A DNA stretch of 64,000 bases from Pseudomonadota bacterium (GTDB taxonomy: Bacteria > Bdellovibrionota > Bacteriovoracia > Bacteriovoracales > Bacteriovoracaceae): NCBI GenBank assembly GCA_027488375.1, contig JAIYBW010000003.1:248001-312000 (forward strand), given 5' to 3'. Positions within the stretch are counted from its first letter, which is position 1. Each line of letters begins with the position of its first letter. The notes below the pieces were generated by a model, which was not told the origin of the DNA, ran no database searches, and saw nothing but the letters and a program-made list of their open reading frames with translations. Below, one piece after another: positions 1-64,000 of the stretch. A program made the position numbers and the translations under genes.

Positions 1-1
1 T

Positions 2-373
2 AAAGAAGAAGTCAGGAAAATTATTGAAGATAAAATAAAGCATAATTTCCTAGGCTCAATCACAAGGCTATTTCCAAAAGTGTTAGATTTTTTAGTCGAT
101 CTTTCTAGAGATAAGCATGTCTTTCATGGGCTTATTACTCTGGTCGAACGTAGAGATGACCTCAAAACTTATGGGTATGTTTGGCTCATCATTTTTATCT
201 TTGGACTATTGGTTAAAAGGCGTTTAGTAAAGCCAAAATGGACTTTCTTTAGAAGATTCAAATGGAATATGACGATTAATTTTTTTCTAAGTTTAATTTC
301 AATCTATGTTTTCTATTTCATGTTCTCAATAGAGCTAGATCCATTTGTGCGAGTCTTAACTCAGCAGTTTTAA
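2..373 (+). CDS. C-terminal part of a membrane protein (5' end outside window)
   Basis: The reading frame is open without a stop from the first bases of the window to the TAA at 371-373, so this is the last ~123 residues of a longer protein; the GTG at 80 is probably an internal Val, not a start. The visible part is a charged helical stretch followed by two hydrophobic segments (around YVWLIIFIFGLLV and INFFLSLISIYVFYFMF) separated by a Lys/Arg-rich loop, giving a probable two-TM C-terminus. I do not recognise the family. Its stop overlaps the convergent lipoprotein gene by 4 bp. Confidence 0.6.
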   Translation, partial: KEEVRKIIEDKIKHNFLGSITRLFPKVLDFLVDLSRDKHVFHGLITLVERRDDLKTYGYVWLIIFIFGLLVKRRLVKPKWTFFRRFKWNMTINFFLSLISIYVFYFMFSIELDPFVRVLTQQF

Positions 374-1947
374 AATTTTGGTATACAGCCAATCTTCCTA
401 TCATGAGGTGGGTAATTAGAAGAGATGCCGGATGAGGTCGCAGCACCAGCTTCTAGATTTTGTGACGTTATTTCATTAGCACCTTTCACTTGGTAAATTC
501 TTTGAGTTGAAGATTTTACAAATGGTGAGGTTTTATTTAGTGGGTAATAAAAGAAAACTGGGACACTCGAAACCACTGCATCAGTTGGAACAGTTGGGAC
601 CCCATTTTTCATATAAAACCAAACAGATTTTAAATCAGTTTCTCTAATGAGAATATAATCAGCCGGAGCAGGAATTGGAGTATTTGTTCGATCAAAAACT
701 GTCTCTGGAGCCTTGGCGCCAACGTAGAGCCCTTCCATATCTACACCAACAATATCTCTCATGGCCTTAAAAAGAGGATTTGTACTATTGTAGTGTGAAC
801 TATTCAGGCAATAAGAGCGGAATGTGGATTGATCAATCCATGGAAACATATAGTAGCCCATCGATTGGGCCGTTGAATTTGTTCCACCTGCTTCTGAGGT
901 TTCCTCAACTGTAGTCATGGCAGAAAATTTAACAAAGAATTTTGTTGAAGCAGGAATATTATTTGCACCAAAATATCGGGCTTTTTGGAGAATGAGATCA
1001 TTTACATCGTCATTTCCATTTCCGTTGTTATCATAAAACCTTGGGTCAGTGTTATCCCAGAGATTAAAGATTCCCGGTATCTCTTCAAGTCTTGGGAAAA
1101 GAATATCATCGATCGCACCATAAAGCGGATTCATATAATCATGGCAAACCATCGATGACCCTGCCTGTATAGGCTGTGGCGGTACTCGAGGAAGAAAATA
1201 AAAATGAACTCTGAAAGCGATATCAAAAAAGGTATCACCACTTTCCTCATCAAAAATGGGAGGTCGTTGTAGGCAAGTATACTGAGTAATAGGAGCATTT
1301 TTTAGTGGGCCTAGAGTAGCGATCGGAATATCAGCAGAGTATTTAATGATTTGAATAGAGTCGGATTTTGAACCAGAGCTCGTTTCAACTAAAGTTAAGA
1401 CATAAGTCTTATCTTCAGATAATCGATCGATATTGGCAGAAATAGAGTTCGTTGAAACCTCAACATCTAAGGTTATTTCATTATTGTCTTCATCTTTTGC
1501 TTTAACGACACATTTAGGATTTGTTTCTTCATCTTCAAGAGGTGTGTTACACCAGCCTTTAACGTTCACTAAGCTTGAATTGAGTGATATCGCCTCTGTG
1601 ACATTAAAGTTAGCGTAAAAAATTCCTGCACCATTTGTATTTTTTGAAGAGCAGTAAGAAGAACAATTACCGAATGTGACTGCTTTACCATCTTTGCATC
1701 CACAAAAATCTGATTTAAATTTTATCGCCTGATCTGGTCTGGCCATTGGTTGAGCAACACACGAAAAGCTTCCGTCTGCGTTTGTTTGTTTGATCTGACC
1801 TTCAGGACAAGTTTGACTATCTGTACTCAGACCTGAGTCGGGAGAAATCGTTGATCTTTGAGGAATAGTGTCTTGGCATGAAGCTAATAAGCAACACATT
1901 CCAAGCAGGAAAACTTGTAAATTAAAATTTCTTAATCGTGAGACCAT
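370..1947 (-). CDS. Cys-rich predicted lipoprotein, unknown function
   Basis: 525 residues. The N-terminus is a signal peptide with a lipobox (LLASC), so the mature protein should start at about Cys24 and be lipid-anchored. A Cys-rich stretch follows (FCGCKDGK, then CSSYCSS), then a beta-rich segment resembling an immunoglobulin- or fibronectin-like fold (inference from alternating hydrophobics around residues 105-200). The larger C-terminal part has no recognisable motif. A D-N-N-G-N-G-N-D-D-V-N-D run in the middle looks like a calcium-binding EF/TSP3-type loop. No enzyme signature is seen. The style resembles the giant Cys-rich lipoprotein at 54-59 kb, but I cannot claim homology. Confidence 0.8.
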   Translation of the reverse strand: MVSRLRNFNLQVFLLGMCCLLASCQDTIPQRSTISPDSGLSTDSQTCPEGQIKQTNADGSFSCVAQPMARPDQAIKFKSDFCGCKDGKAVTFGNCSSYCSSKNTNGAGIFYANFNVTEAISLNSSLVNVKGWCNTPLEDEETNPKCVVKAKDEDNNEITLDVEVSTNSISANIDRLSEDKTYVLTLVETSSGSKSDSIQIIKYSADIPIATLGPLKNAPITQYTCLQRPPIFDEESGDTFFDIAFRVHFYFLPRVPPQPIQAGSSMVCHDYMNPLYGAIDDILFPRLEEIPGIFNLWDNTDPRFYDNNGNGNDDVNDLILQKARYFGANNIPASTKFFVKFSAMTTVEETSEAGGTNSTAQSMGYYMFPWIDQSTFRSYCLNSSHYNSTNPLFKAMRDIVGVDMEGLYVGAKAPETVFDRTNTPIPAPADYILIRETDLKSVWFYMKNGVPTVPTDAVVSSVPVFFYYPLNKTSPFVKSSTQRIYQVKGANEITSQNLEAGAATSSGISSNYPPHDRKIGCIPKF

Positions 1948-2157
1948 AATCCTTATTCCTCAGCGACTTATCGAGTTCCTGGAATGAATACTTAAGCTAT
2001 TCTAATCCTTTACAATGCGTTTTAATTTGCTTGGGAGCATTTTTCAGTGATTTCAACTGTTTATAGTGAAATGGCTTTTGTGGGCTTGGGATAACCTGCC
2101 CAAACTATAGGGCAGGGGCTAAACTAATTTTTCAAAGTACCGATAAGTATTTGGAAA

Positions 2158-2163
2158 TATAAT
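2158..2163 (+). promoter_or_regulatory. Possible -10 element for the HU/IHF-like gene
   Basis: A perfect TATAAT lies 27 nt upstream of the ATG at 2191. No good -35 hexamer is seen at 16-18 nt spacing, so it is a candidate only. Confidence 0.35.
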
Positions 2164-2190
2164 CTCGATTCCCTTCATAAGGAGCATTAA

Positions 2191-2496
2191 ATGACGAAAG
2201 CTGATTTGATTGCTGTTATTGAAAAACAGGCCAATCTTCCCCATCATCAAGCAGAAAAAATTGTGAACATTTGTTTTGATAGTATGATCCAAGCACTCTT
2301 CGATGATGAAAGAATTGAAATTCGTGGTTTCGGTTCTTTTGCCAATAGAAATTATAAGGCCTACGAGGGGAGAAACCCAAAAACAGGTAAAGTGGTCAAA
2401 GTGAGTCCTAAAAAAGTTCCATTCTTTAAGGTTGGTAAAGAGCTTAAGGAAATGGTGGATGATGGTAAGGATAAATACGTTATTCGAGAAGCATAA
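2191..2496 (+). CDS. HU/IHF-family DNA-binding protein
   Basis: 101 residues, the family's usual length plus a short acidic/basic tail. HU and IHF are nucleoid proteins that bind as dimers and bend DNA. The diagnostic region is intact: IEIRGFGSF followed by the beta-arm with RNPKTGK and the closing VPFFKVGKELKEMV. The N-terminus (MTKADLIAVIEKQ) is typical. A good SD (AAGGAG) precedes the ATG and an intrinsic terminator follows directly, so it is probably a single-gene transcript. Sequence alone does not separate HU from IHF-beta-type chains, so no symbol is given. Confidence 0.93.
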   Translation: MTKADLIAVIEKQANLPHHQAEKIVNICFDSMIQALFDDERIEIRGFGSFANRNYKAYEGRNPKTGKVVKVSPKKVPFFKVGKELKEMVDDGKDKYVIREA

Positions 2497-2519
2497 TTCA
2501 ATAAGTTATTTTCCAGCGA

Positions 2520-2546
2520 AGGCCTGCTTTAAGCAGGCCTTTTTAT
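2520..2546 (+). terminator. Intrinsic terminator after the HU/IHF-like gene
   Basis: Perfect GGCCTGC/GCAGGCC stem (2521-2527 with 2533-2539, extendable by AT pairs inside and outside) followed by a TTTTTATTT tail. Confidence 0.85.
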
Positions 2547-2617
2547 TTGTCCCGATTTGATTGACAATTTCGCCCCCCCTAGGGTTTTCTATAGGGATTA
2601 AAACTTTAAAGGATCAT

Positions 2618-3958
2618 ATGAGTAAACTCCTCCGTGGTTTAACCCTTACAGACTCTATTTCTATTGTGATTGGTACAATCATCGGGACGGGAGTTTTCTT
2701 GAAAACAGCCACCATGGCCCAGACATTGGGAAGTCCTCTTTGGGTGCTCGCCGCTTGGGTTGTTGGCGGTGCTCTTTCTTTAACGGGCGCACTTGCATAT
2801 GCTGAGCTTGGCTCCATTATGCCCGACGCTGGTGGAGAGTATGTTTATTTAAAAGAGGGATATGGAGATATCTGGGCCTTCCTTTATGGATGGATGCGTT
2901 TTTGGATTGGCTCTCCTGGATCAATTGCTGCTTACGCAGTTGGGGCCATGACCTTCGCGAGTGGGATGATCGATTTAAGTTTTGTAGGTGGTAAAGAAGT
3001 TGCCGCCGTTTTAGTCATAACTTTATTTTCTGTACTCAATTGTTTCAGTGTTGCCTTTGGCGGCAAGCTCAACTCCTTTATGACCGCCCTAAAGCTCATC
3101 ATGATTATTGGAATTACGATTGGAATATTTTTGTTTTCAAAAGAGGTAAGCTGGTCTCACTTATATGAGAGAGCCGAGGGAGTTGAAGGTTTTGTTGGTT
3201 GGTCTGCTTTTGGGACAGCGATTCTTGCTGCACTTTGGGCTTACGATGGATGGAATAATCTTTCCATGGTCGCCGGTGAAATTAAAAACCCTCAAAAAAA
3301 TATTCCACTTTCTTTCGGGATTGGTCTTTTGATCATTTTGGGAATTTATGGCCTAACCAATCTTGCTTACTTTTACGCGCTTCCTTTCTCCGAAGTGCTT
3401 AATTCAAATTCCAGTGATTTTCCGGATGCACTTCCTGTTGCCACTAAAGCGGCCATGACTTTTCTTGGTGGATCTGGAGTTGGAATTTTATCAGCGGCTT
3501 TTGTATTTTCTGCTCTTGGGGCCATGAATGGCTCAATTATGACGGGAGCAAGAGTTCCCTATGCTATGGCCAGTGATGGATTATTTTTTAAACAACTTGG
3601 AAGCGTCAGTGCTAAATCTCAAGTTCCTGTTGCCTCCATCATGGTTCAGGCGAGTGTATCAATTATGCTCGCACTTTCAGGCACTTTTGATCAATTAACG
3701 GATTATGTGGTTTTCTCGGCCTGGATTTTTTATGCCATGGTGACTGGAGTTGTGTTTAGACTCAGAAAAACGAAGCCAAATTTAAAGCGTGATTATAAGG
3801 CCCTGGGGTATCCTGTATTGCCCGCCATATTTATTATCTTGGGCATTCTATTGCTTATAAACACTGTTTATACATCTCCTAAGTCGACTCTAATTGGGCT
3901 AGGTTTTATTCTCTCTGGGGTGCCGGTCTTTTATTATTTTAAAAAGACTAAAGCCTAG
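2618..3958 (+). CDS. APC-superfamily amino acid permease
   Basis: 446 residues from the ATG at 2618, which has an AAAGGA SD; an in-frame TTG at 2561 sits inside what looks like the promoter/leader and is less likely. Inner-membrane secondary transporter for amino acids or related compounds. The first TM helix carries the substrate-binding glycine motif of the APC family (IIGTGVFL), followed by the conserved AYAELGSIMPDAGGEYVYL region; about 12 hydrophobic segments are visible. Closest in feel to the LAT/SteT-type exchangers with the GGEYVY signature. The substrate cannot be read from sequence. Stands alone on its strand. Confidence 0.9.
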   Translation: MSKLLRGLTLTDSISIVIGTIIGTGVFLKTATMAQTLGSPLWVLAAWVVGGALSLTGALAYAELGSIMPDAGGEYVYLKEGYGDIWAFLYGWMRFWIGSPGSIAAYAVGAMTFASGMIDLSFVGGKEVAAVLVITLFSVLNCFSVAFGGKLNSFMTALKLIMIIGITIGIFLFSKEVSWSHLYERAEGVEGFVGWSAFGTAILAALWAYDGWNNLSMVAGEIKNPQKNIPLSFGIGLLIILGIYGLTNLAYFYALPFSEVLNSNSSDFPDALPVATKAAMTFLGGSGVGILSAAFVFSALGAMNGSIMTGARVPYAMASDGLFFKQLGSVSAKSQVPVASIMVQASVSIMLALSGTFDQLTDYVVFSAWIFYAMVTGVVFRLRKTKPNLKRDYKALGYPVLPAIFIILGILLLINTVYTSPKSTLIGLGFILSGVPVFYYFKKTKA

Positions 3959-4039
3959 TCAGATCTGATCATTTTTTCATGGTGCTTTGGAATTTAGGCA
4001 CTGCTCTTGGGTTTTCGATTAACCTTAAGCAAAGGAAAA

Positions 4040-4474
4040 ATGACCATGAAAACAACAATTCTACTTTTGGGGATTCTCCTGTCATCTCTTGCTCAAGCAG
4101 AGTTGATTAGTCTTAATGTGAATAACCTAGGCGGGGAGAGTGGTCAGCTGGCCCTTGCTATCTTTAATGATCCCGATGCTTTTCCAGATCGAGCAGCTTC
4201 TGCCATCCATACACAATTTGTGCCTCTGAACTCTGGAATGAATCAAGTTGAAGTGAACATTAACCTAAAACCCGGAACTTATGCGATTGCAGCTTATCTT
4301 GATAAGAACAAAAATCGCCAGCTCGATACTAATATGGTCGGGGCCCCAAAAGAAAGATTTGGTTTCTCTAATAATCCATCCATTCGTTTCTCTGCACCAA
4401 ATTTTAATGAATGCTCATTTGATGTGAACCAAAAGACAAAAAGATTACAGATAAATCTAATTAAATTCTTTTAG
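4040..4474 (+). CDS. Exported DUF2141 protein
   Basis: 144 residues from the ATG at 4040 (SD AAAGGA); a second ATG two codons later is equally usable. A clean signal peptide ends around AQA-EL. The mature domain fits DUF2141: alternating beta strands, PGTYAIAAYLDKNKNRQLD with its Asp/Asn loop, then a G-P-KERFGFSNN stretch. Function of the family is unknown; the D-K-N-K-N-x-x-L-D loop suggests metal binding (inference). Probably periplasmic or secreted. Confidence 0.85.
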   Translation: MTMKTTILLLGILLSSLAQAELISLNVNNLGGESGQLALAIFNDPDAFPDRAASAIHTQFVPLNSGMNQVEVNINLKPGTYAIAAYLDKNKNRQLDTNMVGAPKERFGFSNNPSIRFSAPNFNECSFDVNQKTKRLQINLIKFF

Positions 4475-4501
4475 GAAATATAAAATTCAATTTTAAATTT
4501 T

Positions 4502-4579
4502 TGGAGGAGACGGGCGGATTTGAACCGCCGGCTTTACAGTTTTGCAAACTGCTCCCTTGGGCCACTCGGGCACGTCTCC
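4502..4579 (-). tRNA. tRNA-Cys (anticodon GCA)
   Basis: Read on the minus strand, the acceptor GGAGACG (5') pairs with CGTCTCC (3'), followed by discriminator T and an encoded CCA (4502-4504 on the plus strand). The anticodon arm is GCAGT / loop TTGCAAA / ACTGT, giving anticodon GCA after U33. The T arm has GGTTCAAATCC inside a GGCGG/CCGCC stem. The U73 discriminator is typical of tRNA-Cys. No integrase or att-like repeat is next to it. Confidence 0.95.
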
Positions 4580-4764
4580 ATTTAGAAGATGTTTAGTTTC
4601 GGTGCTTTGAGCTTTTCTGTCAACGAGATATTCATTTTCTGTGGCGAGTCAGCTATGACAAAAATGCCACGTCTGAGGATTTATGTCGGGACATTTAGAC
4701 TACATTTCGGTCTAAGACTTCCTTTTCAAGTGCAAATATCACTGGCCCCACTTTTGCTTTGAGG

Positions 4765-4786
4765 CTCCCGTGTTTTAACACGGAGG
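4765..4786 (+). promoter_or_regulatory. Hairpin covering the Shine-Dalgarno of the next gene
   Basis: CCGTGTT (4768-4774) pairs with AACACGG (4777-4783). With one bulged C, the stem extends over CT/AG at 4765-4766 and 4784-4785, so most of the GGAGG SD at 4782-4786 is base-paired just before the ATG at 4795. The structure is seen in sequence; a regulatory role is inference. Confidence 0.45.
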
Positions 4787-4794
4787 TTCTCTAA

Positions 4795-5511
4795 ATGAAA
4801 AAATGTTTTTCGATTGTCTCAAGTGTCCTTTTACTCACTTTAGTTTCTTGTGGAGAAAAAGCCAGTAGTAGAAAAAAACTTTCTATGCAAAATCTTTTTC
4901 AAACAGAAAAAGGGATTTATGAAGCAAATCTTGAACCCTTGAATTCTCATCTTGCAGGCGAGGCCAATGGTAAAGCTGTCATAAAGCTTCGCGGAGATGA
5001 AATGATTGTAGAAGTGCAAGTGAATGGAGCAGAAAGTCAGATTGTCCATCCACAGTACTTACATCTTTCTGATCAGTGTCCGACTCTAAGTTCTGATACC
5101 AATAAAGATGGAATCATTGATGATTTAGAGGGCAGAATGAATTATGGCTCTGCGCTCATTCCTTTTGACTCTGACCTGGCAACTCAAGTGGAGGAAAAAT
5201 CAATTTTTCCAAAAGCCGATTTTTCAGGAAATTACTTTTATCGTTCAGAAACATCTTGGGTAAAAATGATGACAGATCTTCTTCTAAAGGATGCAAATCC
5301 TTCAGATGGAATGGCAAAACTTAATTCAGCACTTAATTTAAAAGATCGGGTGGTGGTGATTAAGGGAATTTCATCGTCAATTAAGCTTCCAGAAACCGCA
5401 CAAGCTTTGGAAAATGAGGTCCCTCATAATTCCATGCCTATTGCCTGCGGTCGTTTAATCAAAGTGGCTTCAGCTGAAGATTACAACGATTATAGCGGAA
5501 GCAAAGATTAA
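4795..5511 (+). CDS. Predicted lipoprotein with CHRD-like domain and calcium loop
   Basis: 238 residues with signal peptide and lipobox LVSC, so lipid-anchored at about Cys19. The body resembles a CHRD-type beta domain: GKAVIKLRGDEMIVEVQVNG, then HPQYLH and a Cys. This is followed by a textbook 12-residue calcium loop D-T-N-K-D-G-I-I-D-D-L-E around residue 102. Function unknown. Domain assignment is by pattern only and moderately sure; the loop and lipobox are clear. The SD lies in a hairpin (4765-4786). A terminator follows. Confidence 0.8.
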   Translation: MKKCFSIVSSVLLLTLVSCGEKASSRKKLSMQNLFQTEKGIYEANLEPLNSHLAGEANGKAVIKLRGDEMIVEVQVNGAESQIVHPQYLHLSDQCPTLSSDTNKDGIIDDLEGRMNYGSALIPFDSDLATQVEEKSIFPKADFSGNYFYRSETSWVKMMTDLLLKDANPSDGMAKLNSALNLKDRVVVIKGISSSIKLPETAQALENEVPHNSMPIACGRLIKVASAEDYNDYSGSKD

Positions 5512-5523
5512 TAATTTAATACG

Positions 5524-5547
5524 GCCCTACCATCAAGGTAGGGCTTT
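5524..5547 (+). terminator. Hairpin terminator after the CHRD-like lipoprotein
   Basis: GCCCTACC/GGTAGGGC stem with loop ATCAA, followed by a weak T tract (TTTGCT). Confidence 0.6.
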
Positions 5548-5580
5548 GCTATTCTGAGATTTCAGTTTTAAACTTGTTTA

Positions 5581-6630
5581 ATGACAAAAATTGGAATTGT
5601 AGAAGGTTTTTTTGGACCTTCCTGGCCAGAAGAAGCGCGCAAAACATTCGCTCCCTTTATGAAAAATTATGGGGGCGATTTTTATATTTATGCCCCTAAG
5701 AGAGATGCTTTTTTAAGAAAATCTTGGCGTGAATATTGGCCAGTAGAATATCTAAATTTTCTTGAAGATCTAAAACAAAATTTTAATTCTCATGGGATTA
5801 AGTTTGGTGTTGCTATTAGTCCTTTTGGGTTAGGTACGGAAATTTCGAATGAAGATTGGAAACATTTAAGAGAAAAATTAAAAATACTTTCAAATTTAAA
5901 GCTCGATTATCTAGGTCTTTTTTTTGATGACATGCCATCCACGGACAAACTTTTGGATGTTCAAAAATCTGTCGTCAATTTAGCTAAAGAATTTTTTTCC
6001 GATGGGCTTATTTTTTGTCCTAGTTATTATTCATTTGATCCCATCCTAGATAAAGTTTTTGGAGCTCGTCCGCCCTTATATGTAGAGGGCCTGTCACAGG
6101 CCATTGCGGCCGGAGTCGAAGTTTGTTGGACAGGACCGAAAGTAATTTCAGATGAAATTCCAGCATCACATCTCATAGAAGTTTCACAACTGATTGGTCG
6201 AAAGCCTTTCATCTGGGAGAATCTCTTTGCTAATGATGGCCCAAAAAATTGTAAATTTTTAAAATTGCGCTATTTCTCAGGTAGGGATGAGCATTTTTTA
6301 GATCAAATCTCAGGCATTAGTTTTAATTTAATGAACCAGCCTTATTTATCTCAGTTGCTCTATCTTGCCTCAGTCATGGTTTTGAAGAATGAGCTTGAAC
6401 CGGCACAAGCATTTGAGGCCAGTTGTAAAACTCTCTGTTCACCAAAATTATCACAACTTATCATCGAGCATCGTTTACTTTTCTTGGCCACGGGGCTGGA
6501 CGGTATTAGTCAGGAAATGAAATCCAATCTTCTTGAACTTTTTAATCTTGAAGGAAGTGTCCTATCACTTGAGATTGTGTCTTGGCTTAAAGGTGACTAT
6601 ATTGTCGGTCCTGAATGTCTTACAGACTAA
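5581..6630 (+). CDS. GH84-type beta-N-acetylglucosaminidase (O-GlcNAcase/NagJ family)
   Basis: 349 residues, essentially a bare catalytic domain. GH84 enzymes cleave terminal beta-GlcNAc by substrate-assisted catalysis using an Asp pair. Visible family features: GIVEGFFGPSW at the N-terminus, YIYAPKRDAFLRKSWRE, the catalytic LFFDDMP with Asp116-Asp117, CPSYYS, VCWTGPKVISDEI, and WENLFANDG. There is no signal peptide, so it should be cytoplasmic, unlike secreted clostridial homologues, and it lacks their CBM/FN3 modules. Possible roles are GlcNAc salvage from peptidoglycan or chitin fragments, or removal of GlcNAc from proteins; context does not decide. ATG start; the end overlaps a small minus-strand gene by 4 bp. 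Confidence 0.87.
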   Translation: MTKIGIVEGFFGPSWPEEARKTFAPFMKNYGGDFYIYAPKRDAFLRKSWREYWPVEYLNFLEDLKQNFNSHGIKFGVAISPFGLGTEISNEDWKHLREKLKILSNLKLDYLGLFFDDMPSTDKLLDVQKSVVNLAKEFFSDGLIFCPSYYSFDPILDKVFGARPPLYVEGLSQAIAAGVEVCWTGPKVISDEIPASHLIEVSQLIGRKPFIWENLFANDGPKNCKFLKLRYFSGRDEHFLDQISGISFNLMNQPYLSQLLYLASVMVLKNELEPAQAFEASCKTLCSPKLSQLIIEHRLLFLATGLDGISQEMKSNLLELFNLEGSVLSLEIVSWLKGDYIVGPECLTD

Positions 6631-6716
6631 GACTTGATAAAAGCTTCTAGAATGGCCTGAACAAGACCAAAAATATTTATAAAAAGAAAAACCATAAAAA
6701 GAATTTTTTTGGCCAT
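6627..6716 (-). CDS. 29-residue single-TM membrane peptide
   Basis: Short frame ATG...TAG coding MAKKILFMVFLF followed by INIFGLVQAILEAFIKS: two Lys at the N-terminus, then one continuous hydrophobic helix of about 20 residues and a charged end, the build of a small inner-membrane protein. The SD is near ideal: GGAGGG (6723-6728) six nt before the ATG. It sits in an otherwise empty gap and overlaps the stop of the GH84 gene by 4 bp, as other convergent genes here do. Function unknown. Confidence 0.6.
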   Translation of the reverse strand: MAKKILFMVFLFINIFGLVQAILEAFIKS

Positions 6717-6829
6717 TCAATACCCTCCATGACTGAGGGGTGAGCAAGAATGGGGCCCTTAAAGTTGATTGCAAATGTCGGTTATCTTGAAAGATTGTCA
6801 ATCCGTTTTATTTCTAGCAATCTTATTAA

Positions 6830-7519
6830 ATGAACATTTCAGAACAATACCGCTCTAGTATGGAGTATCGGGAAATTCTCAGGATCTTGCAAAGGTCTTC
6901 GGCCACATCTGGTAATATACTTTGGCAATCCAGTGTTCTTGGTAAAAATATTATTCCTATCCATTATTTTGAAATTGATTTTATTGCGAGGGAAGTCGTT
7001 ATCAAATTTGATGACGAAACCTACAAGATAGATTCTGAGATCCCTCTTTATATTAAACTCTCATACAGAGATACTGTTTTTAAAGTTTCTAATTTTAGAA
7101 GAAAAACAGATGCTTTGCATTTTACTTTTCCTGTAATTGTTAAATCAAAAGAGTTGAGGAGAAGTCAGCGGGTTATCTTTAAACAACAACAAGAAAAGTT
7201 TGTTACTCTTAAACCTGCTGTTAATTTAGGTCAGAAAGATTTTGGTAATGAATTCAAAGTTAGAGTCTGTGATATCTCTGACTCTGGAATAGGACTTGTT
7301 GTTTCTGAGCAAAATAGAAACTTTCTCAAAAATAATAGAATCCTTTGGGTCACTGGTCTGCAAAACGAATTGTTTGATGGGCCTATCGTTGCTGAAATTG
7401 TTTACATGAATAGTGACGTTGATCATGCCTACCAAGTAAAAAAGCAAAAACATCTTAAAGTGGGTCTGAAAATCTCTGGCAACTTTCCAATAGATCCATT
7501 TTCTCGTTTTATTCAATAA
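6830..7519 (+). CDS. PilZ-domain protein (YcgR-like)
   Basis: 229 residues, cytoplasmic. The C-terminal PilZ domain binds cyclic di-GMP. The RxxxR motif is present as RRSQR at about residue 110-114 and the D/NxSxxG motif as DISDSG at about residue 148, so binding should be intact. The N-terminal ~100 residues are beta-rich and fit the YcgR-N type domain found in flagellar brake proteins. It may link c-di-GMP to motility or surface behaviour, but no motility genes are nearby. The next gene starts 7 nt after its stop, so co-transcription with the M23 peptidase is likely. Confidence 0.85.
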   Translation: MNISEQYRSSMEYREILRILQRSSATSGNILWQSSVLGKNIIPIHYFEIDFIAREVVIKFDDETYKIDSEIPLYIKLSYRDTVFKVSNFRRKTDALHFTFPVIVKSKELRRSQRVIFKQQQEKFVTLKPAVNLGQKDFGNEFKVRVCDISDSGIGLVVSEQNRNFLKNNRILWVTGLQNELFDGPIVAEIVYMNSDVDHAYQVKKQKHLKVGLKISGNFPIDPFSRFIQ

Positions 7520-7526
7520 GGCTCAC

Positions 7527-8498
7527 ATGAAACTAATTTTTTTGTTAATTATTATTTCTAATTTTACTTTCGCGCATGAAAACTTAGTAAAAACAAAAGC
7601 AGATCATTTTGCCACGGGGAAATTTACGACCCAAAAATCTCACTCCTGGCCTTTTCCATTGTTATCAATTGGGCATAATATGCAATCTTATCAGGACTAC
7701 TCTGGGTCCCCTTATTGGCATGACGGTCTTGATATTAGGTCTCTTCCTGATCAAAATATATATGCTGCAGCTGGGGGCCAGGTTGTTAATATAGAAAATT
7801 ATGTTTCTGGGAATCACCTTTATTGGGAAGTTGCCATCCTGGATGATGAAGGTTTCGTCTGGAAATATCATCATGTTGCTAAAGAGAGCATTACAGAAGA
7901 GATTAAAAAAGCTTATTCCACGAGAGAAAAAGTTTCACCTGGAACACTAATTGGACAAGTGGTGAAATGGCCTGTCACAAGTTATGGTGAAGTTTATCAC
8001 CATCTCCATCTTCTGGTTGTTGGATCTGATGGACGTTATATAAATCCCTTTTTGATGATGGAGCCCCTTACAGATACTATTGCACCTACAATTTCAAGAA
8101 TTGGTCTTTCTAAAAATCATAAAGCTCTGGATGGAGTGACTGAAGTAAGAGGGAGCCATGGAATATTTGTTGAAACGAGTGATCTCGTTCTTCATCATAA
8201 GTTCATCTTACCTCCACACAAAATTTCTTATCGCCTCGATCAAGGACAAGAAAAAGAAGTTTGGACTTTTGTTTATCTTCCATCAGGTAAAAATGATGTC
8301 GATTATATAAGTGACTTTTACCTGAAAGGGACGTGTGGAGATTACTCCTGCAGAAAAATATTAATAAATCTCAATTTTTCTACGAACAAACCACGAGCGG
8401 AGTTCAACCTTACCCCTGGACAGCATAAGGTTGAAGTTATTGTGGAAGATGTCGTGGGTAATAAAGCTCTAAAAGAATTTACTTGGAATGTTCTTTAA
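7527..8498 (+). CDS. Exported M23-family (LytM-type) metallopeptidase
   Basis: 323 residues with signal peptide (cut after FAHA-like region near residue 17-20). M23 enzymes cut peptide cross-links in peptidoglycan with a Zn site of HxxxD plus HxH. Both are present: HDGLD (His65, Asp69) and HHLH (His159 and His161), with the glycine-rich AAAGGQVV strand between them, so it should be active. The C-terminal ~130 residues form an extra beta-rich domain without a known motif. In a predatory bacterium it could act on own or prey wall (inference). The 3' end overlaps the convergent 803-residue gene by 20 bp. Confidence 0.88.
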   Translation: MKLIFLLIIISNFTFAHENLVKTKADHFATGKFTTQKSHSWPFPLLSIGHNMQSYQDYSGSPYWHDGLDIRSLPDQNIYAAAGGQVVNIENYVSGNHLYWEVAILDDEGFVWKYHHVAKESITEEIKKAYSTREKVSPGTLIGQVVKWPVTSYGEVYHHLHLLVVGSDGRYINPFLMMEPLTDTIAPTISRIGLSKNHKALDGVTEVRGSHGIFVETSDLVLHHKFILPPHKISYRLDQGQEKEVWTFVYLPSGKNDVDYISDFYLKGTCGDYSCRKILINLNFSTNKPRAEFNLTPGQHKVEVIVEDVVGNKALKEFTWNVL

Positions 8499-10890
8499 CT
8501 TTATCGTTTTGAGAAACATTAAAAACTTTTAATAATGCTTCTCTTTTTCCAGGGCCTTCTTTCAATGTGACATTAAAATAGTGACTAATTGTCTTGAGAT
8601 AATCCTCTGGAAGTGATTTATCGTTACATTTTGCCTCATAGATCTTTTTTTCCTGATTATAGATCAGTAAGATCTCATGTTGATTAATGTGAATAATAAA
8701 TTTTTCACCTTCCTGAAGTTTCACGAGTTCATCAGATTTTGTAGAAAGTAGTTCCTTGAGTTTTTCTTTAAATAAACCAACCTTGCTCAAATCTTCTTCA
8801 CTTGCCTCTATGCCTATTTCGTTAATGCCAAGTTCATTTTTAGAAATTGATAAGCTTGGGACACTTTGTCTATCTACACTTGCCGGTGAGCGTTTGAGTT
8901 GAGCATCTTGTAGGGCCTTATTAAATGATTCAGAGATAGAGCGTTTATTGGACGCTGAAAGCTGATCTTTCGTCACAGGAGTTATTTTTGGCATGAAGGT
9001 AGATGTGCTTTCTGTCTTTGTTGGAGCTCCATCATAAATAGGAATGTTTTGAGACTCAGGAAATGAATGCGTTTCTTTCGTGGTCCTTGCGATATCCTGC
9101 CTCTTTTCTTGAGAATCATTTTTAATCTCTTGTTTAGTAGGTCTGTTTTTTAAGTAATTTAAAATCTTCTTTTGCTCATCCTCGTTTAAGGAACTGAAGG
9201 CAGGAGATTTTTGATTAAATTCTATCCCAGGCTTCGTTCCAGATTGTTCTGGTTTTAAACTTTCTGAAGCGCCATTTTCAAAGGCAGAATTAAGTATATG
9301 ATTTGTTGAATTTTGCGCCATTTGGGCGCCACCAACTGGACTTAATTTCATCGATTTTTGAATGGATGATGTTTCCTTATGAAAACCTGTAACATCCTTA
9401 GGTTGATGATGTTCAGTTTTAGGAGCACCAGGAAGTATCCCTTCATCCTTTAGAAGATTTACAGCATAGCTATCAACACCAAATTCGTTCTGTGGAAGAC
9501 CGGCACCAACTAAAGATCTGAGGATCTCATTGATATTTTGATCAGATGATTTTGCAAGTTCTTTGTAGCTTTTGTCATTTTTAGTTTTTTGAATATAAGA
9601 GAGCATAATACATTCTGAAACCTTACTTTCTTTGGCACATTTATTTGAATTTTGTGCCTCACAAATAGCATGACCATCATTTCCAATCGAACGGTTAAAA
9701 GCATCCGTTTTAAAGTTTTCTTTTGGAAGGCTTACGAGAGCTGGGTCATTATGTTTATTTAATTTTAAAAATTCATTGATACTTTCTGTTTTTGTGCCCT
9801 CAGTAATTGAATTCATTTCAGTACAATTGGCCTGGACATAACTTTCTAATTCTAGATTATTGAGATCAGTCAGTTTTTTCTTATTCACTAGACTCATCGC
9901 CAGTGAGTTATCAGCAATGAAAGAAAAGTTTGGAGTACAATAAATTTTTTCAAGGATCTCATTCGTATGCTTCACGACATTACTACATCTTTGGGCAATA
10001 TTTTTCGTAAATGTCTCTGCGGGGGCTTTACCATAAAGTTTTTCAATAATGGACTCATTTTTATCCGAAGGTGAAACTGAAGCTAAAAATTTTTTTAATT
10101 CGTCTGGATTCTGAATCAAAGATTTAAAGATTGGATGTGTAGAAAGTTTTCTCAATGGGCCAGAAAAATTACTGTTGTTTTCAGTTTTGAACATCTTCTC
10201 GATTTCTTCTTCGAGGTTGGATGATTTATTGAGTGAGAATTCTCTTAAATTTTCTATAAATTCAGAATCAAGTAAGGATTCATGATATCTCATTTGAGCA
10301 AATTGAATATCTTGCTCTCTGATGTCGTTGCATTTTAGTTCCCCAGTTCTTTTGAGAAGAGATTCTCCTTTGCTCGTCTTACCTGAAAGGATGTTGGCCA
10401 ACTCCGTTGCAACAGTGTTTTGAGATTTTTTAATCAATTTCTTTAAACCCTGCAGTTCTAACTTATGGTTCTCAGTTGATAAGCATGAAGGCTCAATTTT
10501 ATCCAACTGACAATCCATTCTGGCCTGAGCTGGGTCAATTGGAAGTTTAAAGGATGATCTGACCTTCATAAGATCTAATGTGATGAAACTTAATTCTTTT
10601 TCAACTTCAGCGAATAAAGTCTCACTTAGTTTTTGCTTCTTTTGAAGCTTGCCTTCTTCCGATTTTTGGATCGGTTCTAGAAAAGGGTTATGACATTTTT
10701 TACAGAATTTTTTTATTTTCTTTTGAGTCGCAAGTTCCATTTGAATATCATCATTTGTCATTTCAGGAGAAAAGCATTTTTTATCCATGAGCTCCATAAT
10801 GGGCTGCCCATCTAAGGGGAGTGGGGCGGAACATTCTTCACTCCATGCATGAAATGATATTAAGAGAGCTGGTATTAAGAGCTTAATCAT
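8479..10890 (-). CDS. Large exported helical protein, unknown family
   Basis: 803 residues with a signal peptide (cleavage near WSEE). The rest is mostly Lys/Glu/Ser-rich predicted helix, with a CKKC pair near residue 50 (KKFCKKCHNPF) and a second Cys pair at 302 and 318 (QRC...YCTPNF). The region around residues 480-680 is Ser/Pro/Gln-rich and probably disordered; the last ~110 residues look folded again. The segment around Cys302-Cys318 resembles the region around Cys182-Cys197 of the exported protein at 59804-61768, suggesting paralogy. Its start overlaps the stop of the upstream 207-residue gene (ATGA), so the two are translationally coupled. Function unknown. Confidence 0.78.
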   Translation of the reverse strand: MIKLLIPALLISFHAWSEECSAPLPLDGQPIMELMDKKCFSPEMTNDDIQMELATQKKIKKFCKKCHNPFLEPIQKSEEGKLQKKQKLSETLFAEVEKELSFITLDLMKVRSSFKLPIDPAQARMDCQLDKIEPSCLSTENHKLELQGLKKLIKKSQNTVATELANILSGKTSKGESLLKRTGELKCNDIREQDIQFAQMRYHESLLDSEFIENLREFSLNKSSNLEEEIEKMFKTENNSNFSGPLRKLSTHPIFKSLIQNPDELKKFLASVSPSDKNESIIEKLYGKAPAETFTKNIAQRCSNVVKHTNEILEKIYCTPNFSFIADNSLAMSLVNKKKLTDLNNLELESYVQANCTEMNSITEGTKTESINEFLKLNKHNDPALVSLPKENFKTDAFNRSIGNDGHAICEAQNSNKCAKESKVSECIMLSYIQKTKNDKSYKELAKSSDQNINEILRSLVGAGLPQNEFGVDSYAVNLLKDEGILPGAPKTEHHQPKDVTGFHKETSSIQKSMKLSPVGGAQMAQNSTNHILNSAFENGASESLKPEQSGTKPGIEFNQKSPAFSSLNEDEQKKILNYLKNRPTKQEIKNDSQEKRQDIARTTKETHSFPESQNIPIYDGAPTKTESTSTFMPKITPVTKDQLSASNKRSISESFNKALQDAQLKRSPASVDRQSVPSLSISKNELGINEIGIEASEEDLSKVGLFKEKLKELLSTKSDELVKLQEGEKFIIHINQHEILLIYNQEKKIYEAKCNDKSLPEDYLKTISHYFNVTLKEGPGKREALLKVFNVSQNDKVKEHSK

Positions 10891-11510
10891 AAATCCTTTG
10901 AGTGCTTAGCACCTTGGGCTTCAAGAAGTCGGTATAGATTTTCGTATTCTTTAATTTTCGCACTCACGTCGACAGTAGACTTTTTGTAGGTTTGAATCTC
11001 TTCGTTGATGTAATCCATAATAGTTTTTCCATCTGAAGGATCTTTAAAATTCATATCCAGCTTATAATTTTTTACAGCATCTAAAATAAAAATACTAAAC
11101 CCTGTGTCTAAGCTTAATTTGGTGATATTCCCACGAGGGACTTTGACACCTGGATAGTCGCAAGAGAAAGAAGTCCTATATTTAGTCCACATGGATTGAA
11201 TTTTCTTTCTGGCCTCATCTAAATTTTCATCACCCTCTTGAGCACAAGACATTTTCCACAGAGTTTCTTGATAGCTATAACTAAGGTCACTTTCGTCTGT
11301 GGCCTCTTTTTTTGTATAGATTTGATCACAAATGAGTTCAAATTGCTTAGATGAAGGAGCAGGGCACTCCTGTGATGATAAAGCGACTTTTTGAATGTCC
11401 TTGAGATTGCTTTCAAGTTTAGTGGAATGACAATTCATTTCACTTGAAACAACTCCTCTAGAGATGATTAAACCCATCGCGAGAGACAAAATTACTTTTG
11501 TTCTTTTCAT
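10887..11510 (-). CDS. Exported Cys-containing protein, partner of the 803-residue gene
   Basis: 207 residues with a signal peptide (IISRGVVSS-E) and a good SD (GGAGAG). The mature part is helical with scattered Cys (NCHSTK, QECPAP, FELICDQ, MSCAQE, FSCDYPG), likely paired as disulfides in the periplasm. No family recognised. Coupled by a 4-bp overlap to the downstream 803-residue protein, so the two probably act together. Confidence 0.75.
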   Translation of the reverse strand: MKRTKVILSLAMGLIISRGVVSSEMNCHSTKLESNLKDIQKVALSSQECPAPSSKQFELICDQIYTKKEATDESDLSYSYQETLWKMSCAQEGDENLDEARKKIQSMWTKYRTSFSCDYPGVKVPRGNITKLSLDTGFSIFILDAVKNYKLDMNFKDPSDGKTIMDYINEEIQTYKKSTVDVSAKIKEYENLYRLLEAQGAKHSKDL

Positions 11511-11609
11511 AACTCTCCATTGCTTAGATGAACGTCTTAACGGCGAGTTATAGGGCTTACTTGAGCAGATTTATTGAGGCAAAGATGGGGCAAGTGTTTG
11601 TTTTTATTA

Positions 11610-11648
11610 AGTGCCTCCTAGAGATAAAAAATCATCTTTTGAGGCACT
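11610..11648 (-). terminator. Hairpin downstream of the symporter gene
   Basis: AGTGCCTC (11610-11617) pairs with GAGGCACT (11641-11648), with AGAT/ATCT pairing possible inside the loop. It lies just past the symporter stop on its strand but lacks a U tract, so it may be a weak or Rho-assisted terminator. Confidence 0.35.
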
Positions 11649-11661
11649 TCAATAAGGGAAA

Positions 11662-12942
11662 CTAAGTTAAAACTTCAGGGAGGGGCGACTTTTTATCATC
11701 AACGAGAGCGGCAATAACGAGGTCCCCACTGACGTTAAGAGTTGTCCGGCACATATCCAGAAAACGATCGACTCCCAATATCAGGGCAATTCCTTCTGCA
11801 GGTATTCCAACGCCATTCATAATAATCATGATCAGAGGTAGTGAACCTCCAGGTACTCCGGCCGTTCCAATCCCTGCGATGATACACATAAGTACAACTT
11901 GCAATTGTTGAGTTGTAGAAAGATCAACTCCAAAAACTTGCGCAAGAAAAAGCACTGTTACACCTTCAAATAAAGCTGTGCCATTTTGATTCGCTGTGGC
12001 CCCTACTGTTAATACAAATCGAGAGACAGCTGGTGTTAGACCGAGTTTTGTTTCGGCCGTTTCAATTGATTTGGGAAGACAGGCATTTGATGATGAAGTT
12101 GAAAATGCATAGAGCATGACATCTTTTGTATCAGAGAAAAATTTAAGAGGGGATCGTTTGGCCACAAATTTAAGTAGGGCCGAGTAGACAATAAATTGCT
12201 GAATGAGAAGACCTAGAACAACAACTGCTGAAAAATAGAAAAGGGATTCAAAAATACTCAGTCCGAAACGAAAAGCCGTGTTAAACACAATAGCAAAAAC
12301 CGCGACTGGAGCAATCTTCATGGCAAGCTCTACAATCTTGAGAGAGGCATTAAAAATTTCCTCAAAGATGGCCATAATTCGAAGTTCAACTTTCTCCTCA
12401 GAATTTTTCTGATAGAGGTAGAATGCAAAACCAAAAAATAGAGCGCAAAACATAAGGGCGAGCATTTCCCCTTCGAGAGCCTTAACTGCTGCTTCAAGTG
12501 GATTTTTTGGGATAACTTCAACTAAGGCTTGAGCAAATGATTTCGAGCTTTTTGCATTTTGAGTAATTGTTTCGATATTAGATTTAGTTGTCTCAAAAAG
12601 TGACGTATCAACTTTAAAACCTTTTCCAGGTTGAAAGAAATTGACGAGACCAATTCCTATGAGAACTGAGAAAGTAGAAGCGATGACAGTATAAAGGAGT
12701 GTCTTGGATGCAACCTTACCAACACCCTGATGCTTGGCCAGATCGTAAACACCTAAGACGAGTGCCGAGAAAACCATGGGTACAACAATCATAAAGAGAA
12801 GACGCAGAAAGATTTGACCCACTGGAACCATGAGAAGCTCATTTATCTTTTGTACCCAGACAACATCTTGATAAGGATGAACTAGCGTTCCTAAAACAAT
12901 CCCAGCAATCAGACCTATGACCAATTTATAGTGGTTTTTCAT
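11662..12942 (-). CDS. Dicarboxylate/glutamate:cation symporter (DAACS family)
   Basis: 426 residues from the ATG at 12942 (SD GGAG); an in-frame TTG five codons upstream is less likely. Inner-membrane transporter of the GltP/DctA fold. All landmarks are present: TSSSNACLP in the HP1 hairpin, GATANQNGTA in TM7, AGVPGGSLP in HP2 and DRFLDMCRTTLNVSGD in TM8, where the Asp/Arg/Asn residues bind substrate. GATANQNG replaces the commoner GATxNMDG. The substrate (C4-dicarboxylate, Glu, Asp or neutral amino acid) is not decidable by eye. Monocistronic. Confidence 0.92.
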   Translation of the reverse strand: MKNHYKLVIGLIAGIVLGTLVHPYQDVVWVQKINELLMVPVGQIFLRLLFMIVVPMVFSALVLGVYDLAKHQGVGKVASKTLLYTVIASTFSVLIGIGLVNFFQPGKGFKVDTSLFETTKSNIETITQNAKSSKSFAQALVEVIPKNPLEAAVKALEGEMLALMFCALFFGFAFYLYQKNSEEKVELRIMAIFEEIFNASLKIVELAMKIAPVAVFAIVFNTAFRFGLSIFESLFYFSAVVVLGLLIQQFIVYSALLKFVAKRSPLKFFSDTKDVMLYAFSTSSSNACLPKSIETAETKLGLTPAVSRFVLTVGATANQNGTALFEGVTVLFLAQVFGVDLSTTQQLQVVLMCIIAGIGTAGVPGGSLPLIMIIMNGVGIPAEGIALILGVDRFLDMCRTTLNVSGDLVIAALVDDKKSPLPEVLT

Positions 12943-13043
12943 TTCGACTCCGTTCAAAGATGATTCTTCTATTTTAGGGCCTTTTCATGAAAATAAGAAA
13001 AGTATTTAGGGTGGTCTAACTAGAAATTGTTTATGGCTCAGAT

Positions 13044-13080
13044 AAAAAAAATGGCCCGTGAAGTTGAACTCCAGGGCCAT
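13044..13080 (-). terminator. Intrinsic terminator of the 38-residue basic protein gene
   Basis: On the minus strand, ATGGCCC (13080-13074) pairs with GGGCCAT (13057-13051), followed by a run of seven or more T. Confidence 0.8.
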
Positions 13081-13097
13081 GGCAGAAAAATCTAAAA

Positions 13098-13214
13098 TTA
13101 CTTTTTCTTGCTAGCTTTGCCAGCAGCAATTTTTTCTTTAATTTTTGCTTTTTTCTTCGCTTGTCCTTTGCGGCGTAGCATTTTGACAGCTTTGCTTTTA
13201 CGACCAAAACCCAT
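13098..13214 (-). CDS. 38-residue Lys/Arg-rich small protein
   Basis: Frame ATG...TAA coding MGFGRKSKAVKMLRRKGQ and ending in KASKKK, with 17 Lys/Arg out of 38. The SD (AAGGATGG) and the strong terminator directly downstream show a dedicated transcription unit. Such tiny basic proteins are expected to bind nucleic acid or ribosomes; I cannot name the family. A similar 40-residue protein is at 53259-53381. Confidence 0.7.
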   Translation of the reverse strand: MGFGRKSKAVKMLRRKGQAKKKAKIKEKIAAGKASKKK

Positions 13215-13320
13215 AATCCATCCTTGTTGCTATAGTTTTTTCAATTGTAAAGATTTGGAGACTGAATGACAATGGGGTGGCCTATATTGAATGTTTTATT
13301 TATTAAATGTGGAGTTTGAC

Positions 13321-13899
13321 ATGAAATCACTACTGCTTATTTCTTTAATTTTTATTTCTTTTTCTTCTGAGGCCAGTAAGCAACTCTGCACTTTTGATAT
13401 TAAAAAAGAATCAGGAGTATTAAGTTGGACTGCTTTTAAAACTCCTAAAAAAGTAGGGGTGAAAGCCAAATTTTCTGATTTTAAACTGACTGCCACTCAA
13501 GCTGCTTCTATCCCGGCACTTCTTGAGTCAGCAAGCATTGACGTTAATTCTCAGTCTGTTGATTCTGGAGATAAAGGTCGTGATGTAAAAATTATGACTT
13601 TTTTCTTTAAGAAAATGGCCAAAGGAACCAAAATTAAAGGTAAGGTGACTCAAGTTAATGCTGATAAAGCACAAGTTGAGTTTACGATGAATGGGGTGAC
13701 TAAATTAGTTGAGATGAAATTTTCTTATGATGAAAAAAACTCAATTCTATCTCTTTTAGGTAAAATGGATGTTTTAGAGTTTGGATTAAAAAATAGTTTA
13801 TCGGCCATCACAAAAGCCTGTTATGAAAAGCACGAAGGAGTGACTTGGCCTGATGTTGAATTAGAATTTATTGTTTCTCTGAATAAATCTTGTCGCTAA
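13321..13899 (+). CDS. Exported YceI-like protein
   Basis: 192 residues from the ATG at 13321 (GGAG SD upstream); a preceding in-frame ATG at 13291 would put ten residues before the signal peptide. The signal peptide is clear (LLLISLIFISFSSEAS). The mature domain matches the YceI lipocalin-like barrel that holds an isoprenoid-type lipid: SGVLSWTAFKTPKK.GVKAKFSDF, the central TFFFKKM, then KVTQVNADKAQVEFTMNGVTK. Two Cys at the ends (LCTFD, CYEKH) may pair. Physiological role unknown. A bidirectional terminator follows. Confidence 0.82.
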   Translation: MKSLLLISLIFISFSSEASKQLCTFDIKKESGVLSWTAFKTPKKVGVKAKFSDFKLTATQAASIPALLESASIDVNSQSVDSGDKGRDVKIMTFFFKKMAKGTKIKGKVTQVNADKAQVEFTMNGVTKLVEMKFSYDEKNSILSLLGKMDVLEFGLKNSLSAITKACYEKHEGVTWPDVELEFIVSLNKSCR

Positions 13900-13908
13900 T
13901 TTATGCTT

Positions 13909-13940
13909 AAGGGAGCAGGTTTAAACTTGCTCCCTTTTGA
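13909..13940. terminator. Bidirectional terminator between convergent genes
   Basis: AAGGGAGCA (13909-13917) pairs with TGCTCCCTT (13928-13936), with GTTT/AAAC pairing inside. T-rich on the plus strand and A-rich on the left, so it can serve both genes; it overlaps the last codons of the minus-strand glycosyltransferase-like gene. Confidence 0.75.
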
Positions 13941-14985
13941 ATTTATAAATCAAAAATTTAACTAAACCTATAACCCAAAAACCACTCCCGACTGGATGCA
14001 GAACAACTGATGTCCACGACTCCTGAAAAACAATTTTAGTAAAAAATCTAAAAAGCACTAAAAGAAAGAAACTGGCGATGGCCCAGAAAGGGTGAGTGAT
14101 CAGACAAAGGACTGGAAACGACCAGACAAAGACTGATGCTGCAAAAATCCAAAAAGTAGATTTATTTTTTTTATTCCACATCATTTGCCATGTTTGAGCA
14201 ATTTCTTCAAGGGCCATATCCAGAGTTTTAGAGTGGAATCTCTTGAGAAATTTTTCACCAAAGGCTATTTGGAAACGAATTTCTTGTTCCTGCATTTCAA
14301 GAGCAGCAGCGTCTTTCCAAGAAGTGATACCCATCGATTTAAAGTCAATAGATCGAAAAAGTTTTAAATCTAAACATAACAGACCATCTGAAGTTCCAAA
14401 GAGATTTTGGGAGAAATGTTTTCTCCATTTTTTTATTCCAAACAATGAAATAAAGGTAAGAGTCGGATTAAGACTAAAAATGGCTTCACTTAAGATTGAG
14501 ACTTGTGCCGTTTGAGGAATAGTATAAATCGGAATTTGTTTTTCACTGATAAAACTTCCAAGGCTTATAAGCGCCTCAGGCCCAGGTATGGTTTGTGGGT
14601 CTGTAATCATAATAACAGATGAGTCGATAGATGAAGAAATTTGATCAATCATCCAAGAGCATGATTCTGTCTCATTCGGTCTTTGGGTGAAGTGATGAAT
14701 TTTTATCCAAGGATAAGTTGATGAGAGTTTTTTCCATTGATCTAGGTCTGGCTGAACGCCATCAAAAAGAAAATGAATTTTTAGCTGTCCATTAAAGGGT
14801 GTGAATGAATCAATCGCGTCTAACCAACGCTCAAAAACAATACTCTGATTTGCACCAACAGGAATAACTAATTCAAGAGGACCATGAAAGGAACTTGTTT
14901 TATTAAGTTGTATGCCAAATAGTGCGTTCTTTACGAGGGTGTAAATCATTAGAGATGTAAAGCCAAGGGCGAGAAGACCTAACAT
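13921..14985 (-). CDS. Membrane-bound GT2-like glycosyltransferase (divergent)
   Basis: 354 residues. One N-terminal TM, a soluble domain of ~240 residues, and about three TM helices near the C-terminus (WIFAASVFVWSFPVL onward), the usual build of membrane GT2 enzymes. The soluble part has LELVIPVGANQS (nucleotide-binding strand), FLFDGV, IMITDPQTIPG in the DxD position, and TSDGLLCLD. The canonical DxD is not clear (TDPQ), so activity or donor use is uncertain. It could be an HpnI-like or CrtQ-like lipid glycosyltransferase, but that is a guess. No neighbouring envelope-sugar genes. Confidence 0.6.
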   Translation of the reverse strand: MLGLLALGFTSLMIYTLVKNALFGIQLNKTSSFHGPLELVIPVGANQSIVFERWLDAIDSFTPFNGQLKIHFLFDGVQPDLDQWKKLSSTYPWIKIHHFTQRPNETESCSWMIDQISSSIDSSVIMITDPQTIPGPEALISLGSFISEKQIPIYTIPQTAQVSILSEAIFSLNPTLTFISLFGIKKWRKHFSQNLFGTSDGLLCLDLKLFRSIDFKSMGITSWKDAAALEMQEQEIRFQIAFGEKFLKRFHSKTLDMALEEIAQTWQMMWNKKNKSTFWIFAASVFVWSFPVLCLITHPFWAIASFFLLVLFRFFTKIVFQESWTSVVLHPVGSGFWVIGLVKFLIYKFKREQV

Positions 14986-15024
14986 GTGATCGCCTTTTCA
15001 AAGAGATTTATATAAGATTATTTT

Positions 15025-15567
15025 ATGAATAAACGTCAATATATGCAAAAGAGTTTTGAGAGGCAGCGTCTTCTTAATAAAATGATGTCAAAACCAGGCC
15101 CCTTTCCTTTTGTCCTCATTTTGGATCACCTCAAAATTGATTTTAACATAGGAAAAATTATTCGCTCGGCTGAAGCTCTCGGGGCCCAAGCCGTTGATGT
15201 GGTTGGAACAAGCTTTTTTGACCCATTACCTGCAAAAGGCTGCTTAAAAAGAGTTCCATGGACGATGAGAAAATCATTTTTCGAAAGTTATGACTATTTT
15301 AAATCTAAAGGATTCACTTTTTACGCTCTTGATTCAGAGGCTTCTGAATCAATTCATGAAGTTGTGATGCCTGATAACTCAGTTTTTATTTTGGGCCATG
15401 AAGGATTTGGGGTTACGTTTAAAAAAGAGGACTACCCGGATATTAAGTGGGTCAAGATTCCCCAGTTCGGATTAGTCGAAAGTCTGAATGTCTCAGTTGC
15501 TGCATCTATTGTGATGTATGAGTTTGCAAGAAGCAGAAACTTTATTCCTCCAAAAGAGAGCCCTTAA
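15025..15567 (+). CDS. SpoU/TrmH-family RNA 2'-O-methyltransferase
   Basis: 180 residues, a bare SPOUT domain. Motif 1 is NIGKIIRSAEALGA, motif 2 ILGHEGFGV and motif 3 VESLNVSVAASIVMYE, all intact, including the Arg and Asn used in the trefoil-knot active site. The N-terminal ~30 residues are basic and may bind RNA. The family methylates ribose 2'-OH in tRNA or rRNA; the target site is unknown. No SD is visible; a TATAAG lies 8 nt before the ATG, so the mRNA may have a very short leader. The 3' end overlaps ctaA by 26 bp. Confidence 0.88.
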   Translation: MNKRQYMQKSFERQRLLNKMMSKPGPFPFVLILDHLKIDFNIGKIIRSAEALGAQAVDVVGTSFFDPLPAKGCLKRVPWTMRKSFFESYDYFKSKGFTFYALDSEASESIHEVVMPDNSVFILGHEGFGVTFKKEDYPDIKWVKIPQFGLVESLNVSVAASIVMYEFARSRNFIPPKESP

Positions 15568-16495
15568 GGTGAAGAACTAATCCATAAATAAGACCAACAC
15601 TCAAAACTCCAAAAAAGAGATGGGGAGGTTGGGCCGAAGCAGGAAACTGGAAATAGTTCAAAATAACTCCAGAGAAAATATTGGCCAGTACGCAAAAAAA
15701 GCTCATGAGAGTGAGGAAAAAAGCATGGCGGTTGTATCTTGAGCGATGAAAATAAATGAGGAGATAGAGGAATACTGCCACAATCAATAGAGAAAAAGAT
15801 CTGTGGATGTAGAAAAACCAACCAAGTTGAGAAATGACCGTGTCTTGAGTCGCACTTTGCGTGTCCCGTAGAAGGTAATCAACTTGTTGTCTGACTTGAG
15901 TTCCCATCAGGATTTGAGAGAAGAGAAGCGTGACTAATAATTTTGATATTCCAATGGCCTTAGAGTCTATTTGAGGGACAATTGCAGTGTCTTGGAGATC
16001 TTCACAATATTTGCTTAGGTAGAGAAGCCCAAATAAAAGCAATATGGCCAGAAACATATGAACAGTTATGATGTAAGGCTTGAGATGGGTTGATACAACC
16101 AATGCACCAACTCCACCTTGGATGAGTATAATAAAAAGTAGTCCACCACAAAACCATGGAAGATTTCTTTCTGTGTATTTGAAACTAAAAGACTTAATAA
16201 ATAGTGACACTATTCCAAGGCCTAGAAAAACACCAAGTAATCTGTTGATGTATTCAGTCCAGGTTTTAAAGGGGTCAAAGTCTGCGATAGTTTTCCCAGC
16301 AATCTTGTAGACTTCTTTATAGTTGTCAGGGAGTTCATGAATATCCATAGGTGGAATCCACTGGCCGAAACATCTAGGCCAGTCAGGGCAACCTAAACCT
16401 GAGCCCGTACCTCGCACGATGGCCCCGGCCAAAATGACCAGATATGTTCCTATGATACAAAGGCTAACTAGACGTTGAAAACTTCTCATAGACAT
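15542..16495 (-). CDS. ctaA: Heme A synthase
   Basis: 317 residues with eight predicted TM helices. Converts heme O to heme A by oxidising the C8 methyl, supplying the aa3 oxidase encoded at 25-32 kb. The diagnostic loop VRGTGSGLGCPDWPRCFG with its Cys pair is present near residue 29-44, as are the haem-ligand histidines in TVHMFL, YIHRSFS and PPHLFFG. Separated from the oxidase operon by about 9 kb. Convergent overlap of 26 bp with the SpoU gene. Confidence 0.93.
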   Translation of the reverse strand: MSMRSFQRLVSLCIIGTYLVILAGAIVRGTGSGLGCPDWPRCFGQWIPPMDIHELPDNYKEVYKIAGKTIADFDPFKTWTEYINRLLGVFLGLGIVSLFIKSFSFKYTERNLPWFCGGLLFIILIQGGVGALVVSTHLKPYIITVHMFLAILLLFGLLYLSKYCEDLQDTAIVPQIDSKAIGISKLLVTLLFSQILMGTQVRQQVDYLLRDTQSATQDTVISQLGWFFYIHRSFSLLIVAVFLYLLIYFHRSRYNRHAFFLTLMSFFCVLANIFSGVILNYFQFPASAQPPHLFFGVLSVGLIYGLVLHLKGSLLEE

Positions 16496-16562
16496 AGAGT
16501 AACATGATCATTTTGCTTTTTCACCCATAAGATGATGAAATATTACTATCAAAGGATGATTA

Positions 16563-17123
16563 ATGTTGAGTCTTGAGATCTTACTTCTGGGGTGTGCACT
16601 GGCGCTGGATGCAGGGATTGCTAGTTTTGCCTTAGGTATTCTCAATCTAGACATATCAATTCATCATAAATTTAGACGTGGCTTAATCATTTGTACTCTT
16701 TTTGGATTCTTTCAATTTTTTATGCTCTGGCTTGGAAGTCATGCAGGGTATTATCTATCTTTTTCAGATTATGGTTACTTGTTCCAATTGATAGTCGCTT
16801 CAATCTTTATTGGATTGGGGACAAAAGTTTTTCTAGAAAGTTTTAATTCCGATGACAGGTCAATTGTTTGGGGATTTGGTTCGTTACTTATTATAGCCTC
16901 TGCTACAAGTCTTGATGCCCTCATCTCTGGTGTCAGTTTAGGTACTCTTCCTTATCCTCATTGGACAGCCACAGAAGTCGGAATTATAACTTTTCTCATC
17001 TGCAGTCTTTTTTACGGAGCATCTTTTGTTTTAAAATCTCTTCCAAGTCAATGGCTACTGAGGTTCGCTGCTTTTGTGTTTTATATCCTCGGTGGAAGAG
17101 TTATCTTTCAGCATTATCTATAG
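16563..17123 (+). CDS. MntP/YtaF-family integral membrane protein (probable Mn exporter)
   Basis: 186 residues, six hydrophobic segments. The MntP signature Asp-containing helices are present in both halves: ALALDAGIASFALGI near the N-terminus and ATSLDALISGVSLG in the middle. Members export Mn(II) or are of unknown substrate (YtaF). A good SD (AAAGGA) precedes the ATG. No yybP-ykoY Mn riboswitch is visible in the 67-nt upstream gap. The threonine dehydratase gene starts 8 nt downstream, so they may be co-transcribed. Confidence 0.8.
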   Translation: MLSLEILLLGCALALDAGIASFALGILNLDISIHHKFRRGLIICTLFGFFQFFMLWLGSHAGYYLSFSDYGYLFQLIVASIFIGLGTKVFLESFNSDDRSIVWGFGSLLIIASATSLDALISGVSLGTLPYPHWTATEVGIITFLICSLFYGASFVLKSLPSQWLLRFAAFVFYILGGRVIFQHYL

Positions 17124-17131
17124 GAGAAATT

Positions 17132-18355
17132 ATGATCGTAGATTTTGGACAGCTTAAAAAAGCCTATCAGAAATTATCTCCCATGATAGGGCCAACACCA
17201 TTGGTCTATAACGAGTGGCTTTCTCAACAATACCAATGTCAGGTTTTTTTAAAACTCGAGAACATGCTTCCTATCGGTTCATTTAAAATGAGAGGAGCTA
17301 CTTATAAAATTTCACAATTAAATGCTGCTGAAAAAAAATTAGGTGTTCTTGCTGTGAGTGCTGGAAACCATGCTCAGGGAGTGGCCTGGGCAGCTCAAAA
17401 GTTTAAAATTAAAGCAACAATCATAATGCCAGAAGGATCGCCTTTAACCAAAATTAGAAACACGGAATCATTAGGAGCAACTGTTATCCTTAAGGGAAAA
17501 AATATTGAAGAGTGTTTTGAAGTCGCTCAAGAAATGATGAAAAAAAAGAAAATGATTTTCGTTCATCCCTATCATGATCCTTATGTGATTGCAGGACAGG
17601 GGACTGTCGCTTTTGAGTTATTGGAGCAATTGCCTGAAGTTGATTATGTCTTCTCTTCGATTGGCGGTGGAGGATTAGTATCTGGTATGGGACAGGTTCT
17701 CAAGGCAAAAAAAGCAAAAGCAAAAGTTATTGCTGGTCAAGCCTCTGGTTGTTCTTCGATGGCGCAATCCTTGGCGGCCGGGAAAATTATTACGACCAAT
17801 AAAGCGGAGACTTTTGCAGATGGTATTAGAGTCAAAAATGTTAATGAAGATATGTTTAAATCTTTAAAGTCTGTAGTTGATAGCTCACATCTTGTTGATG
17901 ATGAGAAAATGGCATGGGCCATCTTGCAATTGATGGAAAAAGCAAGAGTGATTGCCGAAGGGGCCGGGGCATTACCATTGGCACTTTTTGACCAGCTCTT
18001 TCAAAAAAATCCGAAAAAATTTAAAGGCAAGAAAATTGTCCTCGTCGTATGCGGTGGAAATATTGACGTCAATTTATTGGAAAGAATTATTGATCGTGGA
18101 CTTATCGAGTCTCATCGTAAGATCAGAATATCTATTCCTATTAGTGATCGACCAGGAGTTCTTCATCAGTTAACAAAAGTCATAAAAGATGTTGGCGCTA
18201 ACATTCTTGAAGTTGTTCATGATAGAACTTCAAATGAGACTGGTATCACTGGGACAAACGTTTTTTTTACGCTTGAAACTAAAGGTGAAATTCACATGAA
18301 GCAATTGCTAGAAGAGATGAGAAAAGACTTTCCTTTAGTTAAAGTCATTTATTGA
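17132..18355 (+). CDS. Threonine ammonia-lyase with C-terminal ACT domain
   Basis: 407 residues from the ATG at 17132, which has a TAGGAGAAA SD; the longer frame starting at 16961 lies inside the MntP-like gene and is rejected. PLP enzyme converting threonine to 2-oxobutyrate. Lys52 in GSFKMRGA is the PLP Schiff-base lysine; the phosphate-binding SIGGGGLVSG loop, VSAGNHAQGVA and VCGGNID are intact. A single ACT domain (ISIPISDRPGVLHQLTK) at the C-terminus makes it the ~400-residue type (ilvA/tdcB-like) rather than the 500-residue two-ACT IlvA, so its feedback regulation may differ. No ilv operon nearby. Confidence 0.92.
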   Translation: MIVDFGQLKKAYQKLSPMIGPTPLVYNEWLSQQYQCQVFLKLENMLPIGSFKMRGATYKISQLNAAEKKLGVLAVSAGNHAQGVAWAAQKFKIKATIIMPEGSPLTKIRNTESLGATVILKGKNIEECFEVAQEMMKKKKMIFVHPYHDPYVIAGQGTVAFELLEQLPEVDYVFSSIGGGGLVSGMGQVLKAKKAKAKVIAGQASGCSSMAQSLAAGKIITTNKAETFADGIRVKNVNEDMFKSLKSVVDSSHLVDDEKMAWAILQLMEKARVIAEGAGALPLALFDQLFQKNPKKFKGKKIVLVVCGGNIDVNLLERIIDRGLIESHRKIRISIPISDRPGVLHQLTKVIKDVGANILEVVHDRTSNETGITGTNVFFTLETKGEIHMKQLLEEMRKDFPLVKVIY

Positions 18356-18363
18356 AATTTGAA

Positions 18364-18393
18364 GCCTTCTGAAATGGAATCAAATCAGAAGGC
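18364..18393 (+). terminator. Hairpin after the threonine ammonia-lyase gene
   Basis: GCCTTCTGA (18364-18372) pairs perfectly with TCAGAAGGC (18385-18393); only a short TTAATG tail, so terminator strength is uncertain. It could also serve the convergent gene. Confidence 0.5.
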
Positions 18394-18436
18394 TTAATGA
18401 TAGACTTAATCAAGAGAGTCAGGCCTAATTTTTAGA

Positions 18437-18658
18437 CTAAGATTTCTTTTTGCAGTGATCATCAGCGCAGCAAGGCTTCTTTTCTTCTTTCTTGCAAGAA
18501 CCATCCTTACATTTTTCTTCTTTCTCACAAGAAGGCTTTTTACACTCTTCTTTAGAGCAAGATGTCGTTTCTTTTTTTGCACAACAAGACTTATTCAACA
18601 TTGAGCAAGAAACGTTTGCAAACAAAAAGGCCAGGGTAAGAATTGAAACAAGTTTCAT
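18437..18658 (-). CDS. Small Cys/Lys/Glu-rich exported protein, possible metal binder
   Basis: 73 residues from the ATG at 18658, which has GAGG at SD distance; an ATG four codons upstream lacks one. A hydrophobic signal peptide ends in ANVSC, possibly a weak lipobox (Asn at -3). The mature part is almost only Cys, Lys, Glu, Ser and Asp, with 11 Cys in spaced pairs (SCCAKK, CKKPSC, CKDGSC, PCCADDHC). No hydrophobic core is possible, so it is probably held together by metal or disulfides, like metallothionein-type proteins. No homologue recognised. Confidence 0.7.
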   Translation of the reverse strand: MKLVSILTLAFLFANVSCSMLNKSCCAKKETTSCSKEECKKPSCEKEEKCKDGSCKKEEKKPCCADDHCKKKS

Positions 18659-18772
18659 ACATTTCCTCATTTTTATATTTGGGATAGTTCAATTAACTTT
18701 CTTTCGTATTATAATGGACTCTTTTCTGATAAACAAAATGATTTGTTTTATTAGTTTTAATAGGGGTGTTGT

Positions 18773-19669
18773 TTGACAAGGATTGTTGGTTATTTCTCTT
18801 TATTTTTAATTTTTTCCTCTGCTGCCTTTGCAGACTCAATCACATTACATCTCCTACGCTCTCCTCTTGGTATTAATTGGAAAAGTCCATTTACGATGAC
18901 TATTTCTGCTCTTAAAAACTCTCTGGCCTATACTCAAGGTCGTAGGGCCTTTGGAATAAGTCATGTTTTTGTTGAAGTTTCGTGTGATTCAACTGGTGAA
19001 AGAATCTTTCGAGGGCAAACTTCAACTGATGATTCCAACGAAAGAGAATTAATTTTTAAAGAGAAATATGGCATGGGTGTCATGTTTCACACTTATAAAG
19101 GTAAGTATGAAAAAGACTCAGACATTTTAAAAGATTTGTCATCTTACGAAGGCTCCCCTAGACGAGGCGCCTTTAAGGCCCTTATTTCTCCGGCCACTTG
19201 TCAAAGAATGCTTCGCTATGCAGATGAGTATGAGAGACTTGGTTTTGGTCAAATTTACTCAGGCTTACAGGCAGATCCTTTAAAAGGTGAGGGAGCAGGT
19301 TGTTCTGCATTCGGAATTAGTTTTTTAAGAATTGGTGGAATTCTCGAGCCCTTTATGAAGAACTGGCAAAATGTTATTGATGTCCCTAAACGTTTTATTG
19401 GGGGACCACTAACGGGTAAGGAAGTTCATATATTAAAAATACTCAAACGACCTCAAGCCAAATGGAGCTCAAAAGAACCTCATATTCATCTTGAAGCTTG
19501 GAATCCAGAGAAAATGCATGATTGGGTTGAGAAAACTTATGATGAGTTTATTAAGGATGAGTATCAAGGCAGCTATCTTTTAGAAGTCGAAAAATTGGGA
19601 AAATCAAAAACTGTTATCGTGGATCTGACTGATCGTAAAACTCCCACAGGATCTTTTTGGATGTATTAA
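18773..19669 (+). CDS. Exported protein of unknown function
   Basis: 298 residues, TTG start with AGGGGTG upstream; signal peptide ends near AFA-DS. The mature protein has a HVFVEVSCDSTGE strand, a GRRAFGISH stretch and GAGCSAFGISFLR around residue 180. A Cys followed by small residues at a helix start, with His residues in the first strand, could be a permuted papain-like (NlpC/P60-like) active site, but this is only a guess. Its TAA abuts the ATG of the truncated haemoglobin gene, so the two are co-transcribed. Confidence 0.72.
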   Translation: MTRIVGYFSLFLIFSSAAFADSITLHLLRSPLGINWKSPFTMTISALKNSLAYTQGRRAFGISHVFVEVSCDSTGERIFRGQTSTDDSNERELIFKEKYGMGVMFHTYKGKYEKDSDILKDLSSYEGSPRRGAFKALISPATCQRMLRYADEYERLGFGQIYSGLQADPLKGEGAGCSAFGISFLRIGGILEPFMKNWQNVIDVPKRFIGGPLTGKEVHILKILKRPQAKWSSKEPHIHLEAWNPEKMHDWVEKTYDEFIKDEYQGSYLLEVEKLGKSKTVIVDLTDRKTPTGSFWMY

Positions 19670-20047
19670 ATGTTATTTGATGAAGTCGGCGGAATGCCTT
19701 TCATAGAAAAATTAGTTGATGATTTCTATGAAATAATGAGTAATGATCCCGAAGCCAAAGACTGTCTTGCTACTCATCTTGGTCGTGATATGAAAGAGTC
19801 AGCCGTTAAATTAAAGTTTTTTTTATCAGGTTGGCTTGGCGGTCCCCAGCTTTATCTAGAAAAATTTGGGCACCCAAGATTAAGAATGCGGCATAATCCC
19901 TTTTCCATCGGTCCCAGCGAAGCTGAGCAGTGGCTCTATTGCATGCGTCAGGCGCTTTTGAAATCTACAATTTCCGATTCTTTAAGAGTGCAGCTTTTTG
20001 ATTCTTTTATCCAAGTTGCAAAAATGCTAGTTAACCGTCCAAGCTAA
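19670..20047 (+). CDS. Group II truncated haemoglobin
   Basis: 125 residues, normal for trHbO-type globins. The E-F region FLSGWLGGPQLYLEKFGHPRLRMRH carries the proximal His of the family, followed by PFSIG and W-L-Y-C-M-R-Q-A. These bind O2/NO-type ligands and serve in O2 supply or detoxification. It starts directly after the stop of the exported protein at 18773-19669 and is cytoplasmic. Confidence 0.92.
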   Translation: MLFDEVGGMPFIEKLVDDFYEIMSNDPEAKDCLATHLGRDMKESAVKLKFFLSGWLGGPQLYLEKFGHPRLRMRHNPFSIGPSEAEQWLYCMRQALLKSTISDSLRVQLFDSFIQVAKMLVNRPS

Positions 20048-20138
20048 AATATCAAATTAAATAGAGAGTAGTTGACTCGAAAGCTTAAGAACTGATTCTC
20101 AGTAAGAAAATGATGGAATTGAAATTAAGGTAACTCGC

Positions 20139-20144
20139 TATAAT
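20139..20144 (+). promoter_or_regulatory. Candidate -10 element giving a leaderless mRNA
   Basis: A consensus TATAAT ends 6 nt before the ATG at 20151, so transcription at the usual +1 distance would begin at the A of ATG. No SD is seen. The -35 is unclear (TTGAAA at 20119 is only 14 nt away). Confidence 0.4.
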
Positions 20145-20150
20145 AATTTG

Positions 20151-21260
20151 ATGAAGACTTTTCTTACTCTCATTTGTTTTTTTCATTCTCTTACGATCTT
20201 TGCCTCATATTCTAAACCCCAGTTGATCGCTAGATTCAATAGTTCAGATCATTTTAATTCTGCACCGGGAATTTCTTGTTATTCTTCTGATCCGCTGGCC
20301 GCTGAGAGTGGAATATTTTTAAGCTGTAAAGATTCTAGTGGAGATTCGATTCTTGCGAGATTTAGACCTGAGTTTGAAGTATTAGCAAAATCTAATTCCT
20401 CCCTATTTTCACGTCCTGTGGAACTTAATAGTATCGTTTCATGGTATGAATTTAATGAGTCTCAGCTCAATACATTTTTTGAATTTGAATCTGAAAAATT
20501 AAAACAAAAGAAGCTTAGAGATTTAGGGCCATTAAGTTCACTTATTGACTCTTTTTTACCAATTAAAAATGGTTTCTATATATATCGTCTGCAAGATGAT
20601 GATAAATCCTTTAATCTCTGGAAGGATGATGTCGTTTCTTCATTATTTAAAAATTCTTCTTCACATCTTTTTCCCCCAATGACTAATGAGAATGGAGAGT
20701 TCATTTTTAAAAGAAGGCAGAATCATCTTTCAGAAAATGCACCAGATGACTTAATCCTGTGGGATGGAGAATTTAAGACAATTTTAAAAGACCGAGATAG
20801 TGACCCTCAATCGATTATAAAATCGTTTAGACATCAGTATTCATTTGATCAAGAAGGCATAGCACTTGTTGTTACAGATGATAGGGGAGAGGTTCTTGTT
20901 ATTGTTAAGAACGGAGCTCTCAATTCTGTGGTCAGAGTTGGTCAAGATGTTGGTAGTTTAGATTATTTCTCACCCAAATTAAGGAATGGAATATTAGTTT
21001 TTAGGGGAAATGATTTAGAGGGACGCAAAACTCTCTGGGTTTATGAAAATGGGAATTTAAAAAGATTATTAACTCAGGGTGATGTCGTTCAAACTGATAA
21101 GGGGCCGGCCAGAGTTGACTATAATAATCAGGATGCAGTGTTCTTTAGTTCTGCCGGGGTAAGTAAAAATGGGGATGTTTATTTTCAGGCCGCTTTAACT
21201 GATATTGATTCGCCGCGCACTCTACTTGGAATCGGGCTTTTAGCATTTTATAGGGAGTAG
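20151..21260 (+). CDS. Exported beta-rich protein, unknown family
   Basis: 369 residues with a signal peptide (CFFHSLTIFAS). The mature protein is beta-rich with blade-like repeats such as LWDGEFKTILK, GEVLVIVKNGALNSVVRVG and TLWVYENGNLKRLLTQGD, suggesting a beta-propeller reader or binding protein (inference). No catalytic motif. ATG at 20151 is used rather than the TTG one codon before. It has no SD but a TATAAT 6 nt upstream. About 70 bp before the C26/M1 operon. Confidence 0.72.
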   Translation: MKTFLTLICFFHSLTIFASYSKPQLIARFNSSDHFNSAPGISCYSSDPLAAESGIFLSCKDSSGDSILARFRPEFEVLAKSNSSLFSRPVELNSIVSWYEFNESQLNTFFEFESEKLKQKKLRDLGPLSSLIDSFLPIKNGFYIYRLQDDDKSFNLWKDDVVSSLFKNSSSHLFPPMTNENGEFIFKRRQNHLSENAPDDLILWDGEFKTILKDRDSDPQSIIKSFRHQYSFDQEGIALVVTDDRGEVLVIVKNGALNSVVRVGQDVGSLDYFSPKLRNGILVFRGNDLEGRKTLWVYENGNLKRLLTQGDVVQTDKGPARVDYNNQDAVFFSSAGVSKNGDVYFQAALTDIDSPRTLLGIGLLAFYRE

Positions 21261-21330
21261 ATTTTGCCTCATCTGGAGTTATGTTTTTTGATTATTAAGA
21301 GTCAATTAAAATAGAAGAAAGGTGAATTCC

Positions 21331-22182
21331 ATGAATTATAAATATTTAGTCTTTGCTACTTTTCTATTTTTAAATTTTTCCCAAGCCGATGCATCTTGCA
21401 AGCTCAAATCTCCTGGTGCCATTGTCATAGGATGTACAACGAAGTGTGATTTTTTTACGAAGACAAGATTAAGGTCTCTTGGTCTTATGATGGGATACTC
21501 AGTAAAATTTAAAGACTTAAGCGCAAGACCTCATTCATTTGAAGATCTTCAGACAATCGATAGCCTTATCATACCTGGTGGTGCTGATATTCACCCTAAG
21601 TTTTATTTAAAAGACGTTGGCCCGGAATTAAGAACATATACGGAGAACAATCTTCATCTTGTTAAGTTCACAGACGAAGGTAAAAGAAGAGATCTTTTCG
21701 AGTATACAATCTTAAAAAAAATCATCTCAAGACCAGAAGAATTTCAAAAATTCCCGGTGTTAGGAATTTGTAGAGGAATGCAAATGATGTCGGTGGCCCA
21801 GGGGCTGCCACTTTACTTAGATATTGCCACTGAATTAGGTATCCCTAATCGTCAATACAAACTGGATAAAATAGATATCACCGAGACTCCTTCCCTGATG
21901 AGCTCATTATATGGAAACAAAAAATTTAGAGGGGTTGAGCTCCATCACCAGGGAATTAGGGTTGATTATTATCAATCTCACAAGGAAGATTACCCTCAAG
22001 TGTTAGTGAGCGCTTATTCAAACGATGGCAAAATTGCAGAATCAATTGAGTATAAAGGATTTACTGCTTTAGGTGTTCAATATCATCCTGAAAAATCCAC
22101 TCCGAATGTTGCCCGTCCTGTTTTCAGTTGGCTTTTAGAAAAAGCATGTGAATACAAAAATAACTTTAAGGCCCAAGAATGA
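21331..22182 (+). CDS. Exported class-I glutamine-amidotransferase-like hydrolase (peptidase C26 type)
   Basis: 283 residues from the ATG at 21331 (AAAGG SD); signal peptide MNYKYLVFATFLFLNF to about Ala22. The fold is the class-I GATase/gamma-glutamyl hydrolase type: LIIPGGADIHP, the nucleophile elbow LGICRGMQMM with Cys147, an ELHHQGI loop, and GVQYHPEKS with His252 and Glu254, a complete triad. Cytoplasmic PuuD-like relatives cleave gamma-glutamyl amides; an exported one would act in periplasm or outside, perhaps on gamma-glutamyl bonds such as those of peptidoglycan stems or glutathione (inference). Overlaps the next gene by ATGA. Confidence 0.86.
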   Translation: MNYKYLVFATFLFLNFSQADASCKLKSPGAIVIGCTTKCDFFTKTRLRSLGLMMGYSVKFKDLSARPHSFEDLQTIDSLIIPGGADIHPKFYLKDVGPELRTYTENNLHLVKFTDEGKRRDLFEYTILKKIISRPEEFQKFPVLGICRGMQMMSVAQGLPLYLDIATELGIPNRQYKLDKIDITETPSLMSSLYGNKKFRGVELHHQGIRVDYYQSHKEDYPQVLVSAYSNDGKIAESIEYKGFTALGVQYHPEKSTPNVARPVFSWLLEKACEYKNNFKAQE

Positions 22183-23531
22183 AAAAAATATTTTTCTTAT
22201 TCTCTCTCATTTCTTCAGCTGCTTATGCCAATCTTCACCTCGCTCCGCCTGATTTTGATGTCCAAAACGGAAGGGCGATTTTCGTAGACTTTAAAAAAGC
22301 AGATTACTCTATTCATTACGATATGATTGAAGAGCGCGCTACTGTAAGAACGCGAATTACATTTGAAGCTAAAAATTCAGGATTCCCTCTTTTTGATCTC
22401 ATTCCTTATCCAAATTCAATGCAGCTTGATGGCAAAAAAGTAAGCCAGGATTTAATCAAATTCCCAGGTGGCGTTTCGCAACTGAGAAAAGTTAATCGAG
22501 TTGTTGGCCCAGGAATTCATGTCTTAGAATTGAGTAATGAGATTTCTACAAACATATCTTTTCATAGTGATTTCGGGTCTGTTTCACAAGCATTTTGGAT
22601 CAGAGATTTAAAAGATCGAATGTTCCTTGAGCAGTATATCCCTTCAAATTTTGAGTTCGATCAGTATGAAATGAATTTGAATCTTTCATTTGAGGGAGCA
22701 GAGGAGATTGAGCAAGATATTTATACAAACGGTGTTGCGACAAGAACTTCACCAACGAGCTGGTCCATCAAGTTTCCTGCCCATTATACTGTATCCTGTC
22801 CGTATTTTCATATGACTCCTCAAGGGTGGATGAAAAGACTTGATTTTAATTATTTATCTTTATCAGGAAAAAATATTCCAATAACTGTTTATTCACCATG
22901 GAAGAAACGCACGAAACGCTTTAAAGCTGAAGCCTTGAGGGTTATGCAAGAGCTTGAAGCTGATTATGGCCCTTGGGGACATGATGGATTTGTCGCTTAT
23001 GGAACCATGAAGGGAACAGGGGGAATGGAGCATGCTGGTGCAACTGCAACCTCTTTTGGGGCCCTCGATCATGAAATGTTACATTCTTATTTTGCCAAAG
23101 GTGTAATCCCGGCCAATGGAAATTCTGGCTGGATTGATGAGGCGATAGCAAGTTGGAGGGATAAGGGTTATCAGCGACTTCTTGCTCCAGGATTTTCAGG
23201 AAGTAATCTAGGATCACAGTCAATCTATAAACGGAATACTGATAGCCGGGCCTATGCTCTTGGGGCGGCTTTTATGGGCTACCTAGACTACAGATTACAA
23301 GATCATGGGGGTCTCAAAGCGTTTTTGCGGGGTTATTTCCATGCTTATAAACATCAGGTCATAACCACTGAACATTTTAAAAACAATCTAGAGTTCTTTT
23401 CAGGTCTTAATCTCGATTCAGAATTTGAAACTTATATTTGGGGTGAGAATAGCGAAGATTCTCTTCATCATGTAGAAGAAAATCCTCATCATAAGGCCCT
23501 TTCAACAGCTCAGCTTAAATCAATCCTTTAA
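22179..23531 (+). CDS. Exported M1-type (gluzincin) metallopeptidase
   Basis: 450 residues with a signal peptide (LFSLISSAAYA-N). The zinc site fits the M1 consensus HExxH-x18-E: His298, Glu299, His302 (HEMLH) and Glu321 (WIDEAIASW). GTGGMEHAGA just upstream takes the place of the GAMEN motif. The N-terminal 200 residues form the beta domain that precedes M1 catalytic cores. Probably an aminopeptidase-like enzyme working outside the cytoplasm. Translationally coupled (4-bp overlap) to the exported C26-like hydrolase, so the pair likely serves one degradation route. A strong terminator follows. Confidence 0.88.
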   Translation: MKKIFFLFSLISSAAYANLHLAPPDFDVQNGRAIFVDFKKADYSIHYDMIEERATVRTRITFEAKNSGFPLFDLIPYPNSMQLDGKKVSQDLIKFPGGVSQLRKVNRVVGPGIHVLELSNEISTNISFHSDFGSVSQAFWIRDLKDRMFLEQYIPSNFEFDQYEMNLNLSFEGAEEIEQDIYTNGVATRTSPTSWSIKFPAHYTVSCPYFHMTPQGWMKRLDFNYLSLSGKNIPITVYSPWKKRTKRFKAEALRVMQELEADYGPWGHDGFVAYGTMKGTGGMEHAGATATSFGALDHEMLHSYFAKGVIPANGNSGWIDEAIASWRDKGYQRLLAPGFSGSNLGSQSIYKRNTDSRAYALGAAFMGYLDYRLQDHGGLKAFLRGYFHAYKHQVITTEHFKNNLEFFSGLNLDSEFETYIWGENSEDSLHHVEENPHHKALSTAQLKSIL

Positions 23532-23578
23532 TCCGACTTTGGCAAAAGAATCACTTGCCATTTTCGAGATACTAAAAA

Positions 23579-23610
23579 GAGGGAACCATTGGGTTCCCTC
23601 TTTTATTTTA
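23579..23610 (+). terminator. Intrinsic terminator after the C26/M1 operon
   Basis: Perfect 9-bp stem GAGGGAACC/GGTTCCCTC with loop ATTG, then TTTTATTTT. Confidence 0.9.
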
Positions 23611-23700
23611 ATAAGTTAGATCTGACTAAATTATAGACAGTCGAATGTATTAAGTTCTCGAGTACTTCATTTTAACAGGTCACGAGCTCATACTTGGGAC

Positions 23701-25215
23701 ATGATAAAAATCTTAAGTTTTTTTCTCATCCTTTTCAGTGCCTCCTTGATGGCGCAAGATCTAAGCGGCGATCTTGATTTTATTGAGACTCAAAATACTT
23801 TAGGTAGTCCCTATAATGTTCCCATCTATATCGATCTTGATGGAAATATAAGTCTGATAAACCAGCACTCTAATGCGAGTATTTCACTTGGTCCTCTTGC
23901 TCATACGATTTGGACACGTAATAAATCTCGATATATTAAGGCGATGCCTAGCTCAAAGTTTTCATTTTATGACCAAGATAATAGTTTGGGCTGGATAGAA
24001 GTAAAAAGAAATAGAATCGAATTTGGATTGGGTTTTGAGGGGACTGTAGCATCAAATATACTGGCTGTTGGTTTGGCTCCCTTCAAAGGTGCGAGAGAAA
24101 TCATGATTCGCCAGACAAAAACAGTGGATGAAAAGACAGATGGTACATCACTTCCAAAAAAACTGAATGAATTAGAAGACTGGCAAGTTGGTGATAGTGG
24201 AACTTTTCAACGATATGGTGGAATCAGCCTGTACGCAGGCCTAAGCTACAGTGTCGTTAATATTCTGACTGCTGGTATCGTTATTCAAAACTTATTTAGC
24301 ATAAATCTGCGAAAGCTATCTTCAACAAAAGTACAGTTGATGATAGCCGAAGAAAATTTAAAGAATCGTCGACTTCAGGCCGGAGTCACTGTTGCAACAA
24401 CTCAAATTCACTTTATAAAGGGGCATCGAGTTGCTTCTTTCTTTACTCTTGACCTAGACAATCCTGAGCATCATAAACTCTATAGAGATGCGATTAAAGG
24501 TAGAATTCACCTTTTACAGGAAAAGCTCCCCCTTGATTCACAGAAGATGGATTGGAAAGGTACAGAGAAAAAGGCTTATTTTGGCATTCCTGGAGTTCTC
24601 GGGAGAAATTTCCAGCGCTCTCACTATGATTTTAATACAGAAGGGGAGGAAGAGGCTCTCGATGTAAATCTAAGAAAAAATTCAGGAATATTTCTTCCAT
24701 TAAGAAACCATAGTCGAATTATTTATCAATCTGATGAGGCGATCACAGTTTTTTGGTTCTCTGAAATGAATAAAGCGAGAATTAAAGATCTTAAAAAAAG
24801 ATTTCTTATCCCTGGTAAAATTATGGGAGCCGATGGCTTTGATACGATGTTACCTGATGAGAGAAAGCTAGGGGCAACAGTAACACAAATTGGCTTAAGC
24901 TTGAGCCGCTCAGAATTGGAGTCGGTTTCTCCAGAAATTTTGAATTCTATTTTACAAAATTTCAAAGAGCGTTGTGAGGAGCTTAATTTAGATTGTAAGA
25001 GAAGATCAAAATTAAGGAATATTTCCGAAAAACTTAATGAGTGGAAAAATCAGGCGTGGAGTGCCGTCAGAGTTCCCCTCGCAAACTTATTAATGGAAGA
25101 GCCTGCTCTTATTTATGCCTATGTGAAATCTCTCAACCTTAAAAAGAGAGTTTATTTCAAATTTTTAAATCAAAAGTTTCAATCTCTCGAAGGAGCTGCT
25201 CCTATTATTTTTTAA
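23701..25215 (+). CDS. Exported protein of unknown function
   Basis: 504 residues with a signal peptide ending LMA-QD. The first half is beta-rich with Gly-Tyr patterns (RYGGISLYAGLSYSVVNILTAG), as if part is membrane-inserted or outer-surface; the second half is charged and more helical. A C-x6-C pair (RCEELNLDC) near residue 427 is the only Cys feature. No family recognised. Lies between a terminator and the oxidase operon; no SD is obvious before the ATG. Confidence 0.7.
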   Translation: MIKILSFFLILFSASLMAQDLSGDLDFIETQNTLGSPYNVPIYIDLDGNISLINQHSNASISLGPLAHTIWTRNKSRYIKAMPSSKFSFYDQDNSLGWIEVKRNRIEFGLGFEGTVASNILAVGLAPFKGAREIMIRQTKTVDEKTDGTSLPKKLNELEDWQVGDSGTFQRYGGISLYAGLSYSVVNILTAGIVIQNLFSINLRKLSSTKVQLMIAEENLKNRRLQAGVTVATTQIHFIKGHRVASFFTLDLDNPEHHKLYRDAIKGRIHLLQEKLPLDSQKMDWKGTEKKAYFGIPGVLGRNFQRSHYDFNTEGEEEALDVNLRKNSGIFLPLRNHSRIIYQSDEAITVFWFSEMNKARIKDLKKRFLIPGKIMGADGFDTMLPDERKLGATVTQIGLSLSRSELESVSPEILNSILQNFKERCEELNLDCKRRSKLRNISEKLNEWKNQAWSAVRVPLANLLMEEPALIYAYVKSLNLKKRVYFKFLNQKFQSLEGAAPIIF

Positions 25216-25397
25216 ATAATTTATTTCAGAGGGCCCTACTGACTCAAAATCAATTAAGGACAAAAAGAGTATTGGTGTGGCGTGTTAGAATTTGTCTTTC
25301 AATTTATTTGTTTGAAACGCAGCGACAAGGTTGCATCTTTTTATTCTCTCATATAAACTGTGGATATTTCAGAATCTTTTTTTTTGGAGCTCAATCT

Positions 25398-26018
25398 ATG
25401 TCAGCTAATGCTCATCACAGTGACCATGCTATGCCAGTTAGAAACGATCCTCAATTTGGAAGTGCCTCTATTGGTAAGCTTGCCATGTGGATTTTTCTTG
25501 TCACAGATGCCATGTCTTTTTCTGGATTTCTCTTAGCTTATGCTGTTTTGAGATCTACGATGGATTGGCCAGTTCCGGCAGATCATCTTGGTATTAATTT
25601 ATCCGGTTTTGCAACTTTTATTCTTATTTGCAGCTCAGTCTCGATGGTGTTGTCGATTGATGGCTGTAAAAACAAAGATAGAAAGGCTATGCTCAACTGG
25701 CTTTTGGTGACTATTTCTGGTGGAGTTATTTTTCTTGGTATCCAAGTTTATGAATATACTCATCTCGTTCACATGGGAATGACTCTTTCTAAGTTCATCC
25801 ACGGAAATAATTTATTTTCTTCGACCTTTTACATCATTACAGGTTTCCATGGTCTTCACGTTCTCACAGGTGTGATCTATTTGATCTGTGAGTATCGTTT
25901 GGCCCTTAAGGGTAATTACGATAATGGAAATTATGATCGACTAGAAATTCTAGGTTTATTTTGGCACTTTGTTGATCTTGTGTGGATTCTAGTGTTCACA
26001 TTCATTTACTTACTATGA
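25398..26018 (+). CDS. Cytochrome c oxidase subunit III (first copy)
   Basis: 206 residues from the ATG at 25398 (TTGGAG SD); the longer frame upstream lacks support. Inner-membrane subunit of the haem-copper oxidase. Features: KLAMWIFLVTDAMSFSGF in the first TM, HLVHMGMT, then TGFHGLHVLTGVIYL and FWHFVDLVWILVFTFIYL at the C-terminus, all typical of subunit III. It opens a long operon (to 33040), overlapping the next gene by ATGA. A second subunit III gene lies at 30186-30740. Confidence 0.93.
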   Translation: MSANAHHSDHAMPVRNDPQFGSASIGKLAMWIFLVTDAMSFSGFLLAYAVLRSTMDWPVPADHLGINLSGFATFILICSSVSMVLSIDGCKNKDRKAMLNWLLVTISGGVIFLGIQVYEYTHLVHMGMTLSKFIHGNNLFSSTFYIITGFHGLHVLTGVIYLICEYRLALKGNYDNGNYDRLEILGLFWHFVDLVWILVFTFIYLL

Positions 26019-26209
26019 AATTTTCGTTTTTTATTTTTCTCATTTTATTTAGTATGACAGCTTGGGCTTGCCCCAACTGTCATACCTCAATTGATGAGGC
26101 GAATAAAACACCTTACACCATCATTTTTTTAGGCCTTTTTATTCTTTTAACTTACATTCCTTTCTATATTCTTTTTAGGGCCGCTAAAAAGTTTGATCCT
26201 CATAATTAG
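26015..26209 (+). CDS. Small membrane protein with N-terminal CPNCH motif
   Basis: 64 residues, start at the ATG overlapping the subunit III stop. A signal-like segment (FFIFLILFSMTAWA) is followed directly by CPNCH (Cys19-His23), the c-type haem attachment pattern CxxCH, then a short polar stretch and one TM helix (IIFLGLFILLTYIPFYILF) with a basic end. If the signal is cut after Ala18, Cys19 becomes the first mature residue. It could carry haem c, bind copper, or be a chaperone for oxidase assembly; the family name is unknown to me. Confidence 0.75.
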   Translation: MKFSFFIFLILFSMTAWACPNCHTSIDEANKTPYTIIFLGLFILLTYIPFYILFRAAKKFDPHN

Positions 26210-26212
26210 CCA

Positions 26213-26641
26213 ATGATCTTCATTTCATTGCCCACTCAAAATGCTTTTTTCAATCTCCTCTCAACACTTTGTTTGTTGTGGGGATATTACTTTATTAAGA
26301 AATCAAATAGGGACGAAAGAAAACACAAGATCTCCATGATCATGGCCCTGATCTTTTCTACTATATTTTTGATTGGATACTTAGTTCATCATTACAATCA
26401 TGGTTCAACAACCTTTCCTGACCTTGGCTGGATAAAGACATTATATTTAATCATCCTTATCCCTCACATCATTTTAGCTGCAGTTATGGTTCCGATGATA
26501 ATCATGACTTTTGTTTATGCTTTTACGGGTAAACTGGAGAAACATAAAAAAATAGCTAGAATCACTTTTCCTATTTGGCTCTACGTTTCAGTAACGGGCG
26601 TGATTATTTATCTAATGCTTTATCAATTATTTACAGTTTGA
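26213..26641 (+). CDS. DUF420 membrane protein (CtaM-like)
   Basis: 142 residues, four TM helices. DUF420 proteins, including Bacillus/Staphylococcus CtaM, are needed for maturation of heme A-containing oxidases. Visible family features: LVHHYNHGSTTFP between the second and third TM, LIPHIILAAVMVP, and the closing KHKKIARITFPIWLYVSVTGVIIYLMLY. The location between oxidase and heme O synthase genes fits that role. Confidence 0.85.
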   Translation: MIFISLPTQNAFFNLLSTLCLLWGYYFIKKSNRDERKHKISMIMALIFSTIFLIGYLVHHYNHGSTTFPDLGWIKTLYLIILIPHIILAAVMVPMIIMTFVYAFTGKLEKHKKIARITFPIWLYVSVTGVIIYLMLYQLFTV

Positions 26642-26693
26642 AAATCTCATCATTTAATGTAAGTTAAGATCTCAATTATTGTGAGCTATTATT

Positions 26694-27599
26694 ATGACTG
26701 CGCCCTCAGTAGCCTTTGATGTTGTTGGTGAAAAAAAAGTCTCAGTATTTTTAGATTTTCTTTCACTGACAAAACCTAGACTTTCGGCACTTGTTATTTT
26801 TACAAGTGCTCTGGGCTTATTCCTAGCTCCGGGAGAAGTTTCTACTCTCACAACTCTTATTTCAATCGCTGGAACATCTGGTTTAGTGGCCGGCGCCTGT
26901 GTGATTAATTGCTGGATGGAGAGAGATATAGATCGTCTGATGGAGAGGACAAAGAATCGTCCACTTCCTGCTGGGAGAATATCACCTCCTGTTGCTCTCA
27001 TCATGGGTCTTTGTCTTATCATTTCCTGTTTAGCGGTCTTATTTTTGTTTGTTAATAACTTAACTGGTTTATTAGGTCTTATCGCTACACTGACTTATGT
27101 TTTTCTTTACACTCCTTTAAAAAAAATAAGTTCGTGGGCGCTTTTTGCAGGGGCCATTCCTGGAGCGATTCCGCCTCTTATGGGGTGGACGACTGTGACA
27201 AATTCAATTAGCCTTTTTGGACTAGTTCTTTTTGGTATTTTATTTGTATGGCAGCTTCCGCACTTTCTTTCCATTTCTCTCTATCATTCAAAAGATTACA
27301 ATAACGCAGACTTTAAAATTTTTCCAACTCAGATCGGTTTTTCAAATACCGTTCACCAGATAACTTTTTATACATTTTTACTCGCTGTGATCTCTCTAGT
27401 TCCTTATTACTTACAGGTCACAAATAGTTATTACCGAGATTTCATTCTGCTCATTGGTGGAGCATTTACGGTCCTTTCCCTTATGGGTTATCCAAAGCTT
27501 AATTCAGCGGATGACTTAATGAGTTGGGCGAGGAAATATTTTTACGCATCGCTTATTTATCTGCCATTGGTGTTTATTGGAATGATTTTTTTTAAATAG
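26694..27599 (+). CDS. ctaB: Protoheme IX farnesyltransferase (heme O synthase)
   Basis: 301 residues, UbiA-type prenyltransferase with about eight or nine TM helices. Adds a farnesyl group to heme B to make heme O, the substrate of CtaA. The Asp-rich motif is present: NCWMERDIDRLMERTKNRPLPAGR, near residue 80-100, and the second loop has YHSKDYNNADFKIFP. Lies inside the oxidase operon. The synonym cyoE applies to the quinol-oxidase version. Confidence 0.94.
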   Translation: MTAPSVAFDVVGEKKVSVFLDFLSLTKPRLSALVIFTSALGLFLAPGEVSTLTTLISIAGTSGLVAGACVINCWMERDIDRLMERTKNRPLPAGRISPPVALIMGLCLIISCLAVLFLFVNNLTGLLGLIATLTYVFLYTPLKKISSWALFAGAIPGAIPPLMGWTTVTNSISLFGLVLFGILFVWQLPHFLSISLYHSKDYNNADFKIFPTQIGFSNTVHQITFYTFLLAVISLVPYYLQVTNSYYRDFILLIGGAFTVLSLMGYPKLNSADDLMSWARKYFYASLIYLPLVFIGMIFFK

Positions 27600-27668
27600 A
27601 AAATTTATAGATATTAGATAAGATAGTTAAATAATTCAGAAAGTTAAGAACTTATTAAAGGGAATATT

Positions 27669-28451
27669 ATGGGCTTTTTAAACCTTAATGTAACTGCTAG
27701 TTGGTGGGATCTTGCCAAGCCACCAGTGGACATTTCGACTAATGGTCACCTGATTGATAGTCTTTGGAATTACACCACAATGCTTTGTATTTTTTACTTC
27801 GTTTTGGTTTGTATTGGTCTCTTTGGTTTTTCTTTCTTTTACTCTCAGAAGAGAAATAAAAAACCTTATTATACCTACGGAAATAAGAAGAAGCATTTAT
27901 TAGTTACGGCCGTGATCGGAGCAGCTGTTTTCTTAACAATCGATTTAAATATCGCTCGTATTGCGAACAATGATCTTTTAAATCAATTTTGGAAATGGCC
28001 TGATCCTAAGACTGAAAAAGTTCTTAGAGTAGAGGTGATGGCGCAACAGTGGCTTTGGTCATTCCGTTATGCTGGACCAGATGATTTATTTGGTACTGCT
28101 GACGATGTTGTGACAAATAATGATTTACGTGTTCCAACTGGAACTAAAATTCTTTTTCACCTCACTTCCAAGGATGTTATTCATTCCTTTTTCGTTCCAA
28201 ACGTTAGACTGAAAGTTGATACCATTCCAGGTCGAGTGACTCGAGTTTGGTGGGAAGTTAAAACTCCAGGTGTTTATGATATTGCCTGTGCTGAAATGTG
28301 CGGCACTCATCACTACTTAATGAAGGCAAAGCTAACTGTTTATTCAGAAGAAGATTTTAAACGTTGGATGACTTCATCAGAAAAAATTGCCTTAAATACA
28401 AATGATCCTTCCGATGCAAACCTTGCGTGGGGATGGAAGTGGGAGAAATAA
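27669..28451 (+). CDS. Cytochrome c oxidase subunit II
   Basis: 260 residues: two TM helices in the first ~110 residues and a periplasmic cupredoxin domain with the dinuclear CuA centre. Ligands are present: His in DVIHSFFVP and the C-A-E-M-C-G-T-H-H-Y-L-M motif (Cys207, Cys211, His215, Met218). The aromatic patch AQQWLWSFRY that passes electrons from CuA is intact. There is no fused cytochrome c domain, so the separate di-haem cytochrome at 30759 or another cytochrome may donate electrons. One nt separates it from the subunit I gene. Confidence 0.95.
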   Translation: MGFLNLNVTASWWDLAKPPVDISTNGHLIDSLWNYTTMLCIFYFVLVCIGLFGFSFFYSQKRNKKPYYTYGNKKKHLLVTAVIGAAVFLTIDLNIARIANNDLLNQFWKWPDPKTEKVLRVEVMAQQWLWSFRYAGPDDLFGTADDVVTNNDLRVPTGTKILFHLTSKDVIHSFFVPNVRLKVDTIPGRVTRVWWEVKTPGVYDIACAEMCGTHHYLMKAKLTVYSEEDFKRWMTSSEKIALNTNDPSDANLAWGWKWEK

Positions 28452-28452
28452 A

Positions 28453-30183
28453 ATGAGCGGCGGTTATAACGAAATTCACCCAGAACCTACCACCTTCTGG
28501 AGTAAGTACATTATTTCTTTTGATCACAAAGTAATTGCTAAGCAATTTTTGTGGTACGGAATTTTCTTCCTGGGTCTAGGCGGAATGATGGCTCTCCTCA
28601 TTAGATGGACATTGGCCTATCCTGGAGTTCCTGTTCCTGTTTTAGGATCACTTTTATTTTCTGAATCTGGTGGAGTAGTTCCTCCAGATACGTATTCCAT
28701 GCTTTTTACCATGCATGGAACCATTATGATTTTTTATGCTATTACACCGATTCTGATTGGCGCCTTTGGTAACTATTGTATCCCTCTTCAGATCGGGGCC
28801 CGAGATATGGCGTTCCCGATGTTGAACATGCTTTCATTTTGGTTTGCCTTCTTATCAGGTGTTGTTCTGATTATTTCCCTTTGCTTACCTCTTGGGGCAG
28901 CAGCTGGGGGATGGACCTCTTATCCAACTCTTTCAACTTTGATTGGAAGTCCTGGGGCAGGTCAGACTTTATGGTGTGTGGCCATCTTCCTTTTTGGTGT
29001 TTCTTCTACAATGGGAGCTGTAAACTACGTCACGACTGTGATTACACTTCGTGCTCCTGGAATGGGCTACTTTGATATGCCTCTTACGATCTGGGGTCTT
29101 TGGTTAACTGCCATTCTTAACGCTATTTTCGTTCCAGTTTTAGGTGCTGGTGTTCTTCTCCTTATTCTTGACCGTGTAATGGGAACAACTTTCTTCCTTG
29201 CTGGTGCATCGGCAACTTCTGGCTCAGGTGATCCAGTTCTTTTCCAACACGTTTTCTGGATTTTTGGTCACCCAGAAGTTTATATTCTTATTCTCCCAGC
29301 ATGGGGGATTGTTTCAGATCTTCTCTCTTTCTTTTCTCGTAAACCTGCTTTCGGTGCCAAGGCTACGGCCCTCGCTATGACTGCGGTCAGTATTCTTTCG
29401 ACTCTTGTTTATGGTCACCATATGTTTACGACTCAGATGAGTCCTCTTCTCACTCAATCTTTCATGACTCTTACGATGACAATTTCAATCCCGTCGGCGA
29501 TTTTCTTTGCTAACTGGCTTGGGACTATCTGGAAGGGGTCAATTCGCTTTGATTCTCCTATGTTGTTTTCACTGGGTGTAGTCTTTGTTTTTGGTCTAGG
29601 TGGTCTAACAGGACTTCACCTTGGAACAGTTACAACCGATTTATATCTCCATGATACTTACTTTGTTGTTGGTCACTTCCATTACACTATGGCAGCTTCT
29701 GTTCTCTTGGGTGGATTTGCTGGAATTTATTTCTGGTTTCCAAAGATGTTTGGAAAGATGATGAACGAAACAATGGCTAAAATTCATTTCTGGGGAACGA
29801 TGATTCCATTAAATGGAATTTTCTTCGGAATGTTGATGGTTGGTTACGGCGGTATGCACAGAAGGATTTATAATCCATTTGTTTACGAATCTCTTCAAAG
29901 ATTGATTCCTATTAACTCGATGATTACCACTTCAGCGATCCTTATGGGTGCCTTCCAGATTGTTTTCGTGATCAACTTCCTTTGGTCACTTAAGAGTGGG
30001 GCAAAAGCTGTAAATAATCCATGGAACGTGGGAACTTTAGAATGGACTATTCCTTCACCTCCAGTTCATCACAACTATGATGAAATACCTGTTGTGAAGT
30101 GTGGACCTCATGAGCTTGGAAATCCAAACCTGAAAAATGGAAGGGACTTTCAATATCAAACTGAAGAATTGGTTGAGGCTTAA
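28453..30183 (+). CDS. Cytochrome c oxidase subunit I
   Basis: 576 residues from the ATG at 28453; a longer frame begins inside subunit II and is rejected. Catalytic subunit with heme a and the heme a3-CuB site. Motifs: TMHGTIMIF (heme a ligand, about His88), GHPEVYILILPAWG (about residue 272, CuB His, cross-linked Tyr and D-channel Glu), YGHHMFTTQM (CuB histidines), HDTYFVVGHFHYTM (about residue 400-410, a3 and a ligands). The Glu in HPEVY and the GNYCIPLQIGARDMAFPMLN segment place it in the A1 type. Confidence 0.96.
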   Translation: MSGGYNEIHPEPTTFWSKYIISFDHKVIAKQFLWYGIFFLGLGGMMALLIRWTLAYPGVPVPVLGSLLFSESGGVVPPDTYSMLFTMHGTIMIFYAITPILIGAFGNYCIPLQIGARDMAFPMLNMLSFWFAFLSGVVLIISLCLPLGAAAGGWTSYPTLSTLIGSPGAGQTLWCVAIFLFGVSSTMGAVNYVTTVITLRAPGMGYFDMPLTIWGLWLTAILNAIFVPVLGAGVLLLILDRVMGTTFFLAGASATSGSGDPVLFQHVFWIFGHPEVYILILPAWGIVSDLLSFFSRKPAFGAKATALAMTAVSILSTLVYGHHMFTTQMSPLLTQSFMTLTMTISIPSAIFFANWLGTIWKGSIRFDSPMLFSLGVVFVFGLGGLTGLHLGTVTTDLYLHDTYFVVGHFHYTMAASVLLGGFAGIYFWFPKMFGKMMNETMAKIHFWGTMIPLNGIFFGMLMVGYGGMHRRIYNPFVYESLQRLIPINSMITTSAILMGAFQIVFVINFLWSLKSGAKAVNNPWNVGTLEWTIPSPPVHHNYDEIPVVKCGPHELGNPNLKNGRDFQYQTEELVEA

Positions 30184-30185
30184 TA

Positions 30186-30740
30186 ATGAATAGAGGCCAG
30201 CTACAAAATAGCCTTGCAATGACTGTGACCCTAATCATGGGGTCCATGTTATTCGCTACTTTGTTTCTTGGTTATGCTGTTTATCGCTCTTCGGCGGTCA
30301 TGTGGCCTCCACTTGGGATTCAGAAAGTGTCTCTCTTTTTGCCTTTGCTTAGTACTTTGATCATCTTGGTCAGTAGTTGGTTCATGAACCAATCAAAAGT
30401 TAAAGTTGAAAGTGGAGATGTGGGTAAAGCTCTTACAGCTAATAATATGACGTTAGCTTTTGGAATGCTTTTCATGATCATTCAGGGCTACTTTTGGTAT
30501 CACCTCAAGAGCACAGGAATTTTCTTAACCACATCAGGGATCTTTGGTTCAATCCTTTATGGATTTACTTGGATACACGCTTTTCATGTGGTGTTTGGTC
30601 TTTTGGCGCTGATCTATTTAAGATTTGCCCTCAAGCAAAATGGTCCTCAGGTTTTGCAGGTAACTGTCAACGTTGAAAAATTTTGGCATTTCCTGGGTGT
30701 TGTTTGGCTTATTATGTTTATAACTATTTTTGTTTTATAA
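30186..30740 (+). CDS. Cytochrome c oxidase subunit III (second copy)
   Basis: 184 residues, five TM helices. Subunit III features: MGSMLFATLFLGYAVYR in the first TM, a WIHAFHVVFGLLALIYLRF segment, and the C-terminal EKFWHFLGVVWLIMFITIFVL. It lacks the two most N-terminal helices of the long mitochondrial form, as in many bacterial homologues. It follows subunit I by 2 nt. The operon already has another subunit III at 25398-26018; the sequences differ strongly. Confidence 0.88.
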   Translation: MNRGQLQNSLAMTVTLIMGSMLFATLFLGYAVYRSSAVMWPPLGIQKVSLFLPLLSTLIILVSSWFMNQSKVKVESGDVGKALTANNMTLAFGMLFMIIQGYFWYHLKSTGIFLTTSGIFGSILYGFTWIHAFHVVFGLLALIYLRFALKQNGPQVLQVTVNVEKFWHFLGVVWLIMFITIFVL

Positions 30741-30758
30741 GTTTTTTTAAGGATGATT

Positions 30759-31652
30759 ATGAAGAACCTAAAAAACCTCGTTTACCTTTTTCCACTCGTC
30801 CTCATTGGATGTAGTAAGGGCGATTTTAGAGAGTCCAAAACCTTTGCAGGTGGAAAAATTGTCTCGGCCAGTACTTTGAACTTGGGCCAGGCGACCTATA
30901 CGGAATACTGCGTTTCTTGTCACGGTGTAAAGGGTGATGGGCAAGGTACATCTGCGAAGGGTATGTACCCACCTCCAAGAAATTTTACTCAAGGTATTTA
31001 TAAGTTTGCCAATGTGGTGAGTGGAGAGCTTCCCCATGATGAAGATTTTGCTCGTATTATTAAGCACGGTCTGAACGGTACTCCTATGTTGCCTTGGGAT
31101 ATCACTGGTGAGAAGTTAGATGCAGTGATTCAATACATTAAGACCTTTGCACCGCAAACGTGGGAAGGCTCTGATAAAGTTCTTGGGACAAAGTTTGAGT
31201 TGCCCGCTGATCCTTTTGGAGATGTTTATCGCCATCAGGCCATAGAGAAGGGGAGAAAGGCTTATCACATAACTGCTGCGTGTACTCAGTGTCACCGTGG
31301 TTATGAAGTCAAAGAAGATATCTCTAAGTTTAACCAGGAAATAAACAAAGTTCCTCTTAAGCCTGAAGAGTTTGCTGAAGATTTATATACTCTAAAACTT
31401 CAAGATGGAGACTATAACTATAAGGTTGTTCCACCTGATTTTACTTTCCATCCTCTTAGATCAATTACGGATGTTCCTTCAATCGTACAAAGACTTATGT
31501 ATGGAGTTAATGGATCAGGAATGCCGGGCTGGAAAGATGTTGTGTCGGATGAGGATCTTTGGGCGATTGCTTACTACGTTCAATATTTGAGAGAGATGAA
31601 AGATACTCCTGCAAGATATGAATTGATCAATAAAATTGAAAACCAAAAATAG
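30759..31652 (+). CDS. Di-haem cytochrome c lipoprotein
   Basis: 297 residues from the ATG at 30759, which has AAGGA at good distance; the ATG two codons earlier is possible. The signal peptide ends in a lipobox (VLIGC), so the protein is lipid-anchored on the periplasmic side. Two haem c motifs, CVSCH (about residue 50) and CTQCH (about residue 175), lie in two cytochrome c-type domains with Met candidates in TPMLPWD and SGMPGW. A probable electron donor to, or partner of, the neighbouring oxidase. Confidence 0.9.
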   Translation: MKNLKNLVYLFPLVLIGCSKGDFRESKTFAGGKIVSASTLNLGQATYTEYCVSCHGVKGDGQGTSAKGMYPPPRNFTQGIYKFANVVSGELPHDEDFARIIKHGLNGTPMLPWDITGEKLDAVIQYIKTFAPQTWEGSDKVLGTKFELPADPFGDVYRHQAIEKGRKAYHITAACTQCHRGYEVKEDISKFNQEINKVPLKPEEFAEDLYTLKLQDGDYNYKVVPPDFTFHPLRSITDVPSIVQRLMYGVNGSGMPGWKDVVSDEDLWAIAYYVQYLREMKDTPARYELINKIENQK

Positions 31653-31660
31653 GACATAAT

Positions 31661-32326
31661 TTGGAAACGGCTATTCAAACATCTCATATTAGAAAAACCA
31701 ACTTCATAGAGAAGTTGGTTCTTAATAAGTATTTTTGGATACTGGCCTGCACGTTCCTCTTTGTTTATCCCATTGCAAAAAGCATGAATCGGATGTTGCC
31801 AGCTGAGCTTCCAGTTCTTGGTGATGTTCCGGTTTTTAATTTTACAGATGAAAATGGGAAGCCCTTTGGAACTAATGAATTAAAGGGAAGAGTTTATATT
31901 GCGAATTTTATGTTTACGAGCTGTACAACGGCTTGCCCCATTTTATTAGGAAAAGTCCAAAAGGTTCAACATCGCATCCGTGGCGTGATTGATAGAGCTG
32001 CCATTGTTTCGTTTACCGTAGATCCTGAGGTTGATACGCCAAAGGTTTTATTTGATAAAGCTAGAGAAATGAAGGCCAATCCAGTAGTTTGGAAGTTTTT
32101 AAGCGCACCTGTAAATGAGACAAAGAGTTTACTTGTTGATGGTTTCAAAGTTCCAATGGGTAATAAAGAGATTGCTAATAGCGTAATGGATGTTGCCCAC
32201 TCGAATAAGCTTGTTTTAGTTGATCAAGATGGGAAAATTCGTGGTTATTATTCAACTGAGAATGATTCTATCAATAAGTTGATGATAGATACTGGTCTCT
32301 TAATTAACAGAAAGAAAAAGTCTTAA
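31661..32326 (+). CDS. Sco-type copper chaperone (SCO1/SenC/PrrC family)
   Basis: 221 residues, TTG start with AGGA at SD distance. One N-terminal TM anchor followed by a periplasmic thioredoxin-like domain. The copper site is intact: TSCTTACP (Cys88, Cys92) and the distal His180 in DVAHSNK; the VDPEVDTP loop is also typical. Sco proteins deliver copper to, or reduce, the CuA site of subunit II, which fits the operon. Confidence 0.93.
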   Translation: METAIQTSHIRKTNFIEKLVLNKYFWILACTFLFVYPIAKSMNRMLPAELPVLGDVPVFNFTDENGKPFGTNELKGRVYIANFMFTSCTTACPILLGKVQKVQHRIRGVIDRAAIVSFTVDPEVDTPKVLFDKAREMKANPVVWKFLSAPVNETKSLLVDGFKVPMGNKEIANSVMDVAHSNKLVLVDQDGKIRGYYSTENDSINKLMIDTGLLINRKKKS

Positions 32327-32340
32327 ATAAGGAGATATTC

Positions 32341-32622
32341 GTGAGTGAGACAAATCACACAAGCCATAAAAAAGAATACTTCAAAGTATTTCTTGTTTTA
32401 ACTGCTTTAACCATTGTGGAATTAATTATTCCTGCCATGAAAATTTCTCAATTTGCCAAAGGTTCATCATTAACACTTCTTGCCCTAGGTAAGGCGTGCA
32501 TTGTGGGTTGGTCTTATATGCATTTAAAAGATGAAACAAAGTGGATGCGTTTTATTGCTCTAGTTCCCATTTCAGCTTTTGCTTACGCCGCGATGGTTAT
32601 TTTAGAGTCTCTTTATAGATAG
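32341..32622 (+). CDS. Cytochrome c oxidase subunit IV (prokaryotic COX4 type)
   Basis: 93 residues, GTG start with AGGAGA SD. Three TM helices with the COX4_pro pattern: YFKVFLVLTALTIVEL, then LLALGKACIVGWSYMHLKDETKWMR, then ALVPISAFAYAAMVILESLY. The short His-rich head (NHTSHKKEY) is common in this family. Structural accessory subunit. Confidence 0.85.
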   Translation: MSETNHTSHKKEYFKVFLVLTALTIVELIIPAMKISQFAKGSSLTLLALGKACIVGWSYMHLKDETKWMRFIALVPISAFAYAAMVILESLYR

Positions 32623-32630
32623 GAGTAGTT

Positions 32631-32822
32631 ATGGAAAAAACGAATACGAAAAAAGCTGAAGCTTTTAAATCTGAGTCCTCTATATTTTCTCACCCAATTA
32701 ATTTCCCTAAAAAGAATCAGGCCTATCTTCCTACTTGGGGCGTGATTGTGATTCTTATTATTGCTTTTTTTATCTTAAAGCCTTTCATCTACATCACTGA
32801 TAAAAAGAGACACGGCAAGTAA
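32631..32822 (+). CDS. Small single-TM protein of the oxidase operon
   Basis: 63 residues: a ~35-residue polar N-terminal part, one TM helix (WGVIVILIIAFFILKPFIYI) and a basic tail (TDKKRHGK). SD GGAG precedes the ATG. Its stop overlaps the next start by one base. No family recognised; it may be an extra oxidase subunit or assembly factor by position. Confidence 0.65.
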   Translation: MEKTNTKKAEAFKSESSIFSHPINFPKKNQAYLPTWGVIVILIIAFFILKPFIYITDKKRHGK

Positions 32823-33040
32823 TGTCAACTGAAAGACAACGGGAAATTATTCACGACATCGCTAATAATTTCTCCGTTGTTGATTTAAATTTAAATGTTA
32901 TTTTTAGATCGATCTCACAGCACCATCCACATCTTACTCAAGAATTAGAAAGACTTAAGAAAGCCATCGAGAACTCAAATTCTGCCATTCAGTCTTTAAG
33001 AGAGTTAAGATCAAGTCTCAAAGACAATTCCCAAAGCTAA
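32822..33040 (+). CDS. Small helical protein with H-box-like sequence
   Basis: 72 residues, all predicted helix, cytoplasmic. The N-terminal REIIHDIANNFSVVDLNLNV resembles the phosphoacceptor helix (H-box) of histidine-kinase dimerisation domains, where His is followed by Asp/Glu and an Asn four residues on. The C-terminal half is a heptad-like amphipathic helix. No ATPase domain is present. It ends the oxidase operon, overlapping the previous gene by one base. The assignment is by motif only. Confidence 0.6.
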   Translation: MSTERQREIIHDIANNFSVVDLNLNVIFRSISQHHPHLTQELERLKKAIENSNSAIQSLRELRSSLKDNSQS

Positions 33041-33045
33041 TTTAC

Positions 33046-33804
33046 TTATTTGTCAGTAGGTGTCGGAGTAATGATCTCAATGATATCCTCTACTCTTTGA
33101 GAAGCGTACTCTTTGCAGCTTATAAGTTGTTCTCTGCAGCTTTTAATGAGACGTTGCTTTAGATTGTTGAGAAGGAAATTAGGAACAAGTTTTTTCAAGG
33201 GTAGATGACTTACAAATTTAGAAGTCTCTGGAGACATATTTAAATCATCCGTAATTTGGGCCTCTGTTTGAAAGTAAACCATATTGTTTTCTTCAGTGAA
33301 TTTCAGGAGAGCATCTCTGATGAAAACTCGAATATCAGCTTGCTGATTTTCCTTGAGAAAATTTCTATAGAAATCAGGATCATGTTCTACATTATCTCCA
33401 AAAAGAATAAAGCTGGCATCAGGATGTCTTTTAGCAATTTCTCTTAACTTGAGAGTTTTGAAGACCTTTGATTTATCTTTAAGGCCTCTTTGATACACAA
33501 TCCCTTTCGGAAAGCCATGCTTCGCGGTCCATTTTTCCCCACGGTAGAGAAATGGGTATGAATTACTTAGATAATAAAATTTAACTTCTGACTCTGTTTG
33601 CTTGATTTCATTAAAGATGGCCCTTAAGCCTTCATAGGGTTTTACACCAGTGATGAGTTTACCGGCCGCTTTGACCTTTTTTTCTATGTTGGCCATTCGT
33701 AATGTTTCATCGAGATCAGAAATGATCACAACTTCTTTGGCTTCAACACTTGCCGAAAAATAAGTGCTTAAACTTAAGAACGATGCCAAAAGAAGAAATT
33801 TCAT
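33046..33804 (-). CDS. Exported APP1-like phosphatase (DUF2183, HAD-type)
   Basis: 252 residues from the ATG at 33804, which has an AGGAG SD; a start 11 codons upstream would spoil the signal peptide (LLLASFLSLSTYFSASVEA). The catalytic DxDxT motif is SDLDET near residue 25; FYYLSNSYPFLY fits HAD motif II and ILFGDNVEHDPDFY motif IV. This matches the APP1/DUF2183 phosphatidate-phosphatase domain. A periplasmic or secreted form could act on phospholipids of self or prey (inference). The convergent oxidase operon ends 5 nt away. Confidence 0.83.
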   Translation of the reverse strand: MKFLLLASFLSLSTYFSASVEAKEVVIISDLDETLRMANIEKKVKAAGKLITGVKPYEGLRAIFNEIKQTESEVKFYYLSNSYPFLYRGEKWTAKHGFPKGIVYQRGLKDKSKVFKTLKLREIAKRHPDASFILFGDNVEHDPDFYRNFLKENQQADIRVFIRDALLKFTEENNMVYFQTEAQITDDLNMSPETSKFVSHLPLKKLVPNFLLNNLKQRLIKSCREQLISCKEYASQRVEDIIEIITPTPTDK

Positions 33805-33895
33805 CTTAGATCTCCTGATTAAATATGACTCTAGCATAGGTCGAGATTATATCTTTAATCATTATAAAAATTACCCTACATCACACAAAAAATGA

Positions 33896-33926
33896 CCAAA
33901 AAAAAAGGCCCTCTTGCGAGGGCCTT
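33896..33926 (-). terminator. Intrinsic terminator after rpsD
   Basis: On the minus strand, GGCCCTC (33924-33918) pairs with GAGGGCC (33913-33907) across a GCAA tetraloop, followed by at least eight T. Very strong. Confidence 0.92.
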
Positions 33927-33933
33927 GATTTTA

Positions 33934-34566
33934 CTATTTTACTTTCCAGTAGTACTCGATCACGAGACGTTTTTCAAAAGCAAATGGGATATCCTCAGCA
34001 AGTGGCTTAGATACCATTTTCGCTTTTTCTTTCTCAGCAACAGCTTCTTTAGTTAAGAAAGCTGGAACTGAAGAAATACGAGGGCGAACTTTCGCTTGAA
34101 GGTAGTTACCAGATTTTGCACCTTTATCAGTGATTTCGATAACGTCACCTGGCTTAACTGTGTAAGCAGGAACGTTAACAATTTTACCGTTAACTTTGAT
34201 GTGCTTATGAGTTACCATTTGACGAGCACCTGGCGTTGATGGCGCCCAATTAAGGCGGAAAACAACGTTATCAAGACGAGATTCAAGAGCGATGATCATT
34301 GTATCAACCCATGAAGCTGTCTTAATTTTCTTAGAGTTTTTTACGTAGTTACGGAGTTGAGACTCACGTAATCCGTAGTTAAACATAACTTTTTGCTTCT
34401 CAAGAAGTCGAACTGTGAAGTCCGAAAGCTTCTTACGTTGCATACCGTGCTGTCCTGGACCGTACGGTTTTCTTTCTAGAGCTCCGGCCTTACCAAGACC
34501 AGGAAGTTCAACACCAAGTCGGCGCTGAATTTTGAAGCGCGAGCGCCCCATGTCGATTTTTGCCAT
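33934..34566 (-). CDS. rpsD: 30S ribosomal protein S4
   Basis: 210 residues. Primary 16S rRNA-binding protein of the small subunit. It contains the S4 domain (ALESRLDNVVFRLNWAPSTPGARQMVTHKHIKVNGKIV), the LERKPYGPGQHG loop and the usual C-terminus. There are no Cys in the N-terminal region, so it is the zinc-free (C-minus) form. It stands alone with its own terminator rather than in an alpha operon; about 100 nt of leader lies between it and the divergent gene, but I see no clear S4-binding pseudoknot there. Confidence 0.97.
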   Translation of the reverse strand: MAKIDMGRSRFKIQRRLGVELPGLGKAGALERKPYGPGQHGMQRKKLSDFTVRLLEKQKVMFNYGLRESQLRNYVKNSKKIKTASWVDTMIIALESRLDNVVFRLNWAPSTPGARQMVTHKHIKVNGKIVNVPAYTVKPGDVIEITDKGAKSGNYLQAKVRPRISSVPAFLTKEAVAEKEKAKMVSKPLAEDIPFAFEKRLVIEYYWKVK

Positions 34567-34751
34567 AAATTCTCCTTAGGCATTGCAGGAAACAAATAAA
34601 TAATAAACTTCTCCCAGGGAGCCTGCGTCCTCACAAAGAAAAAGTGTGGGGTAGTTATAAATGAAAATAGGGGGTTATGGCAAGAGGGCGGCATCGTTTG
34701 ATTGGTGTTTTAAAAGAAATTTTATTAGAATCTATTAAATTTGAGGTTAAA

Positions 34752-35138
34752 ATGACAATTTCCGCTCTCTATACTTCCGTCCTGGCCATCATTTTTGTTT
34801 TTTTGAGTATTCGCACGCTGCGTCTAAGACGTAAGCTTAAGATTGCCATTGGAGATGGTGGAAATGAGCAAATGCTACGCGCCATGAGGGTCCATTCGAA
34901 TTTTGCAGAATATGTCCCTATCGCTTTAATAGCACTTTTGATGGTGGAATCCTCTGGTGCCCCACATCTCTTGATTCATTTCTTAGGCGGAGTACTTCTT
35001 TTGGGACGGATCTCCCATGCTTATGGAGTCTCAAATTTACATGAAAATTTTTTCTATCGAGTTGCAGGGATGTCTCTGACTTTTACTTCAATTGTGAGCT
35101 CTTCAATTTATATTTTTTATAGGTCCATTTTTGGGTAA
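34752..35138 (+). CDS. MAPEG-family membrane protein
   Basis: 128 residues from the ATG at 34752 (TTGAGG upstream); a longer frame from 34677 adds a polar N-terminus unlike the family. Four TM helices. MAPEG proteins include microsomal glutathione transferases; bacterial YecN-like members are common. The conserved MLRAMRVHSNFAEYVPIALI, with the N-x-x-E of the active-site helix, is intact, followed by GRISHAYGVS. Substrate unknown. The 3' end overlaps the convergent gene by 22 bp. Confidence 0.85.
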   Translation: MTISALYTSVLAIIFVFLSIRTLRLRRKLKIAIGDGGNEQMLRAMRVHSNFAEYVPIALIALLMVESSGAPHLLIHFLGGVLLLGRISHAYGVSNLHENFFYRVAGMSLTFTSIVSSSIYIFYRSIFG

Positions 35139-35776
35139 GAGAATTTTAAGTTAAATCTTTTATCTAATGAGAATTTCAAATTCTTGATCATTCCATCAGC
35201 TTCATACAGATCTCGCTTGGTGTAGCCAATCGTAATATGAGGGAAAAACCATGATGGATCAAAAGCCGATCGATTACCCCCACGTCGGGTAAATTCATAA
35301 AAGATCATTTGTCTAATCAGCCGTAAATCAGCTGAGTCTACAATCACAAAATAGGTTTCCTCTTCATTGCCATCAATACTTAGTTTTCCTGAGCCAATTC
35401 CAAGAACATTAAGTTTTGCGGATTGAATGTCATAACGTTCAGCTATGGCATCAATCTCTTTCATCGTGAGTTTAGATTTTAAGACCTGATCATACTCAAC
35501 AGGTGTCACGACAGTGATATGGGCTTCACCGTTTTCATTCCAGCCTTGGAAAAATTTTAATTCCTTTCCAATGGCCCGCTCTAATTGGGTCCGCAAATTT
35601 TTAATGGGGGCATAAGTAATGTTCATGGCCAGAGCATTATCAAAGGGGCCATGACCTGTACGGGAATAGAATATTTCTTCTTCGTTATGGTAGATGGCCG
35701 TTGAGAGAGTTAAGTCGGTCTGGGCAAAAGCCATGAAACTGAAAAGAAAGAAAAAGACACTGACAGCTGCCTTCAA
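35117..35776 (-). CDS. Exported 2H-phosphoesterase-like protein
   Basis: 219 residues with a signal peptide (FFFLFSFMAFA-QT). Two H-x-T motifs, AHITVVTP (about residue 87) and PHITIGYT (about residue 185), at the spacing of the 2H phosphoesterase fold, with matching strands around them. Cytoplasmic relatives hydrolyse cyclic phosphodiesters of RNA ends or nucleotides; an exported one would meet extracellular or prey RNA products (inference). Starts immediately after the ribH stop, so it is the last gene of the riboflavin operon. Confidence 0.78.
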   Translation of the reverse strand: MKAAVSVFFFLFSFMAFAQTDLTLSTAIYHNEEEIFYSRTGHGPFDNALAMNITYAPIKNLRTQLERAIGKELKFFQGWNENGEAHITVVTPVEYDQVLKSKLTMKEIDAIAERYDIQSAKLNVLGIGSGKLSIDGNEEETYFVIVDSADLRLIRQMIFYEFTRRGGNRSAFDPSWFFPHITIGYTKRDLYEADGMIKNLKFSLDKRFNLKFSYPKMDL

Positions 35777-36244
35777 TTACTTGCCTTGAAGTTTTGGGAT
35801 AAGATTCGCCATTTCAATCGCTGCCATAGCAGAATCCCAGCCCTTATTTCCAGCTTTCGTACCTGCACGCTCAATCGCCTGCTCGATAGTATCCGTTGTG
35901 AGGACGCCAAAGATCGTTGGAACCTGGGTTTTCAAGCTGACATGTGAAATGCCCTTAGCAGCCTCTGAGCAAACATAGTCATAATGTGAAGTTGAGCCAC
36001 GAATCACAGCACCTAAGCAAATAATAGCATCATATTTTTTTGATTCAGCTAGGGCCAAAGCTGCTACAGGAATTTCAAAGGCACCTGGAACCCAAATTTC
36101 ATCAATGTTTTGAGAGCTAATATCGTGGCGACCAAGGCAATCAATGGCCCCGCCTAAAAGTTTTGAAGTGATGAATTCATTAAAGCGAGCACAAACGATG
36201 GCCACTTTTAATTTAGATGCATTTAAAGATCCTTCAATTTTCAT
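35777..36244 (-). CDS. ribH: 6,7-dimethyl-8-ribityllumazine synthase
   Basis: 155 residues. Condenses 5-amino-6-ribitylaminouracil with 3,4-dihydroxybutanone 4-phosphate. Motifs: [39 protein letters not shown] (with the catalytic His), FGVLTTDT and AGNKGWDSA. Complete. Eleven nt after ribBA. Confidence 0.96.
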
Positions 36245-36255
36245 ATGAGACTCAC

Positions 36256-37494
36256 TTATTGGTTAAAAAGATTTTGCTTTAAAATATGCCCAAGTTTGAT
36301 TTTTTTAGTGAACAGGTACTGAGCATTTTTACTGTTGGCACTCACTTCGAGGGCCATGCGCTGAATATTTTGATGACCTAACTTCGTTAGACCATCAATT
36401 TTTTGCGGATTATTAGTCATCAATTTTATATTTTCAATTTTAAAAAATCTAAGAATTTGTGAAGCCATGGTGTAATCTCGCATATCCACCGGAAAACCCA
36501 GGTGTATGTTTGCTTCAACAGTATCCATACCCTTATCCTGAAGTTGGTAGGCCTTCACTTTATTAAATAATCCAATCCCTCGACCTTCTTGTCGTAGATA
36601 GATAATGACACCAGAACCTTTTTCCTCAATCAGTTTCATCGATTGACTTAATTGATCACCACAATCACATCGATAGCTTCCAAAAATATCACCTGTGAAG
36701 CATTCAGAATGGACTCGAACTAGCGTCTCTGAATTTAAAAGTTGCTGAGTCTGACCTTTAACGATCGCCACATGTTCTTGGTTGATGACTTGAGATTTAA
36801 AAATAAACATCTCGAAGTCACCAAATTTAGTTGGAAACGGAATCGATTCAACACTCGAAATAAGATTTTCGGTAAGTTTTCTGTAACTAATGAGATCAGC
36901 GATTGAAATCATTTTTAAGTCATGCCGATTGGCAAGCTCACATAGGTCAGGAAAACGGGCCATAGACCCATCTGGATTCATAATTTCGCAAATGACTCCA
37001 ACGGGAGAAAAACCAGATAACCTAGAAAGATCAACAGAAGCTTCTGTGTGTCCAGGTCGTTCTAATACACCGCCATCTTTGGCTATCAAGGGAAAAATAT
37101 GTCCTGGCCGAACAAAGTCACCGGCCGTGGTTGTGTTTTCAGTGAGAAGTTTAATGGTGTGCGAGCGATCTGATGCTGAAATACCGGTTGAGATTTTTTC
37201 TTTGGCATCAATAGTGACAGTAAATGCAGTACCAAGCGAAGCTGTATTTGTTTGAACTTGTAGAGGGAGTTCAAATTTTTTGGCCAGATCTGTGGAGAGT
37301 GGAGTGCAGATCAGACCACGGCCAATGGTGGCCATAAAGTTTATTGCCTCAGGAGTGATCATGTCGGCGGCCATAACGAAGTCGCCTTCATTCTCCCGAT
37401 CTTCATCATCAACAACAATAATCATCTTTCCTAGCTTGAGATCAGCTAGGGCGGCTTCAATGGAATCTAGAGGACGTAACTCTTTAGTCTTCAT
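36256..37494 (-). CDS. ribBA: Bifunctional DHBP synthase / GTP cyclohydrolase II
   Basis: 412 residues. N-terminal RibB domain (to ~205): [16 protein letters not shown] metal-binding acidic loop and [13 protein letters not shown]-terminal RibA domain: [24 protein letters not shown] with the zinc cysteines and [14 protein letters not shown] with the catalytic Arg. Both halves look active. It supplies both branches of riboflavin synthesis. It overlaps ribE by 11 bp. Confidence 0.96.
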
Positions 37495-38131
37495 ATTTCA
37501 CATCAAAAAAATTTTTTGCCCATTCTTCTTTTTTTGGGCCTTTGTCGAAACGTATGAAGTTTTCGATATATTTTGCAATCATATCTACCTCGAGATTGAG
37601 GTGATCTCCAGCCTTTTTTATGCCTAGTGTAGTCTTTTCTAGGGTGTGGGGAATAATCGCGACAGTTAATGTGGTATCAGTGAGTTTCGCAATCGTCAGA
37701 CTTACGCCATCTAAGGCGATGGATCCCTCTGAAATCATGTACTTGCGAAGGTCTTGAGGGAATTCCACTTCAATCTCCCAGTTCTCCCCTCGGGTGATGA
37801 TTTGTCTAATTTTTCCAAGGGCATTCACGTGTCCCTGAACAAAATGGCCACCTAAGCGATCGTGAGGACGTAAAGAAAGTTCCAGATTAACTTTGTCATT
37901 GGGTTTTAGAAAACCAACAGATGTTTTCTGCAGGGTCATATGGATGGCCTGCACTTTAAATGTCTCACCTTTAATTTCTGTTGCAGTTAAGCAACAACCA
38001 TTAGTGGCCACGGAATCATCAACCTTAATCATTTGGATGAGATTTGGAGCTTTAATGACAAATTCTTTACCCTCTGTATTTTGAGTGACTGAAATAATAG
38101 TACCAATTTCTTGAATCAGACCTGTGAACAT
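37484..38131 (-). CDS. ribE: Riboflavin synthase alpha chain
   Basis: 215 residues made of two lumazine-binding repeats. N-terminal MFTGLIQEIGTI; repeat 1 has NGCCLTATE, repeat 2 has LDGVSLTIAKL; GGHFVQGHVNALGKI is typical of the inter-repeat region. Dismutates two lumazines to riboflavin. Between ribD (10 nt gap) and ribBA (overlap). Confidence 0.95.
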   Translation of the reverse strand: MFTGLIQEIGTIISVTQNTEGKEFVIKAPNLIQMIKVDDSVATNGCCLTATEIKGETFKVQAIHMTLQKTSVGFLKPNDKVNLELSLRPHDRLGGHFVQGHVNALGKIRQIITRGENWEIEVEFPQDLRKYMISEGSIALDGVSLTIAKLTDTTLTVAIIPHTLEKTTLGIKKAGDHLNLEVDMIAKYIENFIRFDKGPKKEEWAKNFFDVKYED

Positions 38132-38141
38132 TTATTTTTCC

Positions 38142-39197
38142 TTATTGGAGTCGGCCAGTGATTAAAAGATCCTCTCCGAACCATTGAGATTCAAGATTGA
38201 TCAGCTTGGGACGACTCATTAATCGAGAAATATTTAAATCGGAAAGAGCACTCTTCCCACTTCCTAAAAAGCTTGGATTGATAAAATAACTAACTCTCTG
38301 AATTCGATTTTCTTTAATGAATTCTGAGGCAAGTGTCGCACCACCCTCAAGAAAAAGATTCATTATTTTTTTTTCTTTTAAGATCATTAAGGCTTCTGAA
38401 ATATCTTTGATACGAAGAATATTCTCCGGAGGAAGTTTAAGATCAAGAGGAGATTCGGAAAAAACAATTGTTTTATGGGCAAGATCATCAGTAAAGATTT
38501 TAGAATCTTTAGGAAGATTTCCAGAGCGGGTGAAGATAATGCGCCAAGGTTGTTCTGCCTTAAAATGATCTAAGCGCACATTGAGCTGTGGGTTATCTTG
38601 GCGAAGAGTTTCCGCCCCAATGATGACGCCTTGATGGATAGAGCGCAAATAGTGCACGTAATTTCTTGCCGCTTCTCCAGTAATCCATTTTGATTCTCCT
38701 GAGGGAAGGGCAATACGGCCATCTAAAGTCGATGCTAGTTTTAAATGAATGAAAGGAGACTGGGTCCTTTGATTGTAGAAAAAAACTTCATTTAATCTTT
38801 CCCCAGCATCTTTTAAAATTCCGTGCTCAACTTCAATGCCCTTTCCTCTGAGAAGAGCAACTCCTTGACCATTCACTTTGGGATTTGGATCAAGGTTACA
38901 GATCACAACTTTTTTAATTTTTTCTTGTACAAGTCTTTGAGCGCAAGGGGGAGTTTGTTTATCTGTATGGCAACAGGGCTCAAGATTAACATACAATGTT
39001 GCTCCCTCTGGAGACTCAGAACAATGTTTAAGGGCATTTATTTCAGCGTGCCCTTGGCCATATTTTTCATGGTAGCCCTCGCCAATGATTTGACCATTTT
39101 TGACAATCACGCATCCAACCAATGGGTTGGGGAATGTATGTCCCAGTCCTAATGAGGCAAGTTCAAATGTTCTGTTGATGAAATATTCATGATTCAT
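38142..39197 (-). CDS. ribD: Bifunctional riboflavin deaminase/reductase
   Basis: 351 residues. The N-terminal deaminase domain has the zinc site GHAEINAL and LEPCCHTDKQTPPCA (H-A-E and P-C-C...C), preceded by HTFPNPLVGCVIVKNG. The C-terminal reductase domain has LKLASTLDGRIA, WITGEAARNYVH and LFLEGGATLASEFI. Complete. Its start overlaps the stop of the recombinase-like gene by 4 bp. Confidence 0.95.
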   Translation of the reverse strand: MNHEYFINRTFELASLGLGHTFPNPLVGCVIVKNGQIIGEGYHEKYGQGHAEINALKHCSESPEGATLYVNLEPCCHTDKQTPPCAQRLVQEKIKKVVICNLDPNPKVNGQGVALLRGKGIEVEHGILKDAGERLNEVFFYNQRTQSPFIHLKLASTLDGRIALPSGESKWITGEAARNYVHYLRSIHQGVIIGAETLRQDNPQLNVRLDHFKAEQPWRIIFTRSGNLPKDSKIFTDDLAHKTIVFSESPLDLKLPPENILRIKDISEALMILKEKKIMNLFLEGGATLASEFIKENRIQRVSYFINPSFLGSGKSALSDLNISRLMSRPKLINLESQWFGEDLLITGRLQ

Positions 39198-40135
39198 TCA
39201 GGATCGATCTCCCTAAAGACAAAGAGTGAGGGATCTTTCTTGAGCTCGTCCACATAAAGTTCAAGTGAATATGATGGAGTGACCCCTAGCCATTCCTTAA
39301 TTGTGGCATGATTAACATTCTGATTAAGCCATTTAAAGATGCAAGACTGTCGAAGTGATTTGGCCGTGATCTTTGTTTTTAAATTTTTTCTCAAATCCTC
39401 AAAGAATAACTCTGTTCCTCTAGGAGAGAGTCCTCCGGATAAAATTTTATAAGGATTAGAGTTGAATAAAAGATGGTCAATCTCTAAGGACTCCTGCTTT
39501 AAAAATTGCAGATAATTTAATTTGTAAAATTGAAAATCTTGGTTGAAGGCTACAGGTAAGGGAATGGAATAAGGATCTCTTTTAGGGTGCTCAACTAGTA
39601 CCCTAAAGCCATTTTTATCTTTCATAATGCTTGAAAATGAAAGTTGGGATATATCTGAAACTTTAAGACCGGCCCCATAGATAAGATGAAAAATGATAAC
39701 ATTCCGGCTTGCGAGAATTTGCCCTAAACCTTCTGCATTTTTTAATTTTTCTTTCAGAAACTGATAGGTCTTTAAAACTTCTGCAAAGTTTGTTGGAGAT
39801 GGTAGATCTAATACTTTGGGAGATACTGCCATTTGTTTTAGAGGATTATCTGGGAATAAATTTTGTCCTAAAAGGAAATCAAAAAATATTCTCAACGCCT
39901 GAACTCGCCGACGGACAGAATTAGGAGAGTCATATTTTTGATCAAGATAACTAGAGTACTCTTGAACTTGGGTAGAAGAGAAAGATCTAAGCTTCAGATT
40001 TTCCTGCTTCTGAAGAAGAAACCCATTAAAGCATTGCAGGTCTGCTTTATAGTTTTTGACCGTATTAAAACTCTTACCTTGAAGTTCTAAAAGTTTTAAA
40101 AATTCTTGTTGTTTATCTAATAAGTTGAATTCCAT
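39194..40135 (-). CDS. Tyrosine-recombinase-like protein with degenerate active site
   Basis: 313 residues from the ATG at 40135; a TTG at 40192 has no SD. Two-domain XerC/D architecture: a SAM-like core-binding N-terminus (LLELQGKSFNTVKNYKADL, RRRVQALRIFFDFLL) and a C-terminal catalytic fold. Only part of the catalytic set remains: GLKVSD has Lys where Xer proteins have the first Arg, AKSLRQS has Lys for the His of HxxR but keeps the Arg, WLGV replaces the LGH His, while Tyr is kept in LELYVDE. It is probably not a normal recombinase; it may bind DNA only. Coupled to ribD by a 4-bp overlap. Confidence 0.75.
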   Translation of the reverse strand: MEFNLLDKQQEFLKLLELQGKSFNTVKNYKADLQCFNGFLLQKQENLKLRSFSSTQVQEYSSYLDQKYDSPNSVRRRVQALRIFFDFLLGQNLFPDNPLKQMAVSPKVLDLPSPTNFAEVLKTYQFLKEKLKNAEGLGQILASRNVIIFHLIYGAGLKVSDISQLSFSSIMKDKNGFRVLVEHPKRDPYSIPLPVAFNQDFQFYKLNYLQFLKQESLEIDHLLFNSNPYKILSGGLSPRGTELFFEDLRKNLKTKITAKSLRQSCIFKWLNQNVNHATIKEWLGVTPSYSLELYVDELKKDPSLFVFREIDPE

Positions 40136-40211
40136 GGGTTCGTATATTACGAAAATCTCTTGGACTTGGGAAGCTAAAAGGGATATTCTCAAGCCTGTTT
40201 CGGAGGAAGAA

Positions 40212-41822
40212 ATGATAACTGTCTCAAATTTGACTAAGTCCTATGGTGGGCAAGTTCTTTATCAAAATGGATCTTTTTTTATAGGACCTGGTGAAAAGGT
40301 GGGTCTGGTTGGACCAAATGGGGCCGGTAAAACTTCTCTATTTCGTTTGATGACTGGTGAGGAAAAACCTGATTCGGGAAGTATTGATTATGCCAAAAGT
40401 TTGAGAATTTGTTATTTTTCTCAGAATGTAGGGGAGCTCAAAGGTCGCAGTGCGATTGAAGAAGTTATTCATGGTAACCCTCGGCTTGGTTTTTTAAAAA
40501 ATGAAATATCAAAAATTGAAAAGTCACTTGAGGATGGTGATTATTCAGAAGAATTACTAGAGAAGTTAGGTGATTACCAAACTGAGTTTGAAAAACTTGG
40601 TGGCTACGACATAGAATACCAGGCAGCTGAAGTGCTCACTGGTCTTGGTATTTTACCAGAGGCCCATCAACGAGCAGTAGAATCTTTTTCTGGTGGTTGG
40701 AAAATGCGTATTGCTCTGGCGAAGGTTTTAGCACAAAAACCAGAGTTCATTTTAATGGATGAGCCTACGAACTATCTTGATGTCGAATCAATTGTTTGGC
40801 TTGAAAATTGGCTTAAGAATTTTAAAGGTTCTGTTTTTATGACCAGTCACGATCGTGACTTTATGAATGGTCTAGTGAAAAAAATCGTTGAAGTTAATCA
40901 TAAAACCATCACTGTATATTCAGGTAACTATGATTTTTATGAAAAAGAGCGTGAGATCAGAAGAGAGCAATTGATCGCAAGTTCTGAGCGTCAGCAGGCG
41001 ATGCTTCAAAAAGAAGAAGAGTTTATCGCTAAGTTTGCCGCTCGGGCCTCTCACGCCGCTCAAGTGCAATCACGAGTTAAGAAGTTGGATAAAATTGAGC
41101 GGATCGAAGTGATGCCTGAGGATCAGTCAATTAATTTTGAGTTTCCAAAACCTCCACGTTCAGGAAATGATGTTGTTAAAATGGAAAGTGTGGGAAAGGT
41201 TTATGTGACTCCCGAAGGAGTTGAAAAAAGAGTCTTTGCAGGAGTTTCAGGGGTGGTTAAACGCCTCGAACGTGTTGCAGTTGTCGGGGTGAATGGTGCT
41301 GGTAAATCAACGTTACTCAAAGTGATTGCAGGTCTTATTGATTCTTCTGAAGGTAAAGCCGAGATCGGAGCGAATGTGAATATTGGCTATTTTAGTCAGT
41401 ACTCCATGGATGTACTTAATCCACAGAAAACAGTTTTTGAAGAAGTGCGTGATCGAGTGAAAGATAAATCTGATGGCTACATGAGAAATCTATTGGCCGC
41501 TTTTCTTTTTCGCGGCGATGACGTTGATAAAAAAGTTTCAGTTCTTTCTGGTGGTGAGAAATCTCGCCTTATCCTGGCAACAATTCTTACAAATCCATGT
41601 AATCTTCTTATTTTAGATGAGCCAACAAACCATCTTGATATTCGCTCAAGAGAAGTTCTCGTGGAAGCCCTCAAAGCTTTTGAAGGAACACTGCTTATTG
41701 TTTCCCACGACCGTCACTTTTTAAAGCAACTTACAACTCAAGTAGCCGAAGTTAATAAAGGTGGAGTGACTTTTTATCCTGGTCCATATCATGAATATCT
41801 TCAACGTGTAGGTCATCCATGA
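40212..41822 (+). CDS. ABC-F family ATPase
   Basis: 536 residues from the ATG at 40212 with an excellent GGAGGAAG SD; the longer upstream frame is rejected. Two ABC domains without membrane segments: Walker A GPNGAGKTS and GVNGAGKSTLL, signatures SGGWKMRIALAKVL and LSGGEKSRLILA, Walker B ILMDEPTNYLD and LILDEPTNHLD. The linker (about 245-325) is charged helix (KEREIRREQLIASSERQQ) as in ABC-F proteins, which act on ribosomes. Most like the YbiT/Uup-type housekeeping members. It overlaps the next gene by 4 bp (ATGA). Confidence 0.92.
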   Translation: MITVSNLTKSYGGQVLYQNGSFFIGPGEKVGLVGPNGAGKTSLFRLMTGEEKPDSGSIDYAKSLRICYFSQNVGELKGRSAIEEVIHGNPRLGFLKNEISKIEKSLEDGDYSEELLEKLGDYQTEFEKLGGYDIEYQAAEVLTGLGILPEAHQRAVESFSGGWKMRIALAKVLAQKPEFILMDEPTNYLDVESIVWLENWLKNFKGSVFMTSHDRDFMNGLVKKIVEVNHKTITVYSGNYDFYEKEREIRREQLIASSERQQAMLQKEEEFIAKFAARASHAAQVQSRVKKLDKIERIEVMPEDQSINFEFPKPPRSGNDVVKMESVGKVYVTPEGVEKRVFAGVSGVVKRLERVAVVGVNGAGKSTLLKVIAGLIDSSEGKAEIGANVNIGYFSQYSMDVLNPQKTVFEEVRDRVKDKSDGYMRNLLAAFLFRGDDVDKKVSVLSGGEKSRLILATILTNPCNLLILDEPTNHLDIRSREVLVEALKAFEGTLLIVSHDRHFLKQLTTQVAEVNKGGVTFYPGPYHEYLQRVGHP

Positions 41823-42169
41823 GTGCAAGAAAAATTACTTTAAATGCAAATGAAATACTCCTTCATGAAGGGGATCATTCTAAAAGCATGTTTTGGGTTC
41901 AAAAAGGTCAACTGGTGGTGACCAAAAAGAGGCTCCATGAAGATGTGGTCTTAGGACATGTGATGGCCGGCGAACTTGTTGGAGAAATTTCTTTCCTGGA
42001 CCTTGAGCCTAGGAGTGCAACAGTGAGGGCACTTGTTTATTGTGAGCTTTTAGAGATTCCTCAGGATGCGATTGAAACTGTCTTTAAAACTCAACCTAAA
42101 TGGCTTGAGATTCTTGTTATGACTTTAGCTGAGAGATTAAGAAAAGCTAATGCGAGGATTAAGATCTAA
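41819..42169 (+). CDS. Stand-alone cyclic-nucleotide-binding domain protein
   Basis: 116 residues, a single CNBD/CRP-type beta-roll with no HTH or catalytic domain. LLHEGDHSKSMFWVQKGQL starts the roll; the phosphate-binding cassette is GELVGEISFLDLEPRSATVRA with the Glu and Arg that contact cyclic nucleotide, so binding may be intact. The C-terminal helix (LAERLRKANARIK) is the hinge helix. Translationally coupled to the ABC-F ATPase, suggesting that it regulates or partners that protein (inference). Confidence 0.87.
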   Translation: MSARKITLNANEILLHEGDHSKSMFWVQKGQLVVTKKRLHEDVVLGHVMAGELVGEISFLDLEPRSATVRALVYCELLEIPQDAIETVFKTQPKWLEILVMTLAERLRKANARIKI

Positions 42170-42243
42170 AAACTCAAAACAGATCTCATGAATTTCAATA
42201 TTTAGACCTTGTAATGGGAGCCTATGTAATTCTTTCGGCCTCC

Positions 42244-42271
42244 TTGACACAATGAGTTCTTGGGCTGTAAA
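42244..42271 (+). promoter_or_regulatory. Candidate sigma70-type promoter for rnc-era-der
   Basis: TTGACA (42244-42249), 16-nt spacer, TGTAAA (42266-42271). It lies 65 nt before the rnc start in a 166-nt gap, with nothing else recognisable there. Confidence 0.45.
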
Positions 42272-42335
42272 AGCTGTTCACATTAATTATTTGTCCAGGC
42301 TTAGCATCTTGGAAGTAGACGACCTTAGGTGATAC

Positions 42336-43088
42336 ATGTCACAGCTAACTTTGCACCAAGCTTTAACCAACCTATTTTCATCAGAAAGAGATGATCTTTT
42401 GCTTGAAGCTTGTTTAAACCATCCAGATTTGGAACTTTTCTTAAAAGTTAATCAATTAAATCTTTCATTTCAATCACTGGTTCATGCGTTGACTCATGCA
42501 TCTTTTTCTCATGAATACCAAGTCCCCCATCAAGAACTTGCTGAATTTTTTGGTGATGCTGTTCTTCAGTTGATTGTCACTCAAGAATTGATGAGGCTGT
42601 ACCCTCAAGAAAAAGAAGGCCGCTTATCAAAACTTAGAAGTACTATAGTTAATGAGAAAACTCTCGCTATTGTTGCAAAAAGTTTAAATCTTCAGGATCT
42701 GATATTTGTGGGTAAAGGTGAATTCAAAAAAAATACCCAATCCCAAGATACCGTTCTATCTGACTCACTAGAAGCTCTAATGGCAAAAATATATGAGGTT
42801 AATGGCCTTAACTACACAGGTGAAAAGTTTTTAGGTTGGCTTAACAGAGCTGTGCCCCAAGCTTTTGATTTAGATCAACTTGAGCAGTTTGATGCTAAGT
42901 CAAGATTACAAGAAAGAACATTGGCCAAATATAAAAATTTGCCTCGCTATTTATCCGAGGAGATTTCCCAAGGTTTTAAAGTCCAGCTTTGGATAAATGA
43001 AAAACTTCAAGCGGAAGGACATTTTAATTCAAAAAAAAATGGCGAGCGTGAGCTTGCTCAACAAGTTTTAATAAAAAATGAGTTTTGA
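42336..43088 (+). CDS. rnc: Ribonuclease III
   Basis: 250 residues. Double-strand-specific endoribonuclease. The metal-binding signature is HQELAEFFGDAVL, keeping both Glu and the Asp of the usual HNERLEFLGD motif despite changed neighbours; the second metal site is in SDSLEALMAKIYEV. A C-terminal dsRNA-binding domain starts around DAKSRLQERTLAKYKNLP. The N-terminus has about 25 extra residues before the usual LTHASF helix. A good SD (AGGTGA) precedes the ATG. First gene of rnc-era-der, as in many bacteria. Confidence 0.92.
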   Translation: MSQLTLHQALTNLFSSERDDLLLEACLNHPDLELFLKVNQLNLSFQSLVHALTHASFSHEYQVPHQELAEFFGDAVLQLIVTQELMRLYPQEKEGRLSKLRSTIVNEKTLAIVAKSLNLQDLIFVGKGEFKKNTQSQDTVLSDSLEALMAKIYEVNGLNYTGEKFLGWLNRAVPQAFDLDQLEQFDAKSRLQERTLAKYKNLPRYLSEEISQGFKVQLWINEKLQAEGHFNSKKNGERELAQQVLIKNEF

Positions 43089-43097
43089 GGAGATGTT

Positions 43098-44066
43098 ATG
43101 CTTTTAGAAGATCAGCACCCGCACAATAAATCTATTATGATTGCCGTTCTGGGAAAGCCAAATGTTGGAAAAAGTTCCTTCATTAATCATCTTTTAGGTT
43201 TTGATCTCTCCATCGTGAGTTCAAAACCCCAAACGACAAGAAATAATTTTCATTGTGCATTTACCATCGATCGCACTGAAGTAGTCCTCGTTGATACTCC
43301 AGGAGTCCACTCCAATGCTCAGGAGCTTAATAAAAGAATGAATGGTCAAGCTCAGATGGGGGCTGAAGGGGTCGACCTTAATTTTGTTCTACTTGATTTA
43401 ACGACAGATATTGTGACTGAGTTCAAAGACTTTCTCAAAAATTTTGAAAGTCCACTTTTAAAAACGTGGATTGTTTTCACCAAAGCTGATCTTGTGAATA
43501 AAGAAGCGATTGTCTTGACTGAAACTCTTAAGGTTCTTAAAGAGCTTTGTCCTTCAATTGAGAAAAGTTTTATTATTAGTTCTAAAGATGGACACAATAT
43601 CCATGAGCTTACTGGGGCCATCCAGGATGCTTCCATCAATGGGCCACACCTTTATCCAAATGGCGATGTTTCAAATAAAAGCCAACGTTTTTTTGCGACT
43701 GAATATATTCGTGAGCAAGCTTTCCGCTTACTCAAAGAAGAGCTCCCTTATGAAGTAGCCGTTGTTATTGATGAGTACAAAGATGTAAAAAAGAAAGATG
43801 AAACGGCAACTCCTGAAGCTCATATTTCTGCCTCTATTTTAGTTAATCGACCAAGTCAGCGCGCGATTGTTGTAGGTCGAGGTGGTTCAATTATTAAAGA
43901 GATTGGCGTTAATGCTCGTAAAAAGATCGAAGCCATGACGGGCGGTAAAGTTCACCTTAATTTGCACGTTAAAGTTTCCCCTAAATGGTTTAATAATAAT
44001 TTTGTCCTGGATGAGATCGGTCTTCCCCGCACTCAAAATTCAGCTCGTGTGTGGAGGAAAAAATGA
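43098..44066 (+). CDS. era: GTPase Era
   Basis: 322 residues. Assists 16S rRNA maturation and 30S assembly. G1 [11 protein letters not shown]2 region [11 protein letters not shown]3 VDTPGVH, G4 TKAD, and a C-terminal KH domain with the [19 protein letters not shown] loop. SD GAGGAG upstream. It overlaps der by ATGA and follows rnc by 9 nt. Confidence 0.95.
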
Positions 44067-45919
44067 ATAAAAGATCAATGGTCGTATCGATCATCGGTAG
44101 ACCCAATGTAGGAAAAAGTACGATCTTCAATCGCTTAATGAAAAAGCAATATCTGGCCATGACTCATGACCAGCCAGGTGTCACACGTGACAGACATTAT
44201 GGAATTATGAAGCTTGAAGAACTCTATGAAGGAGAACTTCATGAAGAAGATATCATCCTTGTTGATACGGGTGGATTTTATCCAGATAAAATTGATATTG
44301 ATCCCAAGAAGAAAAATAATGTAGATCCTTTTTTTAATATTATGGCCGATCACGCGAAATTGGCGATTGATGAATCAGATCTTGTTCTTTTTGTCGTTGA
44401 TGTTCGGGATGGTCTTTTACCATTTGATAAAGGTATTTGTGATTATATCAGATCGACTAAAAAATCTTTTTGGCTTCTTATGAATAAGTTTGATTCTGAG
44501 AAACAAGAGGGCGATCAGTACGATTTTTTTAATCTTGGTCTTGAGGAAAATGAGATGTTTCGTCTTTCTGCCGAGCATAACCGAGGTTTTAATGATCTAA
44601 GAGAAAGATTGATGATGGCCGTTAAGAAATTTGAAATTTCTGAAAAGGGCAAAACGGAAGAAGACTACTTACAGAATGGTGTTAAACCCCGCAATGATGT
44701 TGTTTCCTCAGTGGCCATTATCGGTGCTCCCAATGCTGGAAAATCTACATTACTAAATTGCTTAGTCGGTGCTCAAAGAGCACTCGTCTCTGAAATTGCA
44801 GGAACGACAGTTGATCCAATTGAAGGGTATATTGATCTTTATTTTGGGCCAGATTCAGAGATTCTGGCATCGCAAGATAATATGTTTCGCAAAGACAATA
44901 CTAAGATCTTTGAGGAAATGAAAAAGTTTGCTGAATCTGGAGATTTAAACACTGAAGATATTGATGAAGAAGATCTCACAGAAAATGAAAAAAAGATTTA
45001 TATTGAATTTGGTCAGACAGAAGAATTCAAAGGCTTTGCTGATGAAGAAGATCAGAATCGAGGATCTTCAGACTTCAGCTTTGATGAATCCAATGTAGGA
45101 GAGGATTACTTCTCTGAAAAACAAATTATTAGTGATATTGAAAAGAACTGGGATGCTCCCGCTGAGGAGGTTGAGAACCTCGAAAATGCTCTTTATGTTA
45201 ACCGTTGGAGATCTGTTAAGCTCGTGGATACTGCCGGTATACGAAAGGCAAAGTTGGTCGAAGGGTTTATTGAAACTCAATCTGTCTATCGCTCTCTTCG
45301 TGCAATCTCTGAGTCTGACGTTGTTCTTTTTATGATCGATTCAACTCTTGGGATTACTCACCAAGATCGTCGTTTAATTGATATTGCACTTGAAAAAGGT
45401 AAATCACTTATTGTTTGCTTAAATAAAATTGATCTTCTTAAAGAAATTTTTGCTGATAACAAGAAGAAGAAAGAGTGGATGCAAAATTTACGTGACCAGG
45501 TGCCTTGGCTTGGCTTCTGTCAGCTTGTGACTATTTCAGCTCAGAAGAATCGCAACATCAATTATCTAAGAGAAGCCCTTAAGAGAACTGTCGTGGTTAG
45601 GAATCGTAAAATTCCGACGGGTGCTCTTAATAGAACTCTTTCAACACTTACGGATAAAAATCCGGTCGTCATTAAAAAAACAAGCGGGGCCCGTTTTAAA
45701 ATTAAGTATGCTTCCATGCTTAAATCAAGCCCTCCTACATTTTTAATTTTTTCTAACAAATCACAGGGGATTCCTGATAACTATCGGCGCTATCTTGTGA
45801 ACGGCTTGAGAACTCAGTTTGATTTGACTAATACTCCTGTTCATTTAATTTTTAGAACTTCGACGGATATTGAAAGAAGAATGAAAAAAGTGGAAAAAAA
45901 GAATTTATCTACCAAGTAA
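44063..45919 (+). CDS. der: GTPase Der with large acidic insertion
   Basis: 618 residues from the ATG at 44063 (SD GGAGGAAAA, overlapping the era stop). 50S assembly GTPase with two G domains and a KH-like C-terminus. GD1: [23 protein letters not shown]2: [10 protein letters not shown] (residues 221-230), GTT (247-249), DTAG (389-392), NKID. In ordinary Der (about 440-490 residues) the GTT and DTAG of GD2 are only about 20-30 residues apart; here they are 139 apart because of an Asp/Glu-rich insertion (~262-382). GD1 also has smaller acidic insertions. No frameshift: the insert is in frame and the distal motifs are intact. Confidence 0.95.
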
Positions 45920-46694
45920 AGTTATAGGTGACCATGACCGACATTACATTGCCGGTCAGGTCATTATAACCATAAGTACTGCCTGCTTCAGTTGATTGTC
46001 TGTAGTCTTGAGTATATTTATCGAAAAAGTTGACGACATGATAAAGAAACTCAACATCGAGGTATGAAGCTTTAAGTTCAATGGGAAATTCAAAACCAAA
46101 GCCAATTCCCGTGCCGATTCCTCCGCCCTTTTGAATGTCAAAATTTTCTTTATCAATGAAGTCATTGGTTTGATACCAGTATTCTAAACGTCCTATAACA
46201 TAAGGATTGGAATAGGTAATCGCCGTCCCTAAATCGGTCGTATCAATATAATATTTAAAACCAGTGAATACTCTTGTCATATCTGTGACCACGGCCCCAA
46301 TTTGCTTTTGCCCAGGATAACCACTTACGACAGTATCGAGAATCATTGTATGTTTTGAATATTCAACTCCTAAGAGGATAGCTTTTTGAAAATCGATAAA
46401 ATAATTCACTGAGAGGTGAAAGGTGGGAGGATTGTCCACATAGGCCCTCCCTCTATTTCCAGAGAAAGTTGTTAATCCTCCACCAACATTGACAGAAAAA
46501 AATCTTCCATACCTATAAAAACGCTCGTCTTCTAAAACTTGGCTTGATTCAAGATCTTCATTGAAGTCAGAAAATATATCACCGCCACTCATGGATGTAT
46601 CATCATCAAGCTCTTGCATAATTTGATCATTTGATTGACCAATTGAATTGAAAGAGAAGAGGAGCAGATTAATGAGGAGAAAAAATTTAATCAT
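45909..46694 (-). CDS. Predicted outer-membrane beta-barrel protein
   Basis: 261 residues with a signal peptide ([10 protein letters not shown]). An acidic ~35-residue linker ([18 protein letters not shown]) precedes a barrel domain of alternating strands ([47 protein letters not shown]) that ends in a C-terminal aromatic residue (MVTYNFTW), the BAM targeting signature. Function unknown. Three nt separate it from the next minus-strand gene upstream; its 3' end overlaps der by 11 bp. Confidence 0.8.
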
Positions 46695-46697
46695 AAA

Positions 46698-47186
46698 TTA
46701 AAGGTAAAAATGGACTCCAGCCTTGATAATTTGATCACCAAGAGTTTGGAAAGTGCTCCCACCGTCATCAACTTTTCTCACCGATAATCCATATTCTAAG
46801 CTGAAGCCTAGGCTTTCTAAACCTGCAAAATGAAATTCAGTTCCAAATGTGCCATCAACTTGGTAGCCGGATTCTACTTTGGAGTCATCATTAAGGTAGT
46901 TTTCACTGGCCAAAAGACCGGCCATGTAGAAATTAAGCTGTGGCTCGTCAAAAATGATGCGGTATAACTTAATACCGCCCCCATAGAGTGTTTGGTCTTG
47001 GTTAGACTTAAATCCCACAATAGCTCCTAGGGCAAATGTCTTGGATTGTTGGATCTTTAGGGAAAGTGCTGGAATATCGTTGGCCAGCTGGTTTGTCATC
47101 CCGAGGCCCATTCGACCCCTCAGGTCAGCTGCGAAGGTCAAAGTTGGGATTAAAAATAGAAAAAGCGTAAAAAATTTTTGTGTCAT
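46698..47186 (-). CDS. Small predicted outer-membrane beta-barrel protein
   Basis: 162 residues with a signal peptide (LFLFLIPTLTFA-AD). The mature part consists of short amphipathic strands (RGRMGLGMTNQL, TLYGGGIKLYRIIF, GFSLEYGLSVRKV) and closes with AGVHFYL, fitting an eight-stranded barrel. Operonic with the 261-residue barrel protein; both may form a surface unit. Family unknown. Confidence 0.76.
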   Translation of the reverse strand: MTQKFFTLFLFLIPTLTFAADLRGRMGLGMTNQLANDIPALSLKIQQSKTFALGAIVGFKSNQDQTLYGGGIKLYRIIFDEPQLNFYMAGLLASENYLNDDSKVESGYQVDGTFGTEFHFAGLESLGFSLEYGLSVRKVDDGGSTFQTLGDQIIKAGVHFYL

Positions 47187-47280
47187 AAGTTAAGTCTAAG
47201 GAATCTTTTGATCTTTGACAACGTTATGAGCAAGGTTTTAAACTCCTAGGGTAAATTGTTAAGCTATCAAAAGGATTTCC

Positions 47281-47943
47281 ATGAGCGAAGCGACTCAAAC
47301 TCAAACACTTGAACAAACTTTTAATAAAACAGACCTTGGTCACCTCATTTACGAGTATAGAAAGCTGATGTTTGCTTTAATCGGTGCTGTTCTTGTGGCT
47401 GTCATGGGTTATGCACTCTGGAAACAATCTCAGAAATCACAAGCTGAAGCTGTATCAGCAAAAGTTTTCGAGTTTCAGTCAAAAACATGGGCATCTGTGA
47501 AAGAAGGAAAGCTCGCAGCAACAGAGCTTCCAAAAATTTTTGAAGCCCTTGATCAAGAAGTAAAAAATGCACCAGTGATGATTCCACTTGCCTTAGAAAT
47601 GGGTAAATACCTTTTTGATAAAGGCCAACTCGTCGAAGCTGAAATGATTCTTTCAAAATTAAACTCTAATCAGCCAATCGCTCAGTATTTTATTGCCACT
47701 CAAAGAGCGGTCATTCTTGAAAAGTTAAATAAAATTCCGGAAGCGATTCTTGCCCTTGAACAAGCGGCCAAAAATAAAGATGCTCTCATGGCAGCTAAAC
47801 TTAATTTAGAGCTTGGAAGACTTAATTTCTTGAATGGTGAGAAAGGAAAGGCCCAAACACACTTTGAATACGTTTTAAGTACTTTCCCTAATGATGATCT
47901 TGCGAAGCTGGCCAAGCTTTACATGGGAAAGATGAATAAATGA
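47281..47943 (+). CDS. YfgM-like TPR membrane protein
   Basis: 220 residues: a cytoplasmic N-terminus, one TM helix (LMFALIGAVLVAVMGYALW) near residue 30-50, then a periplasmic helical TPR-like region (e.g. AQYFIATQRAVILEKLNKIPEAILALEQA, LGRLNFLNGEKGKAQTHFEYVL). This is the YfgM/AncM architecture, an ancillary SecYEG/periplasmic chaperone factor. It is directly followed (4-bp overlap) by bamB, matching the E. coli order yfgM-bamB-der. SD AAAGGA. Confidence 0.82.
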   Translation: MSEATQTQTLEQTFNKTDLGHLIYEYRKLMFALIGAVLVAVMGYALWKQSQKSQAEAVSAKVFEFQSKTWASVKEGKLAATELPKIFEALDQEVKNAPVMIPLALEMGKYLFDKGQLVEAEMILSKLNSNQPIAQYFIATQRAVILEKLNKIPEAILALEQAAKNKDALMAAKLNLELGRLNFLNGEKGKAQTHFEYVLSTFPNDDLAKLAKLYMGKMNK

Positions 47944-49037
47944 ATAAATGGGTTTGCCTGTTATCGATTCTTCTTTTTGGATGCAGTAGCTTTAAGCTAA
48001 CCAAGCCTGAAAAGAAGAGTGATTTTTTTAAGAATACATGGACTAAAAATCTTGATGATTCCTATCTATCAGGGAACTTGCCAATTGGTTTAGGGGCCCC
48101 TCGGATCTACCAAGACATTGTTTACATGGGAACCCTTCAAGGCAAAATGAATGCCTACGATGTTGAATCTGGACGATTACTCTGGAGTGCTTCTGATAAG
48201 ACTCCTTTGGGTGGTCCAGTAGAATTTTTTAATGATCATATCGCCTACGGCGGATTGAATGGTCGACTTTTTGTCAGGCACTATCTCTCTGGAAAATTAA
48301 AGTATGCCATTGACCTGGCGGCGCCAATTGAGAGCGCACCCGTTTTTCACAAAGGTCATCTTTTTATTTACCTGAGAGGACATCAAGTGGTTCATCTTGA
48401 TGCTGAAACTGGAAAAGTTATTTGGGCTTACAAGCGAGCCGTTCCTGTAACAACAACGCTTCAGAGAACCTCAAAACCCCTCATTATTGGAAATAAAGTT
48501 ATTTTAGGTTTCGCAGATGGATTTTTAGGTGCCTTATCGATGGATGAGGGATTGGTTCTTTGGGAGACAAAGCTTGTTGAGAGTTCCAAGTTTGTTGATG
48601 TTGATCTAAATCCTGTTTTGGCAGGAGGAGTTGTTATTTGTGGTTCTCCATCTGGTGAGCTTAAAGCCGTTAATCCTGAGAATGGGGCGATTTCTCGTTC
48701 TTTTGGTGTGAGTGTCATGGCACATCCTCTAGTAAAAGGTGAGCAGCTTATCTTAGGCACAAATGATGGTGAAGTTTTGGTTATGGGTCTTGATGGTAAG
48801 ATTCTCAAGCAAGTTAAGGTTTCTTCTCAGCCAGTAAGTGCTCTAACATGGTGGAAAGATTATCTTGTCGTGGCAAGTTTTGATGGTGTTGTCTCGGCCA
48901 TTGACCCATTGAGCTTGAAAGTGGTGGATCAGTTCAACCTCGGTTATGAATTTTCTGCGATTTTTTCAGATATGGCCTCTAATGATGATTTTTTGGCCCT
49001 GTATTCTTCACGTAATAGATTATATTTATTTCAATAA
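47940..49037 (+). CDS. bamB: Outer-membrane assembly lipoprotein BamB-like
   Basis: 365 residues with lipobox LLFGC. Eight-bladed propeller made of PQQ-like repeats: VYMGTLQGKMNAYDVESGRLLW, VVHLDAETGKVIWAY, LGALSMDEGLVLWET, LKAVNPENGAISRSF and others. BamB supports the BAM complex in beta-barrel insertion. Neighbourhood (YfgM-like upstream, der and beta-barrel proteins next door) supports BamB rather than a PQQ dehydrogenase. Confidence 0.88.
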   Translation: MNKWVCLLSILLFGCSSFKLTKPEKKSDFFKNTWTKNLDDSYLSGNLPIGLGAPRIYQDIVYMGTLQGKMNAYDVESGRLLWSASDKTPLGGPVEFFNDHIAYGGLNGRLFVRHYLSGKLKYAIDLAAPIESAPVFHKGHLFIYLRGHQVVHLDAETGKVIWAYKRAVPVTTTLQRTSKPLIIGNKVILGFADGFLGALSMDEGLVLWETKLVESSKFVDVDLNPVLAGGVVICGSPSGELKAVNPENGAISRSFGVSVMAHPLVKGEQLILGTNDGEVLVMGLDGKILKQVKVSSQPVSALTWWKDYLVVASFDGVVSAIDPLSLKVVDQFNLGYEFSAIFSDMASNDDFLALYSSRNRLYLFQ

Positions 49038-49133
49038 GATCTTCTTTACCTAAAGAAATCTATCTTTTTGATATCCTTCGTGGATTTCCTTTGTTGAGCA
49101 GAGTAGTATGCTTGGGCAACAAAGGAATTGATT

Positions 49134-50444
49134 ATGAAGAAATCCCTCGTTTCGATTGCTGTTCTTTTTTCTTTAAGCTCTTACGCTTCTGTTAAAATTG
49201 AAGAAGAGTTCTATGTGATGGGTCAAAACCCAGAAGTTATTAAAGATCTTGCCCAAGCTGGATCTGTTGAAATTGACCACGTAACCTCTGAAGGTTTTGA
49301 AGTGTACGGCCCCAAAGGTCTTTCTAAAGTTCTTTCAGAAAGATCTCTTCCTTTTTTCGATATGAAATCAATTCTTAAATCAGCTCTCGCGGATTATCCG
49401 AGTCATGAAGAGATTACAAGAAAGTTAAAAGCAGCTGAGGCTAAAAACCCAAAAATCATGAAACTCTTTTCAATTGGAAAGTCAGTTACTGGAAAAGATT
49501 TATGGGTTATGAAAATTTCAGATAACGTTAATACGGATGAAGTTGAGCCAGAGTTCAAATATATTTCCTCCATGCATGGTGATGAAATTACAGGAAGAGA
49601 ACTTACAGTTAAATTTATTGAAGAGATTGCTCAGACTTATGGCACGAACCAAGAACTAACTGATCTTGTCGATAATACTGAAATTTATATTATGCCTTCT
49701 ATGAATCCAGATGGTTCAGAGAGAAAGCAACGTGCCAATGCGAATGGGTATGATCTAAATAGAAATTTTCCAGACATTAGTAATAGAAATGGAAATACTA
49801 TTACAGGTCGTCAAATTGAAAACCAACATGTGATGAAGTTTCAAGCTTCAAGACAATTTTCTCTTTCTGCGAATTTTCATGGTGGGACAATCGTCGTGAA
49901 TTATCCTTGGGATTCTACTTATGACCGTCACCCGTTGGACGGTTTTATTAAAGAATTATCTCTAGGCTATGCTGAACTTAATCCAGAGATGCGTTCATCT
50001 AGAGAGTTTGCTGGTGGAATCACAAATGGCGCTGATTGGTATGTTGTAAAAGGTGGTATGCAAGATTGGAGCTCATTTTTTTATAATGATCTTCAAGTTA
50101 CAGTTGAGCTCTCTCATGCAAAATGGCCACGCTACGATGATATTCCTGGATTTTATCAGAGCAATCGTGAATCTATGATTTATTTCATGAAGCAAATTCA
50201 CCGCGGAGCTGGATTTAAATTTAATCGCCCAGGAGTTGCTGGAACTGTGCATGTGAAACAAACTTCACCTGTTGCTAAAGACTTAGGTTCATTTGCTTTT
50301 AACTCATCTGAGTTTTTTAAAGTCATGCCAGAGGGGCAATATTCGTTTAGTATTACAGAAAATAATAAGTCTGTTCGAAATTTAGAAGTCACAGTTGATA
50401 AAGATAGAATCTTCAAAGATGGAAACTATCTTGTGATCGATTAA
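49134..50444 (+). CDS. Exported M14 zinc carboxypeptidase
   Basis: 436 residues from the ATG at 49134 (AAAGGA SD). Signal peptide (IAVLFSLSSYAS). Zinc ligands and catalytic Glu are present: HGDE (His148, Glu151), NFHGG (His249) and VELSHA (Glu325); MNPDGSERKQRANANGYDLNRNFPD is the substrate-binding Asn-Arg region. The C-terminal ~80 residues (PGVAGTVHVKQ onward) are a transthyretin-like domain, so it belongs to the carboxypeptidase N/E-type (M14B). An N-terminal ~90-residue prodomain is likely. It probably trims peptides outside the cytoplasm. Confidence 0.93.
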   Translation: MKKSLVSIAVLFSLSSYASVKIEEEFYVMGQNPEVIKDLAQAGSVEIDHVTSEGFEVYGPKGLSKVLSERSLPFFDMKSILKSALADYPSHEEITRKLKAAEAKNPKIMKLFSIGKSVTGKDLWVMKISDNVNTDEVEPEFKYISSMHGDEITGRELTVKFIEEIAQTYGTNQELTDLVDNTEIYIMPSMNPDGSERKQRANANGYDLNRNFPDISNRNGNTITGRQIENQHVMKFQASRQFSLSANFHGGTIVVNYPWDSTYDRHPLDGFIKELSLGYAELNPEMRSSREFAGGITNGADWYVVKGGMQDWSSFFYNDLQVTVELSHAKWPRYDDIPGFYQSNRESMIYFMKQIHRGAGFKFNRPGVAGTVHVKQTSPVAKDLGSFAFNSSEFFKVMPEGQYSFSITENNKSVRNLEVTVDKDRIFKDGNYLVID

Positions 50445-50902
50445 GACCCAAGCTTTAAGATAAATTTAAATTCTTCTTCGGAAACCGGCAGAATTGAAAG
50501 CCGGTTTCCTTTTTGAAGAAGTCTCATTTTTGACAGTTCCGGAAAATTTCTTATTTCTTCTAGAGAAACAAATGATCTTAGATCTTTTTCAAAGCTCACA
50601 TCAATAAGTATCCAGCGAGGATTTTCTGGTGTGGCCTTTGGATCAAAATATTCTGATTTTTTATCAAATTGAGTGCTGTCAGGGTAGGGCGCAGAGCTGA
50701 CTTTAGCTATCCCTGCGACTCCAGGTATTTCACAGCTTGAGTGATAAAATAAGATGAGGTCCCCAACCCTCATTTCATCCCTCATAAAATTTCGGGCCTG
50801 ATAATTTCGAACCCCATTCCAAGGTTCAGTTTTTTTTGGCCTTGATTTCAGGTCCTTAAAAGAGAATACATTAGGTTCAGATTTCATTAACCAATAGTTC
50901 AT
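50441..50902 (-). CDS. EVE-domain protein
   Basis: 153 residues from the ATG at 50902. The whole protein is an EVE (PUA-like) domain, a fold that reads modified bases in DNA or RNA: YWLMKSEPNVFSFKDL at the start, WNGVRNYQARNFMRDEMRVGDLILFYHSSCEIPGVAGIAKV in the middle and PRWILIDVSF. The binding-pocket W-x-G-V-R-N-Y-Q-A motif is intact. No restriction genes nearby. Overlaps the M14 gene by 4 bp. Confidence 0.92.
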   Translation of the reverse strand: MNYWLMKSEPNVFSFKDLKSRPKKTEPWNGVRNYQARNFMRDEMRVGDLILFYHSSCEIPGVAGIAKVSSAPYPDSTQFDKKSEYFDPKATPENPRWILIDVSFEKDLRSFVSLEEIRNFPELSKMRLLQKGNRLSILPVSEEEFKFILKLGS

Positions 50903-50979
50903 ATATAGATACTGGAGCAAAAAGGTTTTAAAATCAAGTTTTGAAGTAGGGAGCCGACTAGTTTTTACGGAGGATGTCT

Positions 50980-51711
50980 ATGTTTAGAGCTCTCTTTTCT
51001 ATTTTATCCCTAAGTCTAGTGAGTTGTTCACACCATATAAAATTGGCCGAAACTTCTCCGAATTATCCATTCTCATCTGAACTTGTTCGGGAAGCCCAAC
51101 AAAATTTCGCTCGCTATCCGGCCAGCGAAAATTCTGATGAGAGTTCCAAGTCAACGAGAAGAGTTTATTTTAGTGCACTTTATTATCAGTATCTAACACT
51201 TGGGAATCATCTTGATGAGGTTGCGCAGTTAAATTCATGCCCACAGTTTCATCACGATAAGCTTGAGACAGAGTCTTATCTTGTGCCGCAATTTTCAATG
51301 ATCAAATTAAATAAAGATGAAAAGAGTTTATCTCCCTATTTCCCTGAAACAGCTTTTAATAAAAATTTTTCTATCCAGGATCATTTTTTTGCGGTTAAAA
51401 ATGAAATAAATACCCTTTGTGAAGAAGGGATCAGTGATAATTATTATAAATTTGATAATCTCGTCACGCATTATGCTTCGAAGTCATCATTCCATCGTCA
51501 CCCTGATTCGATGAAGTCAGTTTTAAAGATCCCAGTTTTTGCAAATTACTATTTACTTAAAATGTTTCAGTCATCACAAAGGCATACAACTTTTCATCCT
51601 CATGAAAAGCAAATGATTTATCTCACTAGAACACATTGGTTTGAGGACTACGTTTCAAAAGCTCAAATTTTAAGAGAGAAGATGATCCAAACAAAAATGG
51701 TTCAAAGGTAA
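50980..51711 (+). CDS. Predicted lipoprotein, unknown function
   Basis: 243 residues from the ATG at 50980 (GGAGG SD; the ATG two codons before is too close to it). Lipobox LVSC gives a mature Cys at about 16. The mature protein is helical and rich in His, Tyr and Phe (RRVYFSALYYQYL, CPQFHHDK, HRHPDS, RHTTFHPHEKQ). The His-rich stretches could bind metal, but no known motif is matched. Followed at 4 nt by another lipoprotein gene. Confidence 0.72.
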   Translation: MFRALFSILSLSLVSCSHHIKLAETSPNYPFSSELVREAQQNFARYPASENSDESSKSTRRVYFSALYYQYLTLGNHLDEVAQLNSCPQFHHDKLETESYLVPQFSMIKLNKDEKSLSPYFPETAFNKNFSIQDHFFAVKNEINTLCEEGISDNYYKFDNLVTHYASKSSFHRHPDSMKSVLKIPVFANYYLLKMFQSSQRHTTFHPHEKQMIYLTRTHWFEDYVSKAQILREKMIQTKMVQR

Positions 51712-51715
51712 TTAA

Positions 51716-52393
51716 ATGAAATTAGCATATTTTTCTTTATTTATTTTTATACTCGCATGTGGGCGAGTCGAGCTGAAGGTCGGAGATAAATTGGGTGATT
51801 TTAAGAATGTCAGCCCACTTACTTTGGGTGGACAGGAACTTGAATTACTTAAATCAATTTGTAGTTCAATTTCTCAAAAAACGAGTGCATTACCGGTATT
51901 GGTGAATTCATCATTCACTTTTAGTTATTCTTCGCGAAGTTGTGAAGACGAAAGTTACAGTGCTCCTGTTGATTTTTTGACGACAATTCAAAATTCTTTT
52001 AATGGTTATCGTTTTCTAAAAAGTGATGGAACTTCATTTTATTTTTCTGATCTTGAAACGACCGATTCAGGTACCATGTCTTTATTTTGCAAACAGTTGA
52101 ATGAAGCTCAAAGTTTGCAAAGCCCAATCCAGGCGGGCCAGGAATATTCTTTTATATCCACCACTGGTATTTCATCAGAGGATTGCGCTATCTCTGAAAA
52201 TGAAGTCTGTGTAGAGATCTCAAAGGGGACGCAGGATTTAAGTGGATTGGCAAAAATTCACACAAAAGAGTGGATCAAATTTTCATTAAATCCTTTGAAT
52301 GGTCGAAAAGGTTTTTTTACATCCAAAAAATTAATAACATCAATGGGGTGTCCTGAAGGAAAACTTCTCGGTCATAAGGCCAATCTTAAATAG
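51716..52393 (+). CDS. Predicted lipoprotein, unknown function
   Basis: 225 residues with lipobox ILAC (mature from Cys15). Beta-rich mature part with several Cys (SICSSIS, SRSCEDES, LFCKQL, EDCAISENEVC, MGCPEGK), probably disulfide-bonded. No family recognised. Forms an operon with the lipoprotein at 50980 and overlaps the convergent gene by 8 bp. Confidence 0.72.
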   Translation: MKLAYFSLFIFILACGRVELKVGDKLGDFKNVSPLTLGGQELELLKSICSSISQKTSALPVLVNSSFTFSYSSRSCEDESYSAPVDFLTTIQNSFNGYRFLKSDGTSFYFSDLETTDSGTMSLFCKQLNEAQSLQSPIQAGQEYSFISTTGISSEDCAISENEVCVEISKGTQDLSGLAKIHTKEWIKFSLNPLNGRKGFFTSKKLITSMGCPEGKLLGHKANLK

Positions 52394-53186
52394 AGCACCC
52401 CAGTGCCATCTGAACAGTGACTAATTTCCTTGTGTCAGCATCAAACACTTTTTTACAGAAGATGTGTCCAAAAGCTTGATGGGGCTTAACTTTACTTTCA
52501 GGGCAATTAATATTCTCTTTTTTATCCTCAAATTGCCCAATATTGGACAGGTCAAAAGAAATAATTTTCCAATCTCCTTGAGAGGAGACTTTAAGCATAA
52601 AGTAGACTCCATCCTCTTCCTTTAAAATATAAAGTTCCTTATTTTTTATGAAGAGGGGTTGATCATTTATGGGCAGGTGATAAGTCTGAGGTCCAGTTTC
52701 ATAAAATACCGTTACAGGCTGGGGGAGTAAGTTTTCATTTAGAGGAAGTTCGATTTGGGATTGATCTCTCCATATAAAAGCCTTGGCCGGCCCGATTGAT
52801 TTTATAAAAGAAGTTCCTCTAAGTATTTTTTCACCTTGTTTGGGATTGTGTTCTTTACACTCAGAAGTATGCGTCGCTGGCATAAATGCTTTTTTGGCTT
52901 TTTCAAATGTATAAAACTCTACCGGGATTCCGAATTGGGCGCGAAAAGTCTCAAATTCATGAGATATTTTATTGTGATCAGATGAATTTTTGTGCTTTTG
53001 AACGAGATCTTTCCACTTGGAAAATAAATGCCCCATCGCTTGGTCACAGTCTGAATTTTCCGGACATCCTTTGATTTCATGGGTGAAATCTTCAAGAGAT
53101 TCTGGGTTGGGGAGGACTTGAATCCTAGGGTTATTCTGAGCAAAAGCTGAGAACATTAAAAATAATAGAAAATAAGTGATGGTCAT
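52386..53186 (-). CDS. Exported protein of unknown function
   Basis: 266 residues from the ATG at 53186; a TTG seven codons upstream is less likely. Signal peptide YFLLFLMFSAFA-QN. Two parts: a helical Cys-containing half (KGCPENSDCDQAMGHLF) and a beta-rich C-terminal half with paired Cys (INCPESK, IFCKK, LGCSI). No recognised motif. A C-x5-C pair followed by MGHLFSKW may be a small disulfide-stabilised domain. Confidence 0.72.
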   Translation of the reverse strand: MTITYFLLFLMFSAFAQNNPRIQVLPNPESLEDFTHEIKGCPENSDCDQAMGHLFSKWKDLVQKHKNSSDHNKISHEFETFRAQFGIPVEFYTFEKAKKAFMPATHTSECKEHNPKQGEKILRGTSFIKSIGPAKAFIWRDQSQIELPLNENLLPQPVTVFYETGPQTYHLPINDQPLFIKNKELYILKEEDGVYFMLKVSSQGDWKIISFDLSNIGQFEDKKENINCPESKVKPHQAFGHIFCKKVFDADTRKLVTVQMALGCSI

Positions 53187-53258
53187 GGCCTTCCCTAGCG
53201 TTTGCAAAAAGATTCTTTTATTATAGACTGAGTCGAATTGATATTTTGAGGAGGATTT

Positions 53259-53381
53259 ATGAAAAAACTAAAAAAGTCTCGCCCAGCGAAGAAGGCTTCA
53301 AAAAACAAAAAAAGTGGAGTGAAGCTTAAGCGATTAGCGCGCAAAAAAAAGCTTCTTAAAGGTCACAAAAAAGGTAAGTAA
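53259..53381 (+). CDS. 40-residue Lys-rich small protein
   Basis: Frame ATG...TAA coding MKKLKKSRPAKKASKN and ending KGHKKGK; 21 of 40 residues are Lys or Arg. A near-perfect SD (GAGGAGG) lies before the ATG and an intrinsic terminator directly after the stop, marking a real short transcription unit. Resembles in style, but is not identical to, the 38-residue protein at 13098-13214. Likely nucleic-acid or ribosome bound. Confidence 0.72.
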   Translation: MKKLKKSRPAKKASKNKKSGVKLKRLARKKKLLKGHKKGK

Positions 53382-53391
53382 GCCATAGAAG

Positions 53392-53415
53392 GGCCCTCGA
53401 AAGAGGGCCTTTTTG
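53392..53415 (+). terminator. Intrinsic terminator after the 40-residue protein
   Basis: GGCCCTC (53392-53398) / GAAA tetraloop / GAGGGCC (53403-53409), then TTTTTG. Almost the same stem as the rpsD terminator. Confidence 0.9.
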
Positions 53416-53590
53416 TTTGTGCGCATTGTAAAGTTATTGAAAAGTCTTAGCAGCGTCAAAGTCATGACAATAAATAATACTAGATCTTGTGTTTTTGTTT
53501 TGACGGGTTGGTTAATTGACTGGTTAAATGATTTTATTAACTCTTAAAAAAGATTTTGAAAGAGATTTAATTCCTGCACACACACATAAA

Positions 53591-53615
53591 AGCCTCCGAA
53601 TGGAGGCTTTTTTTA
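53591..53615. terminator. Intrinsic terminator overlapping the end of a small minus-strand gene
   Basis: AGCCTCC (53591-53597) / GAAT / GGAGGCT (53602-53608), with TTTTTTT on the plus side and AAAA on the left, so it can work in both directions; the minus-strand gene stops at its edge. Confidence 0.75.
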
Positions 53616-53846
53616 TTCTTCACTATCTAGTTCTTCCAAGGCTTTTTTTTGTTCTTCTTTGAGTTTATGTCCTTGTTGGACTTTCTCCATAAGCATTTTT
53701 GCCTGTTCAGGTGTCATAGCAGGGATACTGCTGGCCGAAGGTGGTGAGACTTGTTCAGTTTTTGAGAAATTTTCTTCTTCATCATCTTCGGCCCAAGAAA
53801 CTTGCATGAAGATAATCAAAGCTATAAAAATTAATTTTTTCACCAA
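53613..53846 (-). CDS. Small exported acidic protein
   Basis: 77 residues with a signal peptide (FIALIIFMQVSWA-ED). The mature ~57 residues are Glu/Lys/Pro-rich: DDEEENF, a Ser/Pro linker and a helix (TPEQAKMLMEKVQQGHKLKEEQKKALEEL). No Cys, no family recognised. SD GAGGAG precedes the ATG; 12 nt separate it from the thioesterase gene upstream, so they are co-transcribed. Confidence 0.72.
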   Translation of the reverse strand: MVKKLIFIALIIFMQVSWAEDDEEENFSKTEQVSPPSASSIPAMTPEQAKMLMEKVQQGHKLKEEQKKALEELDSEE

Positions 53847-53858
53847 TTCTCCTCGTTT

Positions 53859-54344
53859 CTAATTTTTGTGAGAGAGCGTGTCTCTTACAGTTTTCTTCAT
53901 CGCGACTCTTTTCTTGGCATTTTCAAAGCGTCGTTTTTCATCTTCTGTTTGCGGATCTAGAGTTGGAACGACGACAGGTTTACCTAAATCGTCTAGGGCG
54001 ACAAACGTAAGATAGGCTTTCGTTGTAGTTCTTGATTCACCAGTATAGGGATTCTCAGACGTCACTTTGACTCCAACAATCATAGAAGTCTTCCCCACAT
54101 AATTCAGAGAAGCTTGAATAAGCACGTGATAGCCAACTTTTATGGGAGCAATGAAATCAATATCATCAATATGAGCAGTCACCACAGGACGCCCACAATG
54201 ACGAGCGGCGACCATGGCAGCCGCAATATCAATCCAACTCATCACAGTTCCACCGAATACAGTATTTTGAGGATTTGTGTGATGAGGCATGACCATTTCA
54301 CGCATTTCAACAGTAGATTCATTCGGAGTTTTAGACGATTTCAT
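53859..54344 (-). CDS. Acyl-CoA thioesterase (YciA-type hotdog)
   Basis: 161 residues, a single hotdog domain. The family motif is HTNPQNTVFGGTVMSWIDIAAAMVA with the catalytic Asp after the GG turn, followed by VTAHIDDIDFIAPIKVGY and LNYVGKTSMIVGVKV. Hydrolyses acyl-CoA. An SD (AAAGGA) lies at the end of the 1757-residue gene, 9 nt upstream, so it may be co-transcribed with it. Confidence 0.92.
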   Translation of the reverse strand: MKSSKTPNESTVEMREMVMPHHTNPQNTVFGGTVMSWIDIAAAMVAARHCGRPVVTAHIDDIDFIAPIKVGYHVLIQASLNYVGKTSMIVGVKVTSENPYTGESRTTTKAYLTFVALDDLGKPVVVPTLDPQTEDEKRRFENAKKRVAMKKTVRDTLSHKN

Positions 54345-54353
54345 TTATTTCCT

Positions 54354-57300
54354 TTAATCTTGGCAATAGAGATGGTGATTCCAGCGGAATCCGGCCATGA
54401 AAGCAGAGTAGCCCACTGGAATTGTAGCTCCTGCAGTCGATACTTTTCCTTCATCACGAGAAGAATCCACAATACCATAAATTTTATCTGCAAGATTTGT
54501 TTCATTTCCAACTGGCTCAAGAGGGAACTCACCAAAAGCTCCACCTTGGCGGACTTTTTTAGATTCACAGTAAGCTTTGCCTAAAGCTGCAATTTTTTGG
54601 TTCACAGTGGGAGTGAGTTTAGGTTCACCAGTAATATAATTAAAATCATTTTCTCCAAGTCCTCCACCTGGTTTGTCACTTCCAACTGCTTCATTTGAAA
54701 CGAAGCGATTAAAATAAACCATTAAGTCTGTCCCACCTGGGAGAGTGCAGGTATAGGTCGTGCTGCTGCCAGTTCCTGAAGAGACTCCATAACCTGAGCA
54801 ACATTTTGTCTGGTCCTTATTTGTTTTTCCGAGAGGTGTACAACATTTAAAATCATTTTCAGAGAAAATGGGCTCATGATCTAGGCCATAACGATTTGTG
54901 TAGTTTGCTGTATAACTTGCACCAGAATCAGGATCAACAAGAGTATGTTGAAAGGAAAAGTCAGGATTATCAAAATGATTTTTCTTCAAATCAGGAAATC
55001 CAAGTTTTTTAAACATTCCTGGGATCAAACGAGTAGAATTATCTGAGCAGTAGAGAGGCTCATAACTAATCTGAGGAATTCCAGATAATTCAAGCTTACC
55101 AAGGCGTTTCAAGTAATAAGTATTAGTTCCAGGTTCAGCTTTTGGAATGCCCGAGCCTACTCCTGCAACGGTCGCATTAATAAGCTTAATCCCCATTTTT
55201 TTTGTTGCGCTAGATGCAACACCAAAAGTTCCATCAATAGTAGGAACTACTTTGAGTATTCTATTTGCAGCATCAAAAGCATAACAACATTTGGCCCCAC
55301 TTGCCGTTGCCGTTGTACATTGGGTACCACCATCGGTCGTAGGGTAAGCAAGATAAGTTAAAAGTGACGATATTTTTACGCAAGCATCAACATCCGCATT
55401 TTCCTGGCCTGCGGCTGCATTGTACATGTGGACTCTTGCCGATCCTTGCCATTGACTAGATGGTCCATCAGCAAACGAGGCAATGTTATTATCCCAGGAC
55501 GGAGTAATAAAACTTGGTATTTTGATTGAGATATTTGCGCGACCACCATTGGCACCTATCTTAGCATTATCAATGATAATTGCCTGATCGCTATCGGCAG
55601 ATTTGGGGTAGTAATAATAATCGAGAGAGGAATCAAAATCAATTCCAGATGTCTTGTAATGCCCAACATCTGTTGGACCTGTAAGAGTTGTGTAACTGTC
55701 TGGTGATGGAAAAGTGTCATTTATACTGTCCAAAATTGTGTAGAGAGCACAACTCCCTTTGTTTCCAGCCGCATCTTTACAGTAACTACCAAGATCTTGA
55801 TTCACGAGATTGGTTACATTGCCGGCCGGATATAGGCTTGCAAAATCTTCTGGGTTAGTAAGAAGAGGAGTCCTTGAATTAATACAGGTGAAATTTTTAA
55901 CATCAATATACAGTCGATCTCTTTTCGTCCAATCGTTTGACCCATCAGAAAATTTTCTGATCCAGCCACCACCGCAACAAGATTCAGAGTTGGCTTCGCT
56001 AAGAGTTTTCCACTGGTAGGGAGTCATAACATTAGGCCATGGGGCCGAAGTAAGATTTGAACCCGTTTTATCTTGGAAAGCACTCAGACCTGGACGATTT
56101 GTCGTTCCTAAATTTTCAACAGTTGCTAGTCTTGAATAACGGTAAGGATCACTTGGACTCATCCCAGGAGCGAGTGTCGTTTTGAGACCAAAAGAGAGTC
56201 GATCGTACGTGTCATCATTAAGTGATGCATTGAGGTTTGAAGCACTGTTTGGATTTACAGTCGTTGGAACATAACTTGTGTGAGTTGATAAATCACTTCC
56301 AACTTCTCGACAACACACATTCTTATTCATCTGGAAATTTTTATAGTTCAGAGTATCTTGAAGTGAAGGTTTTGAGTCGGCCTGGCCGCAAACGAGGTAC
56401 TCCGTATAATATTTTTTCTCAGCTTCATTACCAAAATAGTTGGTACTGTAATTATCAGCCTGGGCCGCATGCATTTTATTTGGCCCACAATCAAGATCTG
56501 TGTGGCAAACTTGACCAGCTCTTCTCATACACGCATCTCTTGCAAAACTTGGCTCTACAACCGTTTGACTTGCAAGAGGTTTAGATTCAATCGCCTTAAA
56601 AGGGGAACTGGCAAGAAGGTTATCTGCACTCGTATTTAAGTTCGTCCCATTAAAAAGTGTATCTAAACCGCAGGAATTTTGATTTCTGGCCCTGAGATGA
56701 TAATTGTTTAAATCAAAACCAGAACTTAAAAACTCATAGTTTCCATCAGCTCCAATCACTGGGCATGATGAATATCTGTAGGAAGTGAATAGACCAGAGT
56801 TACAACTACTGATTTGGCTGATGAAGTCTGTTCTACCTAAAGTATCTGGAGCTTTATGCTGCTCAAAAGGATTTAATAGAGTGGTTTGATTACTAGTCGT
56901 TGGTAGGCTTTTCCCTGGTAGACAAATCCCACTTGTCGCATTTGCTGATGACTCATATTGCAAAATATTGTCTTGAATATTTTGACGAACATCACTTGGG
57001 AGAGTTGTTGTCTGGGTGCTGGCAACATAACTTAAAGGACGACCCAATATATTTGCATCTTTACCGAAGAGATGATTTTTTGTGACAGGAATTTCTTCTA
57101 GGGTTGCTCCATATCTTGCTATCTTTGAGTTAAATACGGCGCTACTTGTTGTTAGATTGGCGCAGTAGAAATTTGGTGCGCATGAAAGTGTTTTTCTTTT
57201 ATTTAAGTCAGTAATCGTCCCAGGTGTTTGGACACAAAGTGAGCCGGCCCCACGATATACACATCTTTTAGTTGAAGATGAGGGAAAGCGTTTTTGGAGT

Positions 57301-59627
57301 AGGACTTGATCGATAGTTAAAGCTGTTGATTCGCCGGCTTTTTCTTTGGCATTTACATCAAAGACTGGCCACTGAGTTTTAATGTCCTGAACATTGGCAC
57401 ACATGTATTCCCAGCCAAGTCTTGTCACACAGTCTGTATCAGTTGAGCAAAGATGATTGGCCTGACAATTACCCGCTTCATTTTGGTAAGGGTGAGAATT
57501 ATGATATTGAGGATCATAGTCCACTTGAGCTGCGAGGGTGATTCCATCATAAGCTTGAACATTGACCACGTGAAGAGTGGGTGTCGCTAAATCGGCAAAT
57601 GGTGCATTGATTGCTAGGTATAATTTTTTTGATGTCGACTTTACGATTCGTCCTTTACCAATCGCAAACCAAGTCACCCCGTCAAAAGACCCTATTAAAG
57701 CACCTTTATTAAAACCAAACCAATCTCTTTGATATCCGTTAGAGAACAAAGCAGCTTGAGTTTTTAATCTTTTGAGACGCTGTGATTGAGTTGTGGTCCC
57801 AGCCTTATGTGAGAAAGGAATCATCGTTGGAGGAATCCAACAAGCTCGCCCAAAGATGGTATCTTCATAATTTCCACCAGTGGCATTATTGTCATAACCA
57901 TCTCTTGATGTCGAATGTCCAACGGCTTGCAATCCCGTTCCATAACCGCTTGAAGGAAAGGCACTCAAAGATGTGAACCAAGAGTCTTTAGCGCAAGTTG
58001 GGCAAGGAGTATAGAAACCAGAGGTTGTTGCAATTTGATAGACTTGATCTAATTCAACTTCAACCGCTTTGGCCGGAAGGGCCTTATCAAGAGTCACAGT
58101 CATTTGACCAAGGATGGCGTTCATTCCAAAATGTTCTTGGGAGGGAAGAATATTTCCTTCATCTTGATACTCAAAGATATCACCTTCTTGAGCATCTCCA
58201 CCTGCACAGTTAGCTCCAGAACCAAATTCTTCTCCGCATGACCTAAAATAACGGTGAGGTGCGCTTCTTGAATTCACAGAGATTGTTTGCTGTGTCGGAA
58301 TTGGTGGCGATGTTGAATCAGGAGTATAGCAATCAATTCGGTTTGGTAGACCAGAGTTTTCAAAATAATTGACTGAATACTCATAAGCCGGGCAATAGGC
58401 AATCATGTCGGCCAGAGTTGATTTTGTACATCCACAATTTTTATAAAGTCGTTCTGTGACTTTTAAAAAGTTCATCTCTGAATTCTGAGAAAGGCTATTC
58501 TGATTATTTCGACACTCAATATCCAGAGGATAAAGTGTAGAAGACTGACCTGGGATATCAGTGATGTCTAAGTCATCTGAAAAGAAATCGATACCGGAAG
58601 TTAGAGCAGTCATTACATCTTGATGAAATGTAAGTCCCGTTTTATTTTTCTTCATATGCTCAACACAGTAGTAATCTTTCTTGAGTTGAGTTAAGCCCTG
58701 ATCATAACTTCCGCTACTGCCACCAGTCGTTGAACTACCCGGGTTTGCACCGCAGATATAGTAAAGATGTGGATAATTGAGGTAGGCAAGAGGATTAGAT
58801 ATTCTCTCTTGCTCTGCTGACAAGATCTCGCTGCTGTATTGGGATTGAGCAGATGGTCTAATTGACCCATCTTTAATACATTGATTTTCGAGACAACAAT
58901 CAAATCCACGAGCAGCACATTGAGACTGCGTACAGTTTCCGGCCGGAAGGGAAGTATTATTATTAGGATCAATTAATAGTGATAGAGTTGAAATATTTAC
59001 TTCTGACAATTTGAGTTGTTGAAGCTCATTTCCTGATATTGAAGATTGCTTTTTAAAGACCATTAATTTTGTAGAACTAAGATTACTTGTGCAATTAGGA
59101 CACAAAAAATTCGGATTAAATTTGGGACTTGAAACAGTCGTATCTAGTGAGAGTTCACCATTAGCATCTAGCACTTTTAGTGGGATAACAGGTGAGGAGA
59201 CGCAGACAGATTGTGAGTTCGCAAGATCGTTAAAATCCACTCTGAAAATACGGATGGTTCTTTTAGCTGAAAAATCATAATAAGAAATGGGCACGATTCT
59301 TGAACGAAGTTCTTGAGGAACACCCGATATTGAAAAGCGACTGACGAGACAATAATCCTGAGAAAAATTTGAGCTCGTACTGAGAAAAGTCTCAATTGCT
59401 TTTCCTGTGACATAGGAGTTATTTAGATTAGAAGCATTGATTGAAATAGTTTTTGCAGTCGTGCCCAGATAGTTCCATAAAGTTTCTGTTTCAGGAATTC
59501 CAGATGAGCTTGTCTGTGAATTAGGATCTGTCGAAGATGAATCAGATGATAATTGGCCCTTACCTACCTGAGCTTCAGGCAAACAAGCGACGAGCAAGAA
59601 TAGGAGCAGTAAGTACTTAACATCCAT
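54354..59627 (-). CDS. Giant Cys-rich surface lipoprotein with possible lectin-like segment
   Basis: 1757 residues. Signal peptide with lipobox LLVAC (mature Cys15), then a Ser/Thr/Asp-rich linker. About 57 Cys by eye, including six vicinal CC pairs (e.g. FDCCLENQC, NVCCREV, ESCCGGGW, FKCCTPLG, TKCCSGYG) and C-x5-C pairs (CSTDTDC, CHTDLDC). This suggests repeated disulfide modules. Around residues 630-690 the run GFNKGALIGSFDG ... KKLYLAIN resembles PA-IL/LecA-type galactose-binding domains (GALIG, then L-x-L-x-I-N); pattern match only. No protease or glycosidase motif. Its size, anchoring and Cys content suggest a cell-surface adhesin or shell protein. Confidence 0.82.
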   Translation of the reverse strand: MDVKYLLLLFLLVACLPEAQVGKGQLSSDSSSTDPNSQTSSSGIPETETLWNYLGTTAKTISINASNLNNSYVTGKAIETFLSTSSNFSQDYCLVSRFSISGVPQELRSRIVPISYYDFSAKRTIRIFRVDFNDLANSQSVCVSSPVIPLKVLDANGELSLDTTVSSPKFNPNFLCPNCTSNLSSTKLMVFKKQSSISGNELQQLKLSEVNISTLSLLIDPNNNTSLPAGNCTQSQCAARGFDCCLENQCIKDGSIRPSAQSQYSSEILSAEQERISNPLAYLNYPHLYYICGANPGSSTTGGSSGSYDQGLTQLKKDYYCVEHMKKNKTGLTFHQDVMTALTSGIDFFSDDLDITDIPGQSSTLYPLDIECRNNQNSLSQNSEMNFLKVTERLYKNCGCTKSTLADMIAYCPAYEYSVNYFENSGLPNRIDCYTPDSTSPPIPTQQTISVNSRSAPHRYFRSCGEEFGSGANCAGGDAQEGDIFEYQDEGNILPSQEHFGMNAILGQMTVTLDKALPAKAVEVELDQVYQIATTSGFYTPCPTCAKDSWFTSLSAFPSSGYGTGLQAVGHSTSRDGYDNNATGGNYEDTIFGRACWIPPTMIPFSHKAGTTTQSQRLKRLKTQAALFSNGYQRDWFGFNKGALIGSFDGVTWFAIGKGRIVKSTSKKLYLAINAPFADLATPTLHVVNVQAYDGITLAAQVDYDPQYHNSHPYQNEAGNCQANHLCSTDTDCVTRLGWEYMCANVQDIKTQWPVFDVNAKEKAGESTALTIDQVLLQKRFPSSSTKRCVYRGAGSLCVQTPGTITDLNKRKTLSCAPNFYCANLTTSSAVFNSKIARYGATLEEIPVTKNHLFGKDANILGRPLSYVASTQTTTLPSDVRQNIQDNILQYESSANATSGICLPGKSLPTTSNQTTLLNPFEQHKAPDTLGRTDFISQISSCNSGLFTSYRYSSCPVIGADGNYEFLSSGFDLNNYHLRARNQNSCGLDTLFNGTNLNTSADNLLASSPFKAIESKPLASQTVVEPSFARDACMRRAGQVCHTDLDCGPNKMHAAQADNYSTNYFGNEAEKKYYTEYLVCGQADSKPSLQDTLNYKNFQMNKNVCCREVGSDLSTHTSYVPTTVNPNSASNLNASLNDDTYDRLSFGLKTTLAPGMSPSDPYRYSRLATVENLGTTNRPGLSAFQDKTGSNLTSAPWPNVMTPYQWKTLSEANSESCCGGGWIRKFSDGSNDWTKRDRLYIDVKNFTCINSRTPLLTNPEDFASLYPAGNVTNLVNQDLGSYCKDAAGNKGSCALYTILDSINDTFPSPDSYTTLTGPTDVGHYKTSGIDFDSSLDYYYYPKSADSDQAIIIDNAKIGANGGRANISIKIPSFITPSWDNNIASFADGPSSQWQGSARVHMYNAAAGQENADVDACVKISSLLTYLAYPTTDGGTQCTTATASGAKCCYAFDAANRILKVVPTIDGTFGVASSATKKMGIKLINATVAGVGSGIPKAEPGTNTYYLKRLGKLELSGIPQISYEPLYCSDNSTRLIPGMFKKLGFPDLKKNHFDNPDFSFQHTLVDPDSGASYTANYTNRYGLDHEPIFSENDFKCCTPLGKTNKDQTKCCSGYGVSSGTGSSTTYTCTLPGGTDLMVYFNRFVSNEAVGSDKPGGGLGENDFNYITGEPKLTPTVNQKIAALGKAYCESKKVRQGGAFGEFPLEPVGNETNLADKIYGIVDSSRDEGKVSTAGATIPVGYSAFMAGFRWNHHLYCQD

Positions 59628-59803
59628 GTGTACAAAATCCCTCTTTCATTTTTCGGATTTTCATGAGGTTATCTTAATTCTAGCTTACCCCGAGGAAATT
59701 TTTTCCGTAGATTTTCAGAAACATCTTAAAGTATTGAAATAATGAGAATCTTGAGATCCCAAGGACTCATGATCCAAAAGAAACTGACAAAAATATCCGC
59801 CAA

Positions 59804-61768
59804 TTATTGTCCAGTAGGGTAATTGAAATAGCTAGAAGTGCTGAAGGTATAGGGTCTTGCTCCGCCGCCAGGTCCAGATGGTGAGTAAGCCGTGAGACCA
59901 GGGTGACTTCTATAGGCACCATAACCCGTCATTAAAGCTGGCTCCATTAATTGCGTAACAATATGTTTCGCAGGAGGTAGTGGAGCGACCATTGGGTAAT
60001 GTGATGTATATGGCCTAATAGGCTGCGGTGGAGGAGTAAATGCTGTCGCTACTGAGCCTAGAAGAGTTTTAGTGAAATTACTGATATCTTCTCCCGCACG
60101 GTTCCGAGTAACCGGATCAACAGAAGCTTGGAAAAAATCTTGATTTACGCTTTTTTCTTTTTCTATTTCCTCATCATCGAGTGCACAAATCTCATCTTTA
60201 AAAGGAATTGTTTCTTTGGTTTCTTCACATATTTTCTCTATATCTGTTTGAGATTTAGGATTTTGCAGAACAAAGATAATGTTATTTGTTTCACTACTAA
60301 GAGCGACAGCTTCTTTGGAAATATTTCCAATATCGGCTGAGCAATTAGAAATGGATGAGTCCGTGGCATTTCCACACTTATTACTATAGATTTTTTCCAA
60401 AAGAAAGTTTCTTAGGCTTATGCGATCAGTTGATTCTTGAAGAATTTTAGTTTTAAGAGCATTCAAGTAGTTGGATTTTTCTAAAAGGTCTGCCATCTTT
60501 AGCGAAAGCATATCATGACATTCTTCAGGATATTTTAGATCAGAATCGGGCACACATTTAGCAGAAAAGCCTTCTAGCTTTTTTATATGGTCATGCCCAA
60601 TAGCGAGTTCATTATTAAGATGATTTATTATTTCTTTTTCAAGCGGTTTAACCTGATCACTTTTGGCAATACTTTCAAGGCATTCATCTATTGGCCCCTC
60701 AAGAGATCTTGCCTTGAGACAAACTTCTGAAGATGTTTCTGGTAGTTTAGGGAATTGACTAAAAATAAGAGACATCTTGCTCTTCATTTCCCATATTTGT
60801 CTGTTTTTTAAATCAGTCAGGAAAGTTTGAAAGCGCTGGGGAATATTTTGAATAGTAACTAATGATTTTGATGTTTCAATTTTTTCAATAGATGATTTAA
60901 TTTCTTTTAAAAAAGAATAATCAGCTGGTGATTTCAACTTAGGAAGTGCTTGGATTTTGTTGAGATCTTCCTCAGTTAATATCTTACCGTCATCTGGTTG
61001 TTTGAGTTCACTTAGGAGTTGAGTATAGGTGTATTTTTTCTCGTCTTTTTCAATATCCAAAGCCTTAGAAAGGTCTTTAATTTGAGATTTGCTAAATTTC
61101 CTTTCAGTCTGTTTCCCGATGGCGGTAAAATCATTAATCTCTTTATAAACTTCATGAGTTAATTTGAAGCCTGGACTACAAACATGATCGCCCGTGAGTT
61201 TATTTTCTTTATTGAAATCTTGGCAATGCTTTTTCAAAAGTTCAACAAACGAATCAAAATCTTTCCAGCCAGTTTTATCTGAAGCAAGTTTAGAGAGAAT
61301 ATTTTCAGATTTGTTATTGTTGGTGGCCAGAAAGAGTTCTAAGTTTTTTGCGACTTTTAGATTTTTGAAGAGATCAGTGGTCGCTTCCGTAGCAATGTTC
61401 TTATTTGGAAACTTTTTTAATGTTTCAAGTCCTTCGTTTATTTCATTCTTTAGGTTGGTAATCCCATTGAAGAGAGCAATTTCATTTTCAATTGTTTTTA
61501 ACTGCATCTCAATTGCGGAGTAATCTTTACAGCGATAATCAAAGCCAATCTCTTTATCTTTATTTATTTCTGGAAAACCAATTGATTTTTCATCCAAGCT
61601 TAGATCGGCCGGCTTAATCTCAGAACACTTGTCCCCAATTCTTTTTTCTTGAATTTGCTTTTCAAGTGTTTCGGCCATCATTCTCATCCTGCCACAATCG
61701 GGAGCAGCAGCAAGTGATGTGCTTAAAATAAGGGGTATTGTTCTTAAAAGTCTCCGCATACTTTTCAA
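59804..61768 (-). CDS. Large exported helical protein with Pro/Gly/Tyr-rich tail
   Basis: 654 residues with a signal peptide (TIPLILSTSLAA-AP). Mostly Lys/Glu-rich helix to about 560, with Cys pairs including Cys182 and Cys197 (KKHC...VCSPGF). The last ~80 residues are Pro/Gly/Tyr/Ser-rich and probably disordered (PPPQPIRPYTSHYP, GYGAYRSHPG, SPSGPGGGARPY). The Cys182-197 region resembles that around Cys302-318 of the 803-residue protein at 8479-10890. It lies 176 bp upstream of the giant lipoprotein on the same strand and 57 bp after dus. Function unknown. Confidence 0.78.
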   Translation of the reverse strand: MKSMRRLLRTIPLILSTSLAAAPDCGRMRMMAETLEKQIQEKRIGDKCSEIKPADLSLDEKSIGFPEINKDKEIGFDYRCKDYSAIEMQLKTIENEIALFNGITNLKNEINEGLETLKKFPNKNIATEATTDLFKNLKVAKNLELFLATNNNKSENILSKLASDKTGWKDFDSFVELLKKHCQDFNKENKLTGDHVCSPGFKLTHEVYKEINDFTAIGKQTERKFSKSQIKDLSKALDIEKDEKKYTYTQLLSELKQPDDGKILTEEDLNKIQALPKLKSPADYSFLKEIKSSIEKIETSKSLVTIQNIPQRFQTFLTDLKNRQIWEMKSKMSLIFSQFPKLPETSSEVCLKARSLEGPIDECLESIAKSDQVKPLEKEIINHLNNELAIGHDHIKKLEGFSAKCVPDSDLKYPEECHDMLSLKMADLLEKSNYLNALKTKILQESTDRISLRNFLLEKIYSNKCGNATDSSISNCSADIGNISKEAVALSSETNNIIFVLQNPKSQTDIEKICEETKETIPFKDEICALDDEEIEKEKSVNQDFFQASVDPVTRNRAGEDISNFTKTLLGSVATAFTPPPQPIRPYTSHYPMVAPLPPAKHIVTQLMEPALMTGYGAYRSHPGLTAYSPSGPGGGARPYTFSTSSYFNYPTGQ

Positions 61769-61825
61769 GTATCGGTAAACATGACTTAAATATTTAGAAC
61801 TTTATTAAATGACTCAGATCCTAGG

Positions 61826-62920
61826 TTAACCATGGCCGGAACTCATGAAAACTTCATCATAATTGATAAATTTTTGAGAGTCCCCTAAGGACTTAAAGTA
61901 GTCCTCCGTGATTTTCATGGTGTCGCTTAAGACTTGGCAGGTAAAGATTTGGGATCTAAAAGCGGCTGCATGAGGGAAACCAGCAGCAAACCAAACAATG
62001 AGTTTTCTAAGTTGAACCAAAGATGTTCTTTCTTCTGGGAAGGTCTCAGTCACATAGAAATATAGTCTTTGTATGACTTCCCAATAGTCATTTCCAGTAA
62101 AAATAGATCTCTTTTGATTGGCATAGCTTGGGTCCAGAGATTCAATAAAAATAAAAGGATTTCTGAGTGCCCCACGAGCAATCATCAGAGCATCACATTG
62201 AGTATTTTGAAGTCTCTCAGAAACTCCGTAAGGATGATGAAGGTCCCCATTTCCAATGAGTGGGAGCTTTTTTATTTCATTAAGGTTCTCGATAAAATTC
62301 CAATCGGCGAGACCCGTATATTGCTGAGTTCTTGTGCGCCCATGTATAGCAACCCATTCGATACCGCTTTCTTTGGCAATTTTGATAATTTCACCCGCAT
62401 TTAAAGTACTGGCATCCCAACCGGTTCTAATCTTGATTGAGAGAGGGATTTTAATTTGAGATCTTACTTTTTCAAAAAGTGGTGCGAGATTTTTAATCTC
62501 TTTCATGAGTGCAGAACCACCGCCTTTAGAAACAACTTTATTGACTGGGCATCCCATATTGATATCTAGAAATTTTGGTCCATAAGTTTCTGCTACCACT
62601 GCGGCCCGGGCCATCGCTTCAGCATCTTCACCAAAAAGTTGAATACCGACATTCTTCTCTAAGGGGTCAATTTTAAGCATTTCGAGGGTTCGCTGATTTC
62701 CATAATTGATACCGTGGCAAGAGATAAGCTCTGATACGGTTCCACCGGCACCAAGATCTTCCATTAAAAGTCTATAGGGAAGGTTACAGATTCCGGCCAT
62801 GGGGGCCAGTAATAGGCGGGAAGAGAAATCGATTGAACCCAACTGAATGGGCTTTTTGAAAGCTTGGAATTTCTCTAACTTGGCCTGCAGTGCCTGCCCA
62901 AATGCTTGAGGTTCTTTCAT
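61826..62920 (-). CDS. tRNA-dihydrouridine synthase (Dus family)
   Basis: 364 residues, FMN-dependent TIM barrel that reduces uridine in tRNA. LLLAPMAGICNLPYRLL, VGIQLFGED, LDINMGCPVNKV with catalytic Cys124, SIKIRTGW, IHGRTRTQQYTG and IGNGDLHHP are all present. The first ~22 residues are an extra extension compared with DusB. No SD is seen before the ATG; see the promoter entry. The Dus subtype (site in tRNA) is not assigned; closest in feel to DusB. Confidence 0.92.
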   Translation of the reverse strand: MKEPQAFGQALQAKLEKFQAFKKPIQLGSIDFSSRLLLAPMAGICNLPYRLLMEDLGAGGTVSELISCHGINYGNQRTLEMLKIDPLEKNVGIQLFGEDAEAMARAAVVAETYGPKFLDINMGCPVNKVVSKGGGSALMKEIKNLAPLFEKVRSQIKIPLSIKIRTGWDASTLNAGEIIKIAKESGIEWVAIHGRTRTQQYTGLADWNFIENLNEIKKLPLIGNGDLHHPYGVSERLQNTQCDALMIARGALRNPFIFIESLDPSYANQKRSIFTGNDYWEVIQRLYFYVTETFPEERTSLVQLRKLIVWFAAGFPHAAAFRSQIFTCQVLSDTMKITEDYFKSLGDSQKFINYDEVFMSSGHG

Positions 62921-62927
62921 GCTACGT

Positions 62928-62955
62928 ATTTAAACGAACAATATTGATCTTGCAA
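62928..62955 (-). promoter_or_regulatory. Candidate promoter with start at or near the dus ATG
   Basis: On the minus strand, TTGCAA (62955-62950), 16-nt spacer, TTAAAT (62933-62928), then 7 nt to the ATG at 62920. This would give a leaderless or nearly leaderless mRNA, in line with the missing SD. Confidence 0.35.
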
Positions 62956-63039
62956 CCCTCCAAAATTTTTTTCACCATGGGCTTGTCTAAGAGCAAGGGA
63001 CGGCCTATCTTCAGGCGACTATTTCATTGAGGTAATTTT

Positions 63040-63435
63040 ATGATCAAATTGTTACTCGTTGTTTGTCTTATGGGTCTTAACGCTTTTGCCGACCAGACAT
63101 GTTCAACTCAATCTTATGATTTTAGAATCACTGACTCCTATATCGAGGCTCAAGGTCGTGGTCTAGAAATTAAAGTTCCTTACCATCAGATGCGTTCTTT
63201 AAGCCAAAATTCTCGAAGCGATTTTAAGGCCATGGTCAAGCGATTATCCGATATTACACTAACTGATGAAGTATTATCTACAGATGAAGCTTCAAGACTT
63301 TATCGATTCTCTATCACCGTAGCTGATGATGTCGAGGAACTCATCACTCTTAAGTATATTAAGGGATATGATGCATCTGGAGTCCTTGTTGCCCGCTTCA
63401 TGATCAATCAGGATCGTGCCTACCGTTGTTTATAA
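63040..63435 (+). CDS. Small exported protein, unknown function
   Basis: 131 residues with a signal peptide (LLLVVCLMGLNAFA-DQ). The mature part is beta-rich with two Cys, one near the start (QTCSTQ) and one in the last residues (YRCL), likely a single disulfide closing the domain. SD GAGGTA. Six nt before the HAD gene, so co-transcribed. No family recognised. Confidence 0.72.
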   Translation: MIKLLLVVCLMGLNAFADQTCSTQSYDFRITDSYIEAQGRGLEIKVPYHQMRSLSQNSRSDFKAMVKRLSDITLTDEVLSTDEASRLYRFSITVADDVEELITLKYIKGYDASGVLVARFMINQDRAYRCL

Positions 63436-63441
63436 TTCTTA

Positions 63442-63906
63442 ATGGTTTTTCATGTCGTTTTTGATTGTGATGGGACATTAGTTGATACATCTTCAGCTAG
63501 ATATTCACTTTATCCTTCAATTAAAACGATTATAACGGACCTCTCTCAAGTTGCGGTCTTATCTATTTGGACTGCAAGAGATCGGGTATCGACTTTGAGA
63601 ATCCTGAATGAAAATCAAGTGTCTCAATTCTTTGAAGCCATCTATTCATCTGATGATTTATATCCAAAGCCTCATGTAAAAGGTCTTCAAGAGCTGACTT
63701 TTGGAGCTGAGAAATCGAAGGTATTTGTAATTGGTGATTCTAGCGTGGATATGATTGGAGCTAAAAATTTTGGAGCAAAGGGCATTGGGGCCTTGTGGAA
63801 TGGTCAATCTCAACCAAATCTCCTTCTTGAAGCAGGCGCGGATTATATAGCGGCAACACCCCAAGAATGCTTTCACTGGATTATGAGTCAACTGCAGGAT
63901 AGTTAA
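63442..63906 (+). CDS. HAD-superfamily phosphatase
   Basis: 154 residues. Motif I FDCDGTLVD, motif II LSIWTARD, motif III Lys in LYPKPHVKG, motif IV VIGDSSVDMIGAKN. Short for the Gph/beta-PGM group (usually ~210-220), because only a very small cap loop is present between motifs I and II; closer to the HisB-N/GmhB-like capless type in size. Substrate unknown. Follows a small exported protein gene by 6 nt. Confidence 0.86.
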   Translation: MVFHVVFDCDGTLVDTSSARYSLYPSIKTIITDLSQVAVLSIWTARDRVSTLRILNENQVSQFFEAIYSSDDLYPKPHVKGLQELTFGAEKSKVFVIGDSSVDMIGAKNFGAKGIGALWNGQSQPNLLLEAGADYIAATPQECFHWIMSQLQDS

Positions 63907-63974
63907 ATTCGACTCTTCGCGTTTTCTGCAAATTCATGTAAGATAGCCTAGTTTTAAATTGAGAGGAGTACCCG

Positions 63975-64000
63975 ATGTTCGATAATTTAAGTGAAAAATT
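63975..64000 (+). CDS. ffh: Start of signal recognition particle GTPase gene (cut by window end)
   Basis: The ATG at 63975 has a strong SD (GAGAGGAG). Only eight codons are visible, coding MFDNLSEK, which is the characteristic N-terminus of Ffh (MFDNLS...). The rest lies outside the window, so the call rests on this short match and is tentative. Confidence 0.6.

What the first reader, a model, noticed from the sequence alone, without database searches (positions are those of the whole stretch)
54354..59627. 1757-residue Cys-rich surface lipoprotein with possible lectin-like segment
Seen: lipobox, about 57 Cys, six vicinal CC pairs, repeated C-x5-C pairs, and a GALIGSFDG ... LYLAIN stretch like PA-IL/LecA lectins. 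Known: vicinal-Cys modules and LecA-type domains bind ligands at surfaces. Inference: a giant disulfide-rich adhesin or surface shell, possibly for prey recognition, encoded beside an exported helical partner.
Basis: partly seen in the sequence, partly recalled or inferred. Interest (0 to 1): 0.75.

Follow-up and report, generated by a model that had tools for sequence, protein, structure and literature searches.

The report
Giant disulfide-stapled lipoprotein of bacterial predators
The gene encodes a very large lipid-anchored envelope protein held together by about 28 disulfide bonds; it belongs to an undescribed family with two ancient copies in almost every genome of one class of predatory bacteria and none found outside it, which makes it a good but untested candidate for a prey-contact protein.

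Summary
The ORF is real, on the minus strand (59627..54354): 1757 aa, lipobox LLVA|C15, 57 Cys, six CC pairs. No Pfam, NCBIfam or PDB relative was found. It founds a family confined, in these searches, to class Bacteriovoracia: 120 of 129 class genomes have it, and no other genome of the phylum shows a credible match. Nearly all carry two anciently diverged paralogs, A (this gene) and B, at separate, largely conserved loci. Mature proteins hold an odd number of Cys (51-65) in 42 of 43 members, and variable Cys come and go in matched pairs. The simplest reading is one lipidated Cys with all others in disulfides. No member has Asp at +2, so outer-membrane sorting is likely. A fast-evolving exported protein sits directly upstream in 11 of 13 loci checked. 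Best reading: an outer-membrane-anchored, disulfide-stapled scaffold with a conserved binding core, probably surface-facing and plausibly used in prey contact. The last two steps are inference.

The parts
54354..59627 (-). Lipoprotein A gene, 1757 aa, paralog A of the family
   Evidence: start Met and MDV[KR]YL conserved in the genus
59574..59627 (-). Lipoprotein signal peptide and lipobox (residues 1-18), lipidated Cys at residue 15; +2 residue is Leu here and never Asp in 43 members
58935..59432 (-).
   Evidence: no significant PDB fold match
58878..58934 (-). Cys box C-x4-C-x6-CC-x4-C (residues 232-250), invariant in the family; spacing resembles a cystine-knot motif, fold untested
57558..57854 (-). 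Most conserved core (residues 592-690), 27 of 99 columns invariant across both paralogs
57552..57707 (-). GALIGSFDGVTWFAIGKG...LYLAINAPFAD stretch (residues 641-692), PA-IL-like at motif level only
57162..57467 (-). Cys module with C-S-T-D-T-D-C (residues 721-822), eight invariant Cys
56310..56531 (-). Cys module with C-H-T-D-L-D-C and CC (residues 1033-1106), six invariant Cys
55128..55742 (-). Variable insert domain (residues 1296-1500), no invariant columns, missing from paralog B of this genome; flanked by the covarying pair C1248-C1527
54357..54872 (-). C-terminal CC-rich region (residues 1586-1757) ending in RWNHHLYC, shared with paralog B
59804..61768 (-). Upstream exported protein, 654 aa, 13 Cys, Tyr/Gly/Ser-rich C-terminus; likely start ATG 61759; same position in 11 of 13 class-wide loci
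61826..62920 (-). DusB-like tRNA dihydrouridine synthase, syntenic neighbour, not part of the system
53859..54344 (-). Hotdog thioesterase (YciA-like), next to the lipoprotein gene in about half the loci, probably not part of the system

Best explanation
The gene makes a giant outer-membrane-anchored lipoprotein of the Bacteriovoracia envelope. Shown or strongly supported by sequence: it is exported, lipidated on Cys15, and its other 56 Cys pair as about 28 disulfides, giving a rigid multidomain rod or shell that tolerates a variable insert domain (1296-1500). Its most conserved part is a core block at 592-690 shared by both paralogs. Inferred: the protein faces outwards, the core binds a ligand common to both paralogs, and with the exported protein encoded upstream it forms a contact layer or scaffold used when the predator attaches to or enters prey.
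For: Lipobox with no Asp at +2 in 43 members. Odd Cys count in 42 of 43 members, range 51-65. Variable Cys gained and lost in matched pairs: 464-474, 942-986, 1248-1527, 1628-1688 with identical patterns, 1283-1293 and 1416-1447 at 98%. Own genome has four DsbA-like Thioredoxin_4 hits. Present in 120 of 129 class genomes, usually as two paralogs whose split is supported 100/100 and whose clades both span the class. Largely conserved synteny with an exported upstream neighbour. No credible match outside the class in the phylum.
Against: No direct evidence of surface exposure, binding or a role in predation. The core is more conserved than one would expect of a receptor for varied prey. Both AlphaFold2 models are poor (mean pLDDT 34.5 and 36). 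Some class genomes lack both paralogs and their lifestyle is unknown. No DsbC_N isomerase was found in the genome, although 28 disulfides might need one.
Confidence: 0.4

Rival explanations
1. It faces the periplasm: a disulfide-stapled envelope assembly or stability factor that spans or tethers the envelope, needed for growth or cell shape rather than for prey contact.
For: Two copies in most genomes, vertical inheritance, largely fixed synteny beside housekeeping genes, and a very conserved core fit a core envelope function. Bacterial lipoproteins often stay on the inner leaflet unless exported further (general knowledge).
Against: Size and disulfide density are more typical of exposed proteins; the variable insert domain and fast-evolving partner fit an outward position. 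Some genomes lack both paralogs, so it is not essential in the class.
Confidence: 0.3
2. It is a subunit of a pilus or secretion machine of this class, such as a tip or contact protein serving the same role as TraN or PilY1.
For: Large Cys-rich outer-membrane proteins act at contact sites of conjugative and pilus systems (general knowledge). A second PilT copy passing E<=1e-60 is seen in 92 of 120 genomes with the family and in 0 of 9 without it, not corrected for relatedness or completeness.
Against: Neither locus lies beside pilus or secretion genes. No TraN or PilY1 profile hit. Twenty-eight genomes have the family without a second PilT hit.
Confidence: 0.15
3. It contains a true PA-IL (LecA-type) calcium-dependent lectin domain with a ~90-residue insertion.
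For: GALIG-x-[FY]-[DN]-G...F-x-[IV]-G...L-[YF]-[LIF]-A-x-N with the preceding strand V-x-V...Y-x-I resembles PA-IL-type domains (from memory); it is the most conserved block.
Against: No Pfam PA-IL match in 15 or 26 members at E<=10, with or without the insertion. No LecA chain among PDB hits. The calcium-ligand Asp recalled for LecA after the Asn is Ala, Ser or Gly here. Model unresolved.
Confidence: 0.1
4. Residues 592-690 are the active site of an unknown exported enzyme, and the Cys-rich parts are its scaffold.
For: Dense invariant polar residues R594, Q616, R617, R620, Q624, N630, D635, W636, S647, W653, R660, N674, D679 in both paralogs.
Against: No enzyme family matches; invariant residues may be structural.
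Confidence: 0.05

Closest known systems
PA-IL / LecA-type lectin domain (PF07828)
   Same: Short motif GALIG...F.IG...LYL.IN and a preceding V.V...Y.I strand (resemblance recalled, not tested by alignment)
   Different: No Pfam or PDB profile match at E<=10; calcium-ligand Asp recalled for LecA absent; ~90-residue insertion with its own Cys; domain embedded in a 1757-aa lipoprotein
TraN-type mating-pair proteins of conjugative systems
   Same: Large exported Cys-rich outer-membrane protein (general knowledge of TraN)
   Different: Lipoprotein; about three times the size of F TraN; no profile match; no conjugation genes nearby
MIDAS-family adhesin Bd0875 of Bdellovibrio bacteriovorus (PMC11003981)
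   Same: Candidate predator surface adhesin in the same phylum
   Different: Not compared by sequence here; this family was not found outside Bacteriovoracia in the phylum, and no MIDAS/VWA domain was found by Pfam
CxxDxDC-type disulfide-rich modules of secreted proteins
   Same: Two C-[HS]-T-D-x-D-C motifs within Cys clusters
   Different: No Pfam module recognised; resemblance is from memory

Membership tests
Bacterial lipoproteins (LolCDE-sorted) | N-terminal signal with lipobox ending in Cys | tested here: met
   LLVA|C15; lipobox in 43 family members; two further full-length B members have LYSC or GSSC, which the pattern missed
Bacterial lipoproteins (LolCDE-sorted) | No Asp at +2, i.e. 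outer-membrane sorting by the E. coli rule | tested here: met
   +2 is L, M, V, T, I or Q in 43 of 43; the rule is unproven in this class
Disulfide-bonded exported proteins | Even number of Cys apart from the lipidated one | tested here: met
   Odd total in 42 of 43; paired gain and loss
PA-IL / LecA lectins (PF07828) | Sequence match to the family profile | tested here: not met
   No match at E<=10 in A4 and A5 members; none in PDB search
PA-IL / LecA lectins (PF07828) | Calcium-ligand Asp in the Asn-Asp loop (ligand set recalled from LecA) | tested here: not met
   Position after N674 is Ala, Ser or Gly in the alignment; correspondence of positions is by eye
PA-IL / LecA lectins (PF07828) | Small jelly-roll beta-sandwich fold | tested here: inconclusive
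   AlphaFold2 pLDDT about 20 in this region with 7 sequences
Surface adhesin of predators | Surface exposure and prey binding | not testable with these tools
   Needs labelling and mutants
Surface adhesin of predators | Occurs in predators only | tested here: inconclusive
   Confined to Bacteriovoracia, but most genomes are uncultured and their lifestyle is unknown; other phyla were reached only by close-relative scans
TraN / PilY1 contact proteins | Profile match or neighbouring conjugation or pilus genes | tested here: not met

The most novel reading that the evidence does not exclude
Two ancient paralogs of a giant disulfide-stapled lipoprotein, with a dedicated exported partner at locus A, form a prey-contact apparatus specific to Bacteriovoracia, which would mean that this class attaches to prey with surface machinery unrelated to that of Bdellovibrio.
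Probability: 0.25. Interest if true: 0.75.

Novelty: new variant of a known kind. Interest (0 to 1): 0.5.

Why it matters
A protein of 1750 residues kept in two copies across nearly a whole class of bacterial predators, matching no family model, is a strong candidate for a lineage-defining envelope function. If it is a prey-contact protein, it gives Bacteriovoracia, whose prey attachment is far less studied than that of Bdellovibrio, a specific target for deletion tests. Reading partial disulfide connectivity from pair-wise Cys gain and loss may also help with other Cys-rich families that resist structure prediction.

Tried and rejected
AlphaFold2 with the only sequences allowed (7 and 8) gave mean pLDDT 34.5 and 36; only residues 66-231 and roughly 1366-1483 have any shape, and Foldseek against PDB had no match at E<=0.001, so no fold claim is made. 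Whole-protein phmmer against PDB gave nothing. Lectin tests with the 440-715 profile and with a profile with the insertion cut out found only chance hits, such as a nanobody and Cgl2373. DUF6618 came up at E 0.009-0.1 in about half the members, below its cut-off, and was treated as chance. tblastn of the lectin-like stretch in plasmids gave E 0.2-5 hits; the best lies antisense to an annotated gene and was rejected. Phage records: no match. Weak matches outside the class at E 0.005-0.35 lie in short ORFs and cover 30-61 profile positions, mostly outside the conserved GALIGSF core, and were taken as chance. The proteins near locus B were tested as relatives of the upstream partner of A and are not (hhalign probability 1.3%). 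No Rfam family lies in 53000-63000. Literature searches found no description of this family; the lineage-specific survey PMC11656739 focuses on peptidoglycan enzymes and its main text does not mention lipoproteins.

Full report
Observation. The ORF lies on the minus strand, 59627 to 54354, and encodes 1757 residues. It has a lipobox ending at Cys15, 57 Cys and six vicinal pairs. Cys content is 3.2%, more than twice the average of long ORFs in the window, and vicinal pairs exceed composition shuffles. Pfam, NCBIfam and PDB sequence searches give nothing.

Family. The window's genome (3.2 Mb in 11 contigs; nearest named relatives Bacteriovoracaceae) holds a second copy, B, at contig 7 positions 852479-857314, full length but only about 30% identical. 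In the class, 120 of 129 genomes have the family. In the phylum a profile of the conserved core finds it in 120 of 369 genomes, all in one family; four further weak matches proved to be short chance stretches. A tree of the shared core separates A and B with support 100/100, and each clade spans the class, so the duplication predates the class's diversification. Nine genomes lack both copies: four of one genus (88-99% complete), G110 (96%), G112 (90%) and three less complete ones.

Synteny. Locus A is in most cases ffh, HAD hydrolase, dusB, an exported 650-880 aa protein, then lipoprotein A; a hotdog thioesterase follows directly in about half. Locus B is in most cases cinA, lipoprotein B, uppP, an FHA/RDD protein and a ~1020-1115 aa exported Cys-rich protein. 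The exported protein upstream of A is in place in 11 of 13 loci and evolves fast (24-52% within the genus). Profile comparison links the genus set with the distant set (probability 97.3%, E 1.6e-11), though several distant members are barely alike pairwise. It is not related to the neighbour of B. The gap of 176 bases between partner and lipoprotein shows no terminator-like site, so co-transcription is possible but not shown.

Disulfides. Of 43 distinct full-length members, 42 have an odd number of Cys in the mature protein, from 51 to 65. Forty-five Cys are near-invariant. The variable ones come in pairs with identical or nearly identical presence patterns: 464-474, 942-986, 1248-1527, 1628-1688, 1283-1293, 1416-1447. 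The simplest reading is one lipidated Cys and all others in disulfides. Cys parity as a mark of oxidised exported proteins is established practice (for example PMC7678975). The rows are related, so the parity figure is not an independent probability, but counts have changed repeatedly while parity held. The genome has DsbA-like proteins but no DsbC_N domain.

Core. Residues 592-690 are the most conserved part: 27 of 99 columns are invariant across both paralogs, against 0-21% elsewhere. The region 1296-1500 has none and is a variable insert missing from paralog B of this genome. The GALIGSFDG...LYLAIN stretch lies in the core.

Lectin question. The stretch resembles PA-IL-type domains to the eye. 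Three tests gave no support: Pfam scans of 15 and of 26 members at E<=10, the second with the insertion cut out; PDB profile searches, which include LecA structures if held; and a phylum scan with the PA-IL model, which found nothing even in genomes that carry this family. The calcium-ligand Asp that I recall for LecA is Ala, Ser or Gly here. AlphaFold2 failed in this region. The membership claim is not met; that the domain works like a lectin remains possible.

Mechanism. Export, lipidation and disulfide pairing are well supported. Outer-membrane sorting is likely from the absence of Asp at +2 but follows a rule from other bacteria. Surface exposure, ligand binding by the core and a role in prey contact are inference. 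The near-universal presence in a class known from cultured strains as prey-invading predators (PMC11656739), and the apparent absence from the rest of the phylum, fit a lineage-specific contact function but fit a core envelope role equally well.

Verdict. Observation confirmed, interpretation partly supported. The family appears undescribed in the libraries and papers searched. Interest is moderate: solid anatomy, unknown function.

Noticed in passing
G000 contig 7, 852479-857314 (L005:9405-14351 +): Ancient paralog B of the same giant lipoprotein, 1648 aa, 53 Cys, beside cinA, uppP and an FHA/RDD protein.
   Followed up: yes
class genomes G103-G106, G110, G112, G119, G122, G124: These nine lack both paralogs. 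G103-G106 (one genus) also lack flagellin by Pfam, yet all nine keep one PilT; they may differ in lifestyle.
   Followed up: partly
class-wide PilT search: A second PilT copy passing E<=1e-60 is seen in 92 of 120 genomes with the lipoprotein family and in 0 of 9 without it; not corrected for relatedness or completeness.
   Followed up: no
L074:13955-17020, L072:13968-17312 and equivalents near locus B: A 1020-1115 aa exported protein with about 20 Cys and no Pfam match lies near paralog B in most loci; a second undescribed class-wide family.
   Followed up: partly
window 59804-61768 (-): The upstream exported protein ends in a Tyr/Gly/Ser-rich tail; distant counterparts often end in an aromatic pattern such as GFSF or GYSF.
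   Followed up: no
G022 contig 102, 76118-80918: Paralog B appears split into two open frames (783 and 896 aa), either a frameshift or an assembly error.
   Followed up: no
window 49128-50444 (+): Zinc carboxypeptidase (Peptidase_M14).
   Followed up: no
window 51716-52393 (+): Small lipoprotein-like protein with 7 Cys and no Pfam match.
   Followed up: no
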